A stretch of 64,000 nt of DNA from Vulcanimicrobiota bacterium. Lineage in GTDB: Bacteria; Vulcanimicrobiota; Vulcanimicrobiia; Vulcanimicrobiales; Vulcanimicrobiaceae. Shown piece after piece: positions 1-64,000 of this stretch; position 1 is the first letter of the stretch, and each line of letters starts with the position of its first letter. A model generated the notes under the pieces. The model was not told where the DNA came from. It ran no database searches and saw only the letters and a program-made list of their open reading frames with translations. Where the stretch lies: assembly GCA_027306785.1 (NCBI GenBank), contig DAHUZB010000005.1:62001-126000 (forward strand), in the 5' to 3' direction. Both the position numbers and the translations under genes were made by a program.

Positions 1-1
1 C

Positions 2-697
2 GGCGGCGGTCTCGGGCGTGACGGCGGCATGGCGACCCACATGATCGTCCCGGCGGCGCGCTACCTGGTGCCGCTCGGCGAGCTCGAACCGCGCGACGCG
101 GCGCCGCTCACCGATGCGGGTCTCACCCCGTACCACGCGATCAAACGCGCCGCGCCGCTGCTCGTTCCCGGCGCGACCGCGGTCGTGATCGGCGTCGGCG
201 GCCTCGGGCACATGGCGCTGCAAATCCTGCGGGCGACGAGCGCGGTGCGCGTGATCGCGGTCGATCTCTCACCCGCGAAGCTCGACGCGGCGCGCGCACT
301 CGGTGCCGATGCGACCGTGCTCGCCGACGGTGACGCGCTCGCCCGCGCCCGCGAAGCACTCCGCGGACGCGCCGCCGATGCGGTCTTCGACTTCGTCGGC
401 GCGCAGAGCACGATCGATCTCGGACGCAAGCTCGTGCGCGCCGACGGCGAGTTCGCGATCGTCGGCCTCGCGGGCGGGGTGATGCCGTACGCGCAGGGCA
501 AGATCGCGTGGGGCGCGCGTGTCTCGACGCCGTTTTACGGCTCCATCGCGGAACTGCGCGAGGTGATCGCGCTCGCGGCGCGCGGAGATCTTCGCGCGCA
601 CGTCACCCGCTTTCCGCTCGAACGCATCGGCGAAGCCTACGCCGCGCTGCACGACGGCACGCTCGACGGACGCGCGGTCATTACCCCAAACGGCTAG
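2..697 (+). CDS. Zinc-type alcohol dehydrogenase (MDR family), 5' end outside window
   Basis: Medium-chain NAD(P)-dependent alcohol dehydrogenase, C-terminal part. The reading frame is open from base 2, upstream of the first ATG at 29, and the residues before that ATG (GGLGRDGG) fit the family. The gene therefore starts outside the window and 29 is not the true start. Visible features are the linker before the nucleotide domain (LTDAGLTPYHA) and the Rossmann glycine motif GVGGLGHM, followed by an acidic beta-2 end (VDLSPAKL) that suggests NAD rather than NADP. The catalytic zinc ligands of the N-terminal half lie outside the window. Substrate cannot be told. Confidence 0.85.
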   Translation, partial: GGGLGRDGGMATHMIVPAARYLVPLGELEPRDAAPLTDAGLTPYHAIKRAAPLLVPGATAVVIGVGGLGHMALQILRATSAVRVIAVDLSPAKLDAARALGADATVLADGDALARAREALRGRAADAVFDFVGAQSTIDLGRKLVRADGEFAIVGLAGGVMPYAQGKIAWGARVSTPFYGSIAELREVIALAARGDLRAHVTRFPLERIGEAYAALHDGTLDGRAVITPNG

Positions 698-754
698 CCG
701 CCCGGGGACTCGGCGGCCCTGCCGCGCCGCGCCGCGCTTTGCGATGCTGCAAGC

Positions 755-2134
755 GTGGGAAAAGCACTCGCGGCGGGCCTCCTCGGAACGCTCGTCACCC
801 TCGCATACTTCGGCTTCGCGCCGCAGATCGGGCGCGTACTGCATCATCCGGGCGTCGAAACGCGCTATCGCGCGCTCGATTTCACGATCTTCTACTGCGG
901 CGGCAGCGCGGTGCTCGCGGGTGCGAATCCGTACACGATCGAGCCGCTCACCTCGTGCGAGCGACGCTATTGGCCCGCCGCCTACCTTCCCGGTTTCAGC
1001 GAACCGGTCGCCTTTCCGGGACCGACCCTCGCGCTCTTCGCCGCGCTCGCGATGCTGCCGTATCGAGCCGCCGCCATCGTGTGGCTCCTCGCGCTCTGCC
1101 TCTGTTTCGGCATCGCGGTCATCTTCGGCTCGCTGCTCTCACGCGCGCCGCCGTTCGGCGTGCTCGCCCTGCTCTTCGTTCCGATCGCGCTGATCAACAT
1201 CGGCGTCGGTCAGCTCGCGCCGATCTTCGCCGCAGCGGTCTTCGCGAGCGCCTACTTCGCGCGACGAGGCCGGGATCGTCTCGCGGCCTGCTGCGCGCTC
1301 GCCGCCGCGATCGAGCCGCATATCGGACTCCCCGTCATCGTCGCGCTCTTCGTCCTCGCGCCGCGGACGCGCCTGACGCTCGGGCTCGGTGCGCTCGCGC
1401 TTGCGGCGCTGCACGTCGCGCTGCTCGGGCCCGAGCTCGCGCGAAGCTACGTGACGAGCGTTCTGCCCGCACAAGCGCATGCCGAGTACGTCGCCGCGGA
1501 TCAATTCGGCAGCATCTGGTGGCTCAAGCAGCTCGGCCTCGCCGACCGGGCGATTCCGCTCGCGAGCACGTTCCTCTACGCGGTGGCGCTCGCGCTCGGC
1601 ATCGCGCTCGCCGCGCGGGCCCGCGCGCGCACCGGCGATCGCGCGTTCATCGTGGCGATTCCGCTCGCGCTCGCACTGCTTGCGACGCCCTATCTGCACG
1701 ACGTCGAACTCGGCGTCGCCCTGGCGGCTCCGCTCGCGGCGCTCGCCCGCACTGCGCGCGATCCGCGCATCCTCGCGGGCGCGGTGGTACTCGCCGTCCC
1801 GTGGTTCGCCGCGGCCCGTTCGCCCGCGCTCGCGGGGACGAGCCTCGCCTGCGCGATCCTCTTCGTCGCCGCGTGCACGCTGCGGCGGGATATCCGCACG
1901 AGCGAACCCGCGCTCGCGACCGCGCTGCTCGTCGCGATCCTGCTCGAGGCCGCCGCGCGCCTTCCGATCGTCCCCGGCGATCTCACGCCCGCGAGCGCGC
2001 TCGGCAAGCACGCACTCGCCGCGACCAGCTGGGCGCAATGGATTCGCTCGCAGCCGCTCATCGGAGCGAGCGGCCCGCGCACGGTCCTGCCGAAACTGCT
2101 TTCGATCGGAGGATTGATCGTCGTCGTTCTTTGA
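755..2134 (+). CDS. GT87/DUF2029-like integral membrane glycosyltransferase
   Basis: Polytopic membrane protein of 459 aa with roughly ten hydrophobic segments. The N-terminus is a membrane helix, followed by a loop with an aspartate (DFTIFYCGG, near residue 45) and ANPY. This matches the DUF2029/GT87 polyprenyl-phosphate-mannose-dependent glycosyltransferases, where an early loop aspartate is the likely catalytic base. Expected role is sugar transfer from a lipid-linked donor on the outer face of the inner membrane. The start is GTG at 755 with no clear ribosome site. It lies 58 bases after the dehydrogenase on the same strand. The family call is from fold pattern only; the acceptor is unknown. 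Confidence 0.65.
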   Translation: MGKALAAGLLGTLVTLAYFGFAPQIGRVLHHPGVETRYRALDFTIFYCGGSAVLAGANPYTIEPLTSCERRYWPAAYLPGFSEPVAFPGPTLALFAALAMLPYRAAAIVWLLALCLCFGIAVIFGSLLSRAPPFGVLALLFVPIALINIGVGQLAPIFAAAVFASAYFARRGRDRLAACCALAAAIEPHIGLPVIVALFVLAPRTRLTLGLGALALAALHVALLGPELARSYVTSVLPAQAHAEYVAADQFGSIWWLKQLGLADRAIPLASTFLYAVALALGIALAARARARTGDRAFIVAIPLALALLATPYLHDVELGVALAAPLAALARTARDPRILAGAVVLAVPWFAAARSPALAGTSLACAILFVAACTLRRDIRTSEPALATALLVAILLEAAARLPIVPGDLTPASALGKHALAATSWAQWIRSQPLIGASGPRTVLPKLLSIGGLIVVVL

Positions 2135-2165
2135 GCGCCGCTCGCGTGGGTAAGAGATCATGGTA

Positions 2166-2213
2166 GGAGAGCGAAGGTAGCTCTCCCGCCATTCGAATCA
2201 CGCGAAGGAGAGC
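2166..2213 (+). promoter_or_regulatory. Candidate tkt leader switch (alternative hairpins)
   Basis: GGAGAGC occurs at 2166-2172 and again at 2207-2213, where it overlaps the tkt ribosome site. Between them, GCTCTCC at 2180-2186 can pair with either copy. Pairing with the first copy leaves the ribosome site free; pairing with the second hides it. This is a seen complementarity; that it regulates the pentose phosphate operon is inference. No ligand-binding fold was recognised. Confidence 0.4.
2204..2210 (+). promoter_or_regulatory. Ribosome binding site of tkt
   Basis: GAAGGAG ends five bases before the GTG at 2216. It fixes the tkt start and is one side of the leader pairing described at 2166-2213. 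Confidence 0.7.
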
Positions 2214-2215
2214 TC

Positions 2216-4222
2216 GTGCCCAACTCCACTGCCGACGAGCAGCGTATCAACGCGATCCGGTTTCTCGCGGTCGACGCGGTGCAACATGCGAACTCGGGTC
2301 ATCCCGGGATGCCGCTCGGCGCCGCCGCAGCCGCCTACACGCTCTGGTCTCGTCACCTACGATTCGATCCGCGCGATCCGAAATGGTTCGATCGCGACCG
2401 TTTCGTGCTCTCGGCGGGGCACGGATCGATGCTGCTCTACGCGCTGCTGTATCTGACCGGCTTCGATCTCACGCTCGACGATCTGCGCGCATTCCGTCAG
2501 TTGCACAGCCGCACGCCCGGCCACCCCGAAGCGCGCCACACGGCGGGCGTCGAGGCCACCACCGGCCCGCTCGGACAGGGCGTCGGCAACGCGGTCGGCA
2601 TGGCGATCGCCGAGGCTCACCTCGCGGCGACCTACAATCGCGGCGAGGCGGCGATCGTCGATCACTACACCTACTGTCTCGCGGGTGACGGCGACCTGAT
2701 GGAGGGTATCAGTCAAGAAGCGATCTCGCTCGCCGGGCATCTGAAGCTCGGCAAGCTGATCGTGCTCTACGACGACAATCGCGTCTCGCTCGCCGGCCCG
2801 ACCGACATCACCTACGAGGACGACGCGTGCGCGCGCTTCGACGCAAGCGGCTGGCACACGCAACTCGTCGAGGTGAGTCGCGGTAACGACGTCGCGGCGA
2901 TCGACGAAGCGATCCGGATCGCGAAGAACGTGACCGACCGGCCGTCGCTGATCGCGCTGCGCACGCACATCGGCTACGGATCGCCGCTGCAGGACTCGTT
3001 CAAAGCGCACGGCGAGCCGCTCGGCCCCGAGAACGTGAAGCAGACCAAAGAGCGCCTGGGCTGGCCGACCGAGCCGGACTTCTTCGTGCCGGACGAGGTC
3101 CTCGCGCACTACCGCGAGGTGGGCACGCAGGGCGGCAACGCGCGCGCGGCATGGCAGCAACGCTACGACGCCTGGAAACACGCGAACGGCGATCTCGCGG
3201 CGCAGTTGGAGCGCATCCTTGCGGGCACGTTGCCGCAGACGCTACCCTGGCCGCGTTTTACCGCCGAGAACGGTACGGTCGCCACGCGTGACGCGGGCGG
3301 AACGGTGATGAACGCGATCGCGGGCGCCCTTCCCGAGCTCATCGGCGGATCGGCCGATCTGGATCCGTCGACCAAAACCTATCTCAAAGGCATGGGCGAT
3401 CTCCAGCCGGGAGCCTACGGCGGACGCAACGTGCATTACGGCGTGCGCGAACACGCGATGGCCGCCGCAAGCAACGGTCTCGCGCTGCACGGCGGCGTGA
3501 TGCCCTTCGCGGCGACCTTCTTCAACTTCGCCGATTATTTGAAGCCGTCGCTGCGGCTCGCGGCGCTGACCGGCCTGCACGAGATCTACGTCTTCACGCA
3601 CGATTCGGTCATGCTCGGCGAAGACGGGCCGACGCACCAGCCGATCGAGCAGCTCGCCATGCTGCGCGCAATGCCGAACCTGCGCGTCGTGCGCCCGGCC
3701 GACGCGCTCGAGACGCTCGAAGCGTGGAAGCTCGCGATCGATCCGCAGACGGCGGGACCGTGGGCGATCGTGCTCACGCGGCAGAAGGTACCGTTCCTCG
3801 GCGAACGCGCGGCGCGCGTCGATCGCGGCGGCTACGTGCTCGCCGACGCCGACGGCGGCACGCCCGATCTGATCCTCATCGCAACGGGCTCGGAAGTCGC
3901 TCTCGCACTCGATGCAAAGAAGCTGCTCGATGCCGAGGGCGTGCGCACGCGCGTCGTCTCGCTCCCTTGTTTCGAACTCTTCGACGCGCAGCCGCAGGCC
4001 TATCGCGACGACGTCCTGCCGCCCGCATGCCGCGCGCGTATGTCGATCGAAGCCGCCGCCACGTTCGGCTGGAGCCGCTACGTCGGCGACGGCGGCTACG
4101 CGTTCGGCATCGATCGCTTCGGCCTCTCGGCACCGGCGGCCGAGATCGCGCGCGAACTCGGCTTCACGCCGGAGAGCATCGCGCAACGTGCCCTCGACCA
4201 TTTCGCACTCGCATCCCGCTAA
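2216..4222 (+). CDS. tkt: Transketolase
   Basis: Thiamine-diphosphate enzyme that moves two-carbon units between pentose and hexose/triose phosphates in the non-oxidative pentose phosphate pathway. At 668 aa it is full family length. Visible features are [12 protein letters not shown] near residue 26, the thiamine-diphosphate/metal motif GDGDLMEG at about 157-164, the central DP-binding/pyrimidine domain with YGVREHAM, and [20 protein letters not shown], which carries active-site and phosphate-binding residues. The GTG start at 2216 is chosen because GAAGGAG sits five bases upstream. It is first of a six-gene operon; the next gene follows after 29 bases. Function is secure; whether this copy also serves a Calvin cycle cannot be told. 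Confidence 0.97.
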
Positions 4223-4251
4223 CATCGCTTGAGCATCGCTAGGAGATCTTC

Positions 4252-7092
4252 GTGAGCAATCAATTGCACCAACTGCTCGACGCCGGCCAGAGCGTGTGGC
4301 TGGACAATCTGCGCCGCAGCATGTTCGCCTCCGGCGAGCTGAAGCGGCTGATCGATCGCGGCCTGCGCGGCATGACGAGCAACCCGACGATCTTCGAGAA
4401 AGCGATCGGCGCGGGCGACGATTACGACGAGCAGCTACGCGCGCTGATCCCGCATCAGAAGAGCGCGGACGCCCTCTTTTGGGATCTCGCCGTCTCCGAC
4501 ATTCAGAACGCCTGCGACGCGTTTCGCGGCGTGTACGACACGTCGGGCGGCAACGACGGCTTCGTCAGCCTCGAAGTCTCGCCGCTGCTCGCGCACGATA
4601 CCGAAGGCACGATCGCGATGGCCGAAGAGTTGTGGGCGCGAGTCGATCGGCCGAACCTGATGGTCAAGATTCCGGGCACGAACGAAGGCGTGCCCGCGAT
4701 CGAAGCCTGCATCGCCGCCGGCATCAACATCAACGTCACGCTGATTTTCTCCGTCGAGATGTACGAAAAGACCGCGCAGGCCTACATCGACGGACTGCGG
4801 CGACGCATGGCCGAGGGCAAACCGATCGATCGGATCCGTTCCGTCAACTCGGTCTTCGTGAGCCGCATCGATACCGCGATCGATAAGCTGCTGCAAACGC
4901 GCGTCGACAAGGGCGAGAAAGCGCTCGTGCCGCTCTTCGGCAAAGCCGGTATCGCGAACCTGAAGCTCACCTACCGAAAATTCAAGGAGCTCTTCCTCGA
5001 CGGCGCGTTCGCCGATCTCGCTGCGGCGGGCGCGAGCGTGCAGCGTCCCCTGTGGGCGAGCACCTCGACGAAGAATCCGAACTATCCCGATCTGCTCTAC
5101 GTGGAGACCGTCGTCGGACCGCACACGGTCAACACGATGCCGCCGAACACGCTCGATGCGCTGCTCGATCACGGCTCGGTCACGCCCGACACGGTCGAGC
5201 ACGACGTGGCCGGAGCGCGCGCGGTGATGGCCGCACTGCACGACGCGGGGATCTCGCTCTTCGACGTGACCCATCAGTTGCAGGTCGAAGGCGTATCGTC
5301 GTTCGCCGACTCGTGGGGCGCGCTCTTGGGCGCGATCGTGTACAAACAAAAGCAGCTCGTCGGCGGCACCGAGCGCGTTGCGATCGCGTGCGGAGCGCAT
5401 GCATCGCAGGTCGATCGCGCGCTCGACGGGCTTACGGAGCAGAACTTCCTCAAGCGCCTGTGGGGCAAAGATGCGACGCTTTGGGCAAACGATGCGGCGG
5501 CGGCCGAGATCATCAAGCACGCGCTCGGGTGGCTCGACATCCCGCAGCATCTGCTCGAGCACGTCCCGAATCTGCTCGCATTCGCGGATGAGATGAAGGC
5601 GCACTTCGATCACGTGGTCGTGCTCGGCATGGGCGGCAGTTCGCTCGCCCCCGACGTGATGGCCGACACCTTCGGCACCGTCGAGGGCTATCCGACGCTG
5701 CACGTGCTCGATTCGACCGATCCGACGCAGATTCGCGAACTCGACGAAGCGATCGAGCTCGATCGCACGCTCTTCATCGTGGCGAGCAAGAGCGGGACGA
5801 CGACCGAGCCGAACGCCTTCTTCGCGTACTACTACGACCGGGTCGCGAAGTCGGTCGGAGCCGAAAAAGCGGGCGCGCAATTCATCGCCGTCACCGACCC
5901 CGGCACGAAGATGGTGGAGGTTGCCGAGGGCCACGGCTTCCGCCGCATCTTCGAGAACGATCCGAACATCGGCGGGCGCTACTCCGCGCTCTCGTTCTTC
6001 GGCATGGTACCGGCCGCGCTCGCGGGCTACGACGTGAAGCTGCTGCTCGATCGCGGGCTCGGTGCGATGCACGCGAACGACAAGACGATCGCCCCCGCCA
6101 AGGCGCCGGGCGTGCGCTTCGGCGCGGCGATCGGAGCGCTCGCGCTGCAGGGCCGCGATAAATTGACGATCGTCACGCATCCCGATGTCGCCGCCTTCGG
6201 CGCGTGGGCCGAGCAGCTCATCGCCGAATCGACCGGCAAACTCGGCAAGGGTATCGTGCCGATCGAAGGCGAGGAGCTCGGCGCACCGCACGAGTACGGC
6301 AACGATCGCGTCTTCGTGTACGTCGGTGCGAACATGCCCGATCCCGACCCCGGGATCGTCGAACGGCTCGCCGCGCTCGAAGCCGCGGGGCATCCCGTGA
6401 TTCGTCTCGCGCTCAACGATCCGTACGACCTCGGCGAGCAGTTCTACCTGTGGGAGATCGCGACGGCCGCGGCGGGCTCGATCATCGGCATCGACGCGTT
6501 CGATCAGCCGAACGTGCAGGAGTCGAAGGACAACACCAAAGCGCTGCTCGAGCAGTATGCGCAAAGCGGAACGATGCAGGAACCGAATGCGAACGTCGAC
6601 GGCGCGCACTTCGACGTCACGTTCCTCGCGGGCTCGAAGAGCCTGAATGCCGACGACGCGACCGCCGCGCTTGCCGCGATCTTCAAGCAGATCGTACCGG
6701 GCGATTACGTCGCGATATGCGCGTACGTCGCGCGGAATCCCGAACATGTCGCGCTGCTCGACGACCTGCGCCTGAAGATTCGCGACGCGAGCCGCGTCGC
6801 GACGACGGTCGGTTTCGGTCCGCGCTTCCTGCATTCGACGGGACAACTCCACAAGGGCGGCCCGAACTCCGCCGTGATGCTGCAGATCACGGGCGACGAG
6901 CCGAACGATCCGCCCGTGCCGGGCATGAACGTCGGCTTCCGCACGCTGCTCGCCGCGCAGGCGCTCGGCGATTGGCAGTCGCTCGACAAACGCAGCCGGC
7001 GCGGCGCGCGCATCCACCTGCACGGCGAGATCGATGCGGCGCTACGCGCCCTGATCGCCGCCGTCGACGACGCACTCACCGCTCGCGCGTAA
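4252..7092 (+). CDS. Bifunctional transaldolase / glucose-6-phosphate isomerase
   Basis: A 946-aa fusion of two sugar-phosphate enzymes. Residues ~1-370 are a class I transaldolase: MTSNPTIFEKA near the N-terminus and MVKIPGTNEG with the likely Schiff-base lysine K139. Residues ~400-940 are a phosphoglucose isomerase: MGGSSLAP, then SKSGTTTEPN at 512-521 for phosphate binding, then GGRYSALS. Such tal-pgi fusions are known (bifunctional transaldolase/phosoglucose isomerase family), and joining the two steps links the pentose pathway to fructose-6-phosphate/glucose-6-phosphate cycling. The GTG start at 4252 has AGGAG seven bases upstream. It sits between tkt and gnd in one operon. No frameshift is seen at the domain junction. 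Confidence 0.95.
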   Translation: MSNQLHQLLDAGQSVWLDNLRRSMFASGELKRLIDRGLRGMTSNPTIFEKAIGAGDDYDEQLRALIPHQKSADALFWDLAVSDIQNACDAFRGVYDTSGGNDGFVSLEVSPLLAHDTEGTIAMAEELWARVDRPNLMVKIPGTNEGVPAIEACIAAGININVTLIFSVEMYEKTAQAYIDGLRRRMAEGKPIDRIRSVNSVFVSRIDTAIDKLLQTRVDKGEKALVPLFGKAGIANLKLTYRKFKELFLDGAFADLAAAGASVQRPLWASTSTKNPNYPDLLYVETVVGPHTVNTMPPNTLDALLDHGSVTPDTVEHDVAGARAVMAALHDAGISLFDVTHQLQVEGVSSFADSWGALLGAIVYKQKQLVGGTERVAIACGAHASQVDRALDGLTEQNFLKRLWGKDATLWANDAAAAEIIKHALGWLDIPQHLLEHVPNLLAFADEMKAHFDHVVVLGMGGSSLAPDVMADTFGTVEGYPTLHVLDSTDPTQIRELDEAIELDRTLFIVASKSGTTTEPNAFFAYYYDRVAKSVGAEKAGAQFIAVTDPGTKMVEVAEGHGFRRIFENDPNIGGRYSALSFFGMVPAALAGYDVKLLLDRGLGAMHANDKTIAPAKAPGVRFGAAIGALALQGRDKLTIVTHPDVAAFGAWAEQLIAESTGKLGKGIVPIEGEELGAPHEYGNDRVFVYVGANMPDPDPGIVERLAALEAAGHPVIRLALNDPYDLGEQFYLWEIATAAAGSIIGIDAFDQPNVQESKDNTKALLEQYAQSGTMQEPNANVDGAHFDVTFLAGSKSLNADDATAALAAIFKQIVPGDYVAICAYVARNPEHVALLDDLRLKIRDASRVATTVGFGPRFLHSTGQLHKGGPNSAVMLQITGDEPNDPPVPGMNVGFRTLLAAQALGDWQSLDKRSRRGARIHLHGEIDAALRALIAAVDDALTARA

Positions 7093-7118
7093 GCGCACGT
7101 AAAGGAACGAAAACTCGC

Positions 7119-8024
7119 ATGCAACTCGGGATGGTCGGACTCGGAAAGATGGGCGCGAACATGACGACGCGCCTCCTACGCGGCGGACACGAGGTCGTCG
7201 TCTACGATCGCAGCGCCGACGCGGTCGCGCACGCGGCCTCGGGTGGGGCCGTGGCCGCGTCGGGCCTCGCCGATCTCGTCGGCAAACTCGGATCGCCCCG
7301 CGTCGTATGGATCATGGTGCCTTCGGGCAAGCCGACCGACGAGACGATCGACGAACTGCTCGGCGTCCTCGCGAAGGGCGACATCATCATCGACGGCGGC
7401 AACACCAACTGGAAGGACGGGCTCGCGGCCTACGAGCGCTGCAAAGCCAAAGGCGTGCATCTGATCGATGCGGGCACGAGCGGCGGCGTATGGGGCCTGA
7501 AAGAGGGCTACTGCCTGATGGTCGGCGGTGACGACGAGGCGGTGAAGGCCTGCGAACCGATCTTCCGCACGCTCGCGCCGGAGAACGGCTACGCGCACGT
7601 CGGTAAAGCGGGCGCCGGCCACTTCTCGAAGATGGTGCACAACGGCGTCGAGTACGGCATGCTGCAGGCCTACGGCGAAGGGTTCGAGATCCTCGAATCC
7701 TCACCGTTCGATTTCGATCTCGGGCAGGTCGCGGAGTTGTGGTGTCACGCGAGCGTCGTGCGTTCGTGGCTGCTCGAACTCGCCGTGCTCGCGTTCAAAG
7801 ACGATCCGAAGCTCGCCTCGATCCGCGGCTACGTCGACGATACCGGCGAAGGTCGCTGGACCGTGCAAGCCGCGATCGATCAGAACGTTCCCGCCCCGGT
7901 GATCACGCTCGCGCTGCTCCAGCGTTTCGTCTCGCGTCAGGACGAGTCGTTCAGCGCGAAGGTGATCGCGGCGTTACGCAATCAGTTCGGCGGGCACGCC
8001 GTGAAATCGGAGAGCCATGCCTGA
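7119..8024 (+). CDS. gnd: 6-phosphogluconate dehydrogenase, decarboxylating, short form
   Basis: Oxidises 6-phosphogluconate to ribulose-5-phosphate and CO2. The 301-aa length matches the short (GntZ/YqeC-like) form rather than the ~470-aa enzyme. Nucleotide-binding GLGKMGAN is at residues 7-14, followed by VVYDRS. The substrate motif DGGNTNWKD lies near 91, then DAGTSGGVWG, and the catalytic stretch GAGHFSKMVHNGVEYGM carries the key Lys and Asn. The aspartate after beta-2 (YDRS) would suit NAD, but the next arginine leaves NADP possible. The ATG at 7119 follows AAAGGAA. The gene overlaps zwf by eight bases. Confidence 0.95.
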   Translation: MQLGMVGLGKMGANMTTRLLRGGHEVVVYDRSADAVAHAASGGAVAASGLADLVGKLGSPRVVWIMVPSGKPTDETIDELLGVLAKGDIIIDGGNTNWKDGLAAYERCKAKGVHLIDAGTSGGVWGLKEGYCLMVGGDDEAVKACEPIFRTLAPENGYAHVGKAGAGHFSKMVHNGVEYGMLQAYGEGFEILESSPFDFDLGQVAELWCHASVVRSWLLELAVLAFKDDPKLASIRGYVDDTGEGRWTVQAAIDQNVPAPVITLALLQRFVSRQDESFSAKVIAALRNQFGGHAVKSESHA

Positions 8025-9576
8025 GGCCCTCGCCACGGTGTCGACCAACGGCGACGGCGCGGCCAACCCGCTGCGCGCGGGCTTGACGAGCGATCGGATC
8101 ACCGATCCCTGCTCGATCGTCTTCTTCGGAGCGAGCGGCGATCTCTTCAAGCGCATGCTGCTGCCGGCGATGTACTCGCTGCGCGTGCGCGGGATTCTTC
8201 CGCACGATTTCGCGATCGTCGGTTTCTCGCGCAGCTCGTACGACGACGACGCATTTCGCGCGTATTGCAAGGAGCAGCTCGATCAGTTCGCACCGGCGGA
8301 TCAGAAGCCCGAGGGTGCGGTCTGGGACGATTTCGAACAGCGCATCTCTTACATCACCGCCGACTTCGACAACACCAAGTCCTATGCGGCGCTCGCAAAG
8401 CGTCTGGCACAGAACGACAAGGAGCACGGGACGCGCGGCAACCGGCTCTTCTACCTCTCCACGCCGCCGTCGGTCTTCCCCACGATCATCGAGCACCTCA
8501 AGCATGCGGGACTCAACACCAAGGAAGATGCCGAGGGCTGGTCGCGCATCATCATCGAGAAACCGTTCGGAACCGATCTCGCCTCGGCGCGCGCGCTGCA
8601 GCAGACGGTCGATCGCGCGTTTCGCGAGAGCGAGGTCTACCGCATCGACCACTACCTGGGCAAAGAGCCGGTGCAGGACATCATGGCGCTGCGCTTCGCG
8701 AACACGATCTTCGAGCCGGTGTGGAATCGGAACTACGTCGAATCGGTGCAGATCACGGCGGCCGAACAGCTCGGCGTCGAACTTCGCGGCGGGTATTACG
8801 ACAACGCTGGCGCGCTGCGCGACATGATTCAAAATCACGTCATGAACCTGCTTGCGCTCGTCGCGATGGAACCGCCCGCCGGTCCCGATGCCGACGCGAT
8901 CCGCTCCGAGAAGTTCAAGGTCTTCTCGGCGATCGTACCGCCCACGCACGATCGGGTTGCGTCGATGTCCGCGCGCGGTCAATACGCCGCGGGACAGATC
9001 AACGGGAAGGCGGTGCCCTCGTATCGTGACGAGCCCGACGTCGATCCGAACTCCAACACCGAGACGTTCGCCGCGGTGAAGCTCTTCATCGACAATTGGC
9101 GCTGGGCGGGCGTCCCGTTCTACTTGCGCTCGGGCAAGCGACTCGCGAAGAAAATTTCGGAGATCGCGGTCACCTTCAAACCGATTCCGCATCGCATCTA
9201 CGGCGAGCGGACCGACACGATCGAGAACAACGTGCTCGTGATGAAAATTCAGCCGGAAGAGGGCGTGGCGATGCGCTTTTCCGCGAAGGTGCCCGGGCCC
9301 AAGAGCCACATCCGCAGCGTCTTCATGGACTTCAACTACGGGACCGGATTCGGCGTGCAGTCGCCGCCCGCATACGAGCGCCTCATCGGCGACGCGATGC
9401 GCGGCGATCAAACGCTCTTCACGCGCTGGGACGCGGTCGAACGCGCCTGGGAGATCGTCACGCCGGTCCTCGACGTCTGGGAAAACACCAAGGACTTCAA
9501 CTTTCCCAACTACGCGGCGGGCAGCCAGGGCCCGCTCTCCGCGACGGAGCTCTTTGCGGAGTGGCGCGCGTTGTGA
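8017..9576 (+). CDS. zwf: Glucose-6-phosphate 1-dehydrogenase
   Basis: Catalyses the first oxidative step of the pentose phosphate pathway and makes NADPH. At 519 aa it is normal family length. The coenzyme motif GASGDL is at residues 38-43, and the substrate/active-site motif RIDHYLGKE at 209-217 includes the family's catalytic histidine region. QNHVMNLLALVAMEPP is a further family block. It starts at an ATG inside the last codons of gnd (8-base overlap) and is followed by opcA through a GTGA overlap. Pairing with opcA suggests redox or assembly control as described in cyanobacteria. Confidence 0.97.
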   Translation: MPEALATVSTNGDGAANPLRAGLTSDRITDPCSIVFFGASGDLFKRMLLPAMYSLRVRGILPHDFAIVGFSRSSYDDDAFRAYCKEQLDQFAPADQKPEGAVWDDFEQRISYITADFDNTKSYAALAKRLAQNDKEHGTRGNRLFYLSTPPSVFPTIIEHLKHAGLNTKEDAEGWSRIIIEKPFGTDLASARALQQTVDRAFRESEVYRIDHYLGKEPVQDIMALRFANTIFEPVWNRNYVESVQITAAEQLGVELRGGYYDNAGALRDMIQNHVMNLLALVAMEPPAGPDADAIRSEKFKVFSAIVPPTHDRVASMSARGQYAAGQINGKAVPSYRDEPDVDPNSNTETFAAVKLFIDNWRWAGVPFYLRSGKRLAKKISEIAVTFKPIPHRIYGERTDTIENNVLVMKIQPEEGVAMRFSAKVPGPKSHIRSVFMDFNYGTGFGVQSPPAYERLIGDAMRGDQTLFTRWDAVERAWEIVTPVLDVWENTKDFNFPNYAAGSQGPLSATELFAEWRAL

Positions 9577-10559
9577 CGCTCGACGCGCGGCCGATCGCGG
9601 ACTCGCTCGCGCAAGCCCGACACGCTGCGGGCGCGATGAAGGCCGCGACGATGACGTTCGTCCTCTTCTTCGAAGATGCGAGCGTCGGCGCATGGGTGCG
9701 TGAACGCACGCACGCGCTCGCGGAAAAGCACCCGTCGCGCGTCGTAATCTTCGACGCAACACGCCCCCTCGGCGAGGATCGCGTGGAGCCCTCGACGGCG
9801 CGCGGGGAATGGATCGAGATGGGCGTGCGCGGCGCGAGCGAGCACGAACTCGCGGCCGCGCTGCGTGCGCTCGCACTGCCCGAGGCACCGATCGTCCTCG
9901 CGTGGATCGCGAACGGTCTCGCGAGCGATCCGCGCTTCGGCGCGCTCGCGGAGATCGCCACGACCGTGATCTGCAGCACCTCGGTGATCGACACCGGCAC
10001 GACCGCCCTGCGCGAACTCTGCGCCTTCATGGAGAGCCGCCCGGCGATCGCGGTGCAGGATCTCGCCTACCTGCGCCTCGCGGCTTGGCAAGACCTCATC
10101 GCCGGGTTCTTCGACGATCCCGCGCTCGCCGACGAACTCGGCCGCATTCGCCGCGTCGAGATCGCGGCGGGCTCGGCGTCGGAGATGTACTACGTGCTCG
10201 GCTGGCTCGCGAGCCGGCTCGGATGGACGCCCTGCGCGGCCGATCGGCTCTGCAATCGCGAGGGTGCCGAGATCTCGTTTTCGCTCGCGTTCGAGGGCGC
10301 CCCGCGCCGACTCGAACGCGTCGCGCTCGCCGGAGCGACGACGCGTTGTCTCGCCGAAGTCCACGCGCAGGATCCGAACGCGGTATGCCTGCGCGTCGAA
10401 GGGCGACGCACGCACGCCGAACGCTGCGCGCCGCTGCATTCGTTCGACGTCGCCTCGCTCGTGGAGCGTGCGATTCTGACGCGCGGTCGCGATCCGATCT
10501 TCATCGATGCCCTGCAGACCGCGCGGCATCTCATCGAACGACAGGAGCACCTCGAGTGA
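9573..10559 (+). CDS. opcA: OpcA-like glucose-6-phosphate dehydrogenase assembly protein
   Basis: A 328-aa OpcA-family protein, recognised by its pattern (TTVICSTSVIDTG, DLAYLRLAAWQDLIAGFFDD, and a C-terminal domain with LHSFDVASLVERAI) and its place after zwf. In cyanobacteria OpcA is an allosteric or assembly activator of glucose-6-phosphate dehydrogenase, and thioredoxin acts through it. The GTG at 9573 forms a GTGA overlap with the zwf stop and has GGAG about ten bases upstream. The gene couples onward to pgl by another GTGA. It has no catalytic motifs of its own. The name rests on family resemblance plus position, both fairly strong here. Confidence 0.85.
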   Translation: MTLDARPIADSLAQARHAAGAMKAATMTFVLFFEDASVGAWVRERTHALAEKHPSRVVIFDATRPLGEDRVEPSTARGEWIEMGVRGASEHELAAALRALALPEAPIVLAWIANGLASDPRFGALAEIATTVICSTSVIDTGTTALRELCAFMESRPAIAVQDLAYLRLAAWQDLIAGFFDDPALADELGRIRRVEIAAGSASEMYYVLGWLASRLGWTPCAADRLCNREGAEISFSLAFEGAPRRLERVALAGATTRCLAEVHAQDPNAVCLRVEGRRTHAERCAPLHSFDVASLVERAILTRGRDPIFIDALQTARHLIERQEHLE

Positions 10560-11284
10560 CGCGCGATCCCGGACAGATCGAGATCTTCACCGCTCCGGCG
10601 GACGTGGCGTCGGCGCTCGCGACGCTCTTCGTGGAAGAAGCGCGGCGCGCGATCGCGGAGCGCGGACGCTTCGCGGTCTCGCTCGCGGGCGGTACCACGC
10701 CGAAGGCCGCGTACGCGCTGCTCGCCGGGCTTCCCGCGGCGCGCGCGCTCGACTGGCGCGCGATCGAGATCTTCTTCGGCGACGAACGCTGCGTCGCACC
10801 CGACGACGAGCAATCGAACTACCGTATGGCCCGACTCGCCTTTTTCGACGCGGTCGGCGTTCCCGCGCGACAGGTACATCGGATGCGCGGTGAAGAGGAC
10901 CCGCCGCGCGCCGCGCTCGCCTATCGCGACGATCTCGTTGCGACGCTCGGCCCGCAGCCGCGCTTCGATCTCGTGCTGCTCGGCGTGGGTCCCGACGGCC
11001 ACACCGCCTCGCTCTTTCCCGGCGGCGACCCGTTCGCCGACGACGCGGCGCTGGTGCGTGCGGTCTACGCGCCGACGCAGGGGCAATGGCGGCTGACGCT
11101 CACGCCGCGGGTGCTCAACGGTGCGCGCACGATCGCATTTACGGTGGAGGGCGCGGGCAAAGCGGCGATGCTCAAAACGGTGCGAGAGGGCTCGTACGAA
11201 CCCTCTCGCTATCCGGCACAGTCGATTGCACCGCACGACGGGCGGCTGCTCTGGCTCGTCGATCGCGCCGCGGCGGGCGTTTAG
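10556..11284 (+). CDS. pgl: 6-phosphogluconolactonase (DevB/SOL type)
   Basis: Hydrolyses 6-phosphogluconolactone, closing the oxidative pentose phosphate branch. The 242 aa include the phosphate-binding SLAGGTTPK near residue 44, FFGDERCV, and the family's conserved LLGVGPDGHTASLFPG with the catalytic-site histidine. It is translationally coupled to opcA (GTGA overlap at 10556), with ACAGGAG upstream. It is last gene of the operon and ends against the convergent efflux operon, overlapping a possible 42-aa reading frame by four bases. Confidence 0.95.
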   Translation: MTRDPGQIEIFTAPADVASALATLFVEEARRAIAERGRFAVSLAGGTTPKAAYALLAGLPAARALDWRAIEIFFGDERCVAPDDEQSNYRMARLAFFDAVGVPARQVHRMRGEEDPPRAALAYRDDLVATLGPQPRFDLVLLGVGPDGHTASLFPGGDPFADDAALVRAVYAPTQGQWRLTLTPRVLNGARTIAFTVEGAGKAAMLKTVREGSYEPSRYPAQSIAPHDGRLLWLVDRAAAGV

Positions 11285-11409
11285 CGCGCGAAGCGGCTAT
11301 TCCAGCGATCGAGTTCGCGCGCGTAGAGCACCGCGCTTCGCTCTTGGAGTTTGCGATGCGTGAGCGCACTCAGGCGCACGCGCCGCACCGGCCGAATCGA
11401 TCCGATCAT
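11281..11409 (-). CDS. Possible 42-aa arginine-rich microprotein after tolC
   Basis: A 42-codon frame, ATG at 11409 to TAA at 11281, not matched to any family I know. Its ATG overlaps the tolC stop as ATGA, the same coupling used by real genes throughout this window. It starts MIGSIRPVRRVRL and ends LDRWNSRFAR. About a quarter of residues are arginine, with an amphipathic-looking C-terminal half. It fills almost the entire space between tolC and the convergent pgl and overlaps the pgl end by four bases. It may be a true small basic protein of the efflux operon or a chance frame in GC-rich DNA. Confidence 0.4.
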   Translation of the reverse strand: MIGSIRPVRRVRLSALTHRKLQERSAVLYARELDRWNSRFAR

Positions 11410-13121
11410 TTCGTCTCATCTCCTTGTCCGAGCGTCTTCAGAGAAACGTGGTTCGCCTGCAGAATGGTTCCATCGGCGCGCTGCAGTTCGACGATCGCTT
11501 TGTTCAAATCGGTCTGCGCCTGCAGTTCGAGGCCTTCGTCCTGCACGAGTTCGGTCTGACGCTGCAGCACGAGGAACGTGGTCGAGGCGCCGTTCTTGAA
11601 CTTCCGCTCTTCGCTTGCGTAGACGGCCTGCGCGTTCTCGCGCGCGCGCCGCGCGGCGTAGAGACGCGCGAGCGCCGAGCGATAGGTCTGCACCGCGTTG
11701 CGCACGTCGAAGAGGATGCGCTGATCCACGCCGTTCGCTTGGATCTTCGCGATGCGTTGCTGCTCGCGGGCGGCGGCGAGATCGGCGCGCGCCGTGTTGT
11801 TGCCGAGCGGCGTCGAGATCACGACGCCCGCCGAGTAGCTCGGGAAGCGCCCGATGTTGCCGTACGCCTGTCCGTAAGTTCCGCCCAGGTAGCCCGGCGG
11901 CACTTGGTTGCCGAACTGCGGATTGGGCGGCAGCGCGTTGCCGGCGAAGCCGTTGCCCGCGTACTGCAGTTGCAGATCGACCTGCGGCAGTAGCTGATTC
12001 TTCGCAAACGCGAGGTTCGCGTTCGCCTGACGCCGCGAAGCGAGCACCTCGGCGAGTTCGGGACGATGCGCCATCGCGGCGGTCAGTTCGTCGGCGAGCT
12101 TCGGTGCGGCCGGAAGCTGCAGGACGGGCGAGGTGGGCATCAGATTCGCGCGCCAGATCGGATCGGCGGGATCGTCGACGATCAGGCTCTTGAGCTCGTT
12201 CTGCAGGCTCGAGACGGTCTGGAGCGCCGAGAAGACGTTGTCCTGATAGACCGCGACCTGCGTCGAGGATTCCACCGCGTCGATCGGCGCCGCCGCTCCG
12301 CGCTTGGCGAGGCGCACGTTGCTGTTCTGCTGTGCGATCGCGTTGCGTAGCGCGCTCTCCTGGATCGCGGCGTTGCGCCACGCGGCGACGAGATCCCAGT
12401 AGGTGTTCTCCACCGCGGCGATCGTGCTCGAGGCCGCCGCGAGCGTCTGCGCGCTCGAGGCGTCGCCGTTGATACGCGCAAGTTCGAGTTGAAGCTTGGT
12501 GCGATTGATGCCCGCGTTCTTGAGCAGCGGCTGCGTGACCGAGAGGTTCAGGCTCGCGAGATAATACGGATCGAACGCGTTGACGATCGTGCTGTCGTCG
12601 ACGCGCGTCTGCGAGACGCTCGCGCTGTACTGCGTGCCGATCGGCAACTGACCCGAGACACCCGCCTGCACGTTTTGGTAGTTCTGCTCGACCGGCCCGA
12701 AGTTCGGACCCGCAAAGAAGGCGTTCTCCGGTGCGGCTTTATCGTGTTTGATCGAGGGTTCGATCATGAAGCGCACGTCGTAGGCTCCGCGCGCCGCCCG
12801 AATCTGATACGCGGCGATCTTGGTGCTCGCGGCCGAAACCGCGAGATCGGGGTTCTTCGCAAGCGCCATCCCGATCGCGGCGTCGAGCGTGAGCCCGACG
12901 AACGGCTGCTGCGTGACGCCCACGACGTCGGCATCGGTCGGCCGCACGTCCGGCGCTTTATACCCGGGCGCGACCTTCGGCAACGCGGGGGCGATCGGCG
13001 ACGGCTCCGGCGACGGCACGGTGACCGCGGCTGCCGGATGCTGCGCGGCGCGCGCGCCGGTGCCGAGGCCGCCGACGAGCGCGAGCGAGAGGGTGAGGGT
13101 GGTGAGTGTGCGAGTAGTCAC
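11406..13121 (-). CDS. TolC-family outer membrane efflux protein
   Basis: Outer-membrane channel of a tripartite drug exporter, 571 aa from the GTG start. It has an N-terminal signal segment (LTTLTLSLALVGGLGTGARA), a proline-rich linker, then two TolC repeats. Typical features are long alternating alpha-helices (SSTIAAVENTYWDLVAAWRN; ELAEVLASRRQANANLAFAKNQLLPQVDL) and the C-terminal LVQDEGLELQAQTDLNKAIVELQRADG. I chose GTG at 13121 because GGAG lies just upstream; the longer frame would begin at TTG 13148 inside the preceding gene. It follows emrB by 13 bases. Proteins joining a TolC channel to EmrAB are standard for DHA2 pumps. Confidence 0.9.
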   Translation of the reverse strand: MTTRTLTTLTLSLALVGGLGTGARAAQHPAAAVTVPSPEPSPIAPALPKVAPGYKAPDVRPTDADVVGVTQQPFVGLTLDAAIGMALAKNPDLAVSAASTKIAAYQIRAARGAYDVRFMIEPSIKHDKAAPENAFFAGPNFGPVEQNYQNVQAGVSGQLPIGTQYSASVSQTRVDDSTIVNAFDPYYLASLNLSVTQPLLKNAGINRTKLQLELARINGDASSAQTLAAASSTIAAVENTYWDLVAAWRNAAIQESALRNAIAQQNSNVRLAKRGAAAPIDAVESSTQVAVYQDNVFSALQTVSSLQNELKSLIVDDPADPIWRANLMPTSPVLQLPAAPKLADELTAAMAHRPELAEVLASRRQANANLAFAKNQLLPQVDLQLQYAGNGFAGNALPPNPQFGNQVPPGYLGGTYGQAYGNIGRFPSYSAGVVISTPLGNNTARADLAAAREQQRIAKIQANGVDQRILFDVRNAVQTYRSALARLYAARRARENAQAVYASEERKFKNGASTTFLVLQRQTELVQDEGLELQAQTDLNKAIVELQRADGTILQANHVSLKTLGQGDETK

Positions 13122-13134
13122 GATCGCTCCTTGG

Positions 13135-14670
13135 TCATTCGGCCGCAATCGGGCCGCCGAGACGCGGTTTGTTCAAAAGTAAGACGAGCGGCGCGAGCGC
13201 GATCGACAGAATCGCAACCCAGCGCGAAGTATCGGCGTACGAGAGCACGACCGCTTGGCTCTCGACGACGCCCTCCAGATTGGCGAGCGCCGCGACGGAA
13301 TGTTCGCCGCCGTTGTGCTGCAGATAGATCGCGGTCGGCGCGCGATGCAGATTCTCCGCCGCCGCGAGCGCGGTCTGATGGTAGGTGATGCCGCGCACGA
13401 GGATCGTCACCAGCACCGCCGTCGCGATGCTGCCGCCGACCTGGCGCGAGAGATTGAAGAACGCCGAGGTCGCCGGCACGTCCTTGTCGGGCACGCCGCC
13501 GAGCACCGCCACCGAGAGCGGAACGAAGATCTGCGAGAGCCCGATTCCGCTGATGATGAGCGAGAGAATGAACGTGCCGAAGTGGGAGACCGGCGTGGTG
13601 ACGTCGGCGAGCAGCCAATTCGAGATACCGAGCAGCACGAATCCCACCGCCGTCGAGAGCCGAACATCAACCGTCCCACGGCTCGCGAGCGCGGCGGTAA
13701 GCGGAGTGAAGAGCATCACGGCACCCGCGCGAACGAGAATCGTCAATCCGGAGAGCGTGGCGGTGAAGCCGAGCGACCCTTGCAGGTACTGCGGCAAGAC
13801 CAGAATCGAGCCGTAGAGGCTCACCCCGAGCACGGCGCCGAGCAGACTGCCCGCCGCAACCTGGCGCAGACGCAGTACGTGCAGATCCACCACCGGAATC
13901 GCCGAGCGCAGCGTCCACCAGACGAAGCCGATCAAGCCGATTGCCGAGAGCGCGGTGAAGAGTCGGATATTCGGATCGCCGAACCAGTCGTACTGTTGTC
14001 CCTGATCGAGCACGTACTGCATCGATCCGAGTCCGAGCGCGAGCAGGCCGAGCCCGATCCAATCGAGTTTGCGTTCCTGCGGCTCAGAGGGATTGCGCAG
14101 ATACATCCAGATCAGCGTCGCCGCGACGATGCCGACCGGCAGGTTGATGAAGAACGCCCAGCGCCAGGTGAGATTGTCGGTGATCCAGCCGCCGAGCACG
14201 GGGCCGAGCGCCGGTCCGACGATCACGCCCATCGCGAAGATGCCCTGCGCCTTGCCCTGCTCGCGCAGCGTATAGGTATCGCGCAGGATCGCCTGCGAGG
14301 TGGAGATCAGCCCACCGCCGCCGAGCCCTTGGACGATGCGCCAGAATACGAGGCTGCCGAAGCTGCCCGCGAGTCCGCACATCAGCGAGGCGATCGTGAA
14401 GATGATGATCGACGCGAAGAAGTACTGGCGACGGCCGAAGCGCGCCGCGAGCCACGGCGTGATCGGGATGACGATCACGTTCGCGACGATGTACCCCGTC
14501 ACGATCCACGCACCTTGATCGACCGGAACGCCGAAGTTGCCTTGAATGTTCGGCAGCGCGACGTTGACGATCGTGGTGTCGATGATCTCGAGAAGCGTCG
14601 CGGCGATGACCGCGATGCTCACGATTGCCCGGCGCAGGCCGTGCTCGACCACGCTTTGAGATTGCTGCAT
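13135..14670 (-). CDS. DHA2 family (EmrB/QacA-like) MFS drug exporter
   Basis: Inner-membrane proton-driven multidrug exporter of 511 aa, with the 14-helix pattern of the DHA2 family. Visible signatures are the helix-1 motif LLEIIDTTIVNVALPNIQ with its conserved aspartate, the loop motif WLAARFGRR (GRR after helix 2), and antiporter motif C (MGVIVGPALGPVLGGWI). It lies 33 bases after the adaptor gene and just before tolC, so adaptor, pump and channel are in the proper order for a tripartite EmrAB-TolC machine. Substrate is unknown. Confidence 0.93.
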   Translation of the reverse strand: MQQSQSVVEHGLRRAIVSIAVIAATLLEIIDTTIVNVALPNIQGNFGVPVDQGAWIVTGYIVANVIVIPITPWLAARFGRRQYFFASIIIFTIASLMCGLAGSFGSLVFWRIVQGLGGGGLISTSQAILRDTYTLREQGKAQGIFAMGVIVGPALGPVLGGWITDNLTWRWAFFINLPVGIVAATLIWMYLRNPSEPQERKLDWIGLGLLALGLGSMQYVLDQGQQYDWFGDPNIRLFTALSAIGLIGFVWWTLRSAIPVVDLHVLRLRQVAAGSLLGAVLGVSLYGSILVLPQYLQGSLGFTATLSGLTILVRAGAVMLFTPLTAALASRGTVDVRLSTAVGFVLLGISNWLLADVTTPVSHFGTFILSLIISGIGLSQIFVPLSVAVLGGVPDKDVPATSAFFNLSRQVGGSIATAVLVTILVRGITYHQTALAAAENLHRAPTAIYLQHNGGEHSVAALANLEGVVESQAVVLSYADTSRWVAILSIALAPLVLLLNKPRLGGPIAAE

Positions 14671-14703
14671 GACGTCAGCTCCTCGCTCGTGCCGTCGCGA
14701 TCC

Positions 14704-15966
14704 TTAGCGAACCTTCACGTACGCTTCGACGCTCATGCCCGGGCGCAGCGGTTTGCTCGCGCGCATGTCGTCGATCGAGATGCGCACGGGGATGCGCTGC
14801 GTCACTTTGACGAAGTTGCCGGTGGCATTCTGCGCGGGAACGAGCGCGTAGGTATTCTGCGAGGCCGGATTGATCGAGATCACGTGGCCGTGGAACACCG
14901 TGCCCTTATACGCATCGACGTCGATATCGACGGGCTGGCCCGGCTTCATGTCGCCGAGCTGCGTCTCTTTGAAGTTCGCGGTGACGTAGATCTTGCCCGG
15001 ACCGTCGGGAATGAGCGTCATCAGCGTCATACCCGCCTGCACGGTCTGACCGACCTCGGCACTCTTCTCGCCGATGAACCCGTCGACCGGAGCGACGATG
15101 CGCGTGTAGGCGAGGTTCTGCTTCGCGATGTTGAGCTGCGCGCGCGCCGCCTCGATTTGACTCGGGTCCGATGCCTGCGCGAGCTTGCCTTGCGCGGTCG
15201 TCACGCCGCCCTGCGCGGCGCTGACGCCCGCCATCGCGGCTCCGACGCGCTGCTGCGCGGCGGTCAAGCTCGCCGACGCGACGTTGACTTGATCTTCGGC
15301 TGCGCGAAGCTGCGCCGCCGCGCCCGCGGCCGCCGCACGCGCGGCATCGAGCTGGGCGCGCGAAACGTCGCCGGTCGCGAAGAGCGACGAGGCGCGACGA
15401 TAATCCGCCGCGGCACGGTCGTCGGCCGCCTGCGCCGCCGGAAGCTGGGCCTGCGCCGCGCGTAACTGCGCGCGCGCCTGTTCCACGCCCGCCTCGGCGA
15501 CCGGGACCTGCGCCTGCGCGTCGGTCGCGTTCGCCTCGGCCTGCGCCACGCCGCCCTGTCCCTGCGTCGTGGTCGTGCGCTGATCGGCCATCGCGAGATC
15601 GAACTGCGCCTGCGCCTGGCGAACCTGATCCTGTTCGACCGATTTGTCGAGCACGATCAGGATCTGCCCCTTCTTCACTTCCTGGTTGGTGTCCACAAGA
15701 ACTTGATCGATGCGCTCGTTGATCTTGCTCGTGACCGCCACCGGATCGGCGTCGATGCGCGCGTCGTCGGTTCCCTCGTGCACGCGTGCATAGAGGAACC
15801 ACTTGACGCCCCACACGAGCAGGATCACCGCCACGATCGCACCGATCGTGCCGAAGATCACCCGCTTGCGGGGACCGTTGCGTTCTTCCGTGTCGGCTGT
15901 CGCCTGCGCGTGGCCGTTGGCCGGCGCGGCCGCCGTGGTCTGCTTTTCAGCCTCACGCGTGTCCAT
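14704..15966 (-). CDS. HlyD/EmrA-type periplasmic adaptor
   Basis: Membrane fusion protein of 420 aa linking the inner-membrane pump to TolC. It has one N-terminal membrane helix (VIFGTIGAIVAVILLVWGVKWFL, about residues 35-57), a biotinyl-lipoyl half (VTSKINERIDQVLV), and a very long alanine/glutamine-rich coiled coil (~residues 110-265). The second lipoyl half follows (VAPVDGFIGEKSAEVGQTV), then the beta-barrel (KETQLGDMKPGQPVDIDVDA). The start overlaps the preceding tetR stop by 14 bases, so repressor and pump are on one transcript. Confidence 0.93.
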   Translation of the reverse strand: MDTREAEKQTTAAAPANGHAQATADTEERNGPRKRVIFGTIGAIVAVILLVWGVKWFLYARVHEGTDDARIDADPVAVTSKINERIDQVLVDTNQEVKKGQILIVLDKSVEQDQVRQAQAQFDLAMADQRTTTTQGQGGVAQAEANATDAQAQVPVAEAGVEQARAQLRAAQAQLPAAQAADDRAAADYRRASSLFATGDVSRAQLDAARAAAAGAAAQLRAAEDQVNVASASLTAAQQRVGAAMAGVSAAQGGVTTAQGKLAQASDPSQIEAARAQLNIAKQNLAYTRIVAPVDGFIGEKSAEVGQTVQAGMTLMTLIPDGPGKIYVTANFKETQLGDMKPGQPVDIDVDAYKGTVFHGHVISINPASQNTYALVPAQNATGNFVKVTQRIPVRISIDDMRASKPLRPGMSVEAYVKVR

Positions 15967-16588
15967 GTTCGTTGCTCCTTACACCGTTGAGAAAGACGTC
16001 GATAAATTGACGAAGTGCGTAGTCGGTATCGGTAAAAATACGTTGATCGGGGAACTTGTCGCGAGCGATCACGCGCACGAACATCATTCCCATGAAGACG
16101 GCGGCGAGCTCCTCGGGATTTCCCCGTAGCCGCCCGTCCTCGATGCGCGCGGCCATGTACTGCGTGACCACGCCGCGAATCGCGGTCTGCGGACGCCAGG
16201 TCTCCTGCGCGAATACGTTGTTCTCGTAATCGTGCTCGACGAGCGACCAGCGCATCATGTCGACCATCGACTCCATGCGCTCGGTCATCGCCTCGGCGAT
16301 CGTAAAGAGTTCCTCGTCGAGCGTGCCGTGCAGACTCGAGATCACGTCGCGCAGCACCACGTCGCCGCAGCTATGTTTGGCGACCGCGATGATCAACGCG
16401 TCCTTATTGCCGAAGTGACGGAAGAGCGTCGCTTCGTTCACGCCCGCCGCCTCGGCGATCTCGCGCGTCGTCGCGCCGCGCTTGCCCTTGCGCGCCATCA
16501 CCTCGCGGGCGGCGATCAGGATACGTTCGCGCGTCTCTTCGGGCGACGAGGCGCGCTGGGTGTCGCCGCTTTTCGACGTTTCGATCAT
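15953..16588 (-). CDS. TetR/AcrR-family regulator of the efflux operon
   Basis: A 211-aa repressor-type protein. Residues ~17-65 hold the TetR helix-turn-helix (ILIAAREVMARKGKRGATT, then EIAEAAGVNEATLFRHFGNKDALI). The remainder is the variable ligand-binding and dimer domain. It is coupled to the gene before it by an ATGA overlap and to the adaptor after it by 14 bases. This suggests a drug-responsive autorepressor for the whole operon. The likely targets are the two palindromes at 17536-17601 upstream of the first gene. That link is inference. Confidence 0.92.
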   Translation of the reverse strand: MIETSKSGDTQRASSPEETRERILIAAREVMARKGKRGATTREIAEAAGVNEATLFRHFGNKDALIIAVAKHSCGDVVLRDVISSLHGTLDEELFTIAEAMTERMESMVDMMRWSLVEHDYENNVFAQETWRPQTAIRGVVTQYMAARIEDGRLRGNPEELAAVFMGMMFVRVIARDKFPDQRIFTDTDYALRQFIDVFLNGVRSNEHGHA

Positions 16589-17238
16589 TGCTTGAAGACC
16601 TTGTCGTCGACGGCCACGTTGGTCTGATACGTCTTATAGACGGAGTCGCCGACCGCGTGGACGTGCGGAATATCGATCTCGACGTGCTGCTGCGAGAGCA
16701 CGGTGAAGGCGCCCTCCGTGCGATACCACTGCCGCATCACGATCTTGCCGCCGCTCGTGTAGTACCACTCCATGCGTACGAGTTCGTAATTGCTCGGATC
16801 GACATAGGCGAGCACGTGATCCAAAATCGTGCTGTGAATCTTCTTCGTCATACGAAGCACGAGCATGGGCCGCCCCTCGAGCATCTGCGTGCCCACGAGC
16901 GTCACGTTCTGATCGCGCTCCCAACCCGCCGGGTCACCGATGTCGTTGAAGAGCTTCGAGAAACCCTTGGCGTAGCTCGGGACGCGATCGAAGACGACGA
17001 CGAAGCGATCGGGCCGCTTGTAGTACGTCGTCCCGTCGAGCGTCGGCGCGAGGAACGGGAAATTCAGCATGCGCAGGTCCACGTGAACGCGCGCGGTGTA
17101 GCTCGTAAGCGACGGATTGCGCGCGAGCATGCGTTCGATCACGGCATGCGCGTTTGCGGGTGTGTCGAGCGGCTGCGCGCGTAGCGGCGCGGACGCGGCG
17201 ACGCCGAGCGCGAGGGCCAGAGCCAGGATACGCGGCAT
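16585..17238 (-). CDS. LolA-like periplasmic lipoprotein-sorting-type protein
   Basis: A 217-aa exported protein: signal peptide (MPRILALALALGVAASAPLRAQ), then alternating beta-strands in the style of outer-membrane lipoprotein-sorting (LolA-like) proteins. Examples are YTARVHVDLRML, GTTYYKRPDRFVVVFD, MLVLRMTKK and LAYVDPSNYELVRMEWYY. The ATG at 17238 follows the STAS gene by two bases, and its stop overlaps tetR by ATGA, so it belongs to the efflux operon. A lipid- or hydrophobe-binding periplasmic partner for the pump is a reasonable guess, not shown. Its presence in this operon type is unusual. Confidence 0.7.
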   Translation of the reverse strand: MPRILALALALGVAASAPLRAQPLDTPANAHAVIERMLARNPSLTSYTARVHVDLRMLNFPFLAPTLDGTTYYKRPDRFVVVFDRVPSYAKGFSKLFNDIGDPAGWERDQNVTLVGTQMLEGRPMLVLRMTKKIHSTILDHVLAYVDPSNYELVRMEWYYTSGGKIVMRQWYRTEGAFTVLSQQHVEIDIPHVHAVGDSVYKTYQTNVAVDDKVFKQ

Positions 17239-17240
17239 CG

Positions 17241-17531
17241 TCACGCCGCCGATTCCATCGGGAAGACCCGATCGAGCGCGGTGACCTGCAGCGAGCGCAG
17301 GATGTCGGGGCGCGAGACCCGCAGGGCGAGCTCGCCGCCTTTTTCGCGGGCGCGCCGCAGCAGGGTGATCAGCCCGCGGACGCCCTCGGTGTCGAGCCGC
17401 TCCAAGCGGTCGAGATCGAAGACGACTCGGCCCGCGCCCGCGGCGATCGCCTCGAGCGAAGCGGCCTCGAGCGCGTCGATCGCGCTCGGGTCGTACTGGA
17501 AGGTCGGATACTGTACGATTATCGTCATCAT
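17241..17531 (-). CDS. STAS-domain protein (anti-sigma-factor-antagonist-like)
   Basis: A 96-aa single STAS domain from ATG 17531 (an alternative ATG lies one codon later). The core is VVFDLDRLERLDTEGVRGL. The position that is phosphorylated in SpoIIAA-type antagonists (usually Ser in D-S-x-G) is Thr48 here, in D47-T-E-G50. This leaves phospho-control possible. No anti-sigma factor or kinase is nearby. It is first gene of the efflux operon, two bases before the LolA-like gene. Its role there (partner switching, or a lipid/nucleotide sensor) is unknown. Confidence 0.75.
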   Translation of the reverse strand: MMTIIVQYPTFQYDPSAIDALEAASLEAIAAGAGRVVFDLDRLERLDTEGVRGLITLLRRAREKGGELALRVSRPDILRSLQVTALDRVFPMESAA

Positions 17532-17535
17532 TTTC

Positions 17536-17601
17536 GTGCAAGTGGGTACTTGCACGCAGAGAGTACCACATGCCGTTCCCGCATGCAAGTACCCACTTGC
17601 A
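17536..17601. promoter_or_regulatory. Two matching palindromic operators between efflux operon and beta-lactamase-like gene
   Basis: GTGCAAGT-GGGT-ACTTGCAC (17536-17555) and TGCAAGT-ACCC-ACTTGCA (17584-17601) share the same arms with a 4-base spacer and have centres 47 bases apart. The pair overlaps the candidate promoter of the STAS operon and ends 26 bases before the beta-lactamase-like start. A dimeric regulator, most simply the TetR protein of this operon, could control both directions. Sites are seen; the regulator is inferred. Confidence 0.65.
17560..17588 (-). promoter_or_regulatory. Putative promoter of the STAS-efflux operon
   Basis: On the minus strand TTGCAT (17588-17583) and TACTCT (17565-17560) are separated by exactly 17 bases. 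The -35 box lies within the distal palindrome, and the proximal palindrome covers the region just after the expected transcription start. Confidence 0.5.
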
Positions 17602-17627
17602 GCGGGGTTGGTTTCGCGGGGCCGGGA

Positions 17628-18428
17628 ATGCGTGCGACGATGATGCTCGAACCGCAGGATCTCGCCGCCCTCGTCGCCGCGCACCGCCTCGAGCCGTGCG
17701 GCATCGTGCTCCGGTCGCTCGATGGGCCGCGGCCGTCGGTCGTCCACGTGCCGGAGACGACGCTCTACCCGGCCAGCATGATCAAGACGCCGCTCGTCGC
17801 CGTGGTGCTCGCCGAGGCGGCCGCCGGGCGCTTCAGGCTCTGCGATCCGGTCGTCATCTCCGAGGCGAACATGACGTACAACGACGCCGATTCACCGCTC
17901 GTCCCGGGCTATCGAAGCACCGTCGAGGAGATCTGCGAGCTGGCGATTCGCTACTCGGACAACGTAGCCACCAACGAGCTCTTCGACCTCGTGGGGCGGG
18001 AGCGAGCGACCGCCGTCGCCCGCGAGCAGCTGGGTCTCGCGAACACCGCCTTCTTCCGTAAGCTCTCGGGCAGCGAGCCGCTGATCGCCGACCCCGGCTG
18101 GGACGGCACCCATCGCAATACCCACCCGCCGAGCGACGCCGCTCGCCTCTTCACGGCGATCGCCGACGAGCGCATCGCGCACGCGTCGATCCTGCGCGCG
18201 ATGCTCGACGCGCAGGCCTGGAACGACAAGCTCACGCGCGGCCTGCGCGCGGGCGACCGCTTCGCGCACAAGACGGGCGGAACCGACGACGTGACGCATG
18301 ACGGCGGCATCCTGCACACCGTCGAGGGGCGTCGCTACGTGCTGGTCGTCTACACCGGGCACGCCGCATCGGAAACGAACGACGCGCGCCTCGCCTCCTT
18401 CGCGGAGGCGCTGCGCGCGTCGCTGTAA
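17628..18428 (+). CDS. Class A beta-lactamase-like serine hydrolase, atypical
   Basis: A 266-aa penicillin-recognising serine hydrolase. The family's three boxes are present: S50-M-I-K53 (nucleophile and general base), S110-D-N112, and K215-T-G217. Two things are odd. No signal peptide is seen, so the product looks cytoplasmic. I also cannot find the class A omega-loop ExxLN; that region reads GWDGTHRNTHPPSDAARLF. Without that glutamate, deacylation would be slow, so it may be a peptidase or binding protein rather than a drug-hydrolysing lactamase. It is divergent from the efflux operon and shares its palindromes. The first ATG at 17628 is used; alternatives at 17640 and 17643 would shorten it slightly. 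Confidence 0.8.
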   Translation: MRATMMLEPQDLAALVAAHRLEPCGIVLRSLDGPRPSVVHVPETTLYPASMIKTPLVAVVLAEAAAGRFRLCDPVVISEANMTYNDADSPLVPGYRSTVEEICELAIRYSDNVATNELFDLVGRERATAVAREQLGLANTAFFRKLSGSEPLIADPGWDGTHRNTHPPSDAARLFTAIADERIAHASILRAMLDAQAWNDKLTRGLRAGDRFAHKTGGTDDVTHDGGILHTVEGRRYVLVVYTGHAASETNDARLASFAEALRASL

Positions 18429-18446
18429 CGGAATCGTGCGAGCGGC

Positions 18447-18884
18447 TTAGTCGCCGTCGTTGTCGTTCTCGCTCTTCTCGGACTTCTTCATCATGGCGCC
18501 CGCCGCGTGGTAGCCGGCCTTCTTCGCCATCGCCGGGCACATGTAGCCGCCGTGCTTCGTCTTGCCGTAGTACGGATCGTTCGGCTCGTGATACACCTTC
18601 GATTTCGTGTTGACCCAGACGGGCTTCACGGCGCCGCAGTTGAGCGTCGAGGCATCGGCCGACATACCGCTCGGCATCGAGCCCTTCATCGACGAGGACA
18701 TCGAGGACGACATCGAGCCGCTCATCGCGTTCGCGCTTGCGGAGGCCATGGGAGCGGTGCTTGCCGCGGCCGTCGCGGCGGCAGTCGTGCTGGTCGCGCT
18801 CTGCGAGGACTTACCGCCGCCGCCGCCGCACGCGGCGAGTCCGACGATCAGCAGCGCCGAGAGTATCGGCTTATGGAATGACAC
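18447..18884 (-). CDS. Met/Ser-rich lipoprotein
   Basis: A 145-aa putative lipoprotein. Its N-terminal signal ends in the lipobox GLAAC, followed by five glycines. Then comes a Ser/Ala/Thr linker and a Met-Ser repeat tract ([21 protein letters not shown]), and a small C-terminal domain with two cysteines ([23 protein letters not shown]). It includes [13 protein letters not shown], which resembles small hydrophobic/ligand domains found in exported hypothetical proteins. I use GTG 18884 because AAGGAG lies ten bases upstream. It overlaps the hutF end by 14 bases. The Met-rich stretch with His and Cys could bind copper or silver; this is speculation. Confidence 0.7.
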
Positions 18885-20163
18885 GATTCGCAATCTCCTT
18901 GAGGGTGTTCGCAGCCTGACGTGCGAGAGAGGAGCGTTCGCCGGTATAGACCCGCGCCCCGCCGACGAAGGCCGCCTGTACCCAGCGATCTTCGCCGCGA
19001 TAGACGAGCGACTGCACGTCCGGGGACCACGGATCGATCGCCGCGGCATCGAGCACCAGGTAGTCGGCGGCGTTGCCCGGGGTAAGGTCGCCGGCCGCGA
19101 TCCCGAGCGCGCGCGCGCCCTGCGCGGTGCCGAGATCGAAGGCGGCACGCGCGCCGAGCGCGCTTCCGTCGATACGGCGCACCTTCTGCAGCAGGCTCGC
19201 CGCGCGCATCTCGTCGATCAGCGACGGCTTCACGTCCGCGTCGGTGCCGAGTCCCATCGTCACACCGAGCGCCTGAAGCCCGACGACATCGCAGATCCCG
19301 TCGCCTAAGTACTGGTTGGTCATCGGATTGTGGATCACGCGCGCTCCGCGTTCGGCGAGCAGGCGTTTCTCTTCGTCGGTGATGTAGATCGCGTGGATCG
19401 CGATCGTTCGCTCGTCGAGCGCGTCGAGACGATCGAGCAGCGCGATCGGCGTCGCGCCGTGCTCGGCGAGCGTCTCCTCGCCTTCGTACGGCGCCTCGGC
19501 CACGTGAACGTGCATCATACAATCGTGCTCGCGCGCAAACGCGGCGGCGGCGCGAATCATCTCGTGCGAGGCGGCGTGCAGGGAGTGCGGCGCGACGCAC
19601 ACGTTCGCCCACGAAAAACGCTCCCGCAGCTCGAGCGTACGTTCGCGCGCGAGATCGATCGACTCGCGGAACTGCGGCGGCGCGTAGTCGGCGTCCATCC
19701 ACGTGCGCGCGAAGACGATGCGGATACCGGTATCCTCGGCCGCCCGCAGCGCGGCGTGCGCGTGCGCATTCCCCGCGCCGTTGAGATAGAAGAACTCCGT
19801 CACGGTGGTGATGCCCGCCGCGAGCATCTCCGAGAACGCGGCGACGAAAATCCAGTAGATGTCGTCGGGCGTCAGCTTCGGCACCACGGCATAGAGCGCG
19901 TCGCTGCGCCACGCCGCAAAGGTGAGATCGTCGGCCCAGCCGCGCAGCAGGATCTGATACGCATGGCTGTGACCGTTGATGAAACCCGGCACGATCAGAC
20001 GATCGGCGGGGAAGGCCCGCGCGGGAAGATCGCCTGCGCGCTCGCGGACGAGATTGAAATCGCCCGCATCGGTGATGACCCCGCCGCGCACGACGAACGC
20101 GAAGTCGCGGCGCTCCTCGCCGCCGACGAGCGCGCGAGCCGCGCGCACGAGTTCGTCAACCAT
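18871..20163 (-). CDS. hutF: Formimidoylglutamate deiminase-like amidohydrolase
   Basis: A 430-aa amidohydrolase of the Atz/Trz-HutF group. Metal ligands are in [11 protein letters not shown] near residue 58; HSHAxQ followed by LLRGW is the HutF signature. Further features are the later metal histidine region [20 protein letters not shown], and an Asp in [11 protein letters not shown]. With hutI, hutU and hutH nearby the best assignment is conversion of N-formimidoyl-glutamate to N-formylglutamate. No HutG (deformylase) is visible in the window. ATG 20163 has GAGGAG upstream and overlaps the hutI end by eight bases. Confidence in the superfamily is high, in the exact substrate moderate. Confidence 0.82.
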
Positions 20164-21409
20164 CGATCGCTCCTCGCATGCGAAGTACGCCGCGGTGCAG
20201 CACCGCGCGCGCGAGATTGCCGCCGTGCAGCCACCCGAATTCGTCGGGCGCCGCGAGTTCGAGCGCGACGAGATCGGCGGGGCCGCCCGCACGCAGCATT
20301 CCCGCGTCGGCGCGCAGCGAGTGCGCGGCGGCACGCGTGACGCCGTAGAGTGCCTCGGCCGCGCTCACGCCGAAGAGTTTGCGCGCGAAGTACGCGACGC
20401 TCTGCAGGTTGAAGCACGGAGAGGTGCCGGGATTGAAATCGCTCGCGAACGCCACGCTGCCGCCGCGTTCGAGCAGCGCGCGTACCGGAGCGCGCTGCGG
20501 CAGATCGAGATAGGCGACCGTCGCCGGACACGCCACGGTCACGATGCCGCGCGCGGCGATGCGCTCGACGTCGGCCTCGCGGATACAGTTGCAGTGATCG
20601 ACCGCGTCGACCTCGAGCTCCGCCGCCATCTCGGCCGCGGCGCCGAACGACATCTCGTCGCAGTGCACGCGCAGTCGCATGCCGTGCGTGCGGCAGGACT
20701 GCAGATACCGGCGTGTCTGCTCCGGCGAGAAAAACCCCGGCTCGCAGAAGGCGTCGGCGTACGTCGCGCCGTGTGCGGCCGCGCTCGGCACCACCTGATC
20801 GATCAGGTAGTCGATGTAGGCCTCTTCGCGCGTAAACTCCGGCGGCAGCGCGTGCGCGCCGAGAAAGGTGGCGATCAGTTCGGGTACGTCGGGATCGTGC
20901 CGATGCGCCGCGATCAGATCGAGCAGCGCGGTTTCACCGGGCTTATGCAGCGCATAGCCCGTCTTGGTCTCGAGCGTCGTCGTACCGTGACGTAGGATCG
21001 TCAGCAGCCGCGCGCGGAGCGTTTCGTCGTAGAAAGCCTCGGCGTCCAGCAGGGCGTCGCGCGTGCGTTCGACGGTGTAGAGCATGCCGAGCGGCGCTTT
21101 CTCGCCGCGTTGACGCGCGGTGAAATCGGGCTCACGGTCGCCCGCGAAGAGCGGGTGCGCGTGCGCGTCGACGAAACCGGGAACGATCACGCAGTCGCGC
21201 AGGTCGATCTCGCGCACCTGACGACTCCCGAGCCTGCGTTCGACGTCGACGCGCGCGCCGAGTGCGGCGATCCGTTCGCCTTCGACCACGATCGCCGCGT
21301 CGTCGACGCGCCCGAGATCGTCAAACGTGACGCCGCATTGCGCGGCGTCACGTTCGCAGGTGATGAGCGTCTTCGCTCGGATCAGCAGCGGCGTTAAAGC
21401 GTGTCTCAC
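20156..21409 (-). CDS. hutI: Imidazolonepropionase
   Basis: Opens the imidazolone ring to N-formimidoylglutamate, third step of histidine degradation. The 417 aa include VDAHAHPLFAGDRE (metal HxH), LETKTGYAL, FLGAHALPPEF, RVHCDEMSFG, the DHCNCI region and SDFNPGTSP with the metal aspartate, all HutI blocks. The start is GTG 21409, overlapping the stop of the restriction gene as GTGA, so it now depends on translational coupling to a foreign gene or on its own weak site. Downstream it overlaps hutF by eight bases. Confidence 0.95.
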   Translation of the reverse strand: MRHALTPLLIRAKTLITCERDAAQCGVTFDDLGRVDDAAIVVEGERIAALGARVDVERRLGSRQVREIDLRDCVIVPGFVDAHAHPLFAGDREPDFTARQRGEKAPLGMLYTVERTRDALLDAEAFYDETLRARLLTILRHGTTTLETKTGYALHKPGETALLDLIAAHRHDPDVPELIATFLGAHALPPEFTREEAYIDYLIDQVVPSAAAHGATYADAFCEPGFFSPEQTRRYLQSCRTHGMRLRVHCDEMSFGAAAEMAAELEVDAVDHCNCIREADVERIAARGIVTVACPATVAYLDLPQRAPVRALLERGGSVAFASDFNPGTSPCFNLQSVAYFARKLFGVSAAEALYGVTRAAAHSLRADAGMLRAGGPADLVALELAAPDEFGWLHGGNLARAVLHRGVLRMRGAIDG

Positions 21410-22215
21410 AGGTCGTCTTCGAGGAACGGGTTCCTCGCCAGGAAACCCTGCTCCATCTGAATTACGAATTCTTCGGCAGTAATCTCTTTAGCCGAAGATA
21501 CATCAAATAGCCTATACCGTGCTCCGCCATCCAAAAGGTCACTCCCGGAGAATCTAAAATCATGAACTTTTCGCGCAATCGTATCATGTTCGTGCACTTC
21601 AGGCAGTATTGGATCAAAGAGCATGAATGTCATACATTCAAATTTTTCGGGAGACTGCTCGTGCGAGAGACGGCCTGAGATGCTCTTCAGATATCTAATT
21701 GCTCGTAAAGCAGTAGCGGTCCGCTTCTTTGTGTTATCGAACGCCGCCGATGTGGGCATCGCGAAAACCCCTGCCATAAACGTGTATGGCGAGCGCATGT
21801 GAACACTCGTCGCCTCGGCACACAAGTCGCCGAACCTATTTTTAAAGTTCTTGTTGTAATTTCCACTTCGCTTATCGCGACTCGTAATCGTCTTCACCGA
21901 CAATGCAAATAGCAAGCCGTCCTGTTCATCGGCCAAACTAACATCGAGCTTCTTCCGGCCGAAGCCGCCTAGAAAGTATTTCTCAGGACTCTCTTTGTTC
22001 AACGCCGCGAGTCTCTTCTGCGATCCGAGGAGCTTCGGGATCTCCTTCGGCCGCCTTGGAGAAATCGCCTTAAACACTTTTCGGGCACTAAGTAATGCCG
22101 CAATCTCGAATGCGAGTTCGCGAGAAAGAAGCTCGGAATAGGCTTTTTTCTCCACTTGGTGAGCATCATCCGAGGGAATTAGACCCGCAAGCTCAATTGC
22201 GCGTTCGAAACTCAT
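21406..22215 (-). CDS. Putative type II restriction endonuclease
   Basis: A 269-aa protein of no family I can name with certainty, but fitting a type II endonuclease. It is coupled by ATGA overlap to an adenine methyltransferase. It has a possible PD-(D/E)xK core (D91 followed 15 residues later by S106-V-K108, Ser replacing the usual acidic residue). A later block, NRFGDLCAEATSVHMRSPYTFMAGVF, resembles helices after the catalytic core in several such enzymes. Base composition is visibly more AT-rich than the flanking hut genes, a sign of transfer. Specificity is unknown; without the methylase context it would be called hypothetical. Confidence 0.65.
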   Translation of the reverse strand: MSFERAIELAGLIPSDDAHQVEKKAYSELLSRELAFEIAALLSARKVFKAISPRRPKEIPKLLGSQKRLAALNKESPEKYFLGGFGRKKLDVSLADEQDGLLFALSVKTITSRDKRSGNYNKNFKNRFGDLCAEATSVHMRSPYTFMAGVFAMPTSAAFDNTKKRTATALRAIRYLKSISGRLSHEQSPEKFECMTFMLFDPILPEVHEHDTIARKVHDFRFSGSDLLDGGARYRLFDVSSAKEITAEEFVIQMEQGFLARNPFLEDDL

Positions 22216-23807
22216 GCTTTCTTTTTAACTCTTCTCCGGCGAAGTTCTCTCGTCGCCGTTCGCGCCGCTACTATCAGCCTTTCGTCGACACCGCAACGTT
22301 CCCGTAGGTACGCATCCACGAAATCTACCGATTCATCGTATTGGCCACATCTCACTAAGCGGTCAAGCCTGTTGAAATCACGCTTTGAGACGAGCCCCAC
22401 ATCAACCACGACCACATTTTCCGCCTCTCGCGGCTCCAGCTTTAGCATACCTCCACCGAGCGCATGCCCCTCAAGTTCTATGCTAAGTGCACTGATAGAA
22501 GAAAGCCAACTGAACGCGATTGATCTGGGATATACATCTGGATCACGTTCGCGAAGAATATGCAGGGAATTACTTGCGACGACATTCGCGTCGTTTACAA
22601 CCACAAATGGGCGTTCACCGGACATCGATGTCAGAAATGCGCTCGGACGATAAACATGGGGCACCGAAAACCAGGGAGCACGACTCTTGCATTTGAAACC
22701 GAGATGATGCTTGGCGTCAACGCCACTATTAATGTACCGTTGCAGATATACACCGGGCTTCTCGTCGCGAGGAACGTGCAGCAGGTAGCCGGCTTCTCCG
22801 CAAGCATCCCCGTGCAGCCAGTCCTCTACGGTAAAAGTCAGACCACGGAGAGAGCGGCCACGGTATGCTGCGGGCTTAAGCAGCCTCTGCGGAATACGTA
22901 GTTGGCGCGATCGCTCACGAGAAAGATGAAAGAAGTCGTTGGCACCGCTAACGTATCCAATATCTACGCTCATGCGATCACCCAGCCGAAATGCGCGCCC
23001 TTCGTTGATAAGATTATTGATTTCTCCGGCAACACCGGCATCAATGTAATTCTCCTTGAAGCGCGCTTGCCCATTAAGATAAGCATTATGGTCGACCGCG
23101 GTCGCGAGATCGCCCATATTTTCCAGCAGACTCAGTTGACGAATCGACTGAGCATCAATGTGAAGCAAGGACTTGCAAGAGCTTCCTTTTTCGCTTGCAA
23201 AGAGAATCAGTGTATCCTGCGAAATATCCGGAAAGAGTCTCTCCTCGAACGTCACGAGCGTCAGCGAGCCAAAACTTCGTTGCAGATACGTCAATACGGG
23301 TTTCGCATAGCTTGCGTGTAGTAGCTCGGTTGGAAGCACAAGACCGAGGCGGCCGCCTGCCTCCAACATCTCTGCGGCGACGACGACAAAATGAGCCCAA
23401 GAACTAGCCAGACGATTTAGGCCGACACCTGCGAGGCGGCAACGAAAGAGCGCTCTCTCGCGCGCCTGTTGGGCGAATGCCTGATAGCGAATGAAGGGCG
23501 GATTGCCAACAATGGCGCCAAACTTCTCGTCGGGATAATAATCGAAGAAGTCGCTGGCGACGATCCTGACCCTTTCGTCGCGCAACGCTCGACGCGTCTC
23601 GGCCGCTTGGCGCTCATTTATTTCGACGCCGACGAAACGAGCCGAGCATCTTGCGTCCATCGTTGCGGCCGCGAAGACGCCGTCGCCACAGCTTGGGTCA
23701 AGGACCGTGCCGTTATTCGGCACGGCCCATCTGACTATCACGTCTGCAACTTCGCGGGCAGTGTAGATCGCGCCAAATTCTTTTATGTCAGCTACAGCCC
23801 GTTCCAT
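22212..23807 (-). CDS. Type II adenine-specific (N6) DNA methyltransferase
   Basis: A 531-aa methyltransferase: motif I for S-adenosylmethionine DPSCGDGVF near residue 38, motif II region VGVEINE, and catalytic motif IV NPPFIRY near residue 109. Order I-IV, the NPPF form and the long C-terminal target-recognition half point to the gamma N6-adenine class (TaqI/Eco57I-like). ATG 23807 is the first start in the conserved N-terminus. It begins 49 bases after the hutU stop and is followed by the endonuclease through ATGA. Lower GC than both neighbours. It likely protects the host from its partner; the recognition site cannot be read from sequence. Confidence 0.9.
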   Translation of the reverse strand: MERAVADIKEFGAIYTAREVADVIVRWAVPNNGTVLDPSCGDGVFAAATMDARCSARFVGVEINERQAAETRRALRDERVRIVASDFFDYYPDEKFGAIVGNPPFIRYQAFAQQARERALFRCRLAGVGLNRLASSWAHFVVVAAEMLEAGGRLGLVLPTELLHASYAKPVLTYLQRSFGSLTLVTFEERLFPDISQDTLILFASEKGSSCKSLLHIDAQSIRQLSLLENMGDLATAVDHNAYLNGQARFKENYIDAGVAGEINNLINEGRAFRLGDRMSVDIGYVSGANDFFHLSRERSRQLRIPQRLLKPAAYRGRSLRGLTFTVEDWLHGDACGEAGYLLHVPRDEKPGVYLQRYINSGVDAKHHLGFKCKSRAPWFSVPHVYRPSAFLTSMSGERPFVVVNDANVVASNSLHILRERDPDVYPRSIAFSWLSSISALSIELEGHALGGGMLKLEPREAENVVVVDVGLVSKRDFNRLDRLVRCGQYDESVDFVDAYLRERCGVDERLIVAARTATRELRRRRVKKKA

Positions 23808-23856
23808 AATAACCTGCAATATTCTGAACGACGACCCGAACGCCTGTTCGGCGGCG

Positions 23857-25518
23857 TTACAGGCGCCAATCGATCCCCTTCGCATCGGCGGTCTCGACGG
23901 CGATCTCGTATCCGGCATCCGCGTGACGCACGACACCCATGCCGCAGTCGGTATCGAGCACCGCGCCCAAACGCTCCTGCGCCTCGTCCGACCCATCGGC
24001 GACGACGACCATGCCGGAATGCTGCGAGTAACCGATGCCGACGCCGCCGCCGTGATGCAGGCTCACCCAATGCGCGCCCGCCGCGGTATTGAGCAGGGCG
24101 TTGAGCAACGGCCAATCGGAGATCGCGTCGCTGCCGTCCTTCATCGATTCGGTCTCGCGATACGGCGAGGCGACGCTGCCGGTATCGAGATGATCGCGTC
24201 CGATCACGATCGGCGCGGAGATCTCGCCGCTGCGCACGAGTTCGTTGAAACGCAGACCCGCCTTTTTGCGATCGCCGTAGCCGAGCCAGCAGATGCGCGC
24301 GGGAAGGCCCTGGAACGCAATGCGCTCGCGCGCAAGTCGAATCCAGCGCTGCAATCCCGCCTCATCCGGAAACATCGCGAGCAGTTCGTCGTCGAGGCGG
24401 TGGATATCGGCCGGATCGCCGGAGAGCGCCGCGAAGCGAAACGGTCCCGAGCCCTTGCAGAACAGCGGACGAATGAACGCGGGCACGAAGCCCGGGAAAT
24501 CGAACGCGCGCGCGTAGCCCGCCTTCTGCGCCATCGCGCGCAAGTTGTTGCCGTAGTCGAAGACGATCGAGCCCGCATCGAGAAAGCGCACCATCGCTTC
24601 GACGTGTTTCCCGCAGCTCGCGAGGGCGCGGCGTTCGTACTCGTGCGGATCGCGCGCGCGCAGATCGTCGGCTTCGGCGAGCGTCACGCCTTCGGGGACG
24701 TAGCCGTTGACGAGGTCGTGCGCCGAGGTTTGGTCGGTCACCGCATCGGGGCGAAAGCCGAGCTCGTAGAGTTCGTGGAACTCGGTCGCGGCATTGCCTT
24801 CGTAGCCGATCGAGATCGCTGCGCCCGCGGCCTTGGCACGCGCGACCTCGTGCAACGCCTCGTCGCGTGAATCGACCACCTTGTCCAAGTAGCGCAGATC
24901 GCGACGGCGCTCCAAGCGCGAGCGATCGACATCGACGACGAGCGCAATGCCCTCGTTCATCGTGATCGCGAGCGGCTGGGCGCCGCCCATGCCGCCGATA
25001 CCGGCGGTCAAGCAGACGCGCCCCTTGAGCGAACCGCCGAAGTGTCGGCGCGCGAGCTCGGCAAAGGTCTCGTAGGTGCCCTGCACGATCCCCTGCGTGC
25101 CGATGTAGATCCACGAGCCCGCCGTCATCTGACCGTACATGATGAGGCCCTGCGCTTCGAGCTCGCGGAAGGTCGACCAGTCGGCCCACTTCGGCACGAG
25201 ATTCGAATTCGCGATCAGCACGCGCGGCGCGCGCGCATGCGTCTTCCACACCGCGACCGGTTTGCCCGACTGCACGATCATCGTCTCGTCGTTCTTCAGG
25301 CGCTTGAGCGTGCGCACGAGCGCATCGAACGCCTCCCACGAACGCGCCGCGCGGCCGTTACCGCCGTACACGACCAGATCGTCCGGGCGTTCGGCGACCT
25401 CGGGATCGAGGTTGTTCATCAGCATGCGCAACGCCGCTTCTTGCGGCCAACCCTGGCAATTGAGCTGCGTGCCGCGCGGCGCGCGCACGGTGCGGGGTCC
25501 GGAGATCGTACTCGTCAT
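23857..25518 (-). CDS. hutU: Urocanate hydratase (urocanase)
   Basis: Converts urocanate to imidazolonepropionate using tightly bound NAD as electrophile. At 553 aa it is usual length. Visible blocks are [42 protein letters not shown] (NAD region), [36 protein letters not shown] with the conserved Cys, and [17 protein letters not shown]. The ATG at 25518 begins a conserved N-terminus ([28 protein letters not shown] matches the family, quoted here only in part by position 10-37). Its natural partner hutI now lies beyond the inserted restriction-modification pair. Confidence 0.96.
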
Positions 25519-25574
25519 AGCCCGGTGCACTTTGCCGTACCGGGCGAGGGGGCCTGGCCGAAGCCGCCGAGCGG

Positions 25575-25829
25575 CTAGCGTCCGGTAAGGTGCATCACGA
25601 CGGGCAGGATGATCGACACGATCAGCAATCCCAGTATCCACAAAAAGTGCGCGTCGATCTTCCGATCGAGTTGCGCGAAACGCGCATCTACTTGCGCGAA
25701 ACGCGCGTCCACCTGGGCGAAACGCGTGTCAAAACCGTCGAGCCGCTTTTCGATCGCGCCCATCCGGTGGTTGATCTGCTCGTAGGCACCTTCGAGGTGC
25801 GCCATGCGAACGTCGAAACTCACGGCCAC
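25575..25829 (-). CDS. Small coiled-coil protein with C-terminal membrane anchor
   Basis: An 84-aa protein. Residues ~8-58 are a coiled coil with three near-identical heptads ([21 protein letters not shown]) and residues ~61-81 are a single membrane helix ([20 protein letters not shown]). It is a tail-anchored topology resembling small hemolysin-XhlA-like or DUF1640-like coiled-coil proteins; no function can be assigned. GTG 25829 has GGGAGAGG upstream. It sits 56 bases ahead of hutU on the same strand and might be cotranscribed. Confidence 0.65.
25671..25733 (-). repeat. Three tandem 21-bp units encoding heptads
   Basis: Units at 25671-25691, 25692-25712 and 25713-25733 share GCGAAACGCG and encode the FAQVDAR heptads of the small coiled-coil protein. 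The first two are almost identical, indicating recent duplication. Confidence 0.75.
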
Positions 25830-25853
25830 GTGCCTCTCCCTTCGACGAGTATA

Positions 25854-26090
25854 TCACCCGCCCGGGCGAGCTCGGAAAGCGAAGAGACCGCCGAGGATCG
25901 CGCAGCCGACGAAAAATCCCGCCGGCGCGTCGACGAGGTGAGCGTGCCTCCCCGGAGATCGAAGCGCGAAGATCAGGCTCGCAACGGCGAGCACCGGCAC
26001 CGCCGGATAGACCGTACGCCAATAACGCGCAGGCGCAGCTTTGAACGTGCTCACATCCGGGAGATTCGCGGACTGCGAGCCGCCTCCCAT
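25854..26090 (-). CDS. Small two-helix membrane protein, hypothetical
   Basis: A 78-aa frame from ATG 26090 (a longer version would begin at 26123). It has a polar N-terminus, then two hydrophobic segments: VYPAVPVLAVASLIFAL and PAGFFVGCAILGGLFAF. No family is recognised and no good ribosome site is visible. It is divergent from the PadR pair, whose promoter starts 45 bases away. It could be a small membrane protein under the same control, or a non-coding frame. Confidence 0.4.
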   Translation of the reverse strand: MGGGSQSANLPDVSTFKAAPARYWRTVYPAVPVLAVASLIFALRSPGRHAHLVDAPAGFFVGCAILGGLFAFRARPGG

Positions 26091-26134
26091 GATGGTGGCG
26101 GAGAGGCCAGACGTGCACGACACCCGAAAGCTAC

Positions 26135-26163
26135 TTGACGTAACGCGATATATCGAATACTAT
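26135..26163 (+). promoter_or_regulatory. Promoter with palindrome in the spacer; leaderless start
   Basis: TTGACG (26135-26140), a 17-base spacer and TACTAT (26158-26163) make a good vegetative promoter. The expected start of transcription (~26170) is the ATG of the first PadR-like gene itself, so the mRNA would be leaderless. The spacer holds the perfect palindrome CGATATATCG (26146-26155), a likely operator. Confidence 0.65.
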
Positions 26164-26169
26164 CTCGTT

Positions 26170-26421
26170 ATGCTTACGTATGATGTCCTCGCGGTGCTCT
26201 GGGAGCACGCGGCGACCGATACCGAGATCGCCCGCGCGGTCGAGGCTCGGTCGGGGCTTCCCTGTAGCCGAAACCTCGTCGATCAGCATCTCCGGTTGCT
26301 TCGCACCACCGGCCACGTCGCCGCGCGCAACGTCGACGGCCTGCCGGCGTACGCGCTCACCGAGAGCGGTTCGGCCTTTCTCGCGCGCCTCGCGCAGAGC
26401 TCGTGCAATCATGTTCTTTAA
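26170..26421 (+). CDS. Small winged-helix (PadR/MarR-like) DNA-binding protein
   Basis: An 83-aa winged-helix protein: helices LTYDVLAVLWEHAATDTEIARAV, recognition region SRNLVDQHLRLLRTTGHV, and a wing YALTESGSAFL. It is just the DNA-binding domain without a dimerisation tail. ATG 26170 coincides with the expected transcription start, and no ribosome site is present. It overlaps the second PadR gene by 11 bases. This suggests two regulators working together, perhaps as a heterodimer, but that is inference. Confidence 0.7.
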   Translation: MLTYDVLAVLWEHAATDTEIARAVEARSGLPCSRNLVDQHLRLLRTTGHVAARNVDGLPAYALTESGSAFLARLAQSSCNHVL

Positions 26422-26938
26422 ACACGGTCCTCGGGGATTCGACGGACCCTTCGGCGAGATGGGTTTCGGGCGCGGTCGCTTCCGAGGCGGCACGCGCGGC
26501 GGCCGCGCACGCGGCGAGATCAAGTACGAGATCCTGGAAACGCTGGTCGACGGCCCCCGCCACGGCTACGACATCATGCTCGCCATCGAAGCGAAGACCG
26601 GCCTACGTCCGAGCCCCGGTTCGATCTATCCGGCGCTGCAGATGCTCGAAGACGGCGACTACGTCACCGGCGCCGAGCGCAACGGAAAGCGCACTTACAC
26701 GATCACGGATCAAGGGCGCGCACTCCTGACCGAACGCAGCTCGGCCGACGGCGCGAGCGTACCCGGCGACGAGAGCGTGTACGACGTGATCGCCGAGGCG
26801 ATGCGGCACGTGCACGGGATCAAAGAGGCCGCCAAGCAGATCGCGCGCACCGGCGATATCACCACCTATCGCAAAGCGGTCGAAGTGCTCGATCGCGCGC
26901 GGCGCGAGCTCTTCGCGATCCTCGCCGATCACATTTAA
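26411..26938 (+). CDS. PadR-family transcriptional regulator
   Basis: A 175-aa PadR protein. A Gly/Arg-rich N-terminal stretch (residues ~8-34, GRGRFRGGTRGG) precedes the winged helix: ILETLVDGPRHGYDIMLAI, the PadR hallmark PSPGSIYPALQMLEDGDYV, and wing KRTYTITDQGRALL. A C-terminal helical dimer domain follows. Repressors of this kind respond to phenolics or drugs. It is cotranscribed with the preceding small winged-helix gene. Targets are unknown; the palindrome at 26146 suggests autoregulation. Confidence 0.9.
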   Translation: MFFKHGPRGFDGPFGEMGFGRGRFRGGTRGGRARGEIKYEILETLVDGPRHGYDIMLAIEAKTGLRPSPGSIYPALQMLEDGDYVTGAERNGKRTYTITDQGRALLTERSSADGASVPGDESVYDVIAEAMRHVHGIKEAAKQIARTGDITTYRKAVEVLDRARRELFAILADHI

Positions 26939-26951
26939 GTGCGAGCCGCGC

Positions 26952-28742
26952 TCACCCGTGCCCGCGCGAGCGGACGCGAGCGAGCGCCTCGGCCAACCCG
27001 GGAACCGGCACGTGCTGCGCATCCGCAAGCGCGAACCAGCGTTGCGCGTCGCCGACGATGCCCAAACGCTCGGCGTCGATACCCGCGTTGAAGTATGCGG
27101 CCGCATAGTACGATCTCGCGTTGATCGCAAAGGCATCGTCGCGCGTGCGAGCCGGTCCGAGGGCGCCGAATTCCGGCCGCGCGAGAATCGCGCGCTCCCG
27201 TTCGTAGTGCGCGCGTAACGGCACGTAGCTGCCGCGCGGAAGAATCTGCGATGCGAGCCCCGTCGTGTAGGCGACGTACGGACCGCTCACTTCGTTGAGC
27301 GCGGTCTGTACGTCGGGATCGCCGATTCCCCAGATCGATCGCGACGGATTCGCCGCCGCGATCTGCAGAAACCCGGGATCAGGTACATCGGGCACGTTCA
27401 TGCGGGCGCGCAGCTGCGCATCGTAGCGCGCGCTCGGCAGCAAGTCGACGTAGACCAGCGCGAGATCGGGTCGACGATGTTCGACGATCTGAAAATACGG
27501 CGCGGTCGTCGCGAGGGTGTCGCCCTTGACGAAGACGATCGCGCCGTGCGGCAGCGACGCGAACGCATCGCGCACCAGCGTACGCGCGTCGCGATCGTTC
27601 GTAATCGCGAGCGCACGAGCGGTCGGAACGAACGAGAACGCGGCCGCGGCAAGCGCGGCGAGCGCAACGATGCGCCGCAGACGCGCCCCTTGCGCGAGCG
27701 CGCCGACGAGTTCGAACGCGGGCGCGCAAAAGGGCGCCGCGAGCACGAGCGGCATCAGCGCGAAGCGCAGCAGCAGCACGCGCACCGCCGCCTGCGACAC
27801 ATCCTCGTTCGCGACGAAGCAGAAGGCGACGAGCGGAACCAGCAGCACGTAGGCATAGATCGCGGCAAAGCGACGTTCGCGCCGCGCGGCGAGCGCAATC
27901 GCTCCGATCGTCGCAAGCGGCCCGACGATGCCGAAACCGCCGAGCATCACCCCGATCCGTGCGAACGGCGAACCGCCTGCGAGCGCCGAATTCACGAGCG
28001 CGCCCGTGCCGTAATCGCGGCGCAGAATGAGATCGAGCAGCTCGGGGAGCGTGCGCGCGCTTCCGAAGCTCCACGCGAGCGTACGCTGCGAGACGAGCAA
28101 CGTATGCACGTACGGCAGCACGAACCCGGCCACGAAGAGCATCAGCGCAAGCGCAATCAGCCGCGGACGCAGCGCACGCGGCATCGACGCCCGCCCCGCG
28201 TAGGCGGCATATGCGGCGATCGGCAGCGTAAGCACGAGCGTCTGCTGGTTCGAAATACCCAGTCCGCAGAGCAACGCAAGCGCGGGAACGTACCAGATGC
28301 GCAGGCTGCCGCGCACGAGCAACAGCGAGAGCAGCAGGATGGCGCCCGCAAAGAGATCGTTGAGCGAGAAGACCTCTGCCTGCAGCGACCAGGTGACGAA
28401 GATCGGCGTGACGGCGAGCACCACCGCCGCCGCGAGCGACGAAAGATGGCGTCGCGTGATCGCGACCCCGCAGCCGTACGCGCATCCGACGGTCAGCGCA
28501 TGGTAGCACGCCGCGGTCAGATTCACGCGAAACGGAATCGAGCCGATCGGTACGAGCGCAAAGAGATGCCCGAGCACGATCCAGAGCGGATAGCCGGGCG
28601 GATGCGCCACGCCGTCGGTCGCGGCGGCGAGCATGAGTTCCGCACCGTCACCGAACGGCAGATCGCGCGCCGCGAAGATCGCGTATGCGACGAATGCCGT
28701 AGCGACGAGCACGAACGCGGTCGCGCCGACGGTATCGCTCAT
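26952..28742 (-). CDS. DUF2723 membrane protein (O-mannosyltransferase-like)
   Basis: A 596-aa polytopic membrane protein. The N-terminal helix is followed by the DUF2723 signature: acidic loop DLPFGDGAEL with Asp and Glu, then GVAHPPGYPLW. About ten membrane segments follow, then a soluble C-terminal region. The fold is related to GT-C glycosyltransferases that use lipid-linked sugars. I use ATG 28742; the frame stays open to GTG 28778, and neither has a clear ribosome site. It lies on the same strand as hutH but has no obvious role in histidine use. It converges on the PadR gene. Confidence 0.75.
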   Translation of the reverse strand: MSDTVGATAFVLVATAFVAYAIFAARDLPFGDGAELMLAAATDGVAHPPGYPLWIVLGHLFALVPIGSIPFRVNLTAACYHALTVGCAYGCGVAITRRHLSSLAAAVVLAVTPIFVTWSLQAEVFSLNDLFAGAILLLSLLLVRGSLRIWYVPALALLCGLGISNQQTLVLTLPIAAYAAYAGRASMPRALRPRLIALALMLFVAGFVLPYVHTLLVSQRTLAWSFGSARTLPELLDLILRRDYGTGALVNSALAGGSPFARIGVMLGGFGIVGPLATIGAIALAARRERRFAAIYAYVLLVPLVAFCFVANEDVSQAAVRVLLLRFALMPLVLAAPFCAPAFELVGALAQGARLRRIVALAALAAAAFSFVPTARALAITNDRDARTLVRDAFASLPHGAIVFVKGDTLATTAPYFQIVEHRRPDLALVYVDLLPSARYDAQLRARMNVPDVPDPGFLQIAAANPSRSIWGIGDPDVQTALNEVSGPYVAYTTGLASQILPRGSYVPLRAHYERERAILARPEFGALGPARTRDDAFAINARSYYAAAYFNAGIDAERLGIVGDAQRWFALADAQHVPVPGLAEALARVRSRGHG

Positions 28743-28788
28743 GACGCGCGCGCGTATCGTCGAATTCACAGCGAACACTATAACGAAC

Positions 28789-28813
28789 GACGCCTGAAAG
28801 TGTTTCAGACGTC
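28789..28813. repeat. Inverted repeat between hutH and the DUF2723 gene
   Basis: GACG-C-CTGAAA, a GTG loop, then TTTCAG-A-CGTC: eleven-base arms with one mismatch. It lies after the hutH stop and about 47 bases before the DUF2723 start. No T-run follows on the minus strand, so an operator or processing site is as likely as a terminator. Confidence 0.4.
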
Positions 28814-28879
28814 GTGGGGGTAGGTGTCACAAAATTTTCTAAAATGCGAGTCGCGTATGTAATCTTTCTCGCGGCTTCG

Positions 28880-30427
28880 TCACAGAGGAGCGGTCTCGCT
28901 ACCGCGTTCGGCGGCGGCCACCAGCGCGCCCGAACGAATCAGCGAACGCGCGGCTTCGATATCGGGTGCGGGCACGCGATCCTCGGTCCACGGTGCGATG
29001 CGTTCCCGTGCCGCATCGTAGGCAGCTTGCGTGCCGGCGCCCGAGACGAGCGGCCGTCGGAAATCGGTCGCGGTGATCGCGCCGAGCAATTCGCACGCGA
29101 GTGCACCTTCGACGTTGTCGAGCACGCGCACGAGATTGTTTGCCGAGGTCATGCCCATGCTCACATGGTCCTCTTGCCCGGCCGACGTCGGAATCGAATC
29201 GACGCTCGACGGCCACGCGAGCGCCTTGTTGTCGTTGACGACGGCCGCCGCCGCGTACTGCACGATCATCAATCCCGACTGCAGCCCCGAGCGCCCGGTC
29301 AAGAAGAGCGGCAGATCGCGATCCTCGGCATTGAGCAACAGGTAGAGGCGACGTTCGCCGATCGAAGCGAGCTCGGATATCGCGAGCTTGAGGAAGTCCA
29401 TCGCGAGCGCGATCGGCTCACCGTGAAAGTTGCCGCCCGAGAGAAACTCGCCGTCGTCCGGGAAGACGAGCGGATTATCGGTCACCGAGTTCGCTTCGGT
29501 CTCCGCGACGCGGCGCGCGTGCGCGATCGAGTCGCGCACGGCTCCGTGCACGACCGGGATGCAGCGGAACGAGTACGGATCCTGCACGCGCCCGCACTCG
29601 CGATGCGATTGCATGATCTGCGAGCCCGCCAGCAGCGCGCGCAGATTCGCCGCCACCTTCATCTGCCCCGGATGCGGGCGCAGGTCGTTCAAACGCTGAT
29701 CGAAGACGCGATCGGTGCCGAGATAGGCCTCGAGCGACATCGCCGCGATCACGTCGGCCGCCGCCGCCAACCGCTCCGCGCGCAGGATCGCGAGCGCCGC
29801 CGTGCCGGTCATCACCTGGGTACCGTTGATGAGCGCCAAGCCTTCTTTGGGACCGAGCGTCACCGCAGCGAGGCCGGCGCGCTGCAGCGCTTGCGCGCTC
29901 GGCATGCGCTCGCCCGCGTACCACGCCTCACCCTCGCCGATCAGGGTGAGCGTCATGTGCGCGAGCGGCGCGAGATCGCCCGACGCGCCGACCGAGCCCT
30001 GGCACGGCACGACCGGGGTGACGCCCCGATTGAGCAGTTCGGTGAGCAGCTCGAGCGTCTCGAGCTTTACGCCCGAATGTCCGGCAGCAAGCGAGTTGAC
30101 GCGCAGCACGCCCGCCGCGCGGACGCGCCGCGGGTCGAGCGGGTCGCCGGTTCCGGCCGCGTGCGAACGTACCAGATTCAGCTGCAGCTGCGCCGCGTCT
30201 TTCGGGTCGATGTGCACGTTCGCAAGTCGGCCGAAGCCGGTCGTGACACCGTAGATCGCGTGGCCGTCGGCGAAGCGTTCATCGACGAAGCGACGCGCCT
30301 TGGCGACACGCTCGCGCGCGTCCGCCGAAACGGTGACCCGGGCGCCGTCGGCAACGGCCTCGATCGCCTCGAGCGTGAGATGGCGGCCGTCGAGCTCGAC
30401 GGTGGGGGCTGCAGGGCTGGAATGCAT
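28880..30427 (-). CDS. hutH: Histidine ammonia-lyase
   Basis: Removes ammonia from histidine to form urocanate, first step of the hut pathway. The 515 aa include YGVTTGFGRLAN near residue 59 (catalytic Tyr region) and the A148-S149-G150 triad in GSVGASGDLAPLAH, which forms the MIO prosthetic group. Further family blocks are LINGTQVMTG, VQDPYSFRC and EDHVSMG. ATG 30427 fits the family length. It is separated from hutU by a DUF2723 gene and the PadR pair, so the hut genes are not in one transcript. About 100 bases separate it from the divergent oxidase-transporter gene. Confidence 0.96.
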   Translation of the reverse strand: MHSSPAAPTVELDGRHLTLEAIEAVADGARVTVSADARERVAKARRFVDERFADGHAIYGVTTGFGRLANVHIDPKDAAQLQLNLVRSHAAGTGDPLDPRRVRAAGVLRVNSLAAGHSGVKLETLELLTELLNRGVTPVVPCQGSVGASGDLAPLAHMTLTLIGEGEAWYAGERMPSAQALQRAGLAAVTLGPKEGLALINGTQVMTGTAALAILRAERLAAAADVIAAMSLEAYLGTDRVFDQRLNDLRPHPGQMKVAANLRALLAGSQIMQSHRECGRVQDPYSFRCIPVVHGAVRDSIAHARRVAETEANSVTDNPLVFPDDGEFLSGGNFHGEPIALAMDFLKLAISELASIGERRLYLLLNAEDRDLPLFLTGRSGLQSGLMIVQYAAAAVVNDNKALAWPSSVDSIPTSAGQEDHVSMGMTSANNLVRVLDNVEGALACELLGAITATDFRRPLVSGAGTQAAYDAARERIAPWTEDRVPAPDIEAARSLIRSGALVAAAERGSETAPL

Positions 30428-30508
30428 GGCGCCCTACACTTCCGGCCAACCCTCGGCGCGCCTTCCGGGGCGAAGCAAGCGACAAAAGAGGCGGGACTCA
30501 AGTTCAAT

Positions 30509-30523
30509 TTAGGCTAAGCTAAC
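30509..30523 (+). promoter_or_regulatory. DtxR/IdeR-like metal box ahead of the oxidase-ZIP gene
   Basis: TTAGGCTAAGCTAAC matches 12 of the first 15 positions of the known DtxR/IdeR consensus TTAGGTTAGCCTAACCTAA. It ends seven bases before the ATG. The element and match are seen; binding by an iron- or manganese-dependent repressor is inferred. No such repressor gene lies in the window. Confidence 0.55.
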
Positions 30524-30529
30524 AGCGCT

Positions 30530-32392
30530 ATGCGGACCCTGCTTTGGATCGCGGCCCTGCTCGCGGCTCTCCTCCCCGTCGCCGTCCTCGCCGATGCCGA
30601 CGAGGCGCCCATCGGCGTCAATCCGGCGACGCTCGGGCTCCAGCCGATCGTCGGAACGATCCCGCGTGCGACGCCCGCTCCCGGCGAGTCGCGTGCCGTT
30701 CCGCGCCCCGACGGCACCGTTCAAGCGGTTGCGCGGGTGCACGGCCGTACCAAGACCTTCACGCTCGTGGAACGCCTTGCGCCGTGGACGCTCAAACCCG
30801 GTCTGACCGTCATGGCGCACACGTACAACGGCGTGGTGCCCGGCCCGGTCCTGCTCGTCGATCAAGGCGACACGGTCGTGATCCGCTACGAGAATCACGG
30901 CGATATGCCCGACACGATCCATCTGCACGGCATTCACGACATCCCGGTCTCGATGGACGGCGTCGGCGGCATCTCGCAGCCGATGGTGCAGCCCGGCGGC
31001 TCCTTCACCTATCGTTTCGTCGCGCGCCAACCCGGCACGTTCATCTATCACACCCACGATAACGAAGCGATGCTCGACTCGGGTCTGTACGGCGTCATCA
31101 TCGTGCGTCCGACACATCCGCTACCCGTCGAACGCAATGTCGCGCGCGACTACGTCGCGGTGCTCTCGTCGTGGATCATCCGCAGCGCGACCGAGAATCA
31201 TTTCACGATCAACGGCAAAGAGTATCCCGCGACCAAAGCATTCGACGTGCGCGAAGGCGAGCGCATGCGCATTCGCTGGGTGAACATCTCGGGCGAAGAG
31301 TGGCACACGATGCACACGCACGGCCACTATCAGCGTATCATCGCGCGCGATGCCGAACCCGTCGCCGGGCGCGACATGCAGGATACGGTCGCGCTCGGTC
31401 CCGGACAACGTGCCGACGTCATCATCCGCGCGAATGCGAAGCCGGGAACCTGGCTCGTGCATTGCCACGTCACCGATCACGTCGAAGACTCGCACGGCAT
31501 GCCCGCCGGACTCATCACCGCCATCCACTACATCGGCACCCCGAACACGCTCGGCGCGATGTACGACGCGATGAAGCCGATGATGATGGGAGGCAACGGT
31601 CCGAAACCGCTCGGCATGTGGCAGACGATCCTGCTCGGCGCGATCGCGGGCTTCACGATCTTCCTCGGGCTGCCGATCGCACGCGCTCGCGCGCTCTCTC
31701 CCAAAGTCATCGCGCGTCTCAACGCGATCGCGATCGGCATTCTCGTCTATCTCGTCGTCGAGATCGCGCAGAACGCCGTGCATCCGCTCGCGGCGGGATT
31801 CGCCGCCTGGCACGCGGGGCAAGGCCCGCTGCCGATCGCGCTCTCGTTGCTCTTCGCGGGCGGTTTGCTGCTCGGATTGGTCGGCCTCGGCAGCGGCGCG
31901 ACGCACTTCGTGAAGAGCCGCATGCAGCACCCGCCGGATCATCCGATGGTGCTCTCCGCGCTCATCGCCTTCGGCATCGGCGCGCATAATTTCGGCGAGG
32001 GACTCGCGATCGGCGCATCGGCCGCATCGGGTGCGACCGCGCTTGCGATCGGACTGATCGTCGGCTTCGCGCTGCACAACGCGACCGAAGGCTTCGGCAT
32101 CGCCGCGCCGATGGCCGGTCGCATGGTGCCGTCGTGGAAGCAGATCTTTCTCGCCGGATTGATCGGCGGCGGCCCGACCTTCCTCGGCACGCTGATCGGC
32201 TACTACTTCACCTCGCCGCTCCTCTCGGTCTTCTTCCTCGCGATCGCCGTCGGCGCGTTGATCTACGTCATCGGCGAGCTCTGGAGCGTGCTCAAGAAGG
32301 TCGGACTCTCCGTTTCGATCACGACCGCGCTCGCCTGCGGCTTCTTCGTCGCGCTGGCAACCGAGCTCTTCGTCGATCTCAGCGGTGGATAA
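30530..32392 (+). CDS. Two-domain multicopper oxidase fused to a ZIP-type metal transporter
   Basis: A 620-aa fusion. Residues 1-22 are a signal peptide. Residues ~75-345 are two cupredoxin domains with all copper motifs: H131-L-H133-G, H174-T-H176, H259-T-M-H262-T-H264, and H311-C312-H313 followed by H317 and M324 (type 1 site). Residues ~360-620 hold about eight membrane helices with both ZIP metal motifs, H486-NFGEG491 in one helix and H516-NATEG521 in the next, as in GufA-like ZIP transporters. The oxidase would sit outside the inner membrane. A plausible job is oxidising or handing over iron, manganese or copper at the mouth of the transporter. No stop or frameshift lies at the junction. 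ATG 30530 sits beside a DtxR-like box. Confidence 0.88.
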   Translation: MRTLLWIAALLAALLPVAVLADADEAPIGVNPATLGLQPIVGTIPRATPAPGESRAVPRPDGTVQAVARVHGRTKTFTLVERLAPWTLKPGLTVMAHTYNGVVPGPVLLVDQGDTVVIRYENHGDMPDTIHLHGIHDIPVSMDGVGGISQPMVQPGGSFTYRFVARQPGTFIYHTHDNEAMLDSGLYGVIIVRPTHPLPVERNVARDYVAVLSSWIIRSATENHFTINGKEYPATKAFDVREGERMRIRWVNISGEEWHTMHTHGHYQRIIARDAEPVAGRDMQDTVALGPGQRADVIIRANAKPGTWLVHCHVTDHVEDSHGMPAGLITAIHYIGTPNTLGAMYDAMKPMMMGGNGPKPLGMWQTILLGAIAGFTIFLGLPIARARALSPKVIARLNAIAIGILVYLVVEIAQNAVHPLAAGFAAWHAGQGPLPIALSLLFAGGLLLGLVGLGSGATHFVKSRMQHPPDHPMVLSALIAFGIGAHNFGEGLAIGASAASGATALAIGLIVGFALHNATEGFGIAAPMAGRMVPSWKQIFLAGLIGGGPTFLGTLIGYYFTSPLLSVFFLAIAVGALIYVIGELWSVLKKVGLSVSITTALACGFFVALATELFVDLSGG

Positions 32393-32439
32393 CGCACGCG
32401 CGCTTGCGAACGACACGTACATTCTTGTGGATAGCGTGT

Positions 32440-32697
32440 GCATTGGGCCGACCGGTGTCTTGTGGGCACCGCACCGCGGTGCTACGATGCGAACACTTCG
32501 AGTGATTCGAAGTGCGCCGCACGTATCGAACGCGGCGACGGATTCACGAACGTGAGAGCTGCGATGGCAGCGATCCGAACGCCGTCGTCAAACCGCCGCT
32601 CGGCGTCAGTACGGCTCTCCCACCCGGGAGCCTGACAGGCGAGATCGGTATGCGAATACGTCAGAACCCGTCGGATTTTATCCGACGGGTTTTGCTT
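32440..32697 (+). ncRNA. Candidate structured RNA or long 3' UTR with five hairpins
   Basis: The 285-base gap between the oxidase-ZIP gene and the WYL gene holds a run of clean hairpins: 32466-32482 (7 bp, loop ACC), 32494-32514 (8 bp, loop GTGAT), 32558-32571 (5 bp), 32605-32636 (two-part stem), and the terminator at 32665-32691. No known RNA family motif was recognised, no good reading frame, and no clear promoter. It could be a separate small RNA or the structured tail of the upstream mRNA. Confidence 0.35.
32665..32697 (+). terminator. Intrinsic terminator after the oxidase-ZIP gene/candidate RNA
   Basis: A perfect 12-bp stem AACCCGTCGGAT / ATCCGACGGGTT (32665-32676 and 32680-32691) with a TTT loop and a T-rich tail (TTTGCTT). 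The stem also contains the last four codons and stop of the convergent WYL gene. Confidence 0.85.
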
Positions 32698-33724
32698 CTC
32701 GGTATTTCTCCGTGATCTCGCGCGCGAGTTCGAGCATACGATCGCGCATGCGTTCGGGCTGCGTGACCTCCGCTTGCGCGCCCCAGCCGAGCACCCAACG
32801 GAGCAACTCGTCCACGTCGGCGACGCGGTACTCGATCTCGACCGAGTTGTCGGGAAAGCGCTCGATCTGCCGCTCCGCGACGACGCGCGCGGCGATCGCC
32901 GCCTTCGCGACGCGCGGAGCGAATCGCACGCGCACCGAGGTGGTCTCCATGCCGCCGGAATGCATCACGCCCGAGATCGACGCCGCCGCGTACGCCTCCA
33001 CGTCGAAGTCCTGCGGTTTCACGAACGTGCGCGCGAGCATCTGCGGCTCGCTCACGTTATCGATCGCGAAGACGCGCTTGTCGCGTCGGCTCTGATCGTA
33101 CGCCACGCAGTAGATGCGTCCGGAACTCACGATGAAGCCGTACGGATCCGCGACGCGGGTGCTGCGATTACCCTCTTTGTCCTGATAGACGAACTCGACG
33201 CTGCGCGAATCGCGCTCGGCATTCGAGAAGATGCGCAGCGCGCTCTCGCCCGCCTCGTCGAGTCGAATCTCGGGGAGACGAAACGCCATCGGCGAGGTGC
33301 TCTCACCCTTCGCGCGCGCCGTGCCCGTCGACGACCCGAGCAATTTGCTCGTGAGGTCGTCGATCGATTGCCCGATCGCACCGCCGATCGACGCGCCGAA
33401 CGAGCGCAGGGCGACGAGCCCGAAGAGCTCCGCGTTCGAAAGATCGAGACGCTTGAGGCTGTAGCCGTCGGCGAAGCGATACGTATTGGTCGCGCGGTCG
33501 AAGTACCACGGGAAGCCCGCGTCGGAGAGCACCGCCAGATATCGGCGCAAGCTGCGCGTACTCGGGCGCTTGGTCCCGTCGGCGATGCGGTCTTTCAGGT
33601 GCTCGAACGAGTGCCGGCCCTCATCGATCGCGTTGAGCAGCCGAACGAGTAAAACGATTTTGGGTTCTGTTGTGCGTTCCACCATCACGTAGCCTAGCGC
33701 ATCGGACGCCTCGTCGTGTGCCAT
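32678..33724 (-). CDS. WYL-domain transcriptional regulator
   Basis: A 348-aa regulator. Residues ~18-75 form a helix-turn-helix of the DeoR/HTH_11 type (VLLVRLLNAIDEG, then TRSLRRYLAVLSDAGFPWYFD). Residues ~170-260 hold a WYL domain (ERDSRSVEFVYQDKEG, DPYGFIVSSGRIYCVAYDQ), and the C-terminus holds the WCX extension. WYL domains bind nucleic acids or nucleotides and are common in DNA-damage and defence regulators. ATG 33724 has AAAAGG eight bases upstream; an internal ATG at 33685 is possible. No defence genes are adjacent, so the target is unknown. Confidence 0.88.
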   Translation of the reverse strand: MAHDEASDALGYVMVERTTEPKIVLLVRLLNAIDEGRHSFEHLKDRIADGTKRPSTRSLRRYLAVLSDAGFPWYFDRATNTYRFADGYSLKRLDLSNAELFGLVALRSFGASIGGAIGQSIDDLTSKLLGSSTGTARAKGESTSPMAFRLPEIRLDEAGESALRIFSNAERDSRSVEFVYQDKEGNRSTRVADPYGFIVSSGRIYCVAYDQSRRDKRVFAIDNVSEPQMLARTFVKPQDFDVEAYAAASISGVMHSGGMETTSVRVRFAPRVAKAAIAARVVAERQIERFPDNSVEIEYRVADVDELLRWVLGWGAQAEVTQPERMRDRMLELAREITEKYREAKPVG

Positions 33725-33752
33725 CTGATCGGCCTTTTACTTCAAATTTCGA

Positions 33753-35360
33753 TCAAAGGCCGCCGCCCGGCTTGGGGAAACAGCCGTCCGGCGCCCCGAT
33801 CGGCGGTGCCGCGGGCTGGGGGGCCGTCGCGGTGACGCCGACCTCGAGCGGGTAGTTCGATCCGCCGTCGGTCATCGTCTGCACCGTGAGCTGATAGTGC
33901 TGCCGCGGCGCGAGCGCGAAGGCCGCGATTTGATACGGCTGATTTACGCGCACGCACCCGAGCTGCGTCGGATTCCCGTCCACGAGGAAGCTCGAACGGA
34001 CGATCCCTCCGATCGGCTTCTCGTACAAGTACGCGGTCGCGGTCGCATCGGTCGGATTCGACAGCGAGAAGAGCAGCGTGTGGATGACCCCGTAGTCGCC
34101 GTAGTCGCGACCCGTGCTCGCGGGATTCACCGGCGGCGGTGAAGCATCGCGATCGCCGTAGACGAGCGAAGCGTCGGGACCGCCCACCGTGTAGGCAAGG
34201 GCATTGGTTCCGTAGTTGACGATCGAGAAGGTTCCCCGGCGGTGGTGCCCGTCGCCCGGGAGCTTCGGCCCGTCGGCCAACGTCGTGGGATCGATCCCGG
34301 GGGAGGCGGCGACGACCGTCACGGTCACCGGACCGCCGGAGAGGATCTGCAGTCCGATGCTCCCCGCCACCCCCTGCCGCGGCGTCATCGCAAGATTTTG
34401 CAGCACGAGCGGGTCGGGGCCGTCGAGCTGTACCACGGTGCCCTCGTTCTGCGCCTTCTGCATCACGAAATCGCGCGAGACCGCGTGGCCGACGCTCATC
34501 ACATCGATATTCGGCCCGGAGGTCGCATCGATCACCTGCACCGAGGTCGGGTCCTCGCCCGCGGTGCTCAAGAGCACCGCGAGGCTTCGCGGCGCGCCGA
34601 GGTCGTCGTGGTAAAAGTAGAGCCGCGCCGGGGTGCCGGGCTGCACCGTGCCGCGGAAGAGTACGCCGTCGGCATTCACGTGTTCGGGATCGTCATCGTA
34701 GAACAGGATCGGCGGCGCGAACGGCTCCACGGGCAGATTCCGTACCGTTACCTGCGTCGTCGCCTGCACGTCGAAGTAGGCCGGGTCGCCGCCGATCTGC
34801 ACCGGCACCGCGTAGCTCTGCTGCGTGCCGGTCGCGGGCGGCGACGGCAAGGGGAGCGATGCGATCGTGACGCTCGCGCCGGGCTGCACCTGCGCCGAGC
34901 GGGTGACGAGACCGACCAGCTGTGCCGCGAGCCACGCCGGATCGACCGGCGAGCCCGTGATGGCCAGGCCGAGCGCGGGCGGCACGCTTCCGGCGTCGAG
35001 GGCGATCCGGATCGGCACGACGACGGTCGCGCCGCTCGCATCGGTGACCGTCATCTGCGCGCTTCCGGTCGTCGCCCCGGCGGCGACCACGATCGCATCG
35101 GCGGATTGGTCAATCGTGACGGTTGCGAGCGGCACGTCGAGCGAGGCGCTCAACACACCGGTCGCCCCGGAGATCGTCACCCGGGCGCTCGCGTTCGGAT
35201 GGAGGGCCAGGCTCGCCGGTGCCGCCGCCAGCGTTGCGCTCGGCGTCGCGGCCGGAATAGCGGAGGCGCTCGCCGTGGGCGAGGGCGCGGGCGAGACGAG
35301 CAGCGGCGGGGGCGGCGGCGGAACCTGGGCGACGAGCACCGCCAAGAGGACGTTCAGCAT
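33753..35360 (-). CDS. Large secreted proline-rich beta-sandwich protein, unknown
   Basis: A 535-aa exported protein of unknown function. It has a short signal (MLNVLLAVLVAQ), then a run of prolines and a Pro/Ala/Ser/Thr linker to about residue 50. Residues ~50-120 resemble a bacterial Ig-like/BACON-type strand domain (ARVTISGATGVLSASLDVPLATVTI). Two or more further beta-rich domains follow, with a single Cys at LGCVRV and another near the end. No catalytic motif is seen. It is divergent from mtnB with just 14 bases between the starts. Surface attachment or adhesion is possible but unsupported. Confidence 0.7.
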   Translation of the reverse strand: MLNVLLAVLVAQVPPPPPPLLVSPAPSPTASASAIPAATPSATLAAAPASLALHPNASARVTISGATGVLSASLDVPLATVTIDQSADAIVVAAGATTGSAQMTVTDASGATVVVPIRIALDAGSVPPALGLAITGSPVDPAWLAAQLVGLVTRSAQVQPGASVTIASLPLPSPPATGTQQSYAVPVQIGGDPAYFDVQATTQVTVRNLPVEPFAPPILFYDDDPEHVNADGVLFRGTVQPGTPARLYFYHDDLGAPRSLAVLLSTAGEDPTSVQVIDATSGPNIDVMSVGHAVSRDFVMQKAQNEGTVVQLDGPDPLVLQNLAMTPRQGVAGSIGLQILSGGPVTVTVVAASPGIDPTTLADGPKLPGDGHHRRGTFSIVNYGTNALAYTVGGPDASLVYGDRDASPPPVNPASTGRDYGDYGVIHTLLFSLSNPTDATATAYLYEKPIGGIVRSSFLVDGNPTQLGCVRVNQPYQIAAFALAPRQHYQLTVQTMTDGGSNYPLEVGVTATAPQPAAPPIGAPDGCFPKPGGGL

Positions 35361-35374
35361 CGGGGTATGGTATC

Positions 35375-36007
35375 GTGATGCGCATGGCCCTGCACCTTCC
35401 GACGATCCCCGACGACGTCGCGCGCGACATCGCCGCGATCGGCCGCTTCGCCGCCGCGCGCGGTTGGGTGCCCGCGACCAGCGGGAACTTCTCGCGCCGC
35501 CTGGATGACGGGCATGCCGCGATCACGCGCTCCGGCATCGACAAAGGAGCGATCGCGCCGCAGGACCTACGCGTCGTCGCCCTCGATGCGCCGCTGCCCG
35601 CCGGGGTCTCCGCCGAGACGCCGCTGCACGTCGCTCGCTATCGCGCGGACGCGAGCGTCGGCGCCGTCGTGCACGTGCACACCGTTCCGGCGACCGTCCT
35701 CTCACGGGCGGACGCGGCACGCGGCTTCGTCGAGCTCGACGGTTTCGAGATGCACAAAGCGCTCGCGGGGATCACGACCCACGAATCGACCGTGCGCATC
35801 CCCGTCTTCGCGAACGATCAGGATACGCAGGCGCTCGCGACGCGCATCGAGCACGCGCTCGCACACGCGTGCGCCGTACCGGGTTATTTGCTCGCGGGGC
35901 ACGGGCTCTACGCGTGGGGTGCGACGATGGAGGATGCACGCCGCCATCTCGAAGGTCTAGAGTTCTTGCTTACCTGCGCCCTCGAAGAACGGAGACTCCG
36001 CCGATGA
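35375..36007 (+). CDS. mtnB: Methylthioribulose-1-phosphate dehydratase
   Basis: Class II aldolase/adducin-fold zinc enzyme that dehydrates methylthioribulose-1-phosphate in methionine salvage. It is 210 aa long. Visible features are ATSGNFSRRLDDG near residue 32, the zinc ligand pair VVHVHTVPATVLSR near 98, and a third His in LLAGHGLYAWG. Starts GTG 35375, ATG 35378 or ATG 35384 are all possible. Specificity is fixed by the neighbours mtnD and mtnC, with ATGA coupling to mtnD. The first salvage enzymes (MtnA, a kinase or phosphorylase) are not in the window. Confidence 0.92.
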   Translation: MMRMALHLPTIPDDVARDIAAIGRFAAARGWVPATSGNFSRRLDDGHAAITRSGIDKGAIAPQDLRVVALDAPLPAGVSAETPLHVARYRADASVGAVVHVHTVPATVLSRADAARGFVELDGFEMHKALAGITTHESTVRIPVFANDQDTQALATRIEHALAHACAVPGYLLAGHGLYAWGATMEDARRHLEGLEFLLTCALEERRLRR

Positions 36008-36564
36008 CGACGACCGCGACGACCAGTCTGCGCGTCTGGAACGATGCCGATCCGACGACGTTGCTGCTCGATACGAGCGACGGCGAGCGGATCGCGCGTG
36101 AGCTCGCCGCGATCGGCGTGCGCTTCGAACGCTGGTCCGCGGACGCCCTGCTTGCGCCGGGTGCCAATCAAGCGGCGGTGATCGAAGCCTATCGCAGTTC
36201 CGTGGATCGTCTGATCGCGGAGTGCGGCTACCGGTCGGTCGACGTGATCCGACTCGAGCGCGGCACACCCGACACCGAACCGTTGCGCAAGAAGTTCCTC
36301 GACGAGCACCGTCATGCCGAGGACGAGGTACGTTTTTTCGTCGAGGGACGCGGCGCGTTCTACCTGCATGTCGGCGAGCGCGTCTATCAGACCGTCTGCG
36401 TGAAGGGCGATCTCATCGGCGTTCCGGCCGGAACGAAGCATTGGTTCGACATGGGACCCGATCCCGAGTTCACCGCGATCCGGCTCTTCATCAATCCCGA
36501 CGGCTGGGTCGCGAACTTTACCGGCGACACGATCGCCTCGTCGTTCCCCGAACTCGACGCGTGA
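36004..36564 (+). CDS. mtnD: Acireductone dioxygenase (cupin)
   Basis: Metal-dependent cupin that splits acireductone to formate and the methionine keto acid precursor (iron form) or, with nickel, to an off-pathway product with CO. The 186 aa include the metal motif EHRHAEDEVRFFVEG near residue 100 (H-x-H and Glu) and the last His in GTKHWFDMG. Its ATG overlaps the mtnB stop as ATGA, and its stop overlaps mtnC as GTGA. The metal used in the cell cannot be told from sequence. Confidence 0.94.
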   Translation: MTTTATTSLRVWNDADPTTLLLDTSDGERIARELAAIGVRFERWSADALLAPGANQAAVIEAYRSSVDRLIAECGYRSVDVIRLERGTPDTEPLRKKFLDEHRHAEDEVRFFVEGRGAFYLHVGERVYQTVCVKGDLIGVPAGTKHWFDMGPDPEFTAIRLFINPDGWVANFTGDTIASSFPELDA

Positions 36565-37256
36565 AGTTTCACGCCCGCGCCGCGCTCGTCGACATCGAGG
36601 GCACCGTCGGCTCGATCGCGTTCGTTCGCGACGTGCTCTTTCCGTATGCGCGCGACCGCATGGACGCCTACGTCCACACCCATCGCGAAGAGCCGTGGAT
36701 GCGCGCGATCCTCGACGACGCCGCGCACGAGGCGGGTCTCGATCCGCACGACCTGCCCGCGATCCTCGCGGCGTTGCACCGCTGGGCCGAGGACGACGTC
36801 AAGGTGACGCCGCTCAAAGCGCTGCAGGGACGCATCTGGGTCGAAGGATTCGAATCGAGCGGCATTCGCGGACATCTCTACGACGACGCGGTCGATGCGC
36901 TGCATCGCTTTCACGATGCGGGCACGGCGCTCTACCTGTACTCGTCGGGCTCGATCGCCGCGCAGCGCCTCCTCTTCGGACACACGATCGCGGGCGATCT
37001 CCTCCACCTCTTCCGCGGATTCTACGACACCACGATCGGCGGTAAACGCGAGGCCGCTTCCTACGAACGCATCCTCGGCGAGATCGACGTCGCTCCGAAC
37101 GAGACGATCTTCTTCTCCGACAATGCCGCCGAACTCGACGCGGCACGCGAGGTCGGCATCCAAACGGTGCAGCTGGCCCGTCCGCAGGACGGCACCGCGC
37201 CGAGCACGGCGCATACCTCGGTCGCGAGTTTCGCGGAGATCGACCTCAGCCCATAA
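36561..37256 (+). CDS. mtnC: Enolase-phosphatase E1
   Basis: HAD-superfamily enzyme that enolises and dephosphorylates the diketo intermediate made by MtnB. The 231 aa include the nucleophile motif LVDIEGTVGSIAFVRDVLFPYA (DIEGT, near residue 11), YSSGS as motif II, and FFSDNAAELDAA with the metal aspartate. The GTG at 36561 forms GTGA with the mtnD stop. The 3' end overlaps the convergent nadR by 11 bases. Together mtnB-D-C cover the middle of the salvage pathway in order. Confidence 0.95.
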   Translation: MKFHARAALVDIEGTVGSIAFVRDVLFPYARDRMDAYVHTHREEPWMRAILDDAAHEAGLDPHDLPAILAALHRWAEDDVKVTPLKALQGRIWVEGFESSGIRGHLYDDAVDALHRFHDAGTALYLYSSGSIAAQRLLFGHTIAGDLLHLFRGFYDTTIGGKREAASYERILGEIDVAPNETIFFSDNAAELDAAREVGIQTVQLARPQDGTAPSTAHTSVASFAEIDLSP

Positions 37257-38226
37257 GGCGATCGATCGCCTCGAGCGCCTGACGGTAACGCTCGTCGAAG
37301 GTCCCCTGCAGCACCACGTGCGGCGTGCCGCTCTTGCCGATCTCTTCGAGGAATCGCTCGTACATCCAGAAGCGGAGGTGCTCCGCGTCGCGGATTTCGT
37401 CTTGTACGTAGGGCACATCCGGAAAGGGCACGAGGTAGAGCGCGATACTCGGCGAGCCGACCGGAATGCGCGGCGCGGGCCGCTGCACGTAGCGCTCGTA
37501 CCAGATCTTCGTCGCGAGCACGTCGGTATCGCAGATCAGCAGGCGATTCGCCGAGCGCGCCGCCTCGTCTTCGCGGCGTTGCTGCTCGCGCGCGATGTGG
37601 AAGAATTCGTCCGAGACGAACTCGCCGGTAAACCCTTGTTCGTACTTCACGAGCGTGTAATCGCGGCCGTACTCGGGCACCCACAGCGTCCGATAGTGCT
37701 CGGCGAGGCGCCGCGAGAGCATCGTCTTGCCGGTCGACTCCGCGCCGACGATCCCGACGCGCTTGACGTAATGGGCGCGCACGCAGGGTTCGAGCCAGGT
37801 GAGGTGATCGAGCGGCGCGCGCCGCACCGTCGTTCCGGAGACGGGCACCCACTGCCGATCGCGATCGACGACGAAGTGTCGTGCCGCGCCGACGACGCGT
37901 GCAAATGCCTCGCCGTACGACTCCGACGTGAAGAGCATGTCGATCCGCTCGCCGCGGAGGAAGCGGCGCGCGTGTTCGGCCTGCGCGGGAATATCGGTCG
38001 ATGCCGCGTTCGGATCGTCGGGAATCACCCGCACGTCCGCCTCGGGAACGATCTCGCGCAGCCAGCGCGCTCGCAGCTCGGCCGCGACCGACTGTTCGGG
38101 ATAATCCCAGACGAGGACGATCAGCCGATCGACGTGGCCGAGCGCAACGTCGAAAAGCAGCGAATGACCGCGATGGGGCGGATCGAACTTGCCGAAGGCC
38201 AAACCCGTAGCGTGGCGCCGTTCCAT
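37246..38226 (-). CDS. nadR: NadR-type NMN adenylyltransferase / ribosylnicotinamide kinase
   Basis: Bifunctional NAD salvage enzyme, 326 aa. The N-terminal half is a nucleotidyltransferase: GKFDPPHRGHSLL near residue 12 and VSGTTVRR. The C-terminal half is a kinase with P-loop G161-AESTGKT168, followed by PEYGRDY. There is no N-terminal repressor helix-turn-helix, so it resembles the Haemophilus form more than the enterobacterial one. It converges with mtnC (11-base overlap) and lies downstream of clpC, from which it is separated by a hairpin terminator. Role: nicotinamide riboside to NMN to NAD. Confidence 0.93.
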   Translation of the reverse strand: MERRHATGLAFGKFDPPHRGHSLLFDVALGHVDRLIVLVWDYPEQSVAAELRARWLREIVPEADVRVIPDDPNAASTDIPAQAEHARRFLRGERIDMLFTSESYGEAFARVVGAARHFVVDRDRQWVPVSGTTVRRAPLDHLTWLEPCVRAHYVKRVGIVGAESTGKTMLSRRLAEHYRTLWVPEYGRDYTLVKYEQGFTGEFVSDEFFHIAREQQRREDEAARSANRLLICDTDVLATKIWYERYVQRPAPRIPVGSPSIALYLVPFPDVPYVQDEIRDAEHLRFWMYERFLEEIGKSGTPHVVLQGTFDERYRQALEAIDRLMG

Positions 38227-38254
38227 ATCCTCACAACGTCGAGCGAGCGTAACG

Positions 38255-38290
38255 ATGAACCCCGGAGACGTTCGTCGTTCCGGGGTTCAT
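38255..38290 (-). terminator. Hairpin terminator after clpC
   Basis: A perfect 12-bp stem ATGAACCCCGGA / TCCGGGGTTCAT with a 12-base loop lies just after the clpC stop and before the nadR start. The downstream T-run is weak on the minus strand, so termination strength is uncertain. Confidence 0.65.
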
Positions 38291-38303
38291 TCTTCGTGCG
38301 ATC

Positions 38304-40808
38304 TTAGATGTTCGGCACCGCGGGCTCGGGCGGCGCGGCGGGCGGTTCCACCGACGGGATCTTCGAGAACTTCAGCTTCTCCGGATCGTCGGGGTTGATG
38401 TCGGCGAGGATGTGATCGCCCGCGCCGAAGGTTCCGCGTAGCATCTCCTCGGCGAGCTCGTCTTCGACGTTGCGTTGAATCGCGCGACGGAGCGGGCGCG
38501 CGCCGAATTGCGGATCCCAGCCCTTCTTCGCGAGCAGCGCCTTCGCCGCGTCGGTGACTTTGAGATGCATCTCCTGCGCCTTGACCTCGCGCAGCACTTT
38601 CTCGAGTTCGAGTCCGACGATCTGCTCGATCTGTTCGCGATTGAGCTGATGGAAGACGACGATCTCGTCGATGCGATTGAGGAACTCGGGGCGGAAGGTG
38701 TGCTTGATCTCCTCGAGCACCTTGGTCTTCATCCGCTCGTAGTTCTTGGCTTCGTCGTCCTCGCCGGTCTTGCTCGGACGGAAGCCGATATCGGTCGTCG
38801 TCTGCATGCCGGTCGCGCCGACGTTCGAGGTCATGATGATGACCGTGTTTTTGAAGTCGACCTGACGCCCTTGCGAATCGGTCAGGCGACCGTCGTCGAG
38901 CACCTGCAGCAGCAGGTTGAAGACGTCGGGGTGCGCCTTTTCGATCTCGTCGAGCAGCACGACCGAGTACGGACGCCGACGCACCGCTTCGGTGAGCTGA
39001 CCGCCCTCTTCGTAGCCGACGTATCCCGGAGGCGCGCCGACCAGGCGCGAGACCGAGTACTTCTCCATATACTCCGACATGTCGATGCGGATCATCGACT
39101 CTTCGTCGTCGAACATGAACTCCGCGAGGCTGCGCGCCACCTCGGTCTTGCCGACGCCGGTCGGACCGAGGAAGAGGAACGAGCCGATGGGGCGATTGGG
39201 ATTCTTCAGGCCGGCTCGCGAGCGACGGATCGCGCGGGTGATCACGTTGATCCCCTCTTCCTGGCCGATCACGCGCTGATGCAGCTGATTGCCCATGTTG
39301 AGGAGCTTCTCGGTCTCGGCCTGCGCGAGACGACTGACCGGGATGCGCGTCCACGACGCGACGATCTCGGCGATGCTCTCGCCCGTCACCTTGAGCGGCT
39401 TGTCGGCGTTCGCGGCCTTCTTCTCTTGCCACTCCTGTTCGAGGCGCGACTTGTCGAGCCGCAGCTTCTCTTCGCGGTCGCGGATCGCAGCGGCGCGCTC
39501 GAACTCCTGATTCTTGACGACCGACTCCCGTTCGGCGACGACTTTGCGCAATTGCGCGTCGAGGTCGCGAATCTCTTGCGGAGGCAGTGTCGCCTGCAAG
39601 CGCACGCGCGAGCTCGCTTCGTCGATCAAATCGACGGCCTTGTCGGGCAGAAAGCGATCGGTGATGTAGCGATCCGAGAGTTTCGCCGCCGAGACGAGCG
39701 CGTCGTCGGTAATGACGACCTTGTGATGCGCCTCGTAGCGATCGCGCAGGCCGCGCAGAATCTCGACCGTCTCGTCGATCGACGGCTCGCCGACCATCAC
39801 GGGCTGGAAGCGCCGCTCGAGCGCCGAGTCCTTCTCGATGTGCTTGCGGAACTCGTTGAGCGTGGTCGCACCGATGCACTGCAGTTCGCCGCGCGCGAGG
39901 GCGGGTTTGATGATGTTGCTCGCGTCGATCGCGCCTTCGGCGGCGCCCGCGCCGACGAGCGTATGCAGTTCGTCGATGAAGAGGATGATCTCGCCCGCCG
40001 CGCCGCGGATCTCGTCCATCACGCGCTTCATACGCTCTTCGAACTCGCCGCGATACTTCGTACCCGCCACGAGTCCGGCGAGATCGAGCGTGATCACGCG
40101 CTTCTCGCGCAACGGATCGGGAATATCGCCCTTGATCACGCGCTGCGCCAGACCTTCGGCGATCGCGGTCTTACCGACGCCGGGCTCACCGATGAGCGCC
40201 GGATTATTCTTGGTGCGACGCGAGAGAATCTGAATGACGCGCTCGATCTCCGAACTGCGCCCGATCACCGGATCGAGTTTGTTCTCGCGCGCGAGCTGCG
40301 TGAGATCGCGGCCGTACGCATCGAGCGTCGGCGTCTTGCTCTTGCCCTTCGGCGCGGGCGGCTGCCCTTCGGCGCCGAGCAGCGACGTGGTCTGCACGCG
40401 CACCTTGGCCGGATCGACGCCGAGGTTGGTCAGCACGCGCGCCGCCACGCCTTCACCCTCGCGGATGAGGCCGAGCAGCAGATGCTCCGTGCCGATGTAA
40501 TTGTGATTGAGTTGGCGTGCTTCTTCGAAGGCGAGTTCGATCACGCGCTTGGCGCGCGGCGTGAAGACCATCTCCTGTTGGACCGTTTGACCGCCGCGTC
40601 CGACGATCGCTTCGACCTCTTGACGCACCTTCGCCAAATTGACGCCGAGCGATTCGAGCACTTTGGCCGCGAGGCTCTCACCTTCGGAGATGATGCCCAG
40701 CAAAATATGCTCGGTTCCGATGTAATTGTTCCCGAGACGCTGAGCCTCTTCTTGAGCGAGGACGATGCTGCGTCTCGCTCGCTCGGTGAACGGTTCCCAC
40801 ATTGACAT
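38304..40808 (-). CDS. clpC: ClpC AAA+ unfoldase, ATP-binding subunit of Clp protease
   Basis: An 834-aa class I Clp/Hsp100 ATPase that unfolds proteins for ClpP or remodels aggregates. The N domain (residues ~1-145) has two repeats ([17 protein letters not shown] and [18 protein letters not shown]). Walker A1 is G207-EPGVGKT214, with Walker [10 protein letters not shown] middle domain with a UVR-like segment lies around 420-470, and Walker A2 is G548-PTGVGKT555. The C-terminus is proline-rich. ATG 40808 has GGAGG about 12 bases upstream. No mcsA/mcsB or ctsR is adjacent, unlike Firmicutes. Confidence 0.96.
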
Positions 40809-40902
40809 GGCTCTGCTTTTCCTCCGGTAGTCCCTTAACTCTACCCGTTGCGGTCCGGTTTCGTGTCACCGCCTGCGGACACTTCACGTTCTCGTAACGA
40901 AT

Positions 40903-41358
40903 CTACAAGGAGAATCGTAGCCCCACGAAGCCGGCGGTCGATCCGCCGGCTTGCGTGCCTTGATAGACACGCAACTCGAAGGTCGTGAACGGTGCGATCG
41001 GTTTGCCGACGAACGCCGTGATAACCGGGCCGGTCTGCCGAGTGCTCGACAGGTTGCCGATCCCGATCCCCGCGCCGACGTATGCGCCGCCGAAGCCGCC
41101 GCCGGAAAGGCCGCGCACCTCGCCCGTGACGGCATACCCGCCGCCGGGGACGATCGGAACGAGAACGGTTGCTTGGAGTTCGATCGGGAGCGTCGGCACG
41201 GATGCCGCCGAGCTGACGAGCACGGCCCCGCCGGTTTGCGAGGGGGAGTTACTCACGTACCCACCGCCCGCGACCGAGAGTTGCGCCGCATCGCCGCGCG
41301 CGATCCCGCCCGCGGAGGCGAGGAGCACGAGGGCGATCGTCAGGCACAGTCTCTTCAT
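40903..41358 (-). CDS. Small secreted beta-barrel-like protein, hypothetical
   Basis: A 151-aa exported protein with a clear signal peptide (MKRLCLTIALVLLASAGGIARG). The remainder is glycine-rich with alternating strands (YVGAGIGIGNLSSTRQTGPVITAFVGK) and a final VGLRFSL. Such strands with an aromatic near the C-terminus suggest an eight-stranded outer-membrane barrel, but family membership was not recognised. It lies alone between clpC and the divergent MIP18-type gene. Confidence 0.6.
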   Translation of the reverse strand: MKRLCLTIALVLLASAGGIARGDAAQLSVAGGGYVSNSPSQTGGAVLVSSAASVPTLPIELQATVLVPIVPGGGYAVTGEVRGLSGGGFGGAYVGAGIGIGNLSSTRQTGPVITAFVGKPIAPFTTFELRVYQGTQAGGSTAGFVGLRFSL

Positions 41359-41441
41359 CTGCGCACGCTCTTAGGCATCGCGGCGGCAGAGTCCGTCTTG
41401 CCGCCCAAAGCCCTTGCAGCCGAAGCGTCGGATCGGGTTTC

Positions 41442-41762
41442 ATGGGAGTGATGCCTACCGTCGAACAAGTGCGCACCGCCCTGGAAGCGGTGAAGGACCC
41501 GGAGCTGAACCTCGGGATTCTCGAACTCGGCCTCGTCTACGACATCAGCGTGGACGGCGACGCCGCCGAGCACGTCAACGTCGTGATGACGCTCACCTCG
41601 CCGATGTGCCCGGTCGGTCCGATGTTCAAGAAATCGGTCGAGGATCACGTGCTCGCCGTCGACGGCGTGAAAACGGCGACCGTGGACATTACCTTCTCGC
41701 CGCCGTGGGATCCCGCGACGATGGCCTCCGACGACGTGAAGGCCACCCTCGGCATCTGGTAG
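41442..41762 (+). CDS. MIP18/DUF59 family Fe-S cluster assembly factor (SufT/PaaD-like)
   Basis: A 106-aa single-domain DUF59 protein. The conserved DPELNLGILELGLVYDI is near residue 18 and the metal/cluster Cys is in TSPMCPVGP near residue 55. These proteins help load or carry Fe-S clusters. Three starts are possible (ATG 41442, GTG 41448, ATG 41451); the first is used. No suf genes are nearby. It may serve the Fe-S enzymes elsewhere, such as the radical SAM proteins in this window. Confidence 0.88.
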   Translation: MGVMPTVEQVRTALEAVKDPELNLGILELGLVYDISVDGDAAEHVNVVMTLTSPMCPVGPMFKKSVEDHVLAVDGVKTATVDITFSPPWDPATMASDDVKATLGIW

Positions 41763-41772
41763 CCGGACGTCG

Positions 41773-42282
41773 TTAGGCGCCCGCCGGCGGCCCGCTCGCG
41801 AGAATGGCGAGGCTGGTCGTGGCATGCGCGATCAGCCGATCGCGTTCGTCATGCAGGCGCGCCTCGGCGGTCGCGACGGTCGTACCGATGTGCAGCGCCG
41901 TCCCCTCGGCCCGCACGCGGGCGCCGCTCGGCAGGAGCGGGCGCACGTAGTGCACGTTGAGATCGATCGTCGTACAAAAGGTTCCGCGCGCAAGCCGCGT
42001 CGTCACCGCGAGCGTGAGCACCGAATCGAGCAGCGTAGCGGTGATGCCGCCGTGGATCACGCCCGCCGGATTCGTCATCCATTCGCGTAGCGGCATACCG
42101 AAACGCACGCGGCCGTCGCCGATCTCTTCGGGTTCGATCTCGAGCGTGCTCGCAAAGGGCGCCGCGGGAATCTCCCCGCGCATCATCGCCTCCATCCACT
42201 CGCGATGCTCGCGCGCGAAGATCGCTCGCGCGACCTCGCGAGGATCGCTCCAGCTATAGGTGCGCGTGCGCCGATCGGTCAT
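41773..42282 (-). CDS. PaaI-type hotdog thioesterase
   Basis: A 169-aa hotdog-fold protein likely hydrolysing acyl- or aryl-CoA esters. The active-site helix motif NPAGVIHGGITATLLDSVL near residue 72 has the family's His-Gly-Gly and Asp. Downstream is TTIDLNVHYVRPL. It is last of a three-gene unit with tetR and an alpha/beta hydrolase, linked by an ATGA overlap. CoA substrate is unknown. Confidence 0.85.
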   Translation of the reverse strand: MTDRRTRTYSWSDPREVARAIFAREHREWMEAMMRGEIPAAPFASTLEIEPEEIGDGRVRFGMPLREWMTNPAGVIHGGITATLLDSVLTLAVTTRLARGTFCTTIDLNVHYVRPLLPSGARVRAEGTALHIGTTVATAEARLHDERDRLIAHATTSLAILASGPPAGA

Positions 42283-43145
42283 CGGATCTCCTGCGTCGAG
42301 CGTTCGTCGAGGTCGAGAAAGCGAAAGGCGTGCTCCCAGAGCGCGCGATTCTGCACGCGAAAGAAGCCCATGTGTCCGACGCTGCCGCTCGCGTCGCGCG
42401 CCCGCAACTCCGCGCGCTCCACGGGCGCGTGCGTGAAGGCCGGGCGCAACGCTTCGATCGCGGCGGGCGTCGCCCACGGATCGTCATCGATGCCGAGCGC
42501 GAGAACCGGCGCCGTCAACCCGCGCGCGCGTCGCAGCACCGGCGCCATCTCCGGGTCGTCGAGAAAGTAGCCGGGGCTCGTGCACCAGCGGCTCCATTCG
42601 TAGAGCACGCCGGGCGCGAGGTTCGTTCCGAAGGCGACGCGCTCGCCCGGAAAGTAGCCGTTGAGCTTGGTGAGCAGCGGCATCACGACGCTCACGAAGG
42701 CGAACACGCGATAGCGCTCGAGGCCGCGATAGAGCCGCCAGTAGCCGGATTGCGACGCCACGTTGACCGCCCGCGCGATCTCGGTGTTACGCTCGGTCAT
42801 CAACAGCACGTGTCCGCCGACGGAGTGACCGACCGCGAAAATCGGGAGATCGGGGTAGCGCGCGCGTGTCCACGCGAGCACGCCGTCGAAATCGAGCTCG
42901 CCCCAATCGCGGTAGCGCGCGACGGAGCGGCGCAACTGCGTCTTCGGCTCGAAGGTGCCGCGATAATCGTAGGTCACCGTCGCGGCGCCGCGCGCCGCGG
43001 CCTCCTCGCAGAACGCGCGATAGAAGCGACGCGGCGTGCCGGTCGCCGGGCTCACGATCACGACCGCGCGCGGCCGGTCGCTCGGCCACAACGTGGCGGG
43101 CAGCGCATAGCCGTCGCGCGCCTCGACGGCGAGATCGACGCTCAC
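42279..43145 (-). CDS. Alpha/beta hydrolase
   Basis: A 288-aa serine hydrolase with the nucleophile elbow GHSVGGH near residue 104, preceded by YDYRG (oxyanion side), and an aspartate/histidine end (LGIDDDPWATPAA, GHMGFFRV). It begins at GTG 43145, overlapping the tetR stop as GTGA, and couples to the thioesterase by ATGA. The regulator and divergent drug exporter suggest a detoxification unit, for example for an ester drug. This is context inference only. Confidence 0.82.
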   Translation of the reverse strand: MSVDLAVEARDGYALPATLWPSDRPRAVVIVSPATGTPRRFYRAFCEEAAARGAATVTYDYRGTFEPKTQLRRSVARYRDWGELDFDGVLAWTRARYPDLPIFAVGHSVGGHVLLMTERNTEIARAVNVASQSGYWRLYRGLERYRVFAFVSVVMPLLTKLNGYFPGERVAFGTNLAPGVLYEWSRWCTSPGYFLDDPEMAPVLRRARGLTAPVLALGIDDDPWATPAAIEALRPAFTHAPVERAELRARDASGSVGHMGFFRVQNRALWEHAFRFLDLDERSTQEIR

Positions 43146-43729
43146 GCTCGCATCCCCGAGAGCATCACGCGCAGGCTCTGCGCGACGCGCCGCACGTGCG
43201 AACGCGAACGCATCGCGCGCGTGAGGAGCAGCGCGCCTTCGAGCGATGCGATCAGCAGATCGCTCAGCGACTCGGCATCGTCGACGCCGCGCAGTTCGTG
43301 CTTCTCGATCGCGCGCCGCACGTCGCGCACGATCGCGTCGCGCAGGTCGCGAAACGCCGCCTGAACGCGCTCGCGCAAAAACGGCAGCGCGTCGTCGGCT
43401 TCGAGAGCCGCGTTCGCGAGCGGACATCCGCCCGCGACGACCGGGCGCTCGCAATAGTGCTCGAACGCATCGATGAAGGCGACGAGACGCGCGTAGCCGG
43501 AGGGTCGGCGCGCGAGCGCGTCGCGAAAATAGGCCTGCACTTCGTCGAATGCATACTCGAACGCCGCGACCGCCAGCTCTTCCTTGCTCGCGAAGTGGTT
43601 GTACAGACCACCCTTTTCGAGCGCGGTCGCTTCGAGGATATCCGCAATCGAGGTCCCGGCGAAACCACGGCGATTGAAGATCGGGGCGGCCGAGACGAGG
43701 ATCGCGCGGCGCCGGTGCGAAGCCTTCAC
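43142..43729 (-). CDS. TetR/AcrR-family repressor
   Basis: A 195-aa TetR protein: helix-turn-helix SIADILEATALEKGGLYNHFASKEEL at residues ~27-52, the form typical of NemR-like reactive-compound sensors, followed by GGCPLANAALE with a Cys near residue 101. The GTG start at 43729 is five bases from the perfect palindrome at 43734-43749, so autoregulation is very likely. It heads an operon with the hydrolase and thioesterase and is divergent from a DHA2 pump. Confidence 0.92.
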   Translation of the reverse strand: MKASHRRRAILVSAAPIFNRRGFAGTSIADILEATALEKGGLYNHFASKEELAVAAFEYAFDEVQAYFRDALARRPSGYARLVAFIDAFEHYCERPVVAGGCPLANAALEADDALPFLRERVQAAFRDLRDAIVRDVRRAIEKHELRGVDDAESLSDLLIASLEGALLLTRAMRSRSHVRRVAQSLRVMLSGMRA

Positions 43730-43733
43730 AAAA

Positions 43734-43749
43734 CAGACCGTTCGGTCTG
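43734..43749. promoter_or_regulatory. TetR-type operator CAGACCG-TT-CGGTCTG
   Basis: A perfect 16-base palindrome in the 59-base gap between divergent tetR and pump genes. The AGACC-N4-GGTCT core matches operators of NemR-like TetR repressors. It most likely controls both directions. Confidence 0.75.
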
Positions 43750-43788
43750 AAACGTCGAACGTCCTTGGGCTGCTGCGAGGGTGGGATC

Positions 43789-45327
43789 ATGCATGGAACC
43801 GACGATCTGATCGAGTACGGGACGCGCCGTTGGCTGGTCGTCACGGGCGTGATGCTCGCGACGCTGCTCCAAGTGCTCGACGCGACGATCGTGAACGTCG
43901 CATTGCCGACGATTCAAGGCAATCTCGGCGCGAACTTCGACGACGGGGCGTGGATCGTGACCGGCTACATCATCGCCGCGGTCATCGTGATCCCGCTGAC
44001 GCCGTGGCTGCAGCAGTTGCTCGGCCGCCGCACCTATTACGTCTCCGCGATCGTCGGCTTCACGATCACCTCGGCACTCTGCGGATTCGCGACCTCGCTG
44101 CATCAGCTGATCTTCTTCCGCGTCCTGCAGGGCCTGTGCGGGGGTGGGCTGATCGCGACGGGTCAGGCGATCATGCGCGACACGTTTCCGCCGCGTCAAC
44201 TCGGCTTGAGTCAGGCGCTGACCTCGCTCGGTGCGATCGTCGGCCCCTCGATCGGGCCGACGCTCGGCGGCGTGCTCACCGACACGCTCTCGTGGAATTG
44301 GATCTTCTTCGTCAACATCGTGCCCGGCATCATCTCGGCGCTGCTCTGCGCCGCGCTGCTGCGCGATCCGGCGCGCACCGAACGTCCCTCGCTCGACGGT
44401 GTCGGGCTCGCGCTGATGGCGATCGGTCTGGGCAGCCTGCAATACGTCCTCGACGAAGGCGAGCGTTACGACTGGTTCAACAACGGGACGATCGTGCGCA
44501 TCGCGGCGCTTGCGATCTGCGCGCTCGCGGCGTTCGTCTACTGGGAGCTGCGCGTCGTGGAGCGCCCGATCGTCGATCTTCGTATCCTGCGGCACAACCG
44601 CGTCGTCGCCGTCGGATGTCTGCTCGCGATGACGCTCGCCTTCTCACTCTTCGGCGGCGTGATCCTCGCGCCGCAATTCCAGCAGAATCTGCTGAACTTC
44701 ACCGCCACGCTCTCCGGGCTCTCGATCCTCACGCGCGCGCTCGGCATCATGGTGATGACCTTCGTCACGCTCGCGCTGCTCAACCGATTCAAAGTGCGAC
44801 CGCAGGTGCTGCTCGGCATCGGCTTCGTCATCGTCTCGATCGCAAATTTCCTCACCGCCCGCGTGAGCACGACGCAGAGCGTCTTCGGTACCTTCGTCTT
44901 TCCGCTCGTCCTCGGCGGCGTCGGCTTCGGCATGCTCTTCGTGCCGCTCTCGGTCGCGGTGCTGAGCTCCGTGCGCGGGCCGGACACGCAAAAGGCGACC
45001 TCGCTGCTCAGCCTCTGTCAGCAACTCGGCGGATCGATCTCGACCGCGGTCCTGGTAACGCTGCTCGATCGGCGCGGCGCATTCCATCAGGATATCCTCG
45101 CCGCCCGCGTGACGCTCGCTAATCCCGCGGTGCAGCGCGCGCTGCAGGAACACGCCCCGCTCGCGCTGATCGCCGGAATCGTGCAGCAGCAGGCGGCGAC
45201 GATGGCGTTCGCCGATGCGTTCTTCTTCCTCGGCGCGGTCACGCTCGTGCTCACACCGCTCGTCTTCTTTCTGCGCGCGCCGCGCGGTACGAGCGTTCCG
45301 GCGGTGGGCGCGATCGCGATGGAGTAG
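43789..45327 (+). CDS. DHA2 family (EmrB/QacA-like) MFS drug exporter
   Basis: A 512-aa exporter with 14 predicted helices. Helix 1 is LLQVLDATIVNVALPTIQ with its aspartate; GRRTYYVSA and motif C (GAIVGPSIGPTLGGV) are also present. It is similar in design to the pump at 13135-14670 but here lacks adaptor and channel genes. I use ATG 43789, which follows AGGGTGGG; an upstream in-frame start at 43765 has no site. The TetR palindrome lies about 40 bases upstream of its start. Confidence 0.92.
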   Translation: MHGTDDLIEYGTRRWLVVTGVMLATLLQVLDATIVNVALPTIQGNLGANFDDGAWIVTGYIIAAVIVIPLTPWLQQLLGRRTYYVSAIVGFTITSALCGFATSLHQLIFFRVLQGLCGGGLIATGQAIMRDTFPPRQLGLSQALTSLGAIVGPSIGPTLGGVLTDTLSWNWIFFVNIVPGIISALLCAALLRDPARTERPSLDGVGLALMAIGLGSLQYVLDEGERYDWFNNGTIVRIAALAICALAAFVYWELRVVERPIVDLRILRHNRVVAVGCLLAMTLAFSLFGGVILAPQFQQNLLNFTATLSGLSILTRALGIMVMTFVTLALLNRFKVRPQVLLGIGFVIVSIANFLTARVSTTQSVFGTFVFPLVLGGVGFGMLFVPLSVAVLSSVRGPDTQKATSLLSLCQQLGGSISTAVLVTLLDRRGAFHQDILAARVTLANPAVQRALQEHAPLALIAGIVQQQAATMAFADAFFFLGAVTLVLTPLVFFLRAPRGTSVPAVGAIAME

Positions 45328-45328
45328 G

Positions 45329-45985
45329 TCAGCCCGCGTCGCGCGCGCCGAGCGCGCCGAGCGATGCGGCGACCAGCACGTCGCGGTCCACGTTGTTCCC
45401 GGGGACCGAGAGCCCGGGGATCGGCGGCTGCCCCGTGCCGTTGGAGTACTGGTGCAGCACGAGCTCGGTGAAGCCGGGGATCGGCGTGACGTCGCCGGGC
45501 GGCACGCCGTACTCCGCAAGCCAGAGGCGGTGCCCGGCAAAGGCGTCCGAGTTGCCGAAGTAGGTCGCCCAGGTATCCGGGTTCGTGTAGATGATCGGCT
45601 GACCGAGCTCGGCTTGGATCGTGTCGAGCGTCGCGGCGAGATTTTCGACCCGCGCCTGGACCGACGATCCCCAGCCCTGCGCGCCCGAGCCCTCTTCCAC
45701 GTCGACCACCGGCGCGAGCGTGCCGTACATACCGTCGGCGGCTGCCAGAAAATGATCGGCTTGCGCCACGGCGTCTTGCCCCATCAGCCAAAAGAAGTAA
45801 GAGCCGAACGGCGTGCCGTGCGCCTTGCACGCATCGTGCGCGTTCACGAACGCCGGACCGTCGTCGTAGGCGGGATTCGCCCCGTAGCAGACGCGCGCGT
45901 AGACGAAGCCGACCGCCGAATCGGCGAGCGCCGTCGTCCACGACGGCGTTCCGTTCGCATAACTGGTATCGATCCCGTAGAGCAT
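45329..45985 (-). CDS. GH25 (muramidase/lysozyme-like) glycoside hydrolase
   Basis: A 218-aa GH25-like protein that would cut the MurNAc-GlcNAc bond in peptidoglycan. Features are [10 protein letters not shown] at the N-terminus (catalytic-barrel Asp), [10 protein letters not shown], the catalytic acidic motif VVDVEEGSG near residue 95, [15 protein letters not shown], and [12 protein letters not shown] use ATG 45985, with AAGGGGG upstream. There is no signal peptide or binding domain, so export is unexplained. No phage genes surround it, so it is not obviously an endolysin. Confidence 0.78.
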
Positions 45986-46011
45986 GCACACACCCCCTTG
46001 CAGCAAGAGCG

Positions 46012-46040
46012 AGTGTACCAAGATCGCCGCGTTTTGCGAA
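46012..46040 (-). promoter_or_regulatory. Possible promoter of the GH25 gene
   Basis: On the minus strand TTCGCA (46040-46035), 17 bases, then TACACT (46017-46012), 27 bases before the start codon. Both boxes match four of six consensus bases. Confidence 0.35.
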
Positions 46041-46095
46041 CGGGGTCGTTCGGACTACCAGGGTCGGCGGCACGCGCCGTGCAAACGCCGTCTCC

Positions 46096-47649
<1,554 letters not shown>

Positions 47650-47662
47650 GGATATCTCTACG

Positions 47663-48343
47663 ATGACGACACGGCACGACTTCCTCGCCCTCGGCGCACT
47701 GCTCGCAGCGGCATTCCCGTCGCTCGCCGTCGCCGCTCCCGCCGCCGCGCACGAACCCGCGCTCGACTTCGCGCTCCCCGCGTTCGAGGCGTCGCTTGCG
47801 AGCGCGGGCGCGGCGCACAAGCATCTCTTCGCCTCCAAAGCGGTCGACGACGGCGGCGTGTTCGGCGCGATGCAGACGGTAATGCACGCCTACGCGTCGA
47901 TCGGCACGCGTGCGGGCGACGTGCTTCCCGTCGCGGTGCTCTATCACTACGGCGCCGTGCTCGGCTTCGGTGATGCGAGCTGGAACGACTACATCACTCC
48001 GGCGCTCGCCAAGATGCCGAAGGACAAGGTGGCGCGTTTCGGTCTCGCGGTGAAACCGGGCGGCGGGAATCCGGCGATGAAGGTCGACCCCAAGGCGGGC
48101 GCGTTCGACAGCTCGATCGACGGTCTGCTCGCGCTCGCACCGAACGCGCGCTTCTACGTGTGCAACAACGCGCTCGCGGGCATGAGCGCGGAGATCGCGA
48201 AGCTGCTCGGCCGCACGCACGCGGCCGTGTACGGTGCGCTCGCGCACGATCTGATTCCGCACGCGATGCTCGTTCCCGCGGGGGTCTGGGCCGTGCACGC
48301 GATCCAGGAGCGCGGCTTCACGCTCCTGCAAACCTCACTCTAG
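47663..48343 (+). CDS. Exported DsrE/F-like protein
   Basis: A 226-aa protein with an N-terminal signal (RHDFLALGALLAAAFPSLAVA; Tat-like but with just one of the two arginines). A DsrE/DsrF-like domain follows, with FYVCNNALAGM near residue 169 (single conserved Cys, as in sulfur-relay proteins) and a typical end, MLVPAGVWAVHAIQERGF. It follows pccB by 13 bases with GAGGA in between. The function of exported DsrE-like proteins is unknown; sulfur carriage is a family-based guess. Confidence 0.65.
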   Translation: MTTRHDFLALGALLAAAFPSLAVAAPAAAHEPALDFALPAFEASLASAGAAHKHLFASKAVDDGGVFGAMQTVMHAYASIGTRAGDVLPVAVLYHYGAVLGFGDASWNDYITPALAKMPKDKVARFGLAVKPGGGNPAMKVDPKAGAFDSSIDGLLALAPNARFYVCNNALAGMSAEIAKLLGRTHAAVYGALAHDLIPHAMLVPAGVWAVHAIQERGFTLLQTSL

Positions 48344-48636
48344 CGATTCGCCTCGAGCGCGGCGAGAAATCCCTCGGCGCGCTTGGTCGCGGCGAACTCG
48401 AGGATCTCGTATGCGGAGACGCCCTCGCGGACGAAGGGGTCGTCCTGCATGATCGCATCGAGCTGCTCGCGCGGAAGATCGGCGGTGACGATCACGCCGC
48501 CGGTGCGCGGCACGAGCGGCCCCGAAACGATGAACGTACCGGCCGCGTACTGCCGATCGAGAAAGGCGCGATGGGCCTCGAGATGGCGATCGACCTCGGC
48601 GGCGGGCTTGAGGTAGCGGGAGAGCAGCAGAAACAT
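48340..48636 (-). CDS. YciI-family protein
   Basis: A 98-aa YciI-like protein (ferredoxin-like fold): FLLLSRYLKPAAEVDRHLEAHRAFL with the conserved His, SGPLVPRTGG, and DPFVREGVSAYEI with the conserved Asp-Pro-Phe. The family is widespread, with lyase-type activity shown in a few members. It converges with the DsrE-like gene (4-base overlap) and is divergent from fabI. Confidence 0.85.
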   Translation of the reverse strand: MFLLLSRYLKPAAEVDRHLEAHRAFLDRQYAAGTFIVSGPLVPRTGGVIVTADLPREQLDAIMQDDPFVREGVSAYEILEFAATKRAEGFLAALEANR

Positions 48637-48695
48637 GGGCCGTTGCGTTTCGGCAGGATAGGGACGCCGCACCTTGCGCTGGTATCTACACCCGC

Positions 48696-49484
48696 GTGAA
48701 GCTGCTCGAAGGAAAACGCGCCCTCATCACGGGCGTCGCCAACCGCTGGTCGATCGCGACCGGCATCGCCCGCAAGATGCACGAACACGGCGCCCAACTC
48801 GCCTTCACCTACCAGGGTGAGCGCGTGAAGGACGAAGTGGAGAAGCTCGCCGCCGAACTCGGCGGGGGCCCCGTCATCGCCTGCGACGTAGCCGACGACG
48901 CCTCGCTCACCGCGATGCGCGAGGAGCTCGCCGCGCGGTTCGGCCGGCTCGATGCGCTCGTGCATTCGATCGCCTTCGTAAACAAAGAAGATCTCGCCGG
49001 CACCGTCTACGACACGTCGCGGCACGGCTTCGGCATGGCGCTCGATATCTCGTCGTTCTCGCTCATCGCGCTCGTGCATGCGCTGCACGATCACCTCAAC
49101 GACGACGCCTCGATCATGGCGCTCTCGTATCTCGGTGCGACCGCGATCGTTCCCAACTACAACATCGCCGGGATCGCGAAGGCCGCGCTCGAATCGATCG
49201 TGCGCTATCTCGCCTACGATCTCGGACCGCGCGGCATTCGCGTGAACGCGATCTCGGCCGGTCCGATCAAGACGGCGAGCTCGCGCCAAGTCGGCGGCTT
49301 CTCGAAGATTCTCGAGGTCGTGCCGAAGGTGGCGCCGCTCAAGCGCAACATCACCGCGGACGACGTCGGCAACACCGCCGTCTATCTTGCCTCCGATCTC
49401 GCGCGCGCGATTACCGCGGACGTGCACTTCGTCGACTCGGGCTACCACTCGATGGGCATGTATCCGCCCGAATTCGGATCGTGA
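48696..49484 (+). CDS. fabI: Enoyl-ACP reductase (NADH), FabI type
   Basis: Reduces enoyl-ACP in the last step of fatty acid elongation. The 262-aa short-chain dehydrogenase fold has GVANRWSIATGIA near residue 14 (the FabI glycine loop), HSIAFVNKEDL, and the catalytic Tyr-x6-Lys in NYNIAGIAKAALE near residue 160, then NAISAGPIKTASS. Starts at GTG 48696. It is followed by the epsilon-like gene via GTGA, so it is cotranscribed with the carboxylase alpha subunit and links lipid synthesis to CoA carboxylation. Confidence 0.95.
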   Translation: MKLLEGKRALITGVANRWSIATGIARKMHEHGAQLAFTYQGERVKDEVEKLAAELGGGPVIACDVADDASLTAMREELAARFGRLDALVHSIAFVNKEDLAGTVYDTSRHGFGMALDISSFSLIALVHALHDHLNDDASIMALSYLGATAIVPNYNIAGIAKAALESIVRYLAYDLGPRGIRVNAISAGPIKTASSRQVGGFSKILEVVPKVAPLKRNITADDVGNTAVYLASDLARAITADVHFVDSGYHSMGMYPPEFGS

Positions 49485-49669
49485 TCCGTATCGTCGGCAC
49501 GCCGCCCCCGGACGATCATGTGGCGGCGATCGCGGCGGCGATCGCCGCCGCGACTCTCGCGCCCGTCGAACCGGAGCGCACGGCGCTCGCCCCGTGGAAG
49601 CTCGCGGCGCGCCGACCGGATCTCGATCTCGACGGCATCCGCGCCGTCGTCCGCACTCGTCGAAGCTAG
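49481..49669 (+). CDS. Acyl-CoA carboxylase epsilon-subunit-like small protein
   Basis: A 62-aa protein that looks like an AccE/epsilon subunit: it starts IRIVGTPPPDDHVAAIAAAI, close to the family form RVVRGxPTPEELAAL, and has an alanine-rich helix and a Trp (ALAPWKLAARR). Actinobacterial epsilon subunits enhance alpha-beta carboxylase assembly. It is coupled to fabI by GTGA and precedes the alpha subunit by seven bases, which strongly supports the role. Short length keeps confidence moderate. Confidence 0.65.
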   Translation: MIRIVGTPPPDDHVAAIAAAIAAATLAPVEPERTALAPWKLAARRPDLDLDGIRAVVRTRRS

Positions 49670-49676
49670 GATACCG

Positions 49677-51428
49677 ATGTTCTCGAAGATTCTGATCGCC
49701 AATCGCGGCGAGATCGCCATTCGCGTGATGCGCACCGCGCGCGAGATGGGGATCGCAACCGTCGCCGTCTACTCCGAGGCCGATCGCGACGGACTGCACG
49801 TCAAGACCGCCGACGAAGCCTATCTGCTCGGTCCGGCGGCGCCGTCGCAGAGCTATTTGAACGTCGAGAAACTGCTCGAGATCGCCGCGCGCAGCGGCGC
49901 CGAAGCGATTCACCCCGGCTACGGTTTTCTCGCCGAGAACGCGGCGTTCGCGCGGCGCGTGATCGAGGCGGGACTGGTCTGGATCGGCCCGCATCCCGAC
50001 GCGATCGACGCGATGGGCGACAAGCTGCGCGCCCGCCAAGCGATGAAGCTCGCGAACGTCCCCTTCGTCCCCGGCGGCACCGAGGCGATCGCCGACGCCG
50101 CCGCGGCGCGCGAAGCGGCGGCGCGCTACGGGCTGCCGCTCGCGCTCAAAGCCTCCGGCGGCGGCGGCGGCAAAGGCTTAAAGGTCGCGCGCACGCTCGA
50201 CGAGATCGAATCCGCCTTCACGACCGCGCAACGCGAAGCCGAGGCGTACTTTAAAAACGGCACGATCTACGCCGAACGCTATCTCGAGAACCCCAAACAC
50301 GTCGAACTGCAGATCCTGGCCGACAAGCACGGAAACGTCGTGCACGTCGGCGAGCGCGACTGCTCGCTGCAGCGCCGTCACCAGAAGCTCTGGGAGGAAG
50401 CGCCCGCGCAGATTCCCGAGCGGGTGCGCAGCGCCATGCGCGAAGCGGGCATTCGCGCCGCGGCCGCGATCGGCTACGACTCGGTCGGCACCATCGAATG
50501 TCTGGTCAGCGGCGACGAGTTCTTCTTCCTCGAGATGAACACGCGTATCCAGGTCGAGCACACCGTGAGCGAGATGATCTCCGGCCTCGATCTGATTCGC
50601 GAGCAGATTCGCGTCGCCGCGGGCGAACCGCTCGGGTTCACGCAGGAGCAGATCGCGTTTCGGGGTTGCGCGATCGAAGGGCGCGTCAACGCCGAGGACC
50701 CGGCGCAGAATTTCCGTCCGGCCCCCGGCACGATTACCGCCTATCGCGAGCCCGCGGGACTCGGCGTGCGCATCGACGCCGCCGCCTATCCCGGCTATAC
50801 GATCTCGCCCGATTACGATTCTATGATCGCGAAGCTGATCGTGTGGGCGCCGACCCGCGAGCAAGCGATCGCGCGGCTCGCGCGCGCGATCGACGAGTAC
50901 GAGATCGGCGGAGTACCGACCACGCTCCCGCTGCTGCGCGCGCTCTGCGATGAAGAGCAGGTGCGCACCGCCCGCTACGGCACCGCCACGCTCGAAGCGT
51001 TCGCCGCACGGCACTTCGCCGCGGCGACGAACGGCGAGCCGAGCGTTCCGCCCGCGGAGCCGCCGCCGCACGCGCCCGAACTGCGCGTCGAGGTGAACGA
51101 TCGACTCTACCGCGTGCGCCTACTCGATCTCCCGGTGCCGAGCGCCGGAGCGGCGGGCCCGGCGCGACGCGCGGCGCCGCGTTCCGCGGCGAAAAAGCGC
51201 GGCGGGGCCGCGCACGGCAACGATGTGGTCTCGCCGATGCACGGCGTCGTCGTCGAACTGAAACTCAAGGCGGGCGATGCGGTCGAGGAGCAGCAAGTCG
51301 TCGCGGTCGTCGAAGCGATGAAGATGATGAACGAGATCCGCGCGCACAAGAGCGGCACCGTGCGGGAGACGCACGCCGCGGTCGGCGATACGGTCGAAGC
51401 CAACGCCGCGCTCGTGACCATCGAGTAA
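49677..51428 (+). CDS. Acyl-CoA carboxylase alpha subunit (biotin carboxylase + BCCP)
   Basis: A 583-aa protein carrying biotin carboxylase and biotin carrier. Residues ~1-450: KILIANRGEIAIRVMR, the ATP-grasp loop KASGGGGGKGLKVAR, ERDCSLQRRHQKL, and the catalytic region FLEMNTRIQVEHTV. A linker follows, then BCCP with biotin lysine K549 in EAMKMMNE. This is the AccA3/PccA layout used by diderm and actinobacterial acyl-CoA carboxylases. ATG 49677 follows the epsilon-like gene. Partner beta subunit is at 46096-47649; acyl specificity cannot be decided. Confidence 0.95.
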   Translation: MFSKILIANRGEIAIRVMRTAREMGIATVAVYSEADRDGLHVKTADEAYLLGPAAPSQSYLNVEKLLEIAARSGAEAIHPGYGFLAENAAFARRVIEAGLVWIGPHPDAIDAMGDKLRARQAMKLANVPFVPGGTEAIADAAAAREAAARYGLPLALKASGGGGGKGLKVARTLDEIESAFTTAQREAEAYFKNGTIYAERYLENPKHVELQILADKHGNVVHVGERDCSLQRRHQKLWEEAPAQIPERVRSAMREAGIRAAAAIGYDSVGTIECLVSGDEFFFLEMNTRIQVEHTVSEMISGLDLIREQIRVAAGEPLGFTQEQIAFRGCAIEGRVNAEDPAQNFRPAPGTITAYREPAGLGVRIDAAAYPGYTISPDYDSMIAKLIVWAPTREQAIARLARAIDEYEIGGVPTTLPLLRALCDEEQVRTARYGTATLEAFAARHFAAATNGEPSVPPAEPPPHAPELRVEVNDRLYRVRLLDLPVPSAGAAGPARRAAPRSAAKKRGGAAHGNDVVSPMHGVVVELKLKAGDAVEEQQVVAVVEAMKMMNEIRAHKSGTVRETHAAVGDTVEANAALVTIE

Positions 51429-51429
51429 C

Positions 51430-52653
51430 TCAGCGCGGCGGACGGCCGCCGAGAATTCGTGCGAGCGGCACCGCGATCACCGCGCCCTCGCGCGAACCGA
51501 TCACGAGCGTCCGATTCACCACGATCGGCGAACCGACGTTGAAGTGGTACGGCTCGCGCAGCGCGCCCCGTACGGCGCCCGTGCGGGCGTCGAGCGCCCA
51601 GAGCACGCCGCCGAGGTCGCCGAAATAGAGCGTTCCGTCGACGAGCACGGCGCCGCCTTTGACGGCACCGCGCACGCGGCGTTGCCAGAGCACGCGTCCG
51701 CTCGCCGGATCGAGCGCGTGCATCACCGGTTCGATGCTGCTGCCGACGTACAACCGCCCGTCGGCCAGGAGCGGAATCGCCGCCTCGTTCCGCATCGGCA
51801 CCGCACCACGGCCGAGTGCGCGCTCCCACGCGAGGGCTCCCGTGCGCAGATCGAGCGCATAGGCGTACTGCCGCGCCGCGCCGGGCTCACCGAAGCAGCG
51901 CGGATCGCGATCGAGCATCCGCAGGTAACCCCCATACGCGCGGTGCGCGTCGGCCGCCAGCGGCTGATCGGTAAACGCGGCTCGGCAATCCGGAAACCGA
52001 CGGCTCCAGCGCACCGATCCGTCGCGTGCGTTCAAACGCGTGACGGCATTCGGAAATCCGCCCGAGACGAGGAACGTGCCGTCCCCGAGATCCACGATCG
52101 CCGTCATCGCTCCGCTCGAGCCGACGTTCGTCCGCCAACGCACCGCGCCGGTGCGAGGATCGAGCGCGAGCACGGTACCGGTGCCGTCCGCGTGCACGTA
52201 GCGGCCGTCGACGATGGCGCCGGTCGGCATCCCCGTTCCCGCGATCGAGATCCGCCAGCGCACGCGTCCCGTCGCCGCATCGAGCGCGTAAATCGTATTC
52301 GCTCCCGCGCCGAGCACGACGTAGTGCGGCGGGTCCCATACGCGCGGCTGCGCATCGCCCGACGAGACGATGACGAGCCCGTCGTCGAGCAGCGGCGCCG
52401 ACATCAGCGGCGCATCGGCGGTGAACTGCCAACGCAGACGCCCGCTACGAAATTCGATCGCCGAGAGCGTGCGCGCGTTCGAAGCGGCGTAGAGCACGCC
52501 GTCCGCATAGGTGGGCGATGACGAGATCGCGCCGGTCGTCGCGACGCGCCAGCGAACCGCCGCGGGTACGGCGGCATCGCGCACGACCGCATCGAGTTGC
52601 GGATTCAGCCGAAAGGTGTGCCACAGCAGCGTTGCGGCGAGCGCCGGAATCAT
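51430..52653 (-). CDS. PQQ-like beta-propeller protein B
   Basis: A 407-aa exported protein of repeated propeller blades of the PQQ/PQQ_2 type: LYAASN...IEFRSGRLRWQF, IYALDAATGRVRWR, VLALDPRTGAVRWRT, YALDLRTGALAWERA, HALDPASGRVLWQR, WALDARTGAVRG. Each repeat ends in the G-x-x-x-W tryptophan. A short N-terminal hydrophobic segment (MIPALAATLLWHTF) suggests export. ATG 52653 overlaps the stop of the twin gene. No BamB lipobox is present. Role may be a scaffold or a sensor; no enzymatic residues are seen. Confidence 0.75.
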   Translation of the reverse strand: MIPALAATLLWHTFRLNPQLDAVVRDAAVPAAVRWRVATTGAISSSPTYADGVLYAASNARTLSAIEFRSGRLRWQFTADAPLMSAPLLDDGLVIVSSGDAQPRVWDPPHYVVLGAGANTIYALDAATGRVRWRISIAGTGMPTGAIVDGRYVHADGTGTVLALDPRTGAVRWRTNVGSSGAMTAIVDLGDGTFLVSGGFPNAVTRLNARDGSVRWSRRFPDCRAAFTDQPLAADAHRAYGGYLRMLDRDPRCFGEPGAARQYAYALDLRTGALAWERALGRGAVPMRNEAAIPLLADGRLYVGSSIEPVMHALDPASGRVLWQRRVRGAVKGGAVLVDGTLYFGDLGGVLWALDARTGAVRGALREPYHFNVGSPIVVNRTLVIGSREGAVIAVPLARILGGRPPR

Positions 52654-53765
52654 GGCGACGCTCCGCGCAGGCGCGCATACGGAACGCAGGTCACCCGGCC
52701 GCTCGCCGAGCCGATCGCAACGCAGTCCGAGAGCGCGGCGGGAGTGCTGCCGGCGAGCACGCCGCCGATCCGCAGGCCGCCGATCGCGCGCCCGTCGCGC
52801 AGGTCGAGCGCGCTCAACGTTCCCGACGCATCGCCGAGATAGGCGACGCCGCCCCGGATCGCCGCTCCCCCGAGCGAGCGTCCCGCGAGCCCGGCGCTCC
52901 AGCGCAACGTCCCGTCCGCGGCGGCGTAGCTCGCAACGCGCGCCGCGAACGGCGAGCCGACGAGCAGCGCGCCGGCGGCGTACGTCACGCGGGTCGGCAA
53001 CGCGACGGGACCGGCGTCGATCTCGCGGTCGAAGCGCAACGTACCGCTCGCGATGTCGACGGCATAGAGATGTTCGTGGGCGATCCGCCCCGCCGCGCGA
53101 AAGTAGATGCCGTAGACGGCGCGGTCGCCGAATGCAAGCGGCTCTTCGCCCACGAACGCCGCGTCGCGCGGCAGCGCGACGCGCGCAAGCAGCCTCCCGT
53201 CGCGCACGCGCAGCACCGCCACCTCGTTCGGATAGGCGCCGCTCGTCGCGATGCGCCCCTCGCCGACCGCCACCGCACCGCTCAGCGTCGCGGCCGACCC
53301 GAGAAACCGGCGCCACCGATACGCGCCGGTACGCGCATCGCGCGCAACGATCTCGCCGCCGCCGTCGTGCAGAATCGCAAGACCGTCGACGATCGCAAGC
53401 GCGGATGTCGCGCTGCCCGCCACGCCGTAGGCCCACCGTTCGGTGCCGTCGTCGCCGACGGCCGTGACGCGGTTGATTCCCGGTCCGGCAAGCGCGTAGA
53501 CGGGCGGCGCGTAGGTGAGGTAGCGCGGGCTCCCCGCGCCGACGATTGCGAGCCCGCCTTCGAGCGCGGGCGGCGACCAGATACCGCCGGGGAGCCGGAG
53601 GTGCAAACGCACGTGTCCGTTCGTCTCATCGAGCGCATAGAGATCGCCGCGCGTATCGCCGATGAAGACCATGTGCGCGCGCGCGACCGGCGCGGCCACG
53701 ACCGCACCGGCGGCCTGCAGATGCCAGCCGCCGAGCGCGGCGATGAGTGCAAGCGCCCTCGTCAT
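52650..53765 (-). CDS. PQQ-like beta-propeller protein A
   Basis: A 371-aa propeller protein with a signal peptide (TRALALIAALGGWHLQAAGA). Blades include LYALDETNGHVRL, VTAVGDDGTERWAYG, VARDARTGAYRWRR, LYAVDIASGTLRF and ASYAAADGTLRWSAG. ATG 53765 has GAAGG upstream and starts 13 bases after the MFS gene end; its stop overlaps propeller B by ATGA. The two propellers differ in sequence and probably arose by an old duplication. Function is unknown. Confidence 0.75.
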   Translation of the reverse strand: MTRALALIAALGGWHLQAAGAVVAAPVARAHMVFIGDTRGDLYALDETNGHVRLHLRLPGGIWSPPALEGGLAIVGAGSPRYLTYAPPVYALAGPGINRVTAVGDDGTERWAYGVAGSATSALAIVDGLAILHDGGGEIVARDARTGAYRWRRFLGSAATLSGAVAVGEGRIATSGAYPNEVAVLRVRDGRLLARVALPRDAAFVGEEPLAFGDRAVYGIYFRAAGRIAHEHLYAVDIASGTLRFDREIDAGPVALPTRVTYAAGALLVGSPFAARVASYAAADGTLRWSAGLAGRSLGGAAIRGGVAYLGDASGTLSALDLRDGRAIGGLRIGGVLAGSTPAALSDCVAIGSASGRVTCVPYARLRGASP

Positions 53766-53778
53766 CGTCGAGCCTTCG

Positions 53779-55005
53779 TCACGCCTCGGCGCTCGCGCCT
53801 GCGCTCTCGCGTTCTTCCGGGGGCGCGATCGCATGAAAGAACCGATAGTAGAGCGCGGCGTTGAGCAATTGAAAGAAGGCGGCCGCTTCGAGAATCGCGC
53901 CGTCCCACACGTACTCGAGCAGCGCGCCCGCGACGCTCGGACCGAGCGTCGAACCGATCTGCGAGGGGAGGTTCGAGAGGCTTGCCACGCGCGAGCGTTC
54001 GGGCGGCGGCACGATCCCCATAACGTAGGACTGACGCACCGAGATCGTCACGCTGTTGAAGAGCATGCGCACGAGATAGACGAGCGCGGCGAGCGTGAAG
54101 GTGGGCATGAACGGCATGAGCGCGAGAAGCGCGCACGAGACGACGCGCAGCGCGACGACCGTGCGTACTGCGCCGCCGATCGCCCGTTCGAGCCGCGAAG
54201 CCGCGGTGAAGGCGAGCGAGACGCAGAGCGCGATCGCAAAATAGGCCAAGCCGATTTGGTGCGCGTCGGCTCCGTAGCGCACGTGGAACCACAACACGAG
54301 CATCGAGCCGAGAAAGCCCACCGCGAGCCCGTTCGTGGCGTTGGTCACCGCGAGGCGCGCAACGATACCGCGGCTCACCTTGCTGAGGGCGATGCGCCCG
54401 CGGCCGGTTGCTTCGATGCGGTGTGCTTCGCGCAGCGGCAACACGGAGAGCGAAAGCGCGATGCCGATCAGCCCGGTGAGTGCGAAGATCGCGTGAAACG
54501 CCGCAATGCGCGGCCAATGCAGCGAGGCGAACAGCGCGGGCGCGCCGGTAACCGCGAAGCCGAACGCGCCCGACAGCGACGCCACCGACGAGAGACGGGC
54601 GAAGGTACGCGTGCGATCGCCTCCGCGCGCGTACTCGGCAACGAGCGCCTGTTCGGCCGAGAAGTACGGGCCGAACGCACCGCCCGATGCGGGGCTGCCG
54701 CCGCGGCCGATCGTGCCGAGCGCGCCCGCGATCGCGAGCACCCACATCGGCGCATCGGCGAGAAAGGCGAACGCCGAGATCGCGGTGAGGACGCTGAAGA
54801 GCAGCAGCACGCTCTTGCGCCCGTAGCGATCGGCGACGAAACCCGCGAGCAGCGCGAGCAGCGCGCCGCCCGCGGTCCAAAACGCGACGATCCCGCCCAC
54901 CTGCGCCGCGCTCGCACCGCGCGCGAGCAGGTAGAGCGGAACGAGCACCGCGAGATAACTCTGCGAAAAGCTCCGCAGCGAACGTCCGACGAGCAACCAG
55001 CGCAT
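53779..55005 (-). CDS. MFS transporter (12 helices)
   Basis: A 408-aa major facilitator protein. It has motif A in the helix 2-3 loop (GFVADRYGRKSVLLL, near residue 55), and about twelve membrane helices. The start is ATG 55005 with no strong ribosome site. It follows the GNAT gene by 12 bases and heads the two propeller genes. Substrate is unknown. Positioning next to exported propellers could mean a shared envelope function, but nothing in the sequence proves it. Confidence 0.85.
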   Translation of the reverse strand: MRWLLVGRSLRSFSQSYLAVLVPLYLLARGASAAQVGGIVAFWTAGGALLALLAGFVADRYGRKSVLLLFSVLTAISAFAFLADAPMWVLAIAGALGTIGRGGSPASGGAFGPYFSAEQALVAEYARGGDRTRTFARLSSVASLSGAFGFAVTGAPALFASLHWPRIAAFHAIFALTGLIGIALSLSVLPLREAHRIEATGRGRIALSKVSRGIVARLAVTNATNGLAVGFLGSMLVLWFHVRYGADAHQIGLAYFAIALCVSLAFTAASRLERAIGGAVRTVVALRVVSCALLALMPFMPTFTLAALVYLVRMLFNSVTISVRQSYVMGIVPPPERSRVASLSNLPSQIGSTLGPSVAGALLEYVWDGAILEAAAFFQLLNAALYYRFFHAIAPPEERESAGASAEA

Positions 55006-55017
55006 GCGCGAACCGCG

Positions 55018-55614
55018 TCAGAGGAGCGGCACGCGCGGTGCGGCCTCGCGCGGCACGAGCCCGACCGAACGCGGATCGGGTGCGAATTCGACCTGTCGCT
55101 TGAAGGGCACGAACCCCGAACGTTCGTAAAAGCGCACCGCGTCGGGATGGTCGAGGGTGCACGTATGCACCCAAAAGCGCCGAATCGGCCGCGACCACGC
55201 GCGTTCGATCGCGCGATTCATCATCCACCGTCCGATACCCGCGCCGATCGACGGCGCCGCGAGTGCGAAGTAGCTGAGCTCGCACTCGCCCTCCTCGCGA
55301 AAATCCAGCTCCACCAATCCCTCGTCCGAACCGTCGAGCGAAAGGCTGTAGACTTCCACGCGATCGTCGTCGAGGATCGCACGCAGGGCGGCATCATCGA
55401 GCGCGAGCCGCGAGAACCAGAGGTACTCGTCGCCGACCTTGTGATAGAGCGCGCGATACCAGGCGTTCGACGGGCGCTCCACGCGGCGAAGCCGCGCGCG
55501 CACGCCGGGCGGATCTCCGCGCGGCGGCGGCGGGGCGTGCATCTCGAGACAGGTGACGACGTTGACGAGTGTCCCGCGACGAATGTCGTAGTAGCCGTCC
55601 GGCAGATCCAGCAT
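55018..55614 (-). CDS. GNAT-family N-acetyltransferase
   Basis: A 198-aa acetyltransferase. Strand-turn-helix for acetyl-CoA is seen in [25 protein letters not shown], and the C-terminal part in [23 protein letters not shown] is typical of GNAT proteins. I use ATG 55614; the frame stays open to a TTG at 55641. It is divergent from the methylmalonyl-CoA mutase gene, 62 bases apart. Acceptor unknown. Confidence 0.88.
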
Positions 55615-55661
55615 GCGATGAGCTTCGCACGGCGCGGACAAGTACCCCCGGCCGCCGCGCC

Positions 55662-55670
55662 GAAGGAGGT
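55662..55670 (+). promoter_or_regulatory. Strong ribosome binding site of the mutase gene
   Basis: GAAGGAGGT ends six bases before ATG 55677. It is nearly full-length anti-16S complement and fixes the start, making the longer upstream frame unlikely. Confidence 0.8.
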
Positions 55671-55676
55671 GCGGCT

Positions 55677-57253
<1,577 letters not shown>

Positions 57254-57257
<4 letters not shown>

Positions 57258-57652
57258 CGATCGATCACATCGCGATCGTCGTCAAAGATCTCGAAAAGAC
57301 GATCGAACTCTATACCGCGACGCTCGGATTCCGTCAGGTCTATCGCGAGATCGTCGCCGATCAAGGTATCGAAGCGGTCGGCCTCGAGGCGGGCGATTCG
57401 ATCGTCGAACTGCTGCGTCCGCTCGACGAGAGCTCGCCGGTCGCGCGGTTTCGCGGTGAGGCGGAGAGCAAGCTCCATCATACCGCCTATCGCGTCGACG
57501 ATATCGAGGCCGCGCTCGCCGCCTATCGGGCGAAGGGCGTTCGTCTGATCGACGAACGTCCGCGCCGCGGTGCTCACGGCAACCTGATCGCCTTCCTTCA
57601 CCCGAAATCGACCGGCGGCGTGCTGATCGAACTCTGCCAAAAGTCGCACTGA
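57254..57652 (+). CDS. mce: Methylmalonyl-CoA epimerase
   Basis: A 132-aa vicinal-oxygen-chelate protein that epimerises methylmalonyl-CoA for the mutase. Metal ligands are in IDHIAIVV (His near residue 4), [10 protein letters not shown] (His) and the C-terminal Glu in GVLIELCQ. It starts GTG 57254, overlapping the mutase stop, with AAGGAGG just upstream. Its position with mutase and carboxylase subunits completes the propionyl-CoA route. Confidence 0.94.
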
Positions 57653-57723
57653 CGCGCGTAACGCGCGCGCGCATTCACAAGACCTTCTCGGCGCCTGCAT
57701 GATGCGCGCGGTACGCTTGCTTC

Positions 57724-58764
57724 ATGAGCGCATCCGTCGATTGGTACTTCGATCGCGCGCCGCGCATCGTCATCTGGGAGATGACGCGCGCCTGCGCGCT
57801 CGCCTGCACGCACTGCCGAGCCGAGGCGGTGCCTCGGCGTCACGCCGACGAACTCTCGACCGGCGAGGCGTTCGATCTCGTCGAACAGATCGTGGAGAGC
57901 GGCGCTTCGCTCTTCGTATTGAGCGGCGGCGATCCGCTCATGCGCGACGACGTCTATAAGATCGTCACCTACGCACGTACCCGCGGCCTCACGGTCGCCG
58001 TGACGCCGAGCGCGACCGGACGGCTTACCGACGATGCGCTGCTGCGCCTCGAAGCGGCGGGCGCCCATCGCATCGCCCTCAGCCTCGATGCTCCCGACGC
58101 GGAAGCGCACGACGCGTTCCGCGGCGTTCGCGGATCGTACGATCGAACGCTGCGCGCGCTGCGCAGCGCTCGCGAGATCGGGCTCGACGTGCAGATCAAC
58201 ACCACGCTCTCGCGTCGCAACCACGAGCGCGTCGACGAATTCGCCGCCCTGCTCGCGACGCTCGATATCGCGCTCTGGAGCATCTTCTTCCTCGTGCCGG
58301 TCGGCCGCGCATCGCTCGAACTGATGCTCGACGCGCAAGAGACCGACGCCGCCTTCGAGCGGATCGCCAAGGTCGCCGCCGACGCGCCCTTCGCCGTCAA
58401 GACGACCGAAGCGCCGCATTTCCGCCGCTATCTCGCGCAGCACTACCCCGGTACGCCGAGTCGTCCGGGCGTGGGAGACGGACGCGGATTCGTCTTCGTC
58501 TCGCACGTCGGCGAGGTCTATCCGAGCGGATTCATGCCGATCTCGGCGGGCAACGTACGCACGACCCCGCTGCGCACGATCTACCGCGAGCACGAACTCT
58601 TCGTGCGGCTGCGGCAGCCTTGGACCTTCGCCGGCAAGTGCGGCTACTGCGAGTTCAACGCGATCTGCGGCGGCTCGCGCGCCCGCGCCTATGCCGTGAC
58701 GGGAAAGCCGTTCGGCAGCGATCCCACCTGTTCGTATCAACCGGCCCGGAGCACCGATGTTTAA
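57724..58764 (+). CDS. Radical SAM/SPASM protein (TIGR04053-like)
   Basis: A 346-aa radical SAM enzyme. The 4Fe-4S site is C24-x3-C28-x2-C31, followed by FVLSGGDPLMRDD. KTTEAPHFRR and GFVFVSHVGEVYPSGF are typical of the BA_1875 (TIGR04053) group. The C-terminal SPASM cluster is in CGYCEFNAICGGSRARAY. Relatives cluster with heme/heme d1 type NirJ enzymes and with peptide modification. Here it overlaps the NirJ/AhbC-like gene by eight bases. Substrate is not known. Confidence 0.85.
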   Translation: MSASVDWYFDRAPRIVIWEMTRACALACTHCRAEAVPRRHADELSTGEAFDLVEQIVESGASLFVLSGGDPLMRDDVYKIVTYARTRGLTVAVTPSATGRLTDDALLRLEAAGAHRIALSLDAPDAEAHDAFRGVRGSYDRTLRALRSAREIGLDVQINTTLSRRNHERVDEFAALLATLDIALWSIFFLVPVGRASLELMLDAQETDAAFERIAKVAADAPFAVKTTEAPHFRRYLAQHYPGTPSRPGVGDGRGFVFVSHVGEVYPSGFMPISAGNVRTTPLRTIYREHELFVRLRQPWTFAGKCGYCEFNAICGGSRARAYAVTGKPFGSDPTCSYQPARSTDV

Positions 58765-59929
58765 CGTTACCAAGATCATCTGCAACCACGCCCAGCCGAT
58801 GGACGCGCTGCGCTACGGACACGGCGCGGGCGCGCCGACCTCCGCTCACGCGCGCCGTCCGGTCGTCGTGTGGAACGTTACCCGTACGTGCAATCTGCGT
58901 TGCACGCACTGCTACAGCGATTCCGCCGCTCAAAAATACACGGGCGAGCTCACCTTCGACGAGGGCTGCGCGCTGCTCGACGATCTGGCTTCGTACGGTG
59001 TTCCGGCGGTGCTGCTCTCCGGCGGTGAACCGCTCGCGCGCCCCGATCTACTGCGGCTCGCCGAGTACGCGCGTTCCATCGGCATCAAGCTGACGCTCTC
59101 GACCAACGGAACGTTGATCGACGAACGCGCCGCGGCGCGCATCAAAGAGCTCGGCTTCACCTACGTCGGCGTCTCGTTCGACGGCGTGGGCGCGACCAAC
59201 GATCGCTTTCGCGGCGTCGAAGGCGCTTTCGAACGCGCGCTGCGCGGCATACGCAATCTCAAAGCGGTCGGCCAGAAGGTCGGCTTGCGGCTCACGCTTA
59301 CCCCCGCGACCGTGGCGGATCTCGACCCCATCTTCGATTTCATCGAACGCGAACGCATCGAGCGCGCCTGCTTCTATCACCTCGTTCCGGCGGGACGCGG
59401 TAGTTCGCTCGGAACGCTCGCGCCCGAGGCGACGCGCGGCGCCCTCGAACGGATCTTCGCCCGCACACGTGCGCTCGCCGACGCGGGTGACCCGCGCGAA
59501 ATCCTCACCGTCGACAATCACGCCGACGCCGCGTACGCGGCGATGTGGCTGGAGCGCGAAGGTGCGCCGCACGCGGTCGAGGCCGCCGCCGCGCTGCGGT
59601 GGAACGGCGGCGGGAACAACTCGTCGGGCATCGGCATCGCCGATATCGACTGGCTCGGCAACGTGCATCCCGACCAATTCTTGCAGACGATCACGCTCGG
59701 AAACGTCCGCGAACGGCCCTTCAGCGAGATCTGGAGCGATCCGGCGCAGCCGATTCTCTCGAAGTTGCGCGAGCGGCGGGCGCACGTGGAAGGGCGCTGC
59801 CGCGACTGTCGCTTCTTCGGCACCTGCGGCGGAAATTTCCGGGCACGCGCCTATGCCCTTACCGGAAATCTCTGGGCCTCGGATCCCGGCTGCTATCTGA
59901 GCGACGACGAGATCGCCGCGACCGCGTGA
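58757..59929 (+). CDS. Radical SAM/SPASM protein (NirJ/AhbC-like)
   Basis: A 390-aa radical SAM enzyme with C45-x3-C49-x2-C52, SGGEPLARPD, and the family block TVDNHADAAYAAMWL. GIADIDWLGNVHPDQF follows, then a C-terminal SPASM cluster (CRDCRFFGTCGGNFRARAYA). It resembles NirJ and AhbC, which act on siroheme-derived tetrapyrroles for heme d1 or the alternative heme route. No other heme genes are in view, so modification of another substrate is possible. It is coupled to the preceding rSAM gene and converges with the LrgB-DUF4127 gene. Confidence 0.82.
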   Translation: MFNVTKIICNHAQPMDALRYGHGAGAPTSAHARRPVVVWNVTRTCNLRCTHCYSDSAAQKYTGELTFDEGCALLDDLASYGVPAVLLSGGEPLARPDLLRLAEYARSIGIKLTLSTNGTLIDERAAARIKELGFTYVGVSFDGVGATNDRFRGVEGAFERALRGIRNLKAVGQKVGLRLTLTPATVADLDPIFDFIERERIERACFYHLVPAGRGSSLGTLAPEATRGALERIFARTRALADAGDPREILTVDNHADAAYAAMWLEREGAPHAVEAAAALRWNGGGNNSSGIGIADIDWLGNVHPDQFLQTITLGNVRERPFSEIWSDPAQPILSKLRERRAHVEGRCRDCRFFGTCGGNFRARAYALTGNLWASDPGCYLSDDEIAATA

Positions 59930-59944
59930 GACGCGCGCACGCCG

Positions 59945-62155
59945 CTACGGCGACGGCGCCAAGCGCACCTCGATACGTGTCTCGAAGGTGCGATCCCACG
60001 GCAGCGTGATGCGCATCGCCGCGATGTGCAGCGCGGGGTAGAGCTCGGCGAGCGTGCGTCGTGCCGCATACCAGAGCAGGGCGCGATTGCGTTGCGCGGC
60101 CGCCTCCGCGACGGCGGGCAAGAGATAGGTGTGATCGCGCACGCCCTGTGCGTCGAGCCAGTCGTTGAGCGCGGGACGCACGGCGGTGTGAAAGTCACCG
60201 TCGTCGACGAAGCGCATGAAGGTAAACGTGGCGTGCGCGAGCGCATCGTAGCTGCCCATGCGGCGGCCGCTGCCCGCCGCGATCGCCTCGGCGAGCGCGG
60301 TGCCGACGGTGTTCGCATCGGTATTCCACGCCGCGTACGCGTCCAGGCCCGCGGCTATCCGATCGTGCAGCAGCCGTTCGGTAAACGCGGCTTGTTCCGC
60401 ATAGCCGCCCTCGAACGAGAGATCGGCGAGCGCGACCGAGCGGTGCACCGCGATCGCGTCGCGCATGGCGCCGACGAACGCGTCGTCGAGGGCCGCGCCC
60501 GTGTGCGGAAGGTGCACGAAGAGCGTGAGATCGGGCGCGCGATCGTCGCGCACGCCGCCGCAGCGCGCGATCAGCCGATCGATCGTCGTATCGACCGGTG
60601 CGAACTCGAGCGGATCCTGATACGCCGCGCCCTCCGGCGTGGAATAGACGACCGCGACGTGCGGGCGCCAGTGCGCGCCGCGCGCGAGCGCCTGCGCGAC
60701 GAACGCCATGCCCAGCTCATCGGCACCCGGTTCGATCGCGACGCGCTCGCCGAGGCCGAGGCGTCGCGCATGCGCGTCGAGCGCGCGGTATTCCGGCACG
60801 TGCAGTCCGTAGGGTTTGGCATCGTCCTGACCGAGCACGAGTTCGCTGAAATCGCCCGCGCGCACGCCGTCGATCAGGAGCCGATCGATGCCGTAGTCGC
60901 GCGCGCGCGCCTGCAAATAGGCCCGCAGCAGCGGCTTCCCGATCAGCGCCCGCAGGCGAGCCGCCTCGGCCTCTTCCGAGGGCAGCGGCGGATCGTGCAG
61001 GTTCGCGTACGCCTGCAGATACGTCCAGGCGGGACCAGCCGCGAAGAACGAGGCCGCGTCGCCGATGGCCGGAACGCCGGTAGGCGCGAGACGCATGATC
61101 GTACCGAAGACCGCGACACGCGCGCGCGGATCGCGTCGCCGCAGCCGCGCGAGCGCGCGCATGCGAAAGTACGCATCGGCGTACGACACGCTCGGAACGC
61201 GCGCCGCGACGAGCCCGCCGTAGGCGAGCATATCGCTCGAGAGCACGTATGCGTCGGTACGCGGCGCACGGCCGAAGAGCCACGCGAGAATGCGATCGGG
61301 TTCGCCGAAGTGCAGGTAGCGTCCGAGCTCCGCGCGCGGCGGCTCGACGACCGAACGCCCCGCGATCTCGCCGAGCAGTTCCGGGAGCTGCTGCGTCACC
61401 GGGCGATCGTCGAGCGGAACGTAGACGATCGGCGGCTCCGCGGCCGACGCCGCGCGCGTTACGAGCAGCCCGACGATCAGTAGCGGCAGCAAGAGGCGCG
61501 CGACCAGCGGCAGGACGAGCGCGGTGAGGATCGCGTTGAGCCCCATGGCGAGACCGGAGAACGCCGATGCGGCGAGGTCGAGCGTGAAGAGACGTGCCGT
61601 GCCGACGCCGTGCGACGCCGTGCCGATCGCGACGCCCGCGATGCGATGCGGCACGCGACGCAGCACCGCGCGCGCCGCGAGCGCCCCGACGACGCCGCTG
61701 AGCACCGCGAAGACGCCGCTAAGCGCCGGGATGCCGCCGATCTGCGCGCTGACCGCCATCGCGACCGGCGTCGTCACGGCCTTGGCGGCGAACGAACGCA
61801 CGATCGCGTCGCTGCAGCCGAAGGCACGGGCGAGCCCGATCGCGGAGAGCACGACCGCGGCCGAGCCGCTACAGAGCGCGCAGAGGATGGCCACCGCGTC
61901 GCGCGCGATCGCGCGCAGTTCGCGAAAGAGCGGCACGGCGAGCGCGATGGTCGCCGGAATCAACAGAAACGAGATGCCCGCGGTCGCGCGTGCGTACCGC
62001 GGGTACGACGTGTGCGTCGCGAGCAGGATCGCGATGATCGCGAGCGTGCTCGTGACGACGGGATGGAGGAGCGGCGTGTCGCCGAAGGCGCGGGCCAAGC
62101 GTTGCGCGCCGAGATAGATCGCCACCGTGAGCACGGTCCACAGCACGACGCTCAC
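59945..62155 (-). CDS. LrgB-like membrane domain fused to DUF4127
   Basis: A 736-aa fusion. Residues 1-~225 are LrgB/CidB-like with about seven helices, including GISFLLIPATIALAVPL, SHGVGTARLF and GLAMGLNAILTALVLPLV, the usual end of LrgB. A hydrophobic segment ending in an AxA-like site follows. From ~240 a DUF4127 domain begins with VYVPLDDRPVT and contains SSDMLAYGGLVAAR, LGADELGMA-like and TDANTVGTALA. The second half would lie outside the membrane. GTG 62155 overlaps the lrgA stop. Because the operon also has murQ and an amino-sugar kinase, a role in releasing or importing cell-wall sugars is likely, but DUF4127 chemistry is unknown. Confidence 0.75.
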   Translation of the reverse strand: MSVVLWTVLTVAIYLGAQRLARAFGDTPLLHPVVTSTLAIIAILLATHTSYPRYARATAGISFLLIPATIALAVPLFRELRAIARDAVAILCALCSGSAAVVLSAIGLARAFGCSDAIVRSFAAKAVTTPVAMAVSAQIGGIPALSGVFAVLSGVVGALAARAVLRRVPHRIAGVAIGTASHGVGTARLFTLDLAASAFSGLAMGLNAILTALVLPLVARLLLPLLIVGLLVTRAASAAEPPIVYVPLDDRPVTQQLPELLGEIAGRSVVEPPRAELGRYLHFGEPDRILAWLFGRAPRTDAYVLSSDMLAYGGLVAARVPSVSYADAYFRMRALARLRRRDPRARVAVFGTIMRLAPTGVPAIGDAASFFAAGPAWTYLQAYANLHDPPLPSEEAEAARLRALIGKPLLRAYLQARARDYGIDRLLIDGVRAGDFSELVLGQDDAKPYGLHVPEYRALDAHARRLGLGERVAIEPGADELGMAFVAQALARGAHWRPHVAVVYSTPEGAAYQDPLEFAPVDTTIDRLIARCGGVRDDRAPDLTLFVHLPHTGAALDDAFVGAMRDAIAVHRSVALADLSFEGGYAEQAAFTERLLHDRIAAGLDAYAAWNTDANTVGTALAEAIAAGSGRRMGSYDALAHATFTFMRFVDDGDFHTAVRPALNDWLDAQGVRDHTYLLPAVAEAAAQRNRALLWYAARRTLAELYPALHIAAMRITLPWDRTFETRIEVRLAPSP

Positions 62156-62520
62156 GCGCGGCGCACCCGGCGATGGACGGCGGTTCCGACGGCGGCAGCG
62201 ACCGCGATGCCGATCAGCGTCGAGAGCACGAGCGTCACGCAGACCCCGAGCCACGCGTGGGCGAGAAGCGTGCCGTACTGCATCACGCCCACGCACGCCG
62301 GTACGAAGAGCAGCGCGAACCACCGCAACAGCAGGTGCGCCGCGCGCTCGAGCGGCGGATCGATGCGACGGCGCACCGCGAGCAGCGCGAGCAGCACGAG
62401 CATTCCGAGCACCGCGCTCGAAAAACGCAGGTGCGCGTACGCGACGAACGCATCGCAGATCGCGCCGAAGAGCACGAATCCGACGAGCGCGACGGCGACG
62501 TAACGCGAGCGGCCGCTCAC
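62152..62520 (-). CDS. LrgA/CidA-like holin-type membrane protein
   Basis: A 122-aa protein with four hydrophobic helices, short loops, and FVPACVGVMQY, a family element. LrgA/CidA proteins are holin-like and were linked to murein hydrolase control, pyruvate uptake and export. GTG 62520 overlaps the murQ stop as GTGA and its stop overlaps the LrgB-DUF4127 start. The LrgA-LrgB pairing supports both calls. Confidence 0.8.
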   Translation of the reverse strand: MSGRSRYVAVALVGFVLFGAICDAFVAYAHLRFSSAVLGMLVLLALLAVRRRIDPPLERAAHLLLRWFALLFVPACVGVMQYGTLLAHAWLGVCVTLVLSTLIGIAVAAAVGTAVHRRVRRA

Positions 62521-63398
62521 AGCAGCGCGCGGAGCGAGCCGTCGACGTCGGCGAGCAGCGCGGCCGCCGTGTCGGCATCGACGCCGCGGCGCGCCATCAC
62601 GACCGCGGTCTTCACCCGGCCTCCGGCCTGCGCGAGCAGCGCGCGTGCGCGCGTTTCGTCGATCTCGGCAAGCGTGCAGACGAGGCGTTCCGCCCGTCCG
62701 CGCAACTTCTCGTTGGTCGCGACCACGTCGACCATCAGGTTATCGTAGACCTTGCCGATGCGTACCATCAGCGCGGTCGAGATGGCGTTGAGGGCGATCT
62801 TCTGCGACGTGCCCGCCTTGAGGCGCGTCGACCCGGTCAACACTTCGGGGCCCGTCTCGAGCACGATTGCATCGCGCGCGGCGTGGATCAGCGGCGCGTT
62901 CGGTGAGTTGACGATCGCCACCGTATATGCACCGCATCCATCGGCGGCGCGCAGGGCGGCCGCCACGTAGGGAGCGCCGCCGCTCGCCGAGAGTCCGACG
63001 AGCGCATCGCCCGCCCGGACGTGCCCGCGTACCTCGCGCTCGCCCGCCTCCGCGTCGTCCTCGGCACCTTCGATCGCCGTGCGCAGCGCCGCGTTACCGC
63101 CCGCGATATGCGCGCAGACGAGCGTCGGATCGGTGCCGAAGGTCGGCGGCATCTCCGATGCGTCGAGCACGCCCAGACGCCCGCTCGTCCCCGCGCCGAT
63201 GTAATGCAGCCGTCCGCCCGCCCGCACGCGCGCGGCGATCTCTTCCACCACGCGCGCGATCGCCGCGCGCTGCGCGAGGACCGCGTCGGCCGCGCGGCGC
63301 TGATCCTCGACGATCAAGCGCACGATCTCCACCGTATCGCGTGTGTCGAGATCGCGCGAACGCGCGCTCCGTGCCTCGGTTGCGGGCAACTCGCTCAT
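62517..63398 (-). CDS. murQ: N-acetylmuramic acid 6-phosphate etherase
   Basis: Splits the lactyl ether of MurNAc-6-phosphate to GlcNAc-6-phosphate and lactate. The 293-aa SIS-fold protein has TRDTVEIVRLIVEDQR near residue 19, the phosphosugar site YIGAGTSGRLGVLDASEMPPTFG near 66, VGLSASGGAPYV, and ATNEKLRGRAERL with the catalytic region. ATG 63398 overlaps the kinase stop as ATGA. Belongs to a cell-wall recycling operon with the kinase and Lrg proteins. Confidence 0.96.
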   Translation of the reverse strand: MSELPATEARSARSRDLDTRDTVEIVRLIVEDQRRAADAVLAQRAAIARVVEEIAARVRAGGRLHYIGAGTSGRLGVLDASEMPPTFGTDPTLVCAHIAGGNAALRTAIEGAEDDAEAGEREVRGHVRAGDALVGLSASGGAPYVAAALRAADGCGAYTVAIVNSPNAPLIHAARDAIVLETGPEVLTGSTRLKAGTSQKIALNAISTALMVRIGKVYDNLMVDVVATNEKLRGRAERLVCTLAEIDETRARALLAQAGGRVKTAVVMARRGVDADTAAALLADVDGSLRALL

Positions 63399-64000
63399 GC
63401 GTGCTCCGCCGCAAGCAGCGCGCGTGCGAGCGCGAGTGCGCCGTACTCCGGCCGCGGCGGCTGCTTCACGGCATGCAGAAAGGGCATCTCGTTCACGATG
63501 CGCGTCTCGAGCAAGAACGTCAGCAACGTGTTGCGCTGCAGCAATCCGCCCGCCAGCACGAGCGGCAATTCGCGATTGCGCGCACCGGCTCGCGCCACGA
63601 GCGCCTTGAGTGTCTCGAAGAGATCGAGCGCCGCCGCCTGCACGATCTTGGTCGCGCTGCGCTCGCCCGCCGTGGCCGCATCGAGCACGAGCGGCGCGAA
63701 CGAGGCGATCTCGCGCACCGGTGCAACTGCATCATATATGCGTGCAAGCAGCGCCTGCGCGTCGGTGACCCCGATGCGCTCCTCGATGCGTTCGAGCATC
63801 GCGTCGCGGGGCGCGCGACCGTCGTACGATTTGAGCAGCAACCGCAACGCCGCCGCCCCGAGCGCGTAGCCCGAGCCTTCGTCGCCGAGCAGATAGCCGT
63901 AGCCGCCGGTGCGCACGAAGCGTTCGTCGACGAGCGCGCAGGCGATCGAGCCGGTACCCGCGATCAGCGCGAGCGCATCGCCGTGCGGCGCACCCGCGCG
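63395..64000 (-). CDS. N-acetylglucosamine-type kinase (BadF/BadG ATPase family), 5' end outside window
   Basis: C-terminal 201 codons of an actin-fold sugar kinase; the gene continues past base 64000, where the frame is still open. Visible are the ATP-side AGTGSIA and GYLLGDEGSGYALGAAA motifs and a C-terminal VLAGGLLQRNTLL. The family phosphorylates GlcNAc, MurNAc/GlcNAc (MurK) or glucosamine. Next to murQ a MurK/NagK-like role in peptidoglycan recycling is most likely. An internal ATG at 63916 is not the start. Confidence 0.88.
   Translation of the reverse strand, partial: RAGAPHGDALALIAGTGSIACALVDERFVRTGGYGYLLGDEGSGYALGAAALRLLLKSYDGRAPRDAMLERIEERIGVTDAQALLARIYDAVAPVREIASFAPLVLDAATAGERSATKIVQAAALDLFETLKALVARAGARNRELPLVLAGGLLQRNTLLTFLLETRIVNEMPFLHAVKQPPRPEYGALALARALLAAEHA

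Follow-up and report, generated by a model that had tools for sequence, protein, structure and literature searches.

A multicopper oxidase fused to a ZIP transporter in Eremiobacterota is probably a metal-starvation uptake device

The described systems closest to the locus reported here combine a copper oxidase with a metal permease. Fet3p-Ftr1 of yeast consists of two proteins, a three-domain multicopper oxidase (MCO) and the permease FTR1. Nitrososphaera viennensis carries adjacent genes for MCO1 and a ZIP permease (NVIE_000600/NVIE_000590), and joint metal uptake by the two products has already been suggested for ammonia-oxidising archaea (PMC7785015, PMC5767755). One proposal is that the archaeal MCO converts Cu(I) to Cu(II) and that copper enters via the ZIP (PMC7785015), the alternative being that MCO1 oxidises hydroxylamine (PMC7785015, PMC5767755). 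No MCO-ZIP fusion was found described in the open-access papers that we have searched.

We have analysed a window (the whole stretch of DNA under study, 64,000 nucleotides, on contig C9) from a 3.14-Mb genome. Its source is a soil bacterium in Eremiobacterota, an uncultured phylum, and the relatives of the genome carry the name Candidatus Eremiobacterota. A plus-strand gene at 30530..32392 runs from ATG to TAA in a single unbroken frame of 620 amino acids plus stop, bearing out the first-pass annotation, which had proposed an MCO and a ZIP transporter in one polypeptide. The protein is ordered as a probable signal peptide, a two-domain MCO, a short linker and a complete eight-helix ZIP domain. 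Compared with Fet3p-Ftr1, it is broadly similar in uniting a copper oxidase and a metal permease under metal-starvation control (proposed for the fusion), but differs in having a ZIP instead of FTR1, one protein instead of two and a two-domain MCO. The archaeal MCO1/ZIP, likened here by its published description, is encoded by two genes rather than one.

The first 21 residues (30530..30592, plus strand like all features of the gene) form a probable Sec signal peptide or anchor, hydrophobic from residue 3 to 21 and followed by DADE. Cupredoxin domain 1 (about residues 66-197, 30725..31120) matches Pfam Cu-oxidase_3 at residues 90-195 (1.7e-31) and carries H131, H133, H174 and H176. Domain 2 (about residues 205-338, 31142..31543) matches Cu-oxidase_2 (8.5e-27) and bears the T1 copper site, the site residues being H259, H262, H264, H311, C312, H313, H317 and L328. 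Since the T1 ligands H259, C312 and H317 sit in domain 2 and domain 1 is without a T1 cysteine, we assign the MCO part as a two-domain MCO with T1 in domain 2 (type B). Its nearest relatives in sequence and fold, and closest solved folds, are the two-domain MCOs 2zwn (a metagenome laccase) and 3g5w (Nitrosomonas), in whose alignments the T1 HCH motif belongs to domain 1 whereas domain 2 has HDH, the reverse of the fusion. In the single-chain structure model the T1 loop has a pLDDT below 50 and the pTM is 0.54, with an uncertain domain arrangement.

The ZIP domain (residues 361-620, 31610..32389) contains eight predicted helices within residues 363-617 of the structure model, in agreement with the earlier claim of about eight helices with both ZIP metal motifs. 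It matches the NCBIfam ZupT equivalog model over residues 363-607 (1.8e-11, far under the model's own cut-off) and Pfam ZIP at 1.2e-07 (31.7 bits, below the cut-off of 35.1 bits). Alignment to the BbZIP structure (5tsa) placed the metal-site residues of TM4 and TM5, together with a Glu of TM6 (H486, N487, E490, H516, N517, E520 and E583), in register. The motif positions listed in the first-pass annotation (H131/H133, H174/H176, H259/H262/H264, H311-C312-H313, H317, M324, H486NFGEG and H516NATEG) were all recovered as given. The juxtamembrane linker between the two halves (about residues 339-360, 31544..31609) has one predicted helix, at residues 341-353 (31550-31588), in which Met344 is kept in 37 of 41 relatives and Met348 in 36 of 41; the two could form a possible metal relay beside the membrane.

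The same layout recurs among relatives. An MCO and a ZIP in one frame were present in 65 of 149 sampled phylum genomes (64 without a stop and one with an in-frame stop), all belonging to three families of one class, at 46-86% identity. Remoter members of the phylum gave partial MCO matches only. Based on one scan of genome contigs (at least 80 loci) plus the sampled genomes, the MCO-ZIP order was limited to one class of one phylum among the matches listed. The copper ligands and ZIP motifs were (nearly) invariant across 41 relatives: H131, H133, H174, H176, H259, H262, H264, C312, H313 and H317 were each kept in all 41, as were the seven ZIP residues named above, and H311 in 40, such that seven of the eight histidines of the trinuclear centre are fully conserved. 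The one assignment that is probably wrong is that of M324 as a T1 ligand. This position is Met in 31 relatives, Gly in six (all six sequences of the sister family f3), Leu in two and His in two, while L328 is kept in 41/41, which makes Leu (L328) the more likely axial ligand on sequence grounds. The T1 axial residue of archaeal MCO1, another two-domain MCO, is also reported as Leu.

We have then considered the upstream region. A 14-base palindrome, TTAGGCTAAGCTAA, close to the DtxR/IdeR operator-like TTAGGCnnGCCTAA, occupies 30509..30522 and ends 7 bp before the start codon. Of 46 homologous loci, 43 have a box with at least 10/12 matches upstream of the fusion gene or its operon, the loci being kin and the 43 matches not independent events; among 3000 random windows drawn from these loci, 92 had one. 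The site is the sole match in the window at up to one mismatch. As 29 of 100 shuffled windows likewise gave at least one match, the weight of the box comes from its position and conservation. The motif is rare in the genome, where a reversed control pattern matches about 10 times more often. Exact TTAGGCnnnnCTAA occurs there at two sites, before the fusion and about 10 bases before the gene of a probable outer-membrane barrel, and TTAGGTTATCCTAA, a palindrome with one mismatch, lies 6 bases upstream of an Nramp gene. Hence the best boxes of the genome stand 6-10 bp upstream of the starts of the fusion, Nramp and probable barrel genes. A box also precedes the homologous barrel gene in a sister species and the homologous Nramp gene in another relative.

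A DtxR-family gene with three domains (PF01325+PF02742+FeoA) is directly upstream of the fusion in family f3, overlapping it by 4 bp at loci L036 and L040, and the box stands before dtxR. A single-contig genome (G010) encodes an MCO (L027:6832-8052) that the tree placed inside the fused clade and that has lost the ZIP half, with one C-terminal hydrophobic helix left. No box was found upstream of this MCO gene, which, in this one case, suggests that the box is tied to the transporter function.

Taken with the class-wide conservation, the DtxR-type box makes it probable that the fusion serves metal uptake under starvation, in a form that is new to the literature searched. We consider that it would be an importer with an attached oxidase under DtxR control, at a rough probability of 0.6. 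The first-pass annotation had suggested a coupled redox-uptake device; the metal-uptake part is likely, given the DtxR box, the dtxR operon and the box shared with Nramp. A coupling of oxidase and transporter in one redox-uptake step, as in Fet3-Ftr1, would be hypothetical, and the parallel with that system is a loose one. The protein would import a divalent metal, either Fe(II) or Mn(II), across the inner membrane and carry on its periplasmic side the two-domain MCO, whose T1 copper sits in domain 2. When metal is ample, the gene would be kept silent by a DtxR/MntR-type repressor; starvation would release it, together with the Nramp transporter and the probable outer-membrane barrel as candidate co-regulated genes. 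In two-domain MCOs, the three-copper site is formed between adjacent subunits. At least a trimer of MCOs would therefore be expected, with three ZIP domains beneath.

In the same mechanism, the ZIP half would import M2+ and the oxidase would act with O2 on a reduced metal ion at the ZIP entrance, most likely Fe(II). The oxidation would serve selectivity or protection, rather than the supply of Fe(III) through the ZIP; the divalent-metal ligands kept in the ZIP favour oxidation at the entrance over Fe(III) channelling, with low confidence. We regard this specific role of the oxidase as rather doubtful. The fusion, the conserved sites, the operator-like box, the candidate regulon and the dtxR operon of the sister family, all read from the sequence, leave unexplained why an M2+ importer bears an M+/M2+ oxidase, and this is the weak step of the mechanism.

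The two functions were also found side by side outside Eremiobacterota. Plasmids (a collection that is a biased sample) of Actinomycetota, Deinococcota, Bacillota, Cyanobacteriota, Alphaproteobacteria and haloarchaea carry MCO and ZIP as unfused neighbouring genes, in genera that include Arthrobacter, Deinococcus, Rhodococcus and Sinorhizobium, with the MCO gene first as in the fusion. Of 15 pair loci inspected, seven adjoin a DtxR/MntR gene (L157, L159, L160, L162, L164, L165 and L176, on plasmids and of a lineage apart from the fusion), one adjoins a Fur-family gene and two have Nramp near. The trees placed the MCOs and the ZIPs of the pairs in separate, fully supported clades. In the Arthrobacter pair, of which we have the full sequence, the T1 cysteine lies in domain 1, in contrast to domain 2 of the fusion, and its ZIP has an extra N-terminal domain that the fusion ZIP lacks. 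Fusions of the opposite domain order, ZIP-MCO, were found in Alicyclobacillus cellulosilyticus (Bacillota) and Deinococcales (Deinococcota), at L096:3461-5287, L117:578-2530 and L156:5944-7755. They too are single polypeptides with T1 in domain 2, and are 40-42% (MCO) and 40-46% (ZIP) identical to the fusion. Their MCOs share a clade with the Eremiobacterota fusions, and their ZIPs group with other solo ZIPs, suggestive of a fusion event that was probably independent. The loci of the closest solo ZIPs that were examined have no adjoining MCO genes. No DtxR box was found before the reverse fusions, and box scores outside Eremiobacterota were weak.

Judged by where the trees place the pairs and the forward and reverse fusions, MCO and ZIP functions have likely come together on at least three separate occasions, some tree supports being moderate. 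ZIP proteins have both termini outside, so the MCO would be expected on the periplasmic side in either order. Such repeated and apparently independent joining, in which either order should leave the MCO on one and the same face of the membrane, suggests that MCO and ZIP work together. A broader proposition, to which we give somewhat less than even chances, is that oxidase-ZIP coupling is a general, undescribed strategy of metal acquisition, controlled by DtxR/MntR, with at least three origins (apparently the gene pairs, the MCO-ZIP fusion and the ZIP-MCO fusion) and replacing FeoB/FTR1 in one class of Eremiobacterota. If true, this would mean a one-protein oxidase-importer in a class without the usual ferrous and ferric permeases detected, and a role could be assigned to the MCO-ZIP pairs that are a puzzle in ammonia-oxidising archaea and on many plasmids.

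Fe and Mn are each possible as the metal of the fusion. The one DtxR-family protein detected in the window genome matched IdeR (1e-31) and MntR (about 1e-10) in the PDB, and its sensor residues are E10/C102. The f3 regulators have M10/C102, of the iron type, and those beside the unfused pairs mostly have D/E, of the manganese type, leaving the sensor residues ambiguous as to the metal. Nramp is present in 132 of 148 phylum genomes, three copies being encoded in the window genome, and thus the fusion would not be the sole uptake route. The window genome also encodes a FecCD-type permease, and the fusion is the only ZIP that was detected in it.

A special case of the importer with an attached oxidase is manganese uptake, the MCO removing competing Fe(II) and the ZIP taking Mn(II). 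We consider this possible but on the unlikely side. It is in line with the manganese-type regulators that adjoin the unfused pairs and with the best NCBIfam match of the window genome's regulator, a Thermus-type MntR model, scored below cut-off. MnoP-MntH of Bradyrhizobium is a manganese system made of an outer-membrane barrel and an Nramp, which the barrel and Nramp genes of the candidate regulon recall. The sensor residues M10/C102 of the f3 regulators point to iron instead, as does Cys102, which the regulator of the window genome keeps.

Closer to the yeast system would be a ferroxidase permease, in which the MCO oxidises Fe(II) and Fe(III) passes straight into the fused ZIP. The iron-type regulator residues of f3 would fit such a device, as would the class background: none of 55 class genomes yielded FeoB, and FTR1, the permease of the Fet3-Ftr1 system, was not detected in any of 148 phylum genomes. 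An aspartate next to the T1 histidine, D316, is kept in 40 of 41 relatives, and Fet3p (1zpu) is also among the fold matches of the MCO part. However, the ZIP retains every canonical ligand for divalent metals, which argues against Fe(III) as the product that is carried, and we know of no ZIP that transports Fe(III). We hence regard this reading as unlikely.

Copper homeostasis, with the MCO turning Cu(I) into Cu(II) and the ZIP taking up or handling copper, is unlikely for the Eremiobacterota protein. On plasmids, copper ATPases or chaperones do accompany several of the unfused pairs, and one reverse fusion, within metal-resistance regions, and the published proposal for the similar archaeal gene pair is of this kind (PMC7785015). 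The Eremiobacterota gene is placed behind a DtxR-type box common to Nramp, which disfavours copper, and the conserved neighbours of the fusions include no recognised copper genes. That an assembly or annotation artefact has joined two genes can be practically dismissed, because 65 independently assembled genomes share the one-frame layout, at 46-86% identity.

Some further observations concern the surroundings of the gene. In the window, genes named by eye near the fusion are hutH (histidine ammonia-lyase, 28880-30427, minus strand), a methionine-salvage-like cluster (35375-37256, plus strand) and a WYL-type regulator gene. None of these is conserved beside the fusion in relatives, and across the window's own family the fusion has no conserved operon partners. 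The probable barrel gene (L124:640-1491, minus strand; near 200064 on contig C9 of the window's own genome) lies directly behind a perfect DtxR palindrome, and its product gave zero matches to Pfam and NCBIfam. Genes of monoheme CxxCH proteins, likewise with zero matches to Pfam and NCBIfam, were also seen with DtxR boxes upstream (L138:402-1478, minus strand, and L140:1527-2591, plus strand). In one genome (G036), such a gene is divergent from the fusion, the intergenic boxes being common to both. The L138 and L140 products have a barrel-like C-terminal part, and recall the Cyc2-type cytochrome-porins.
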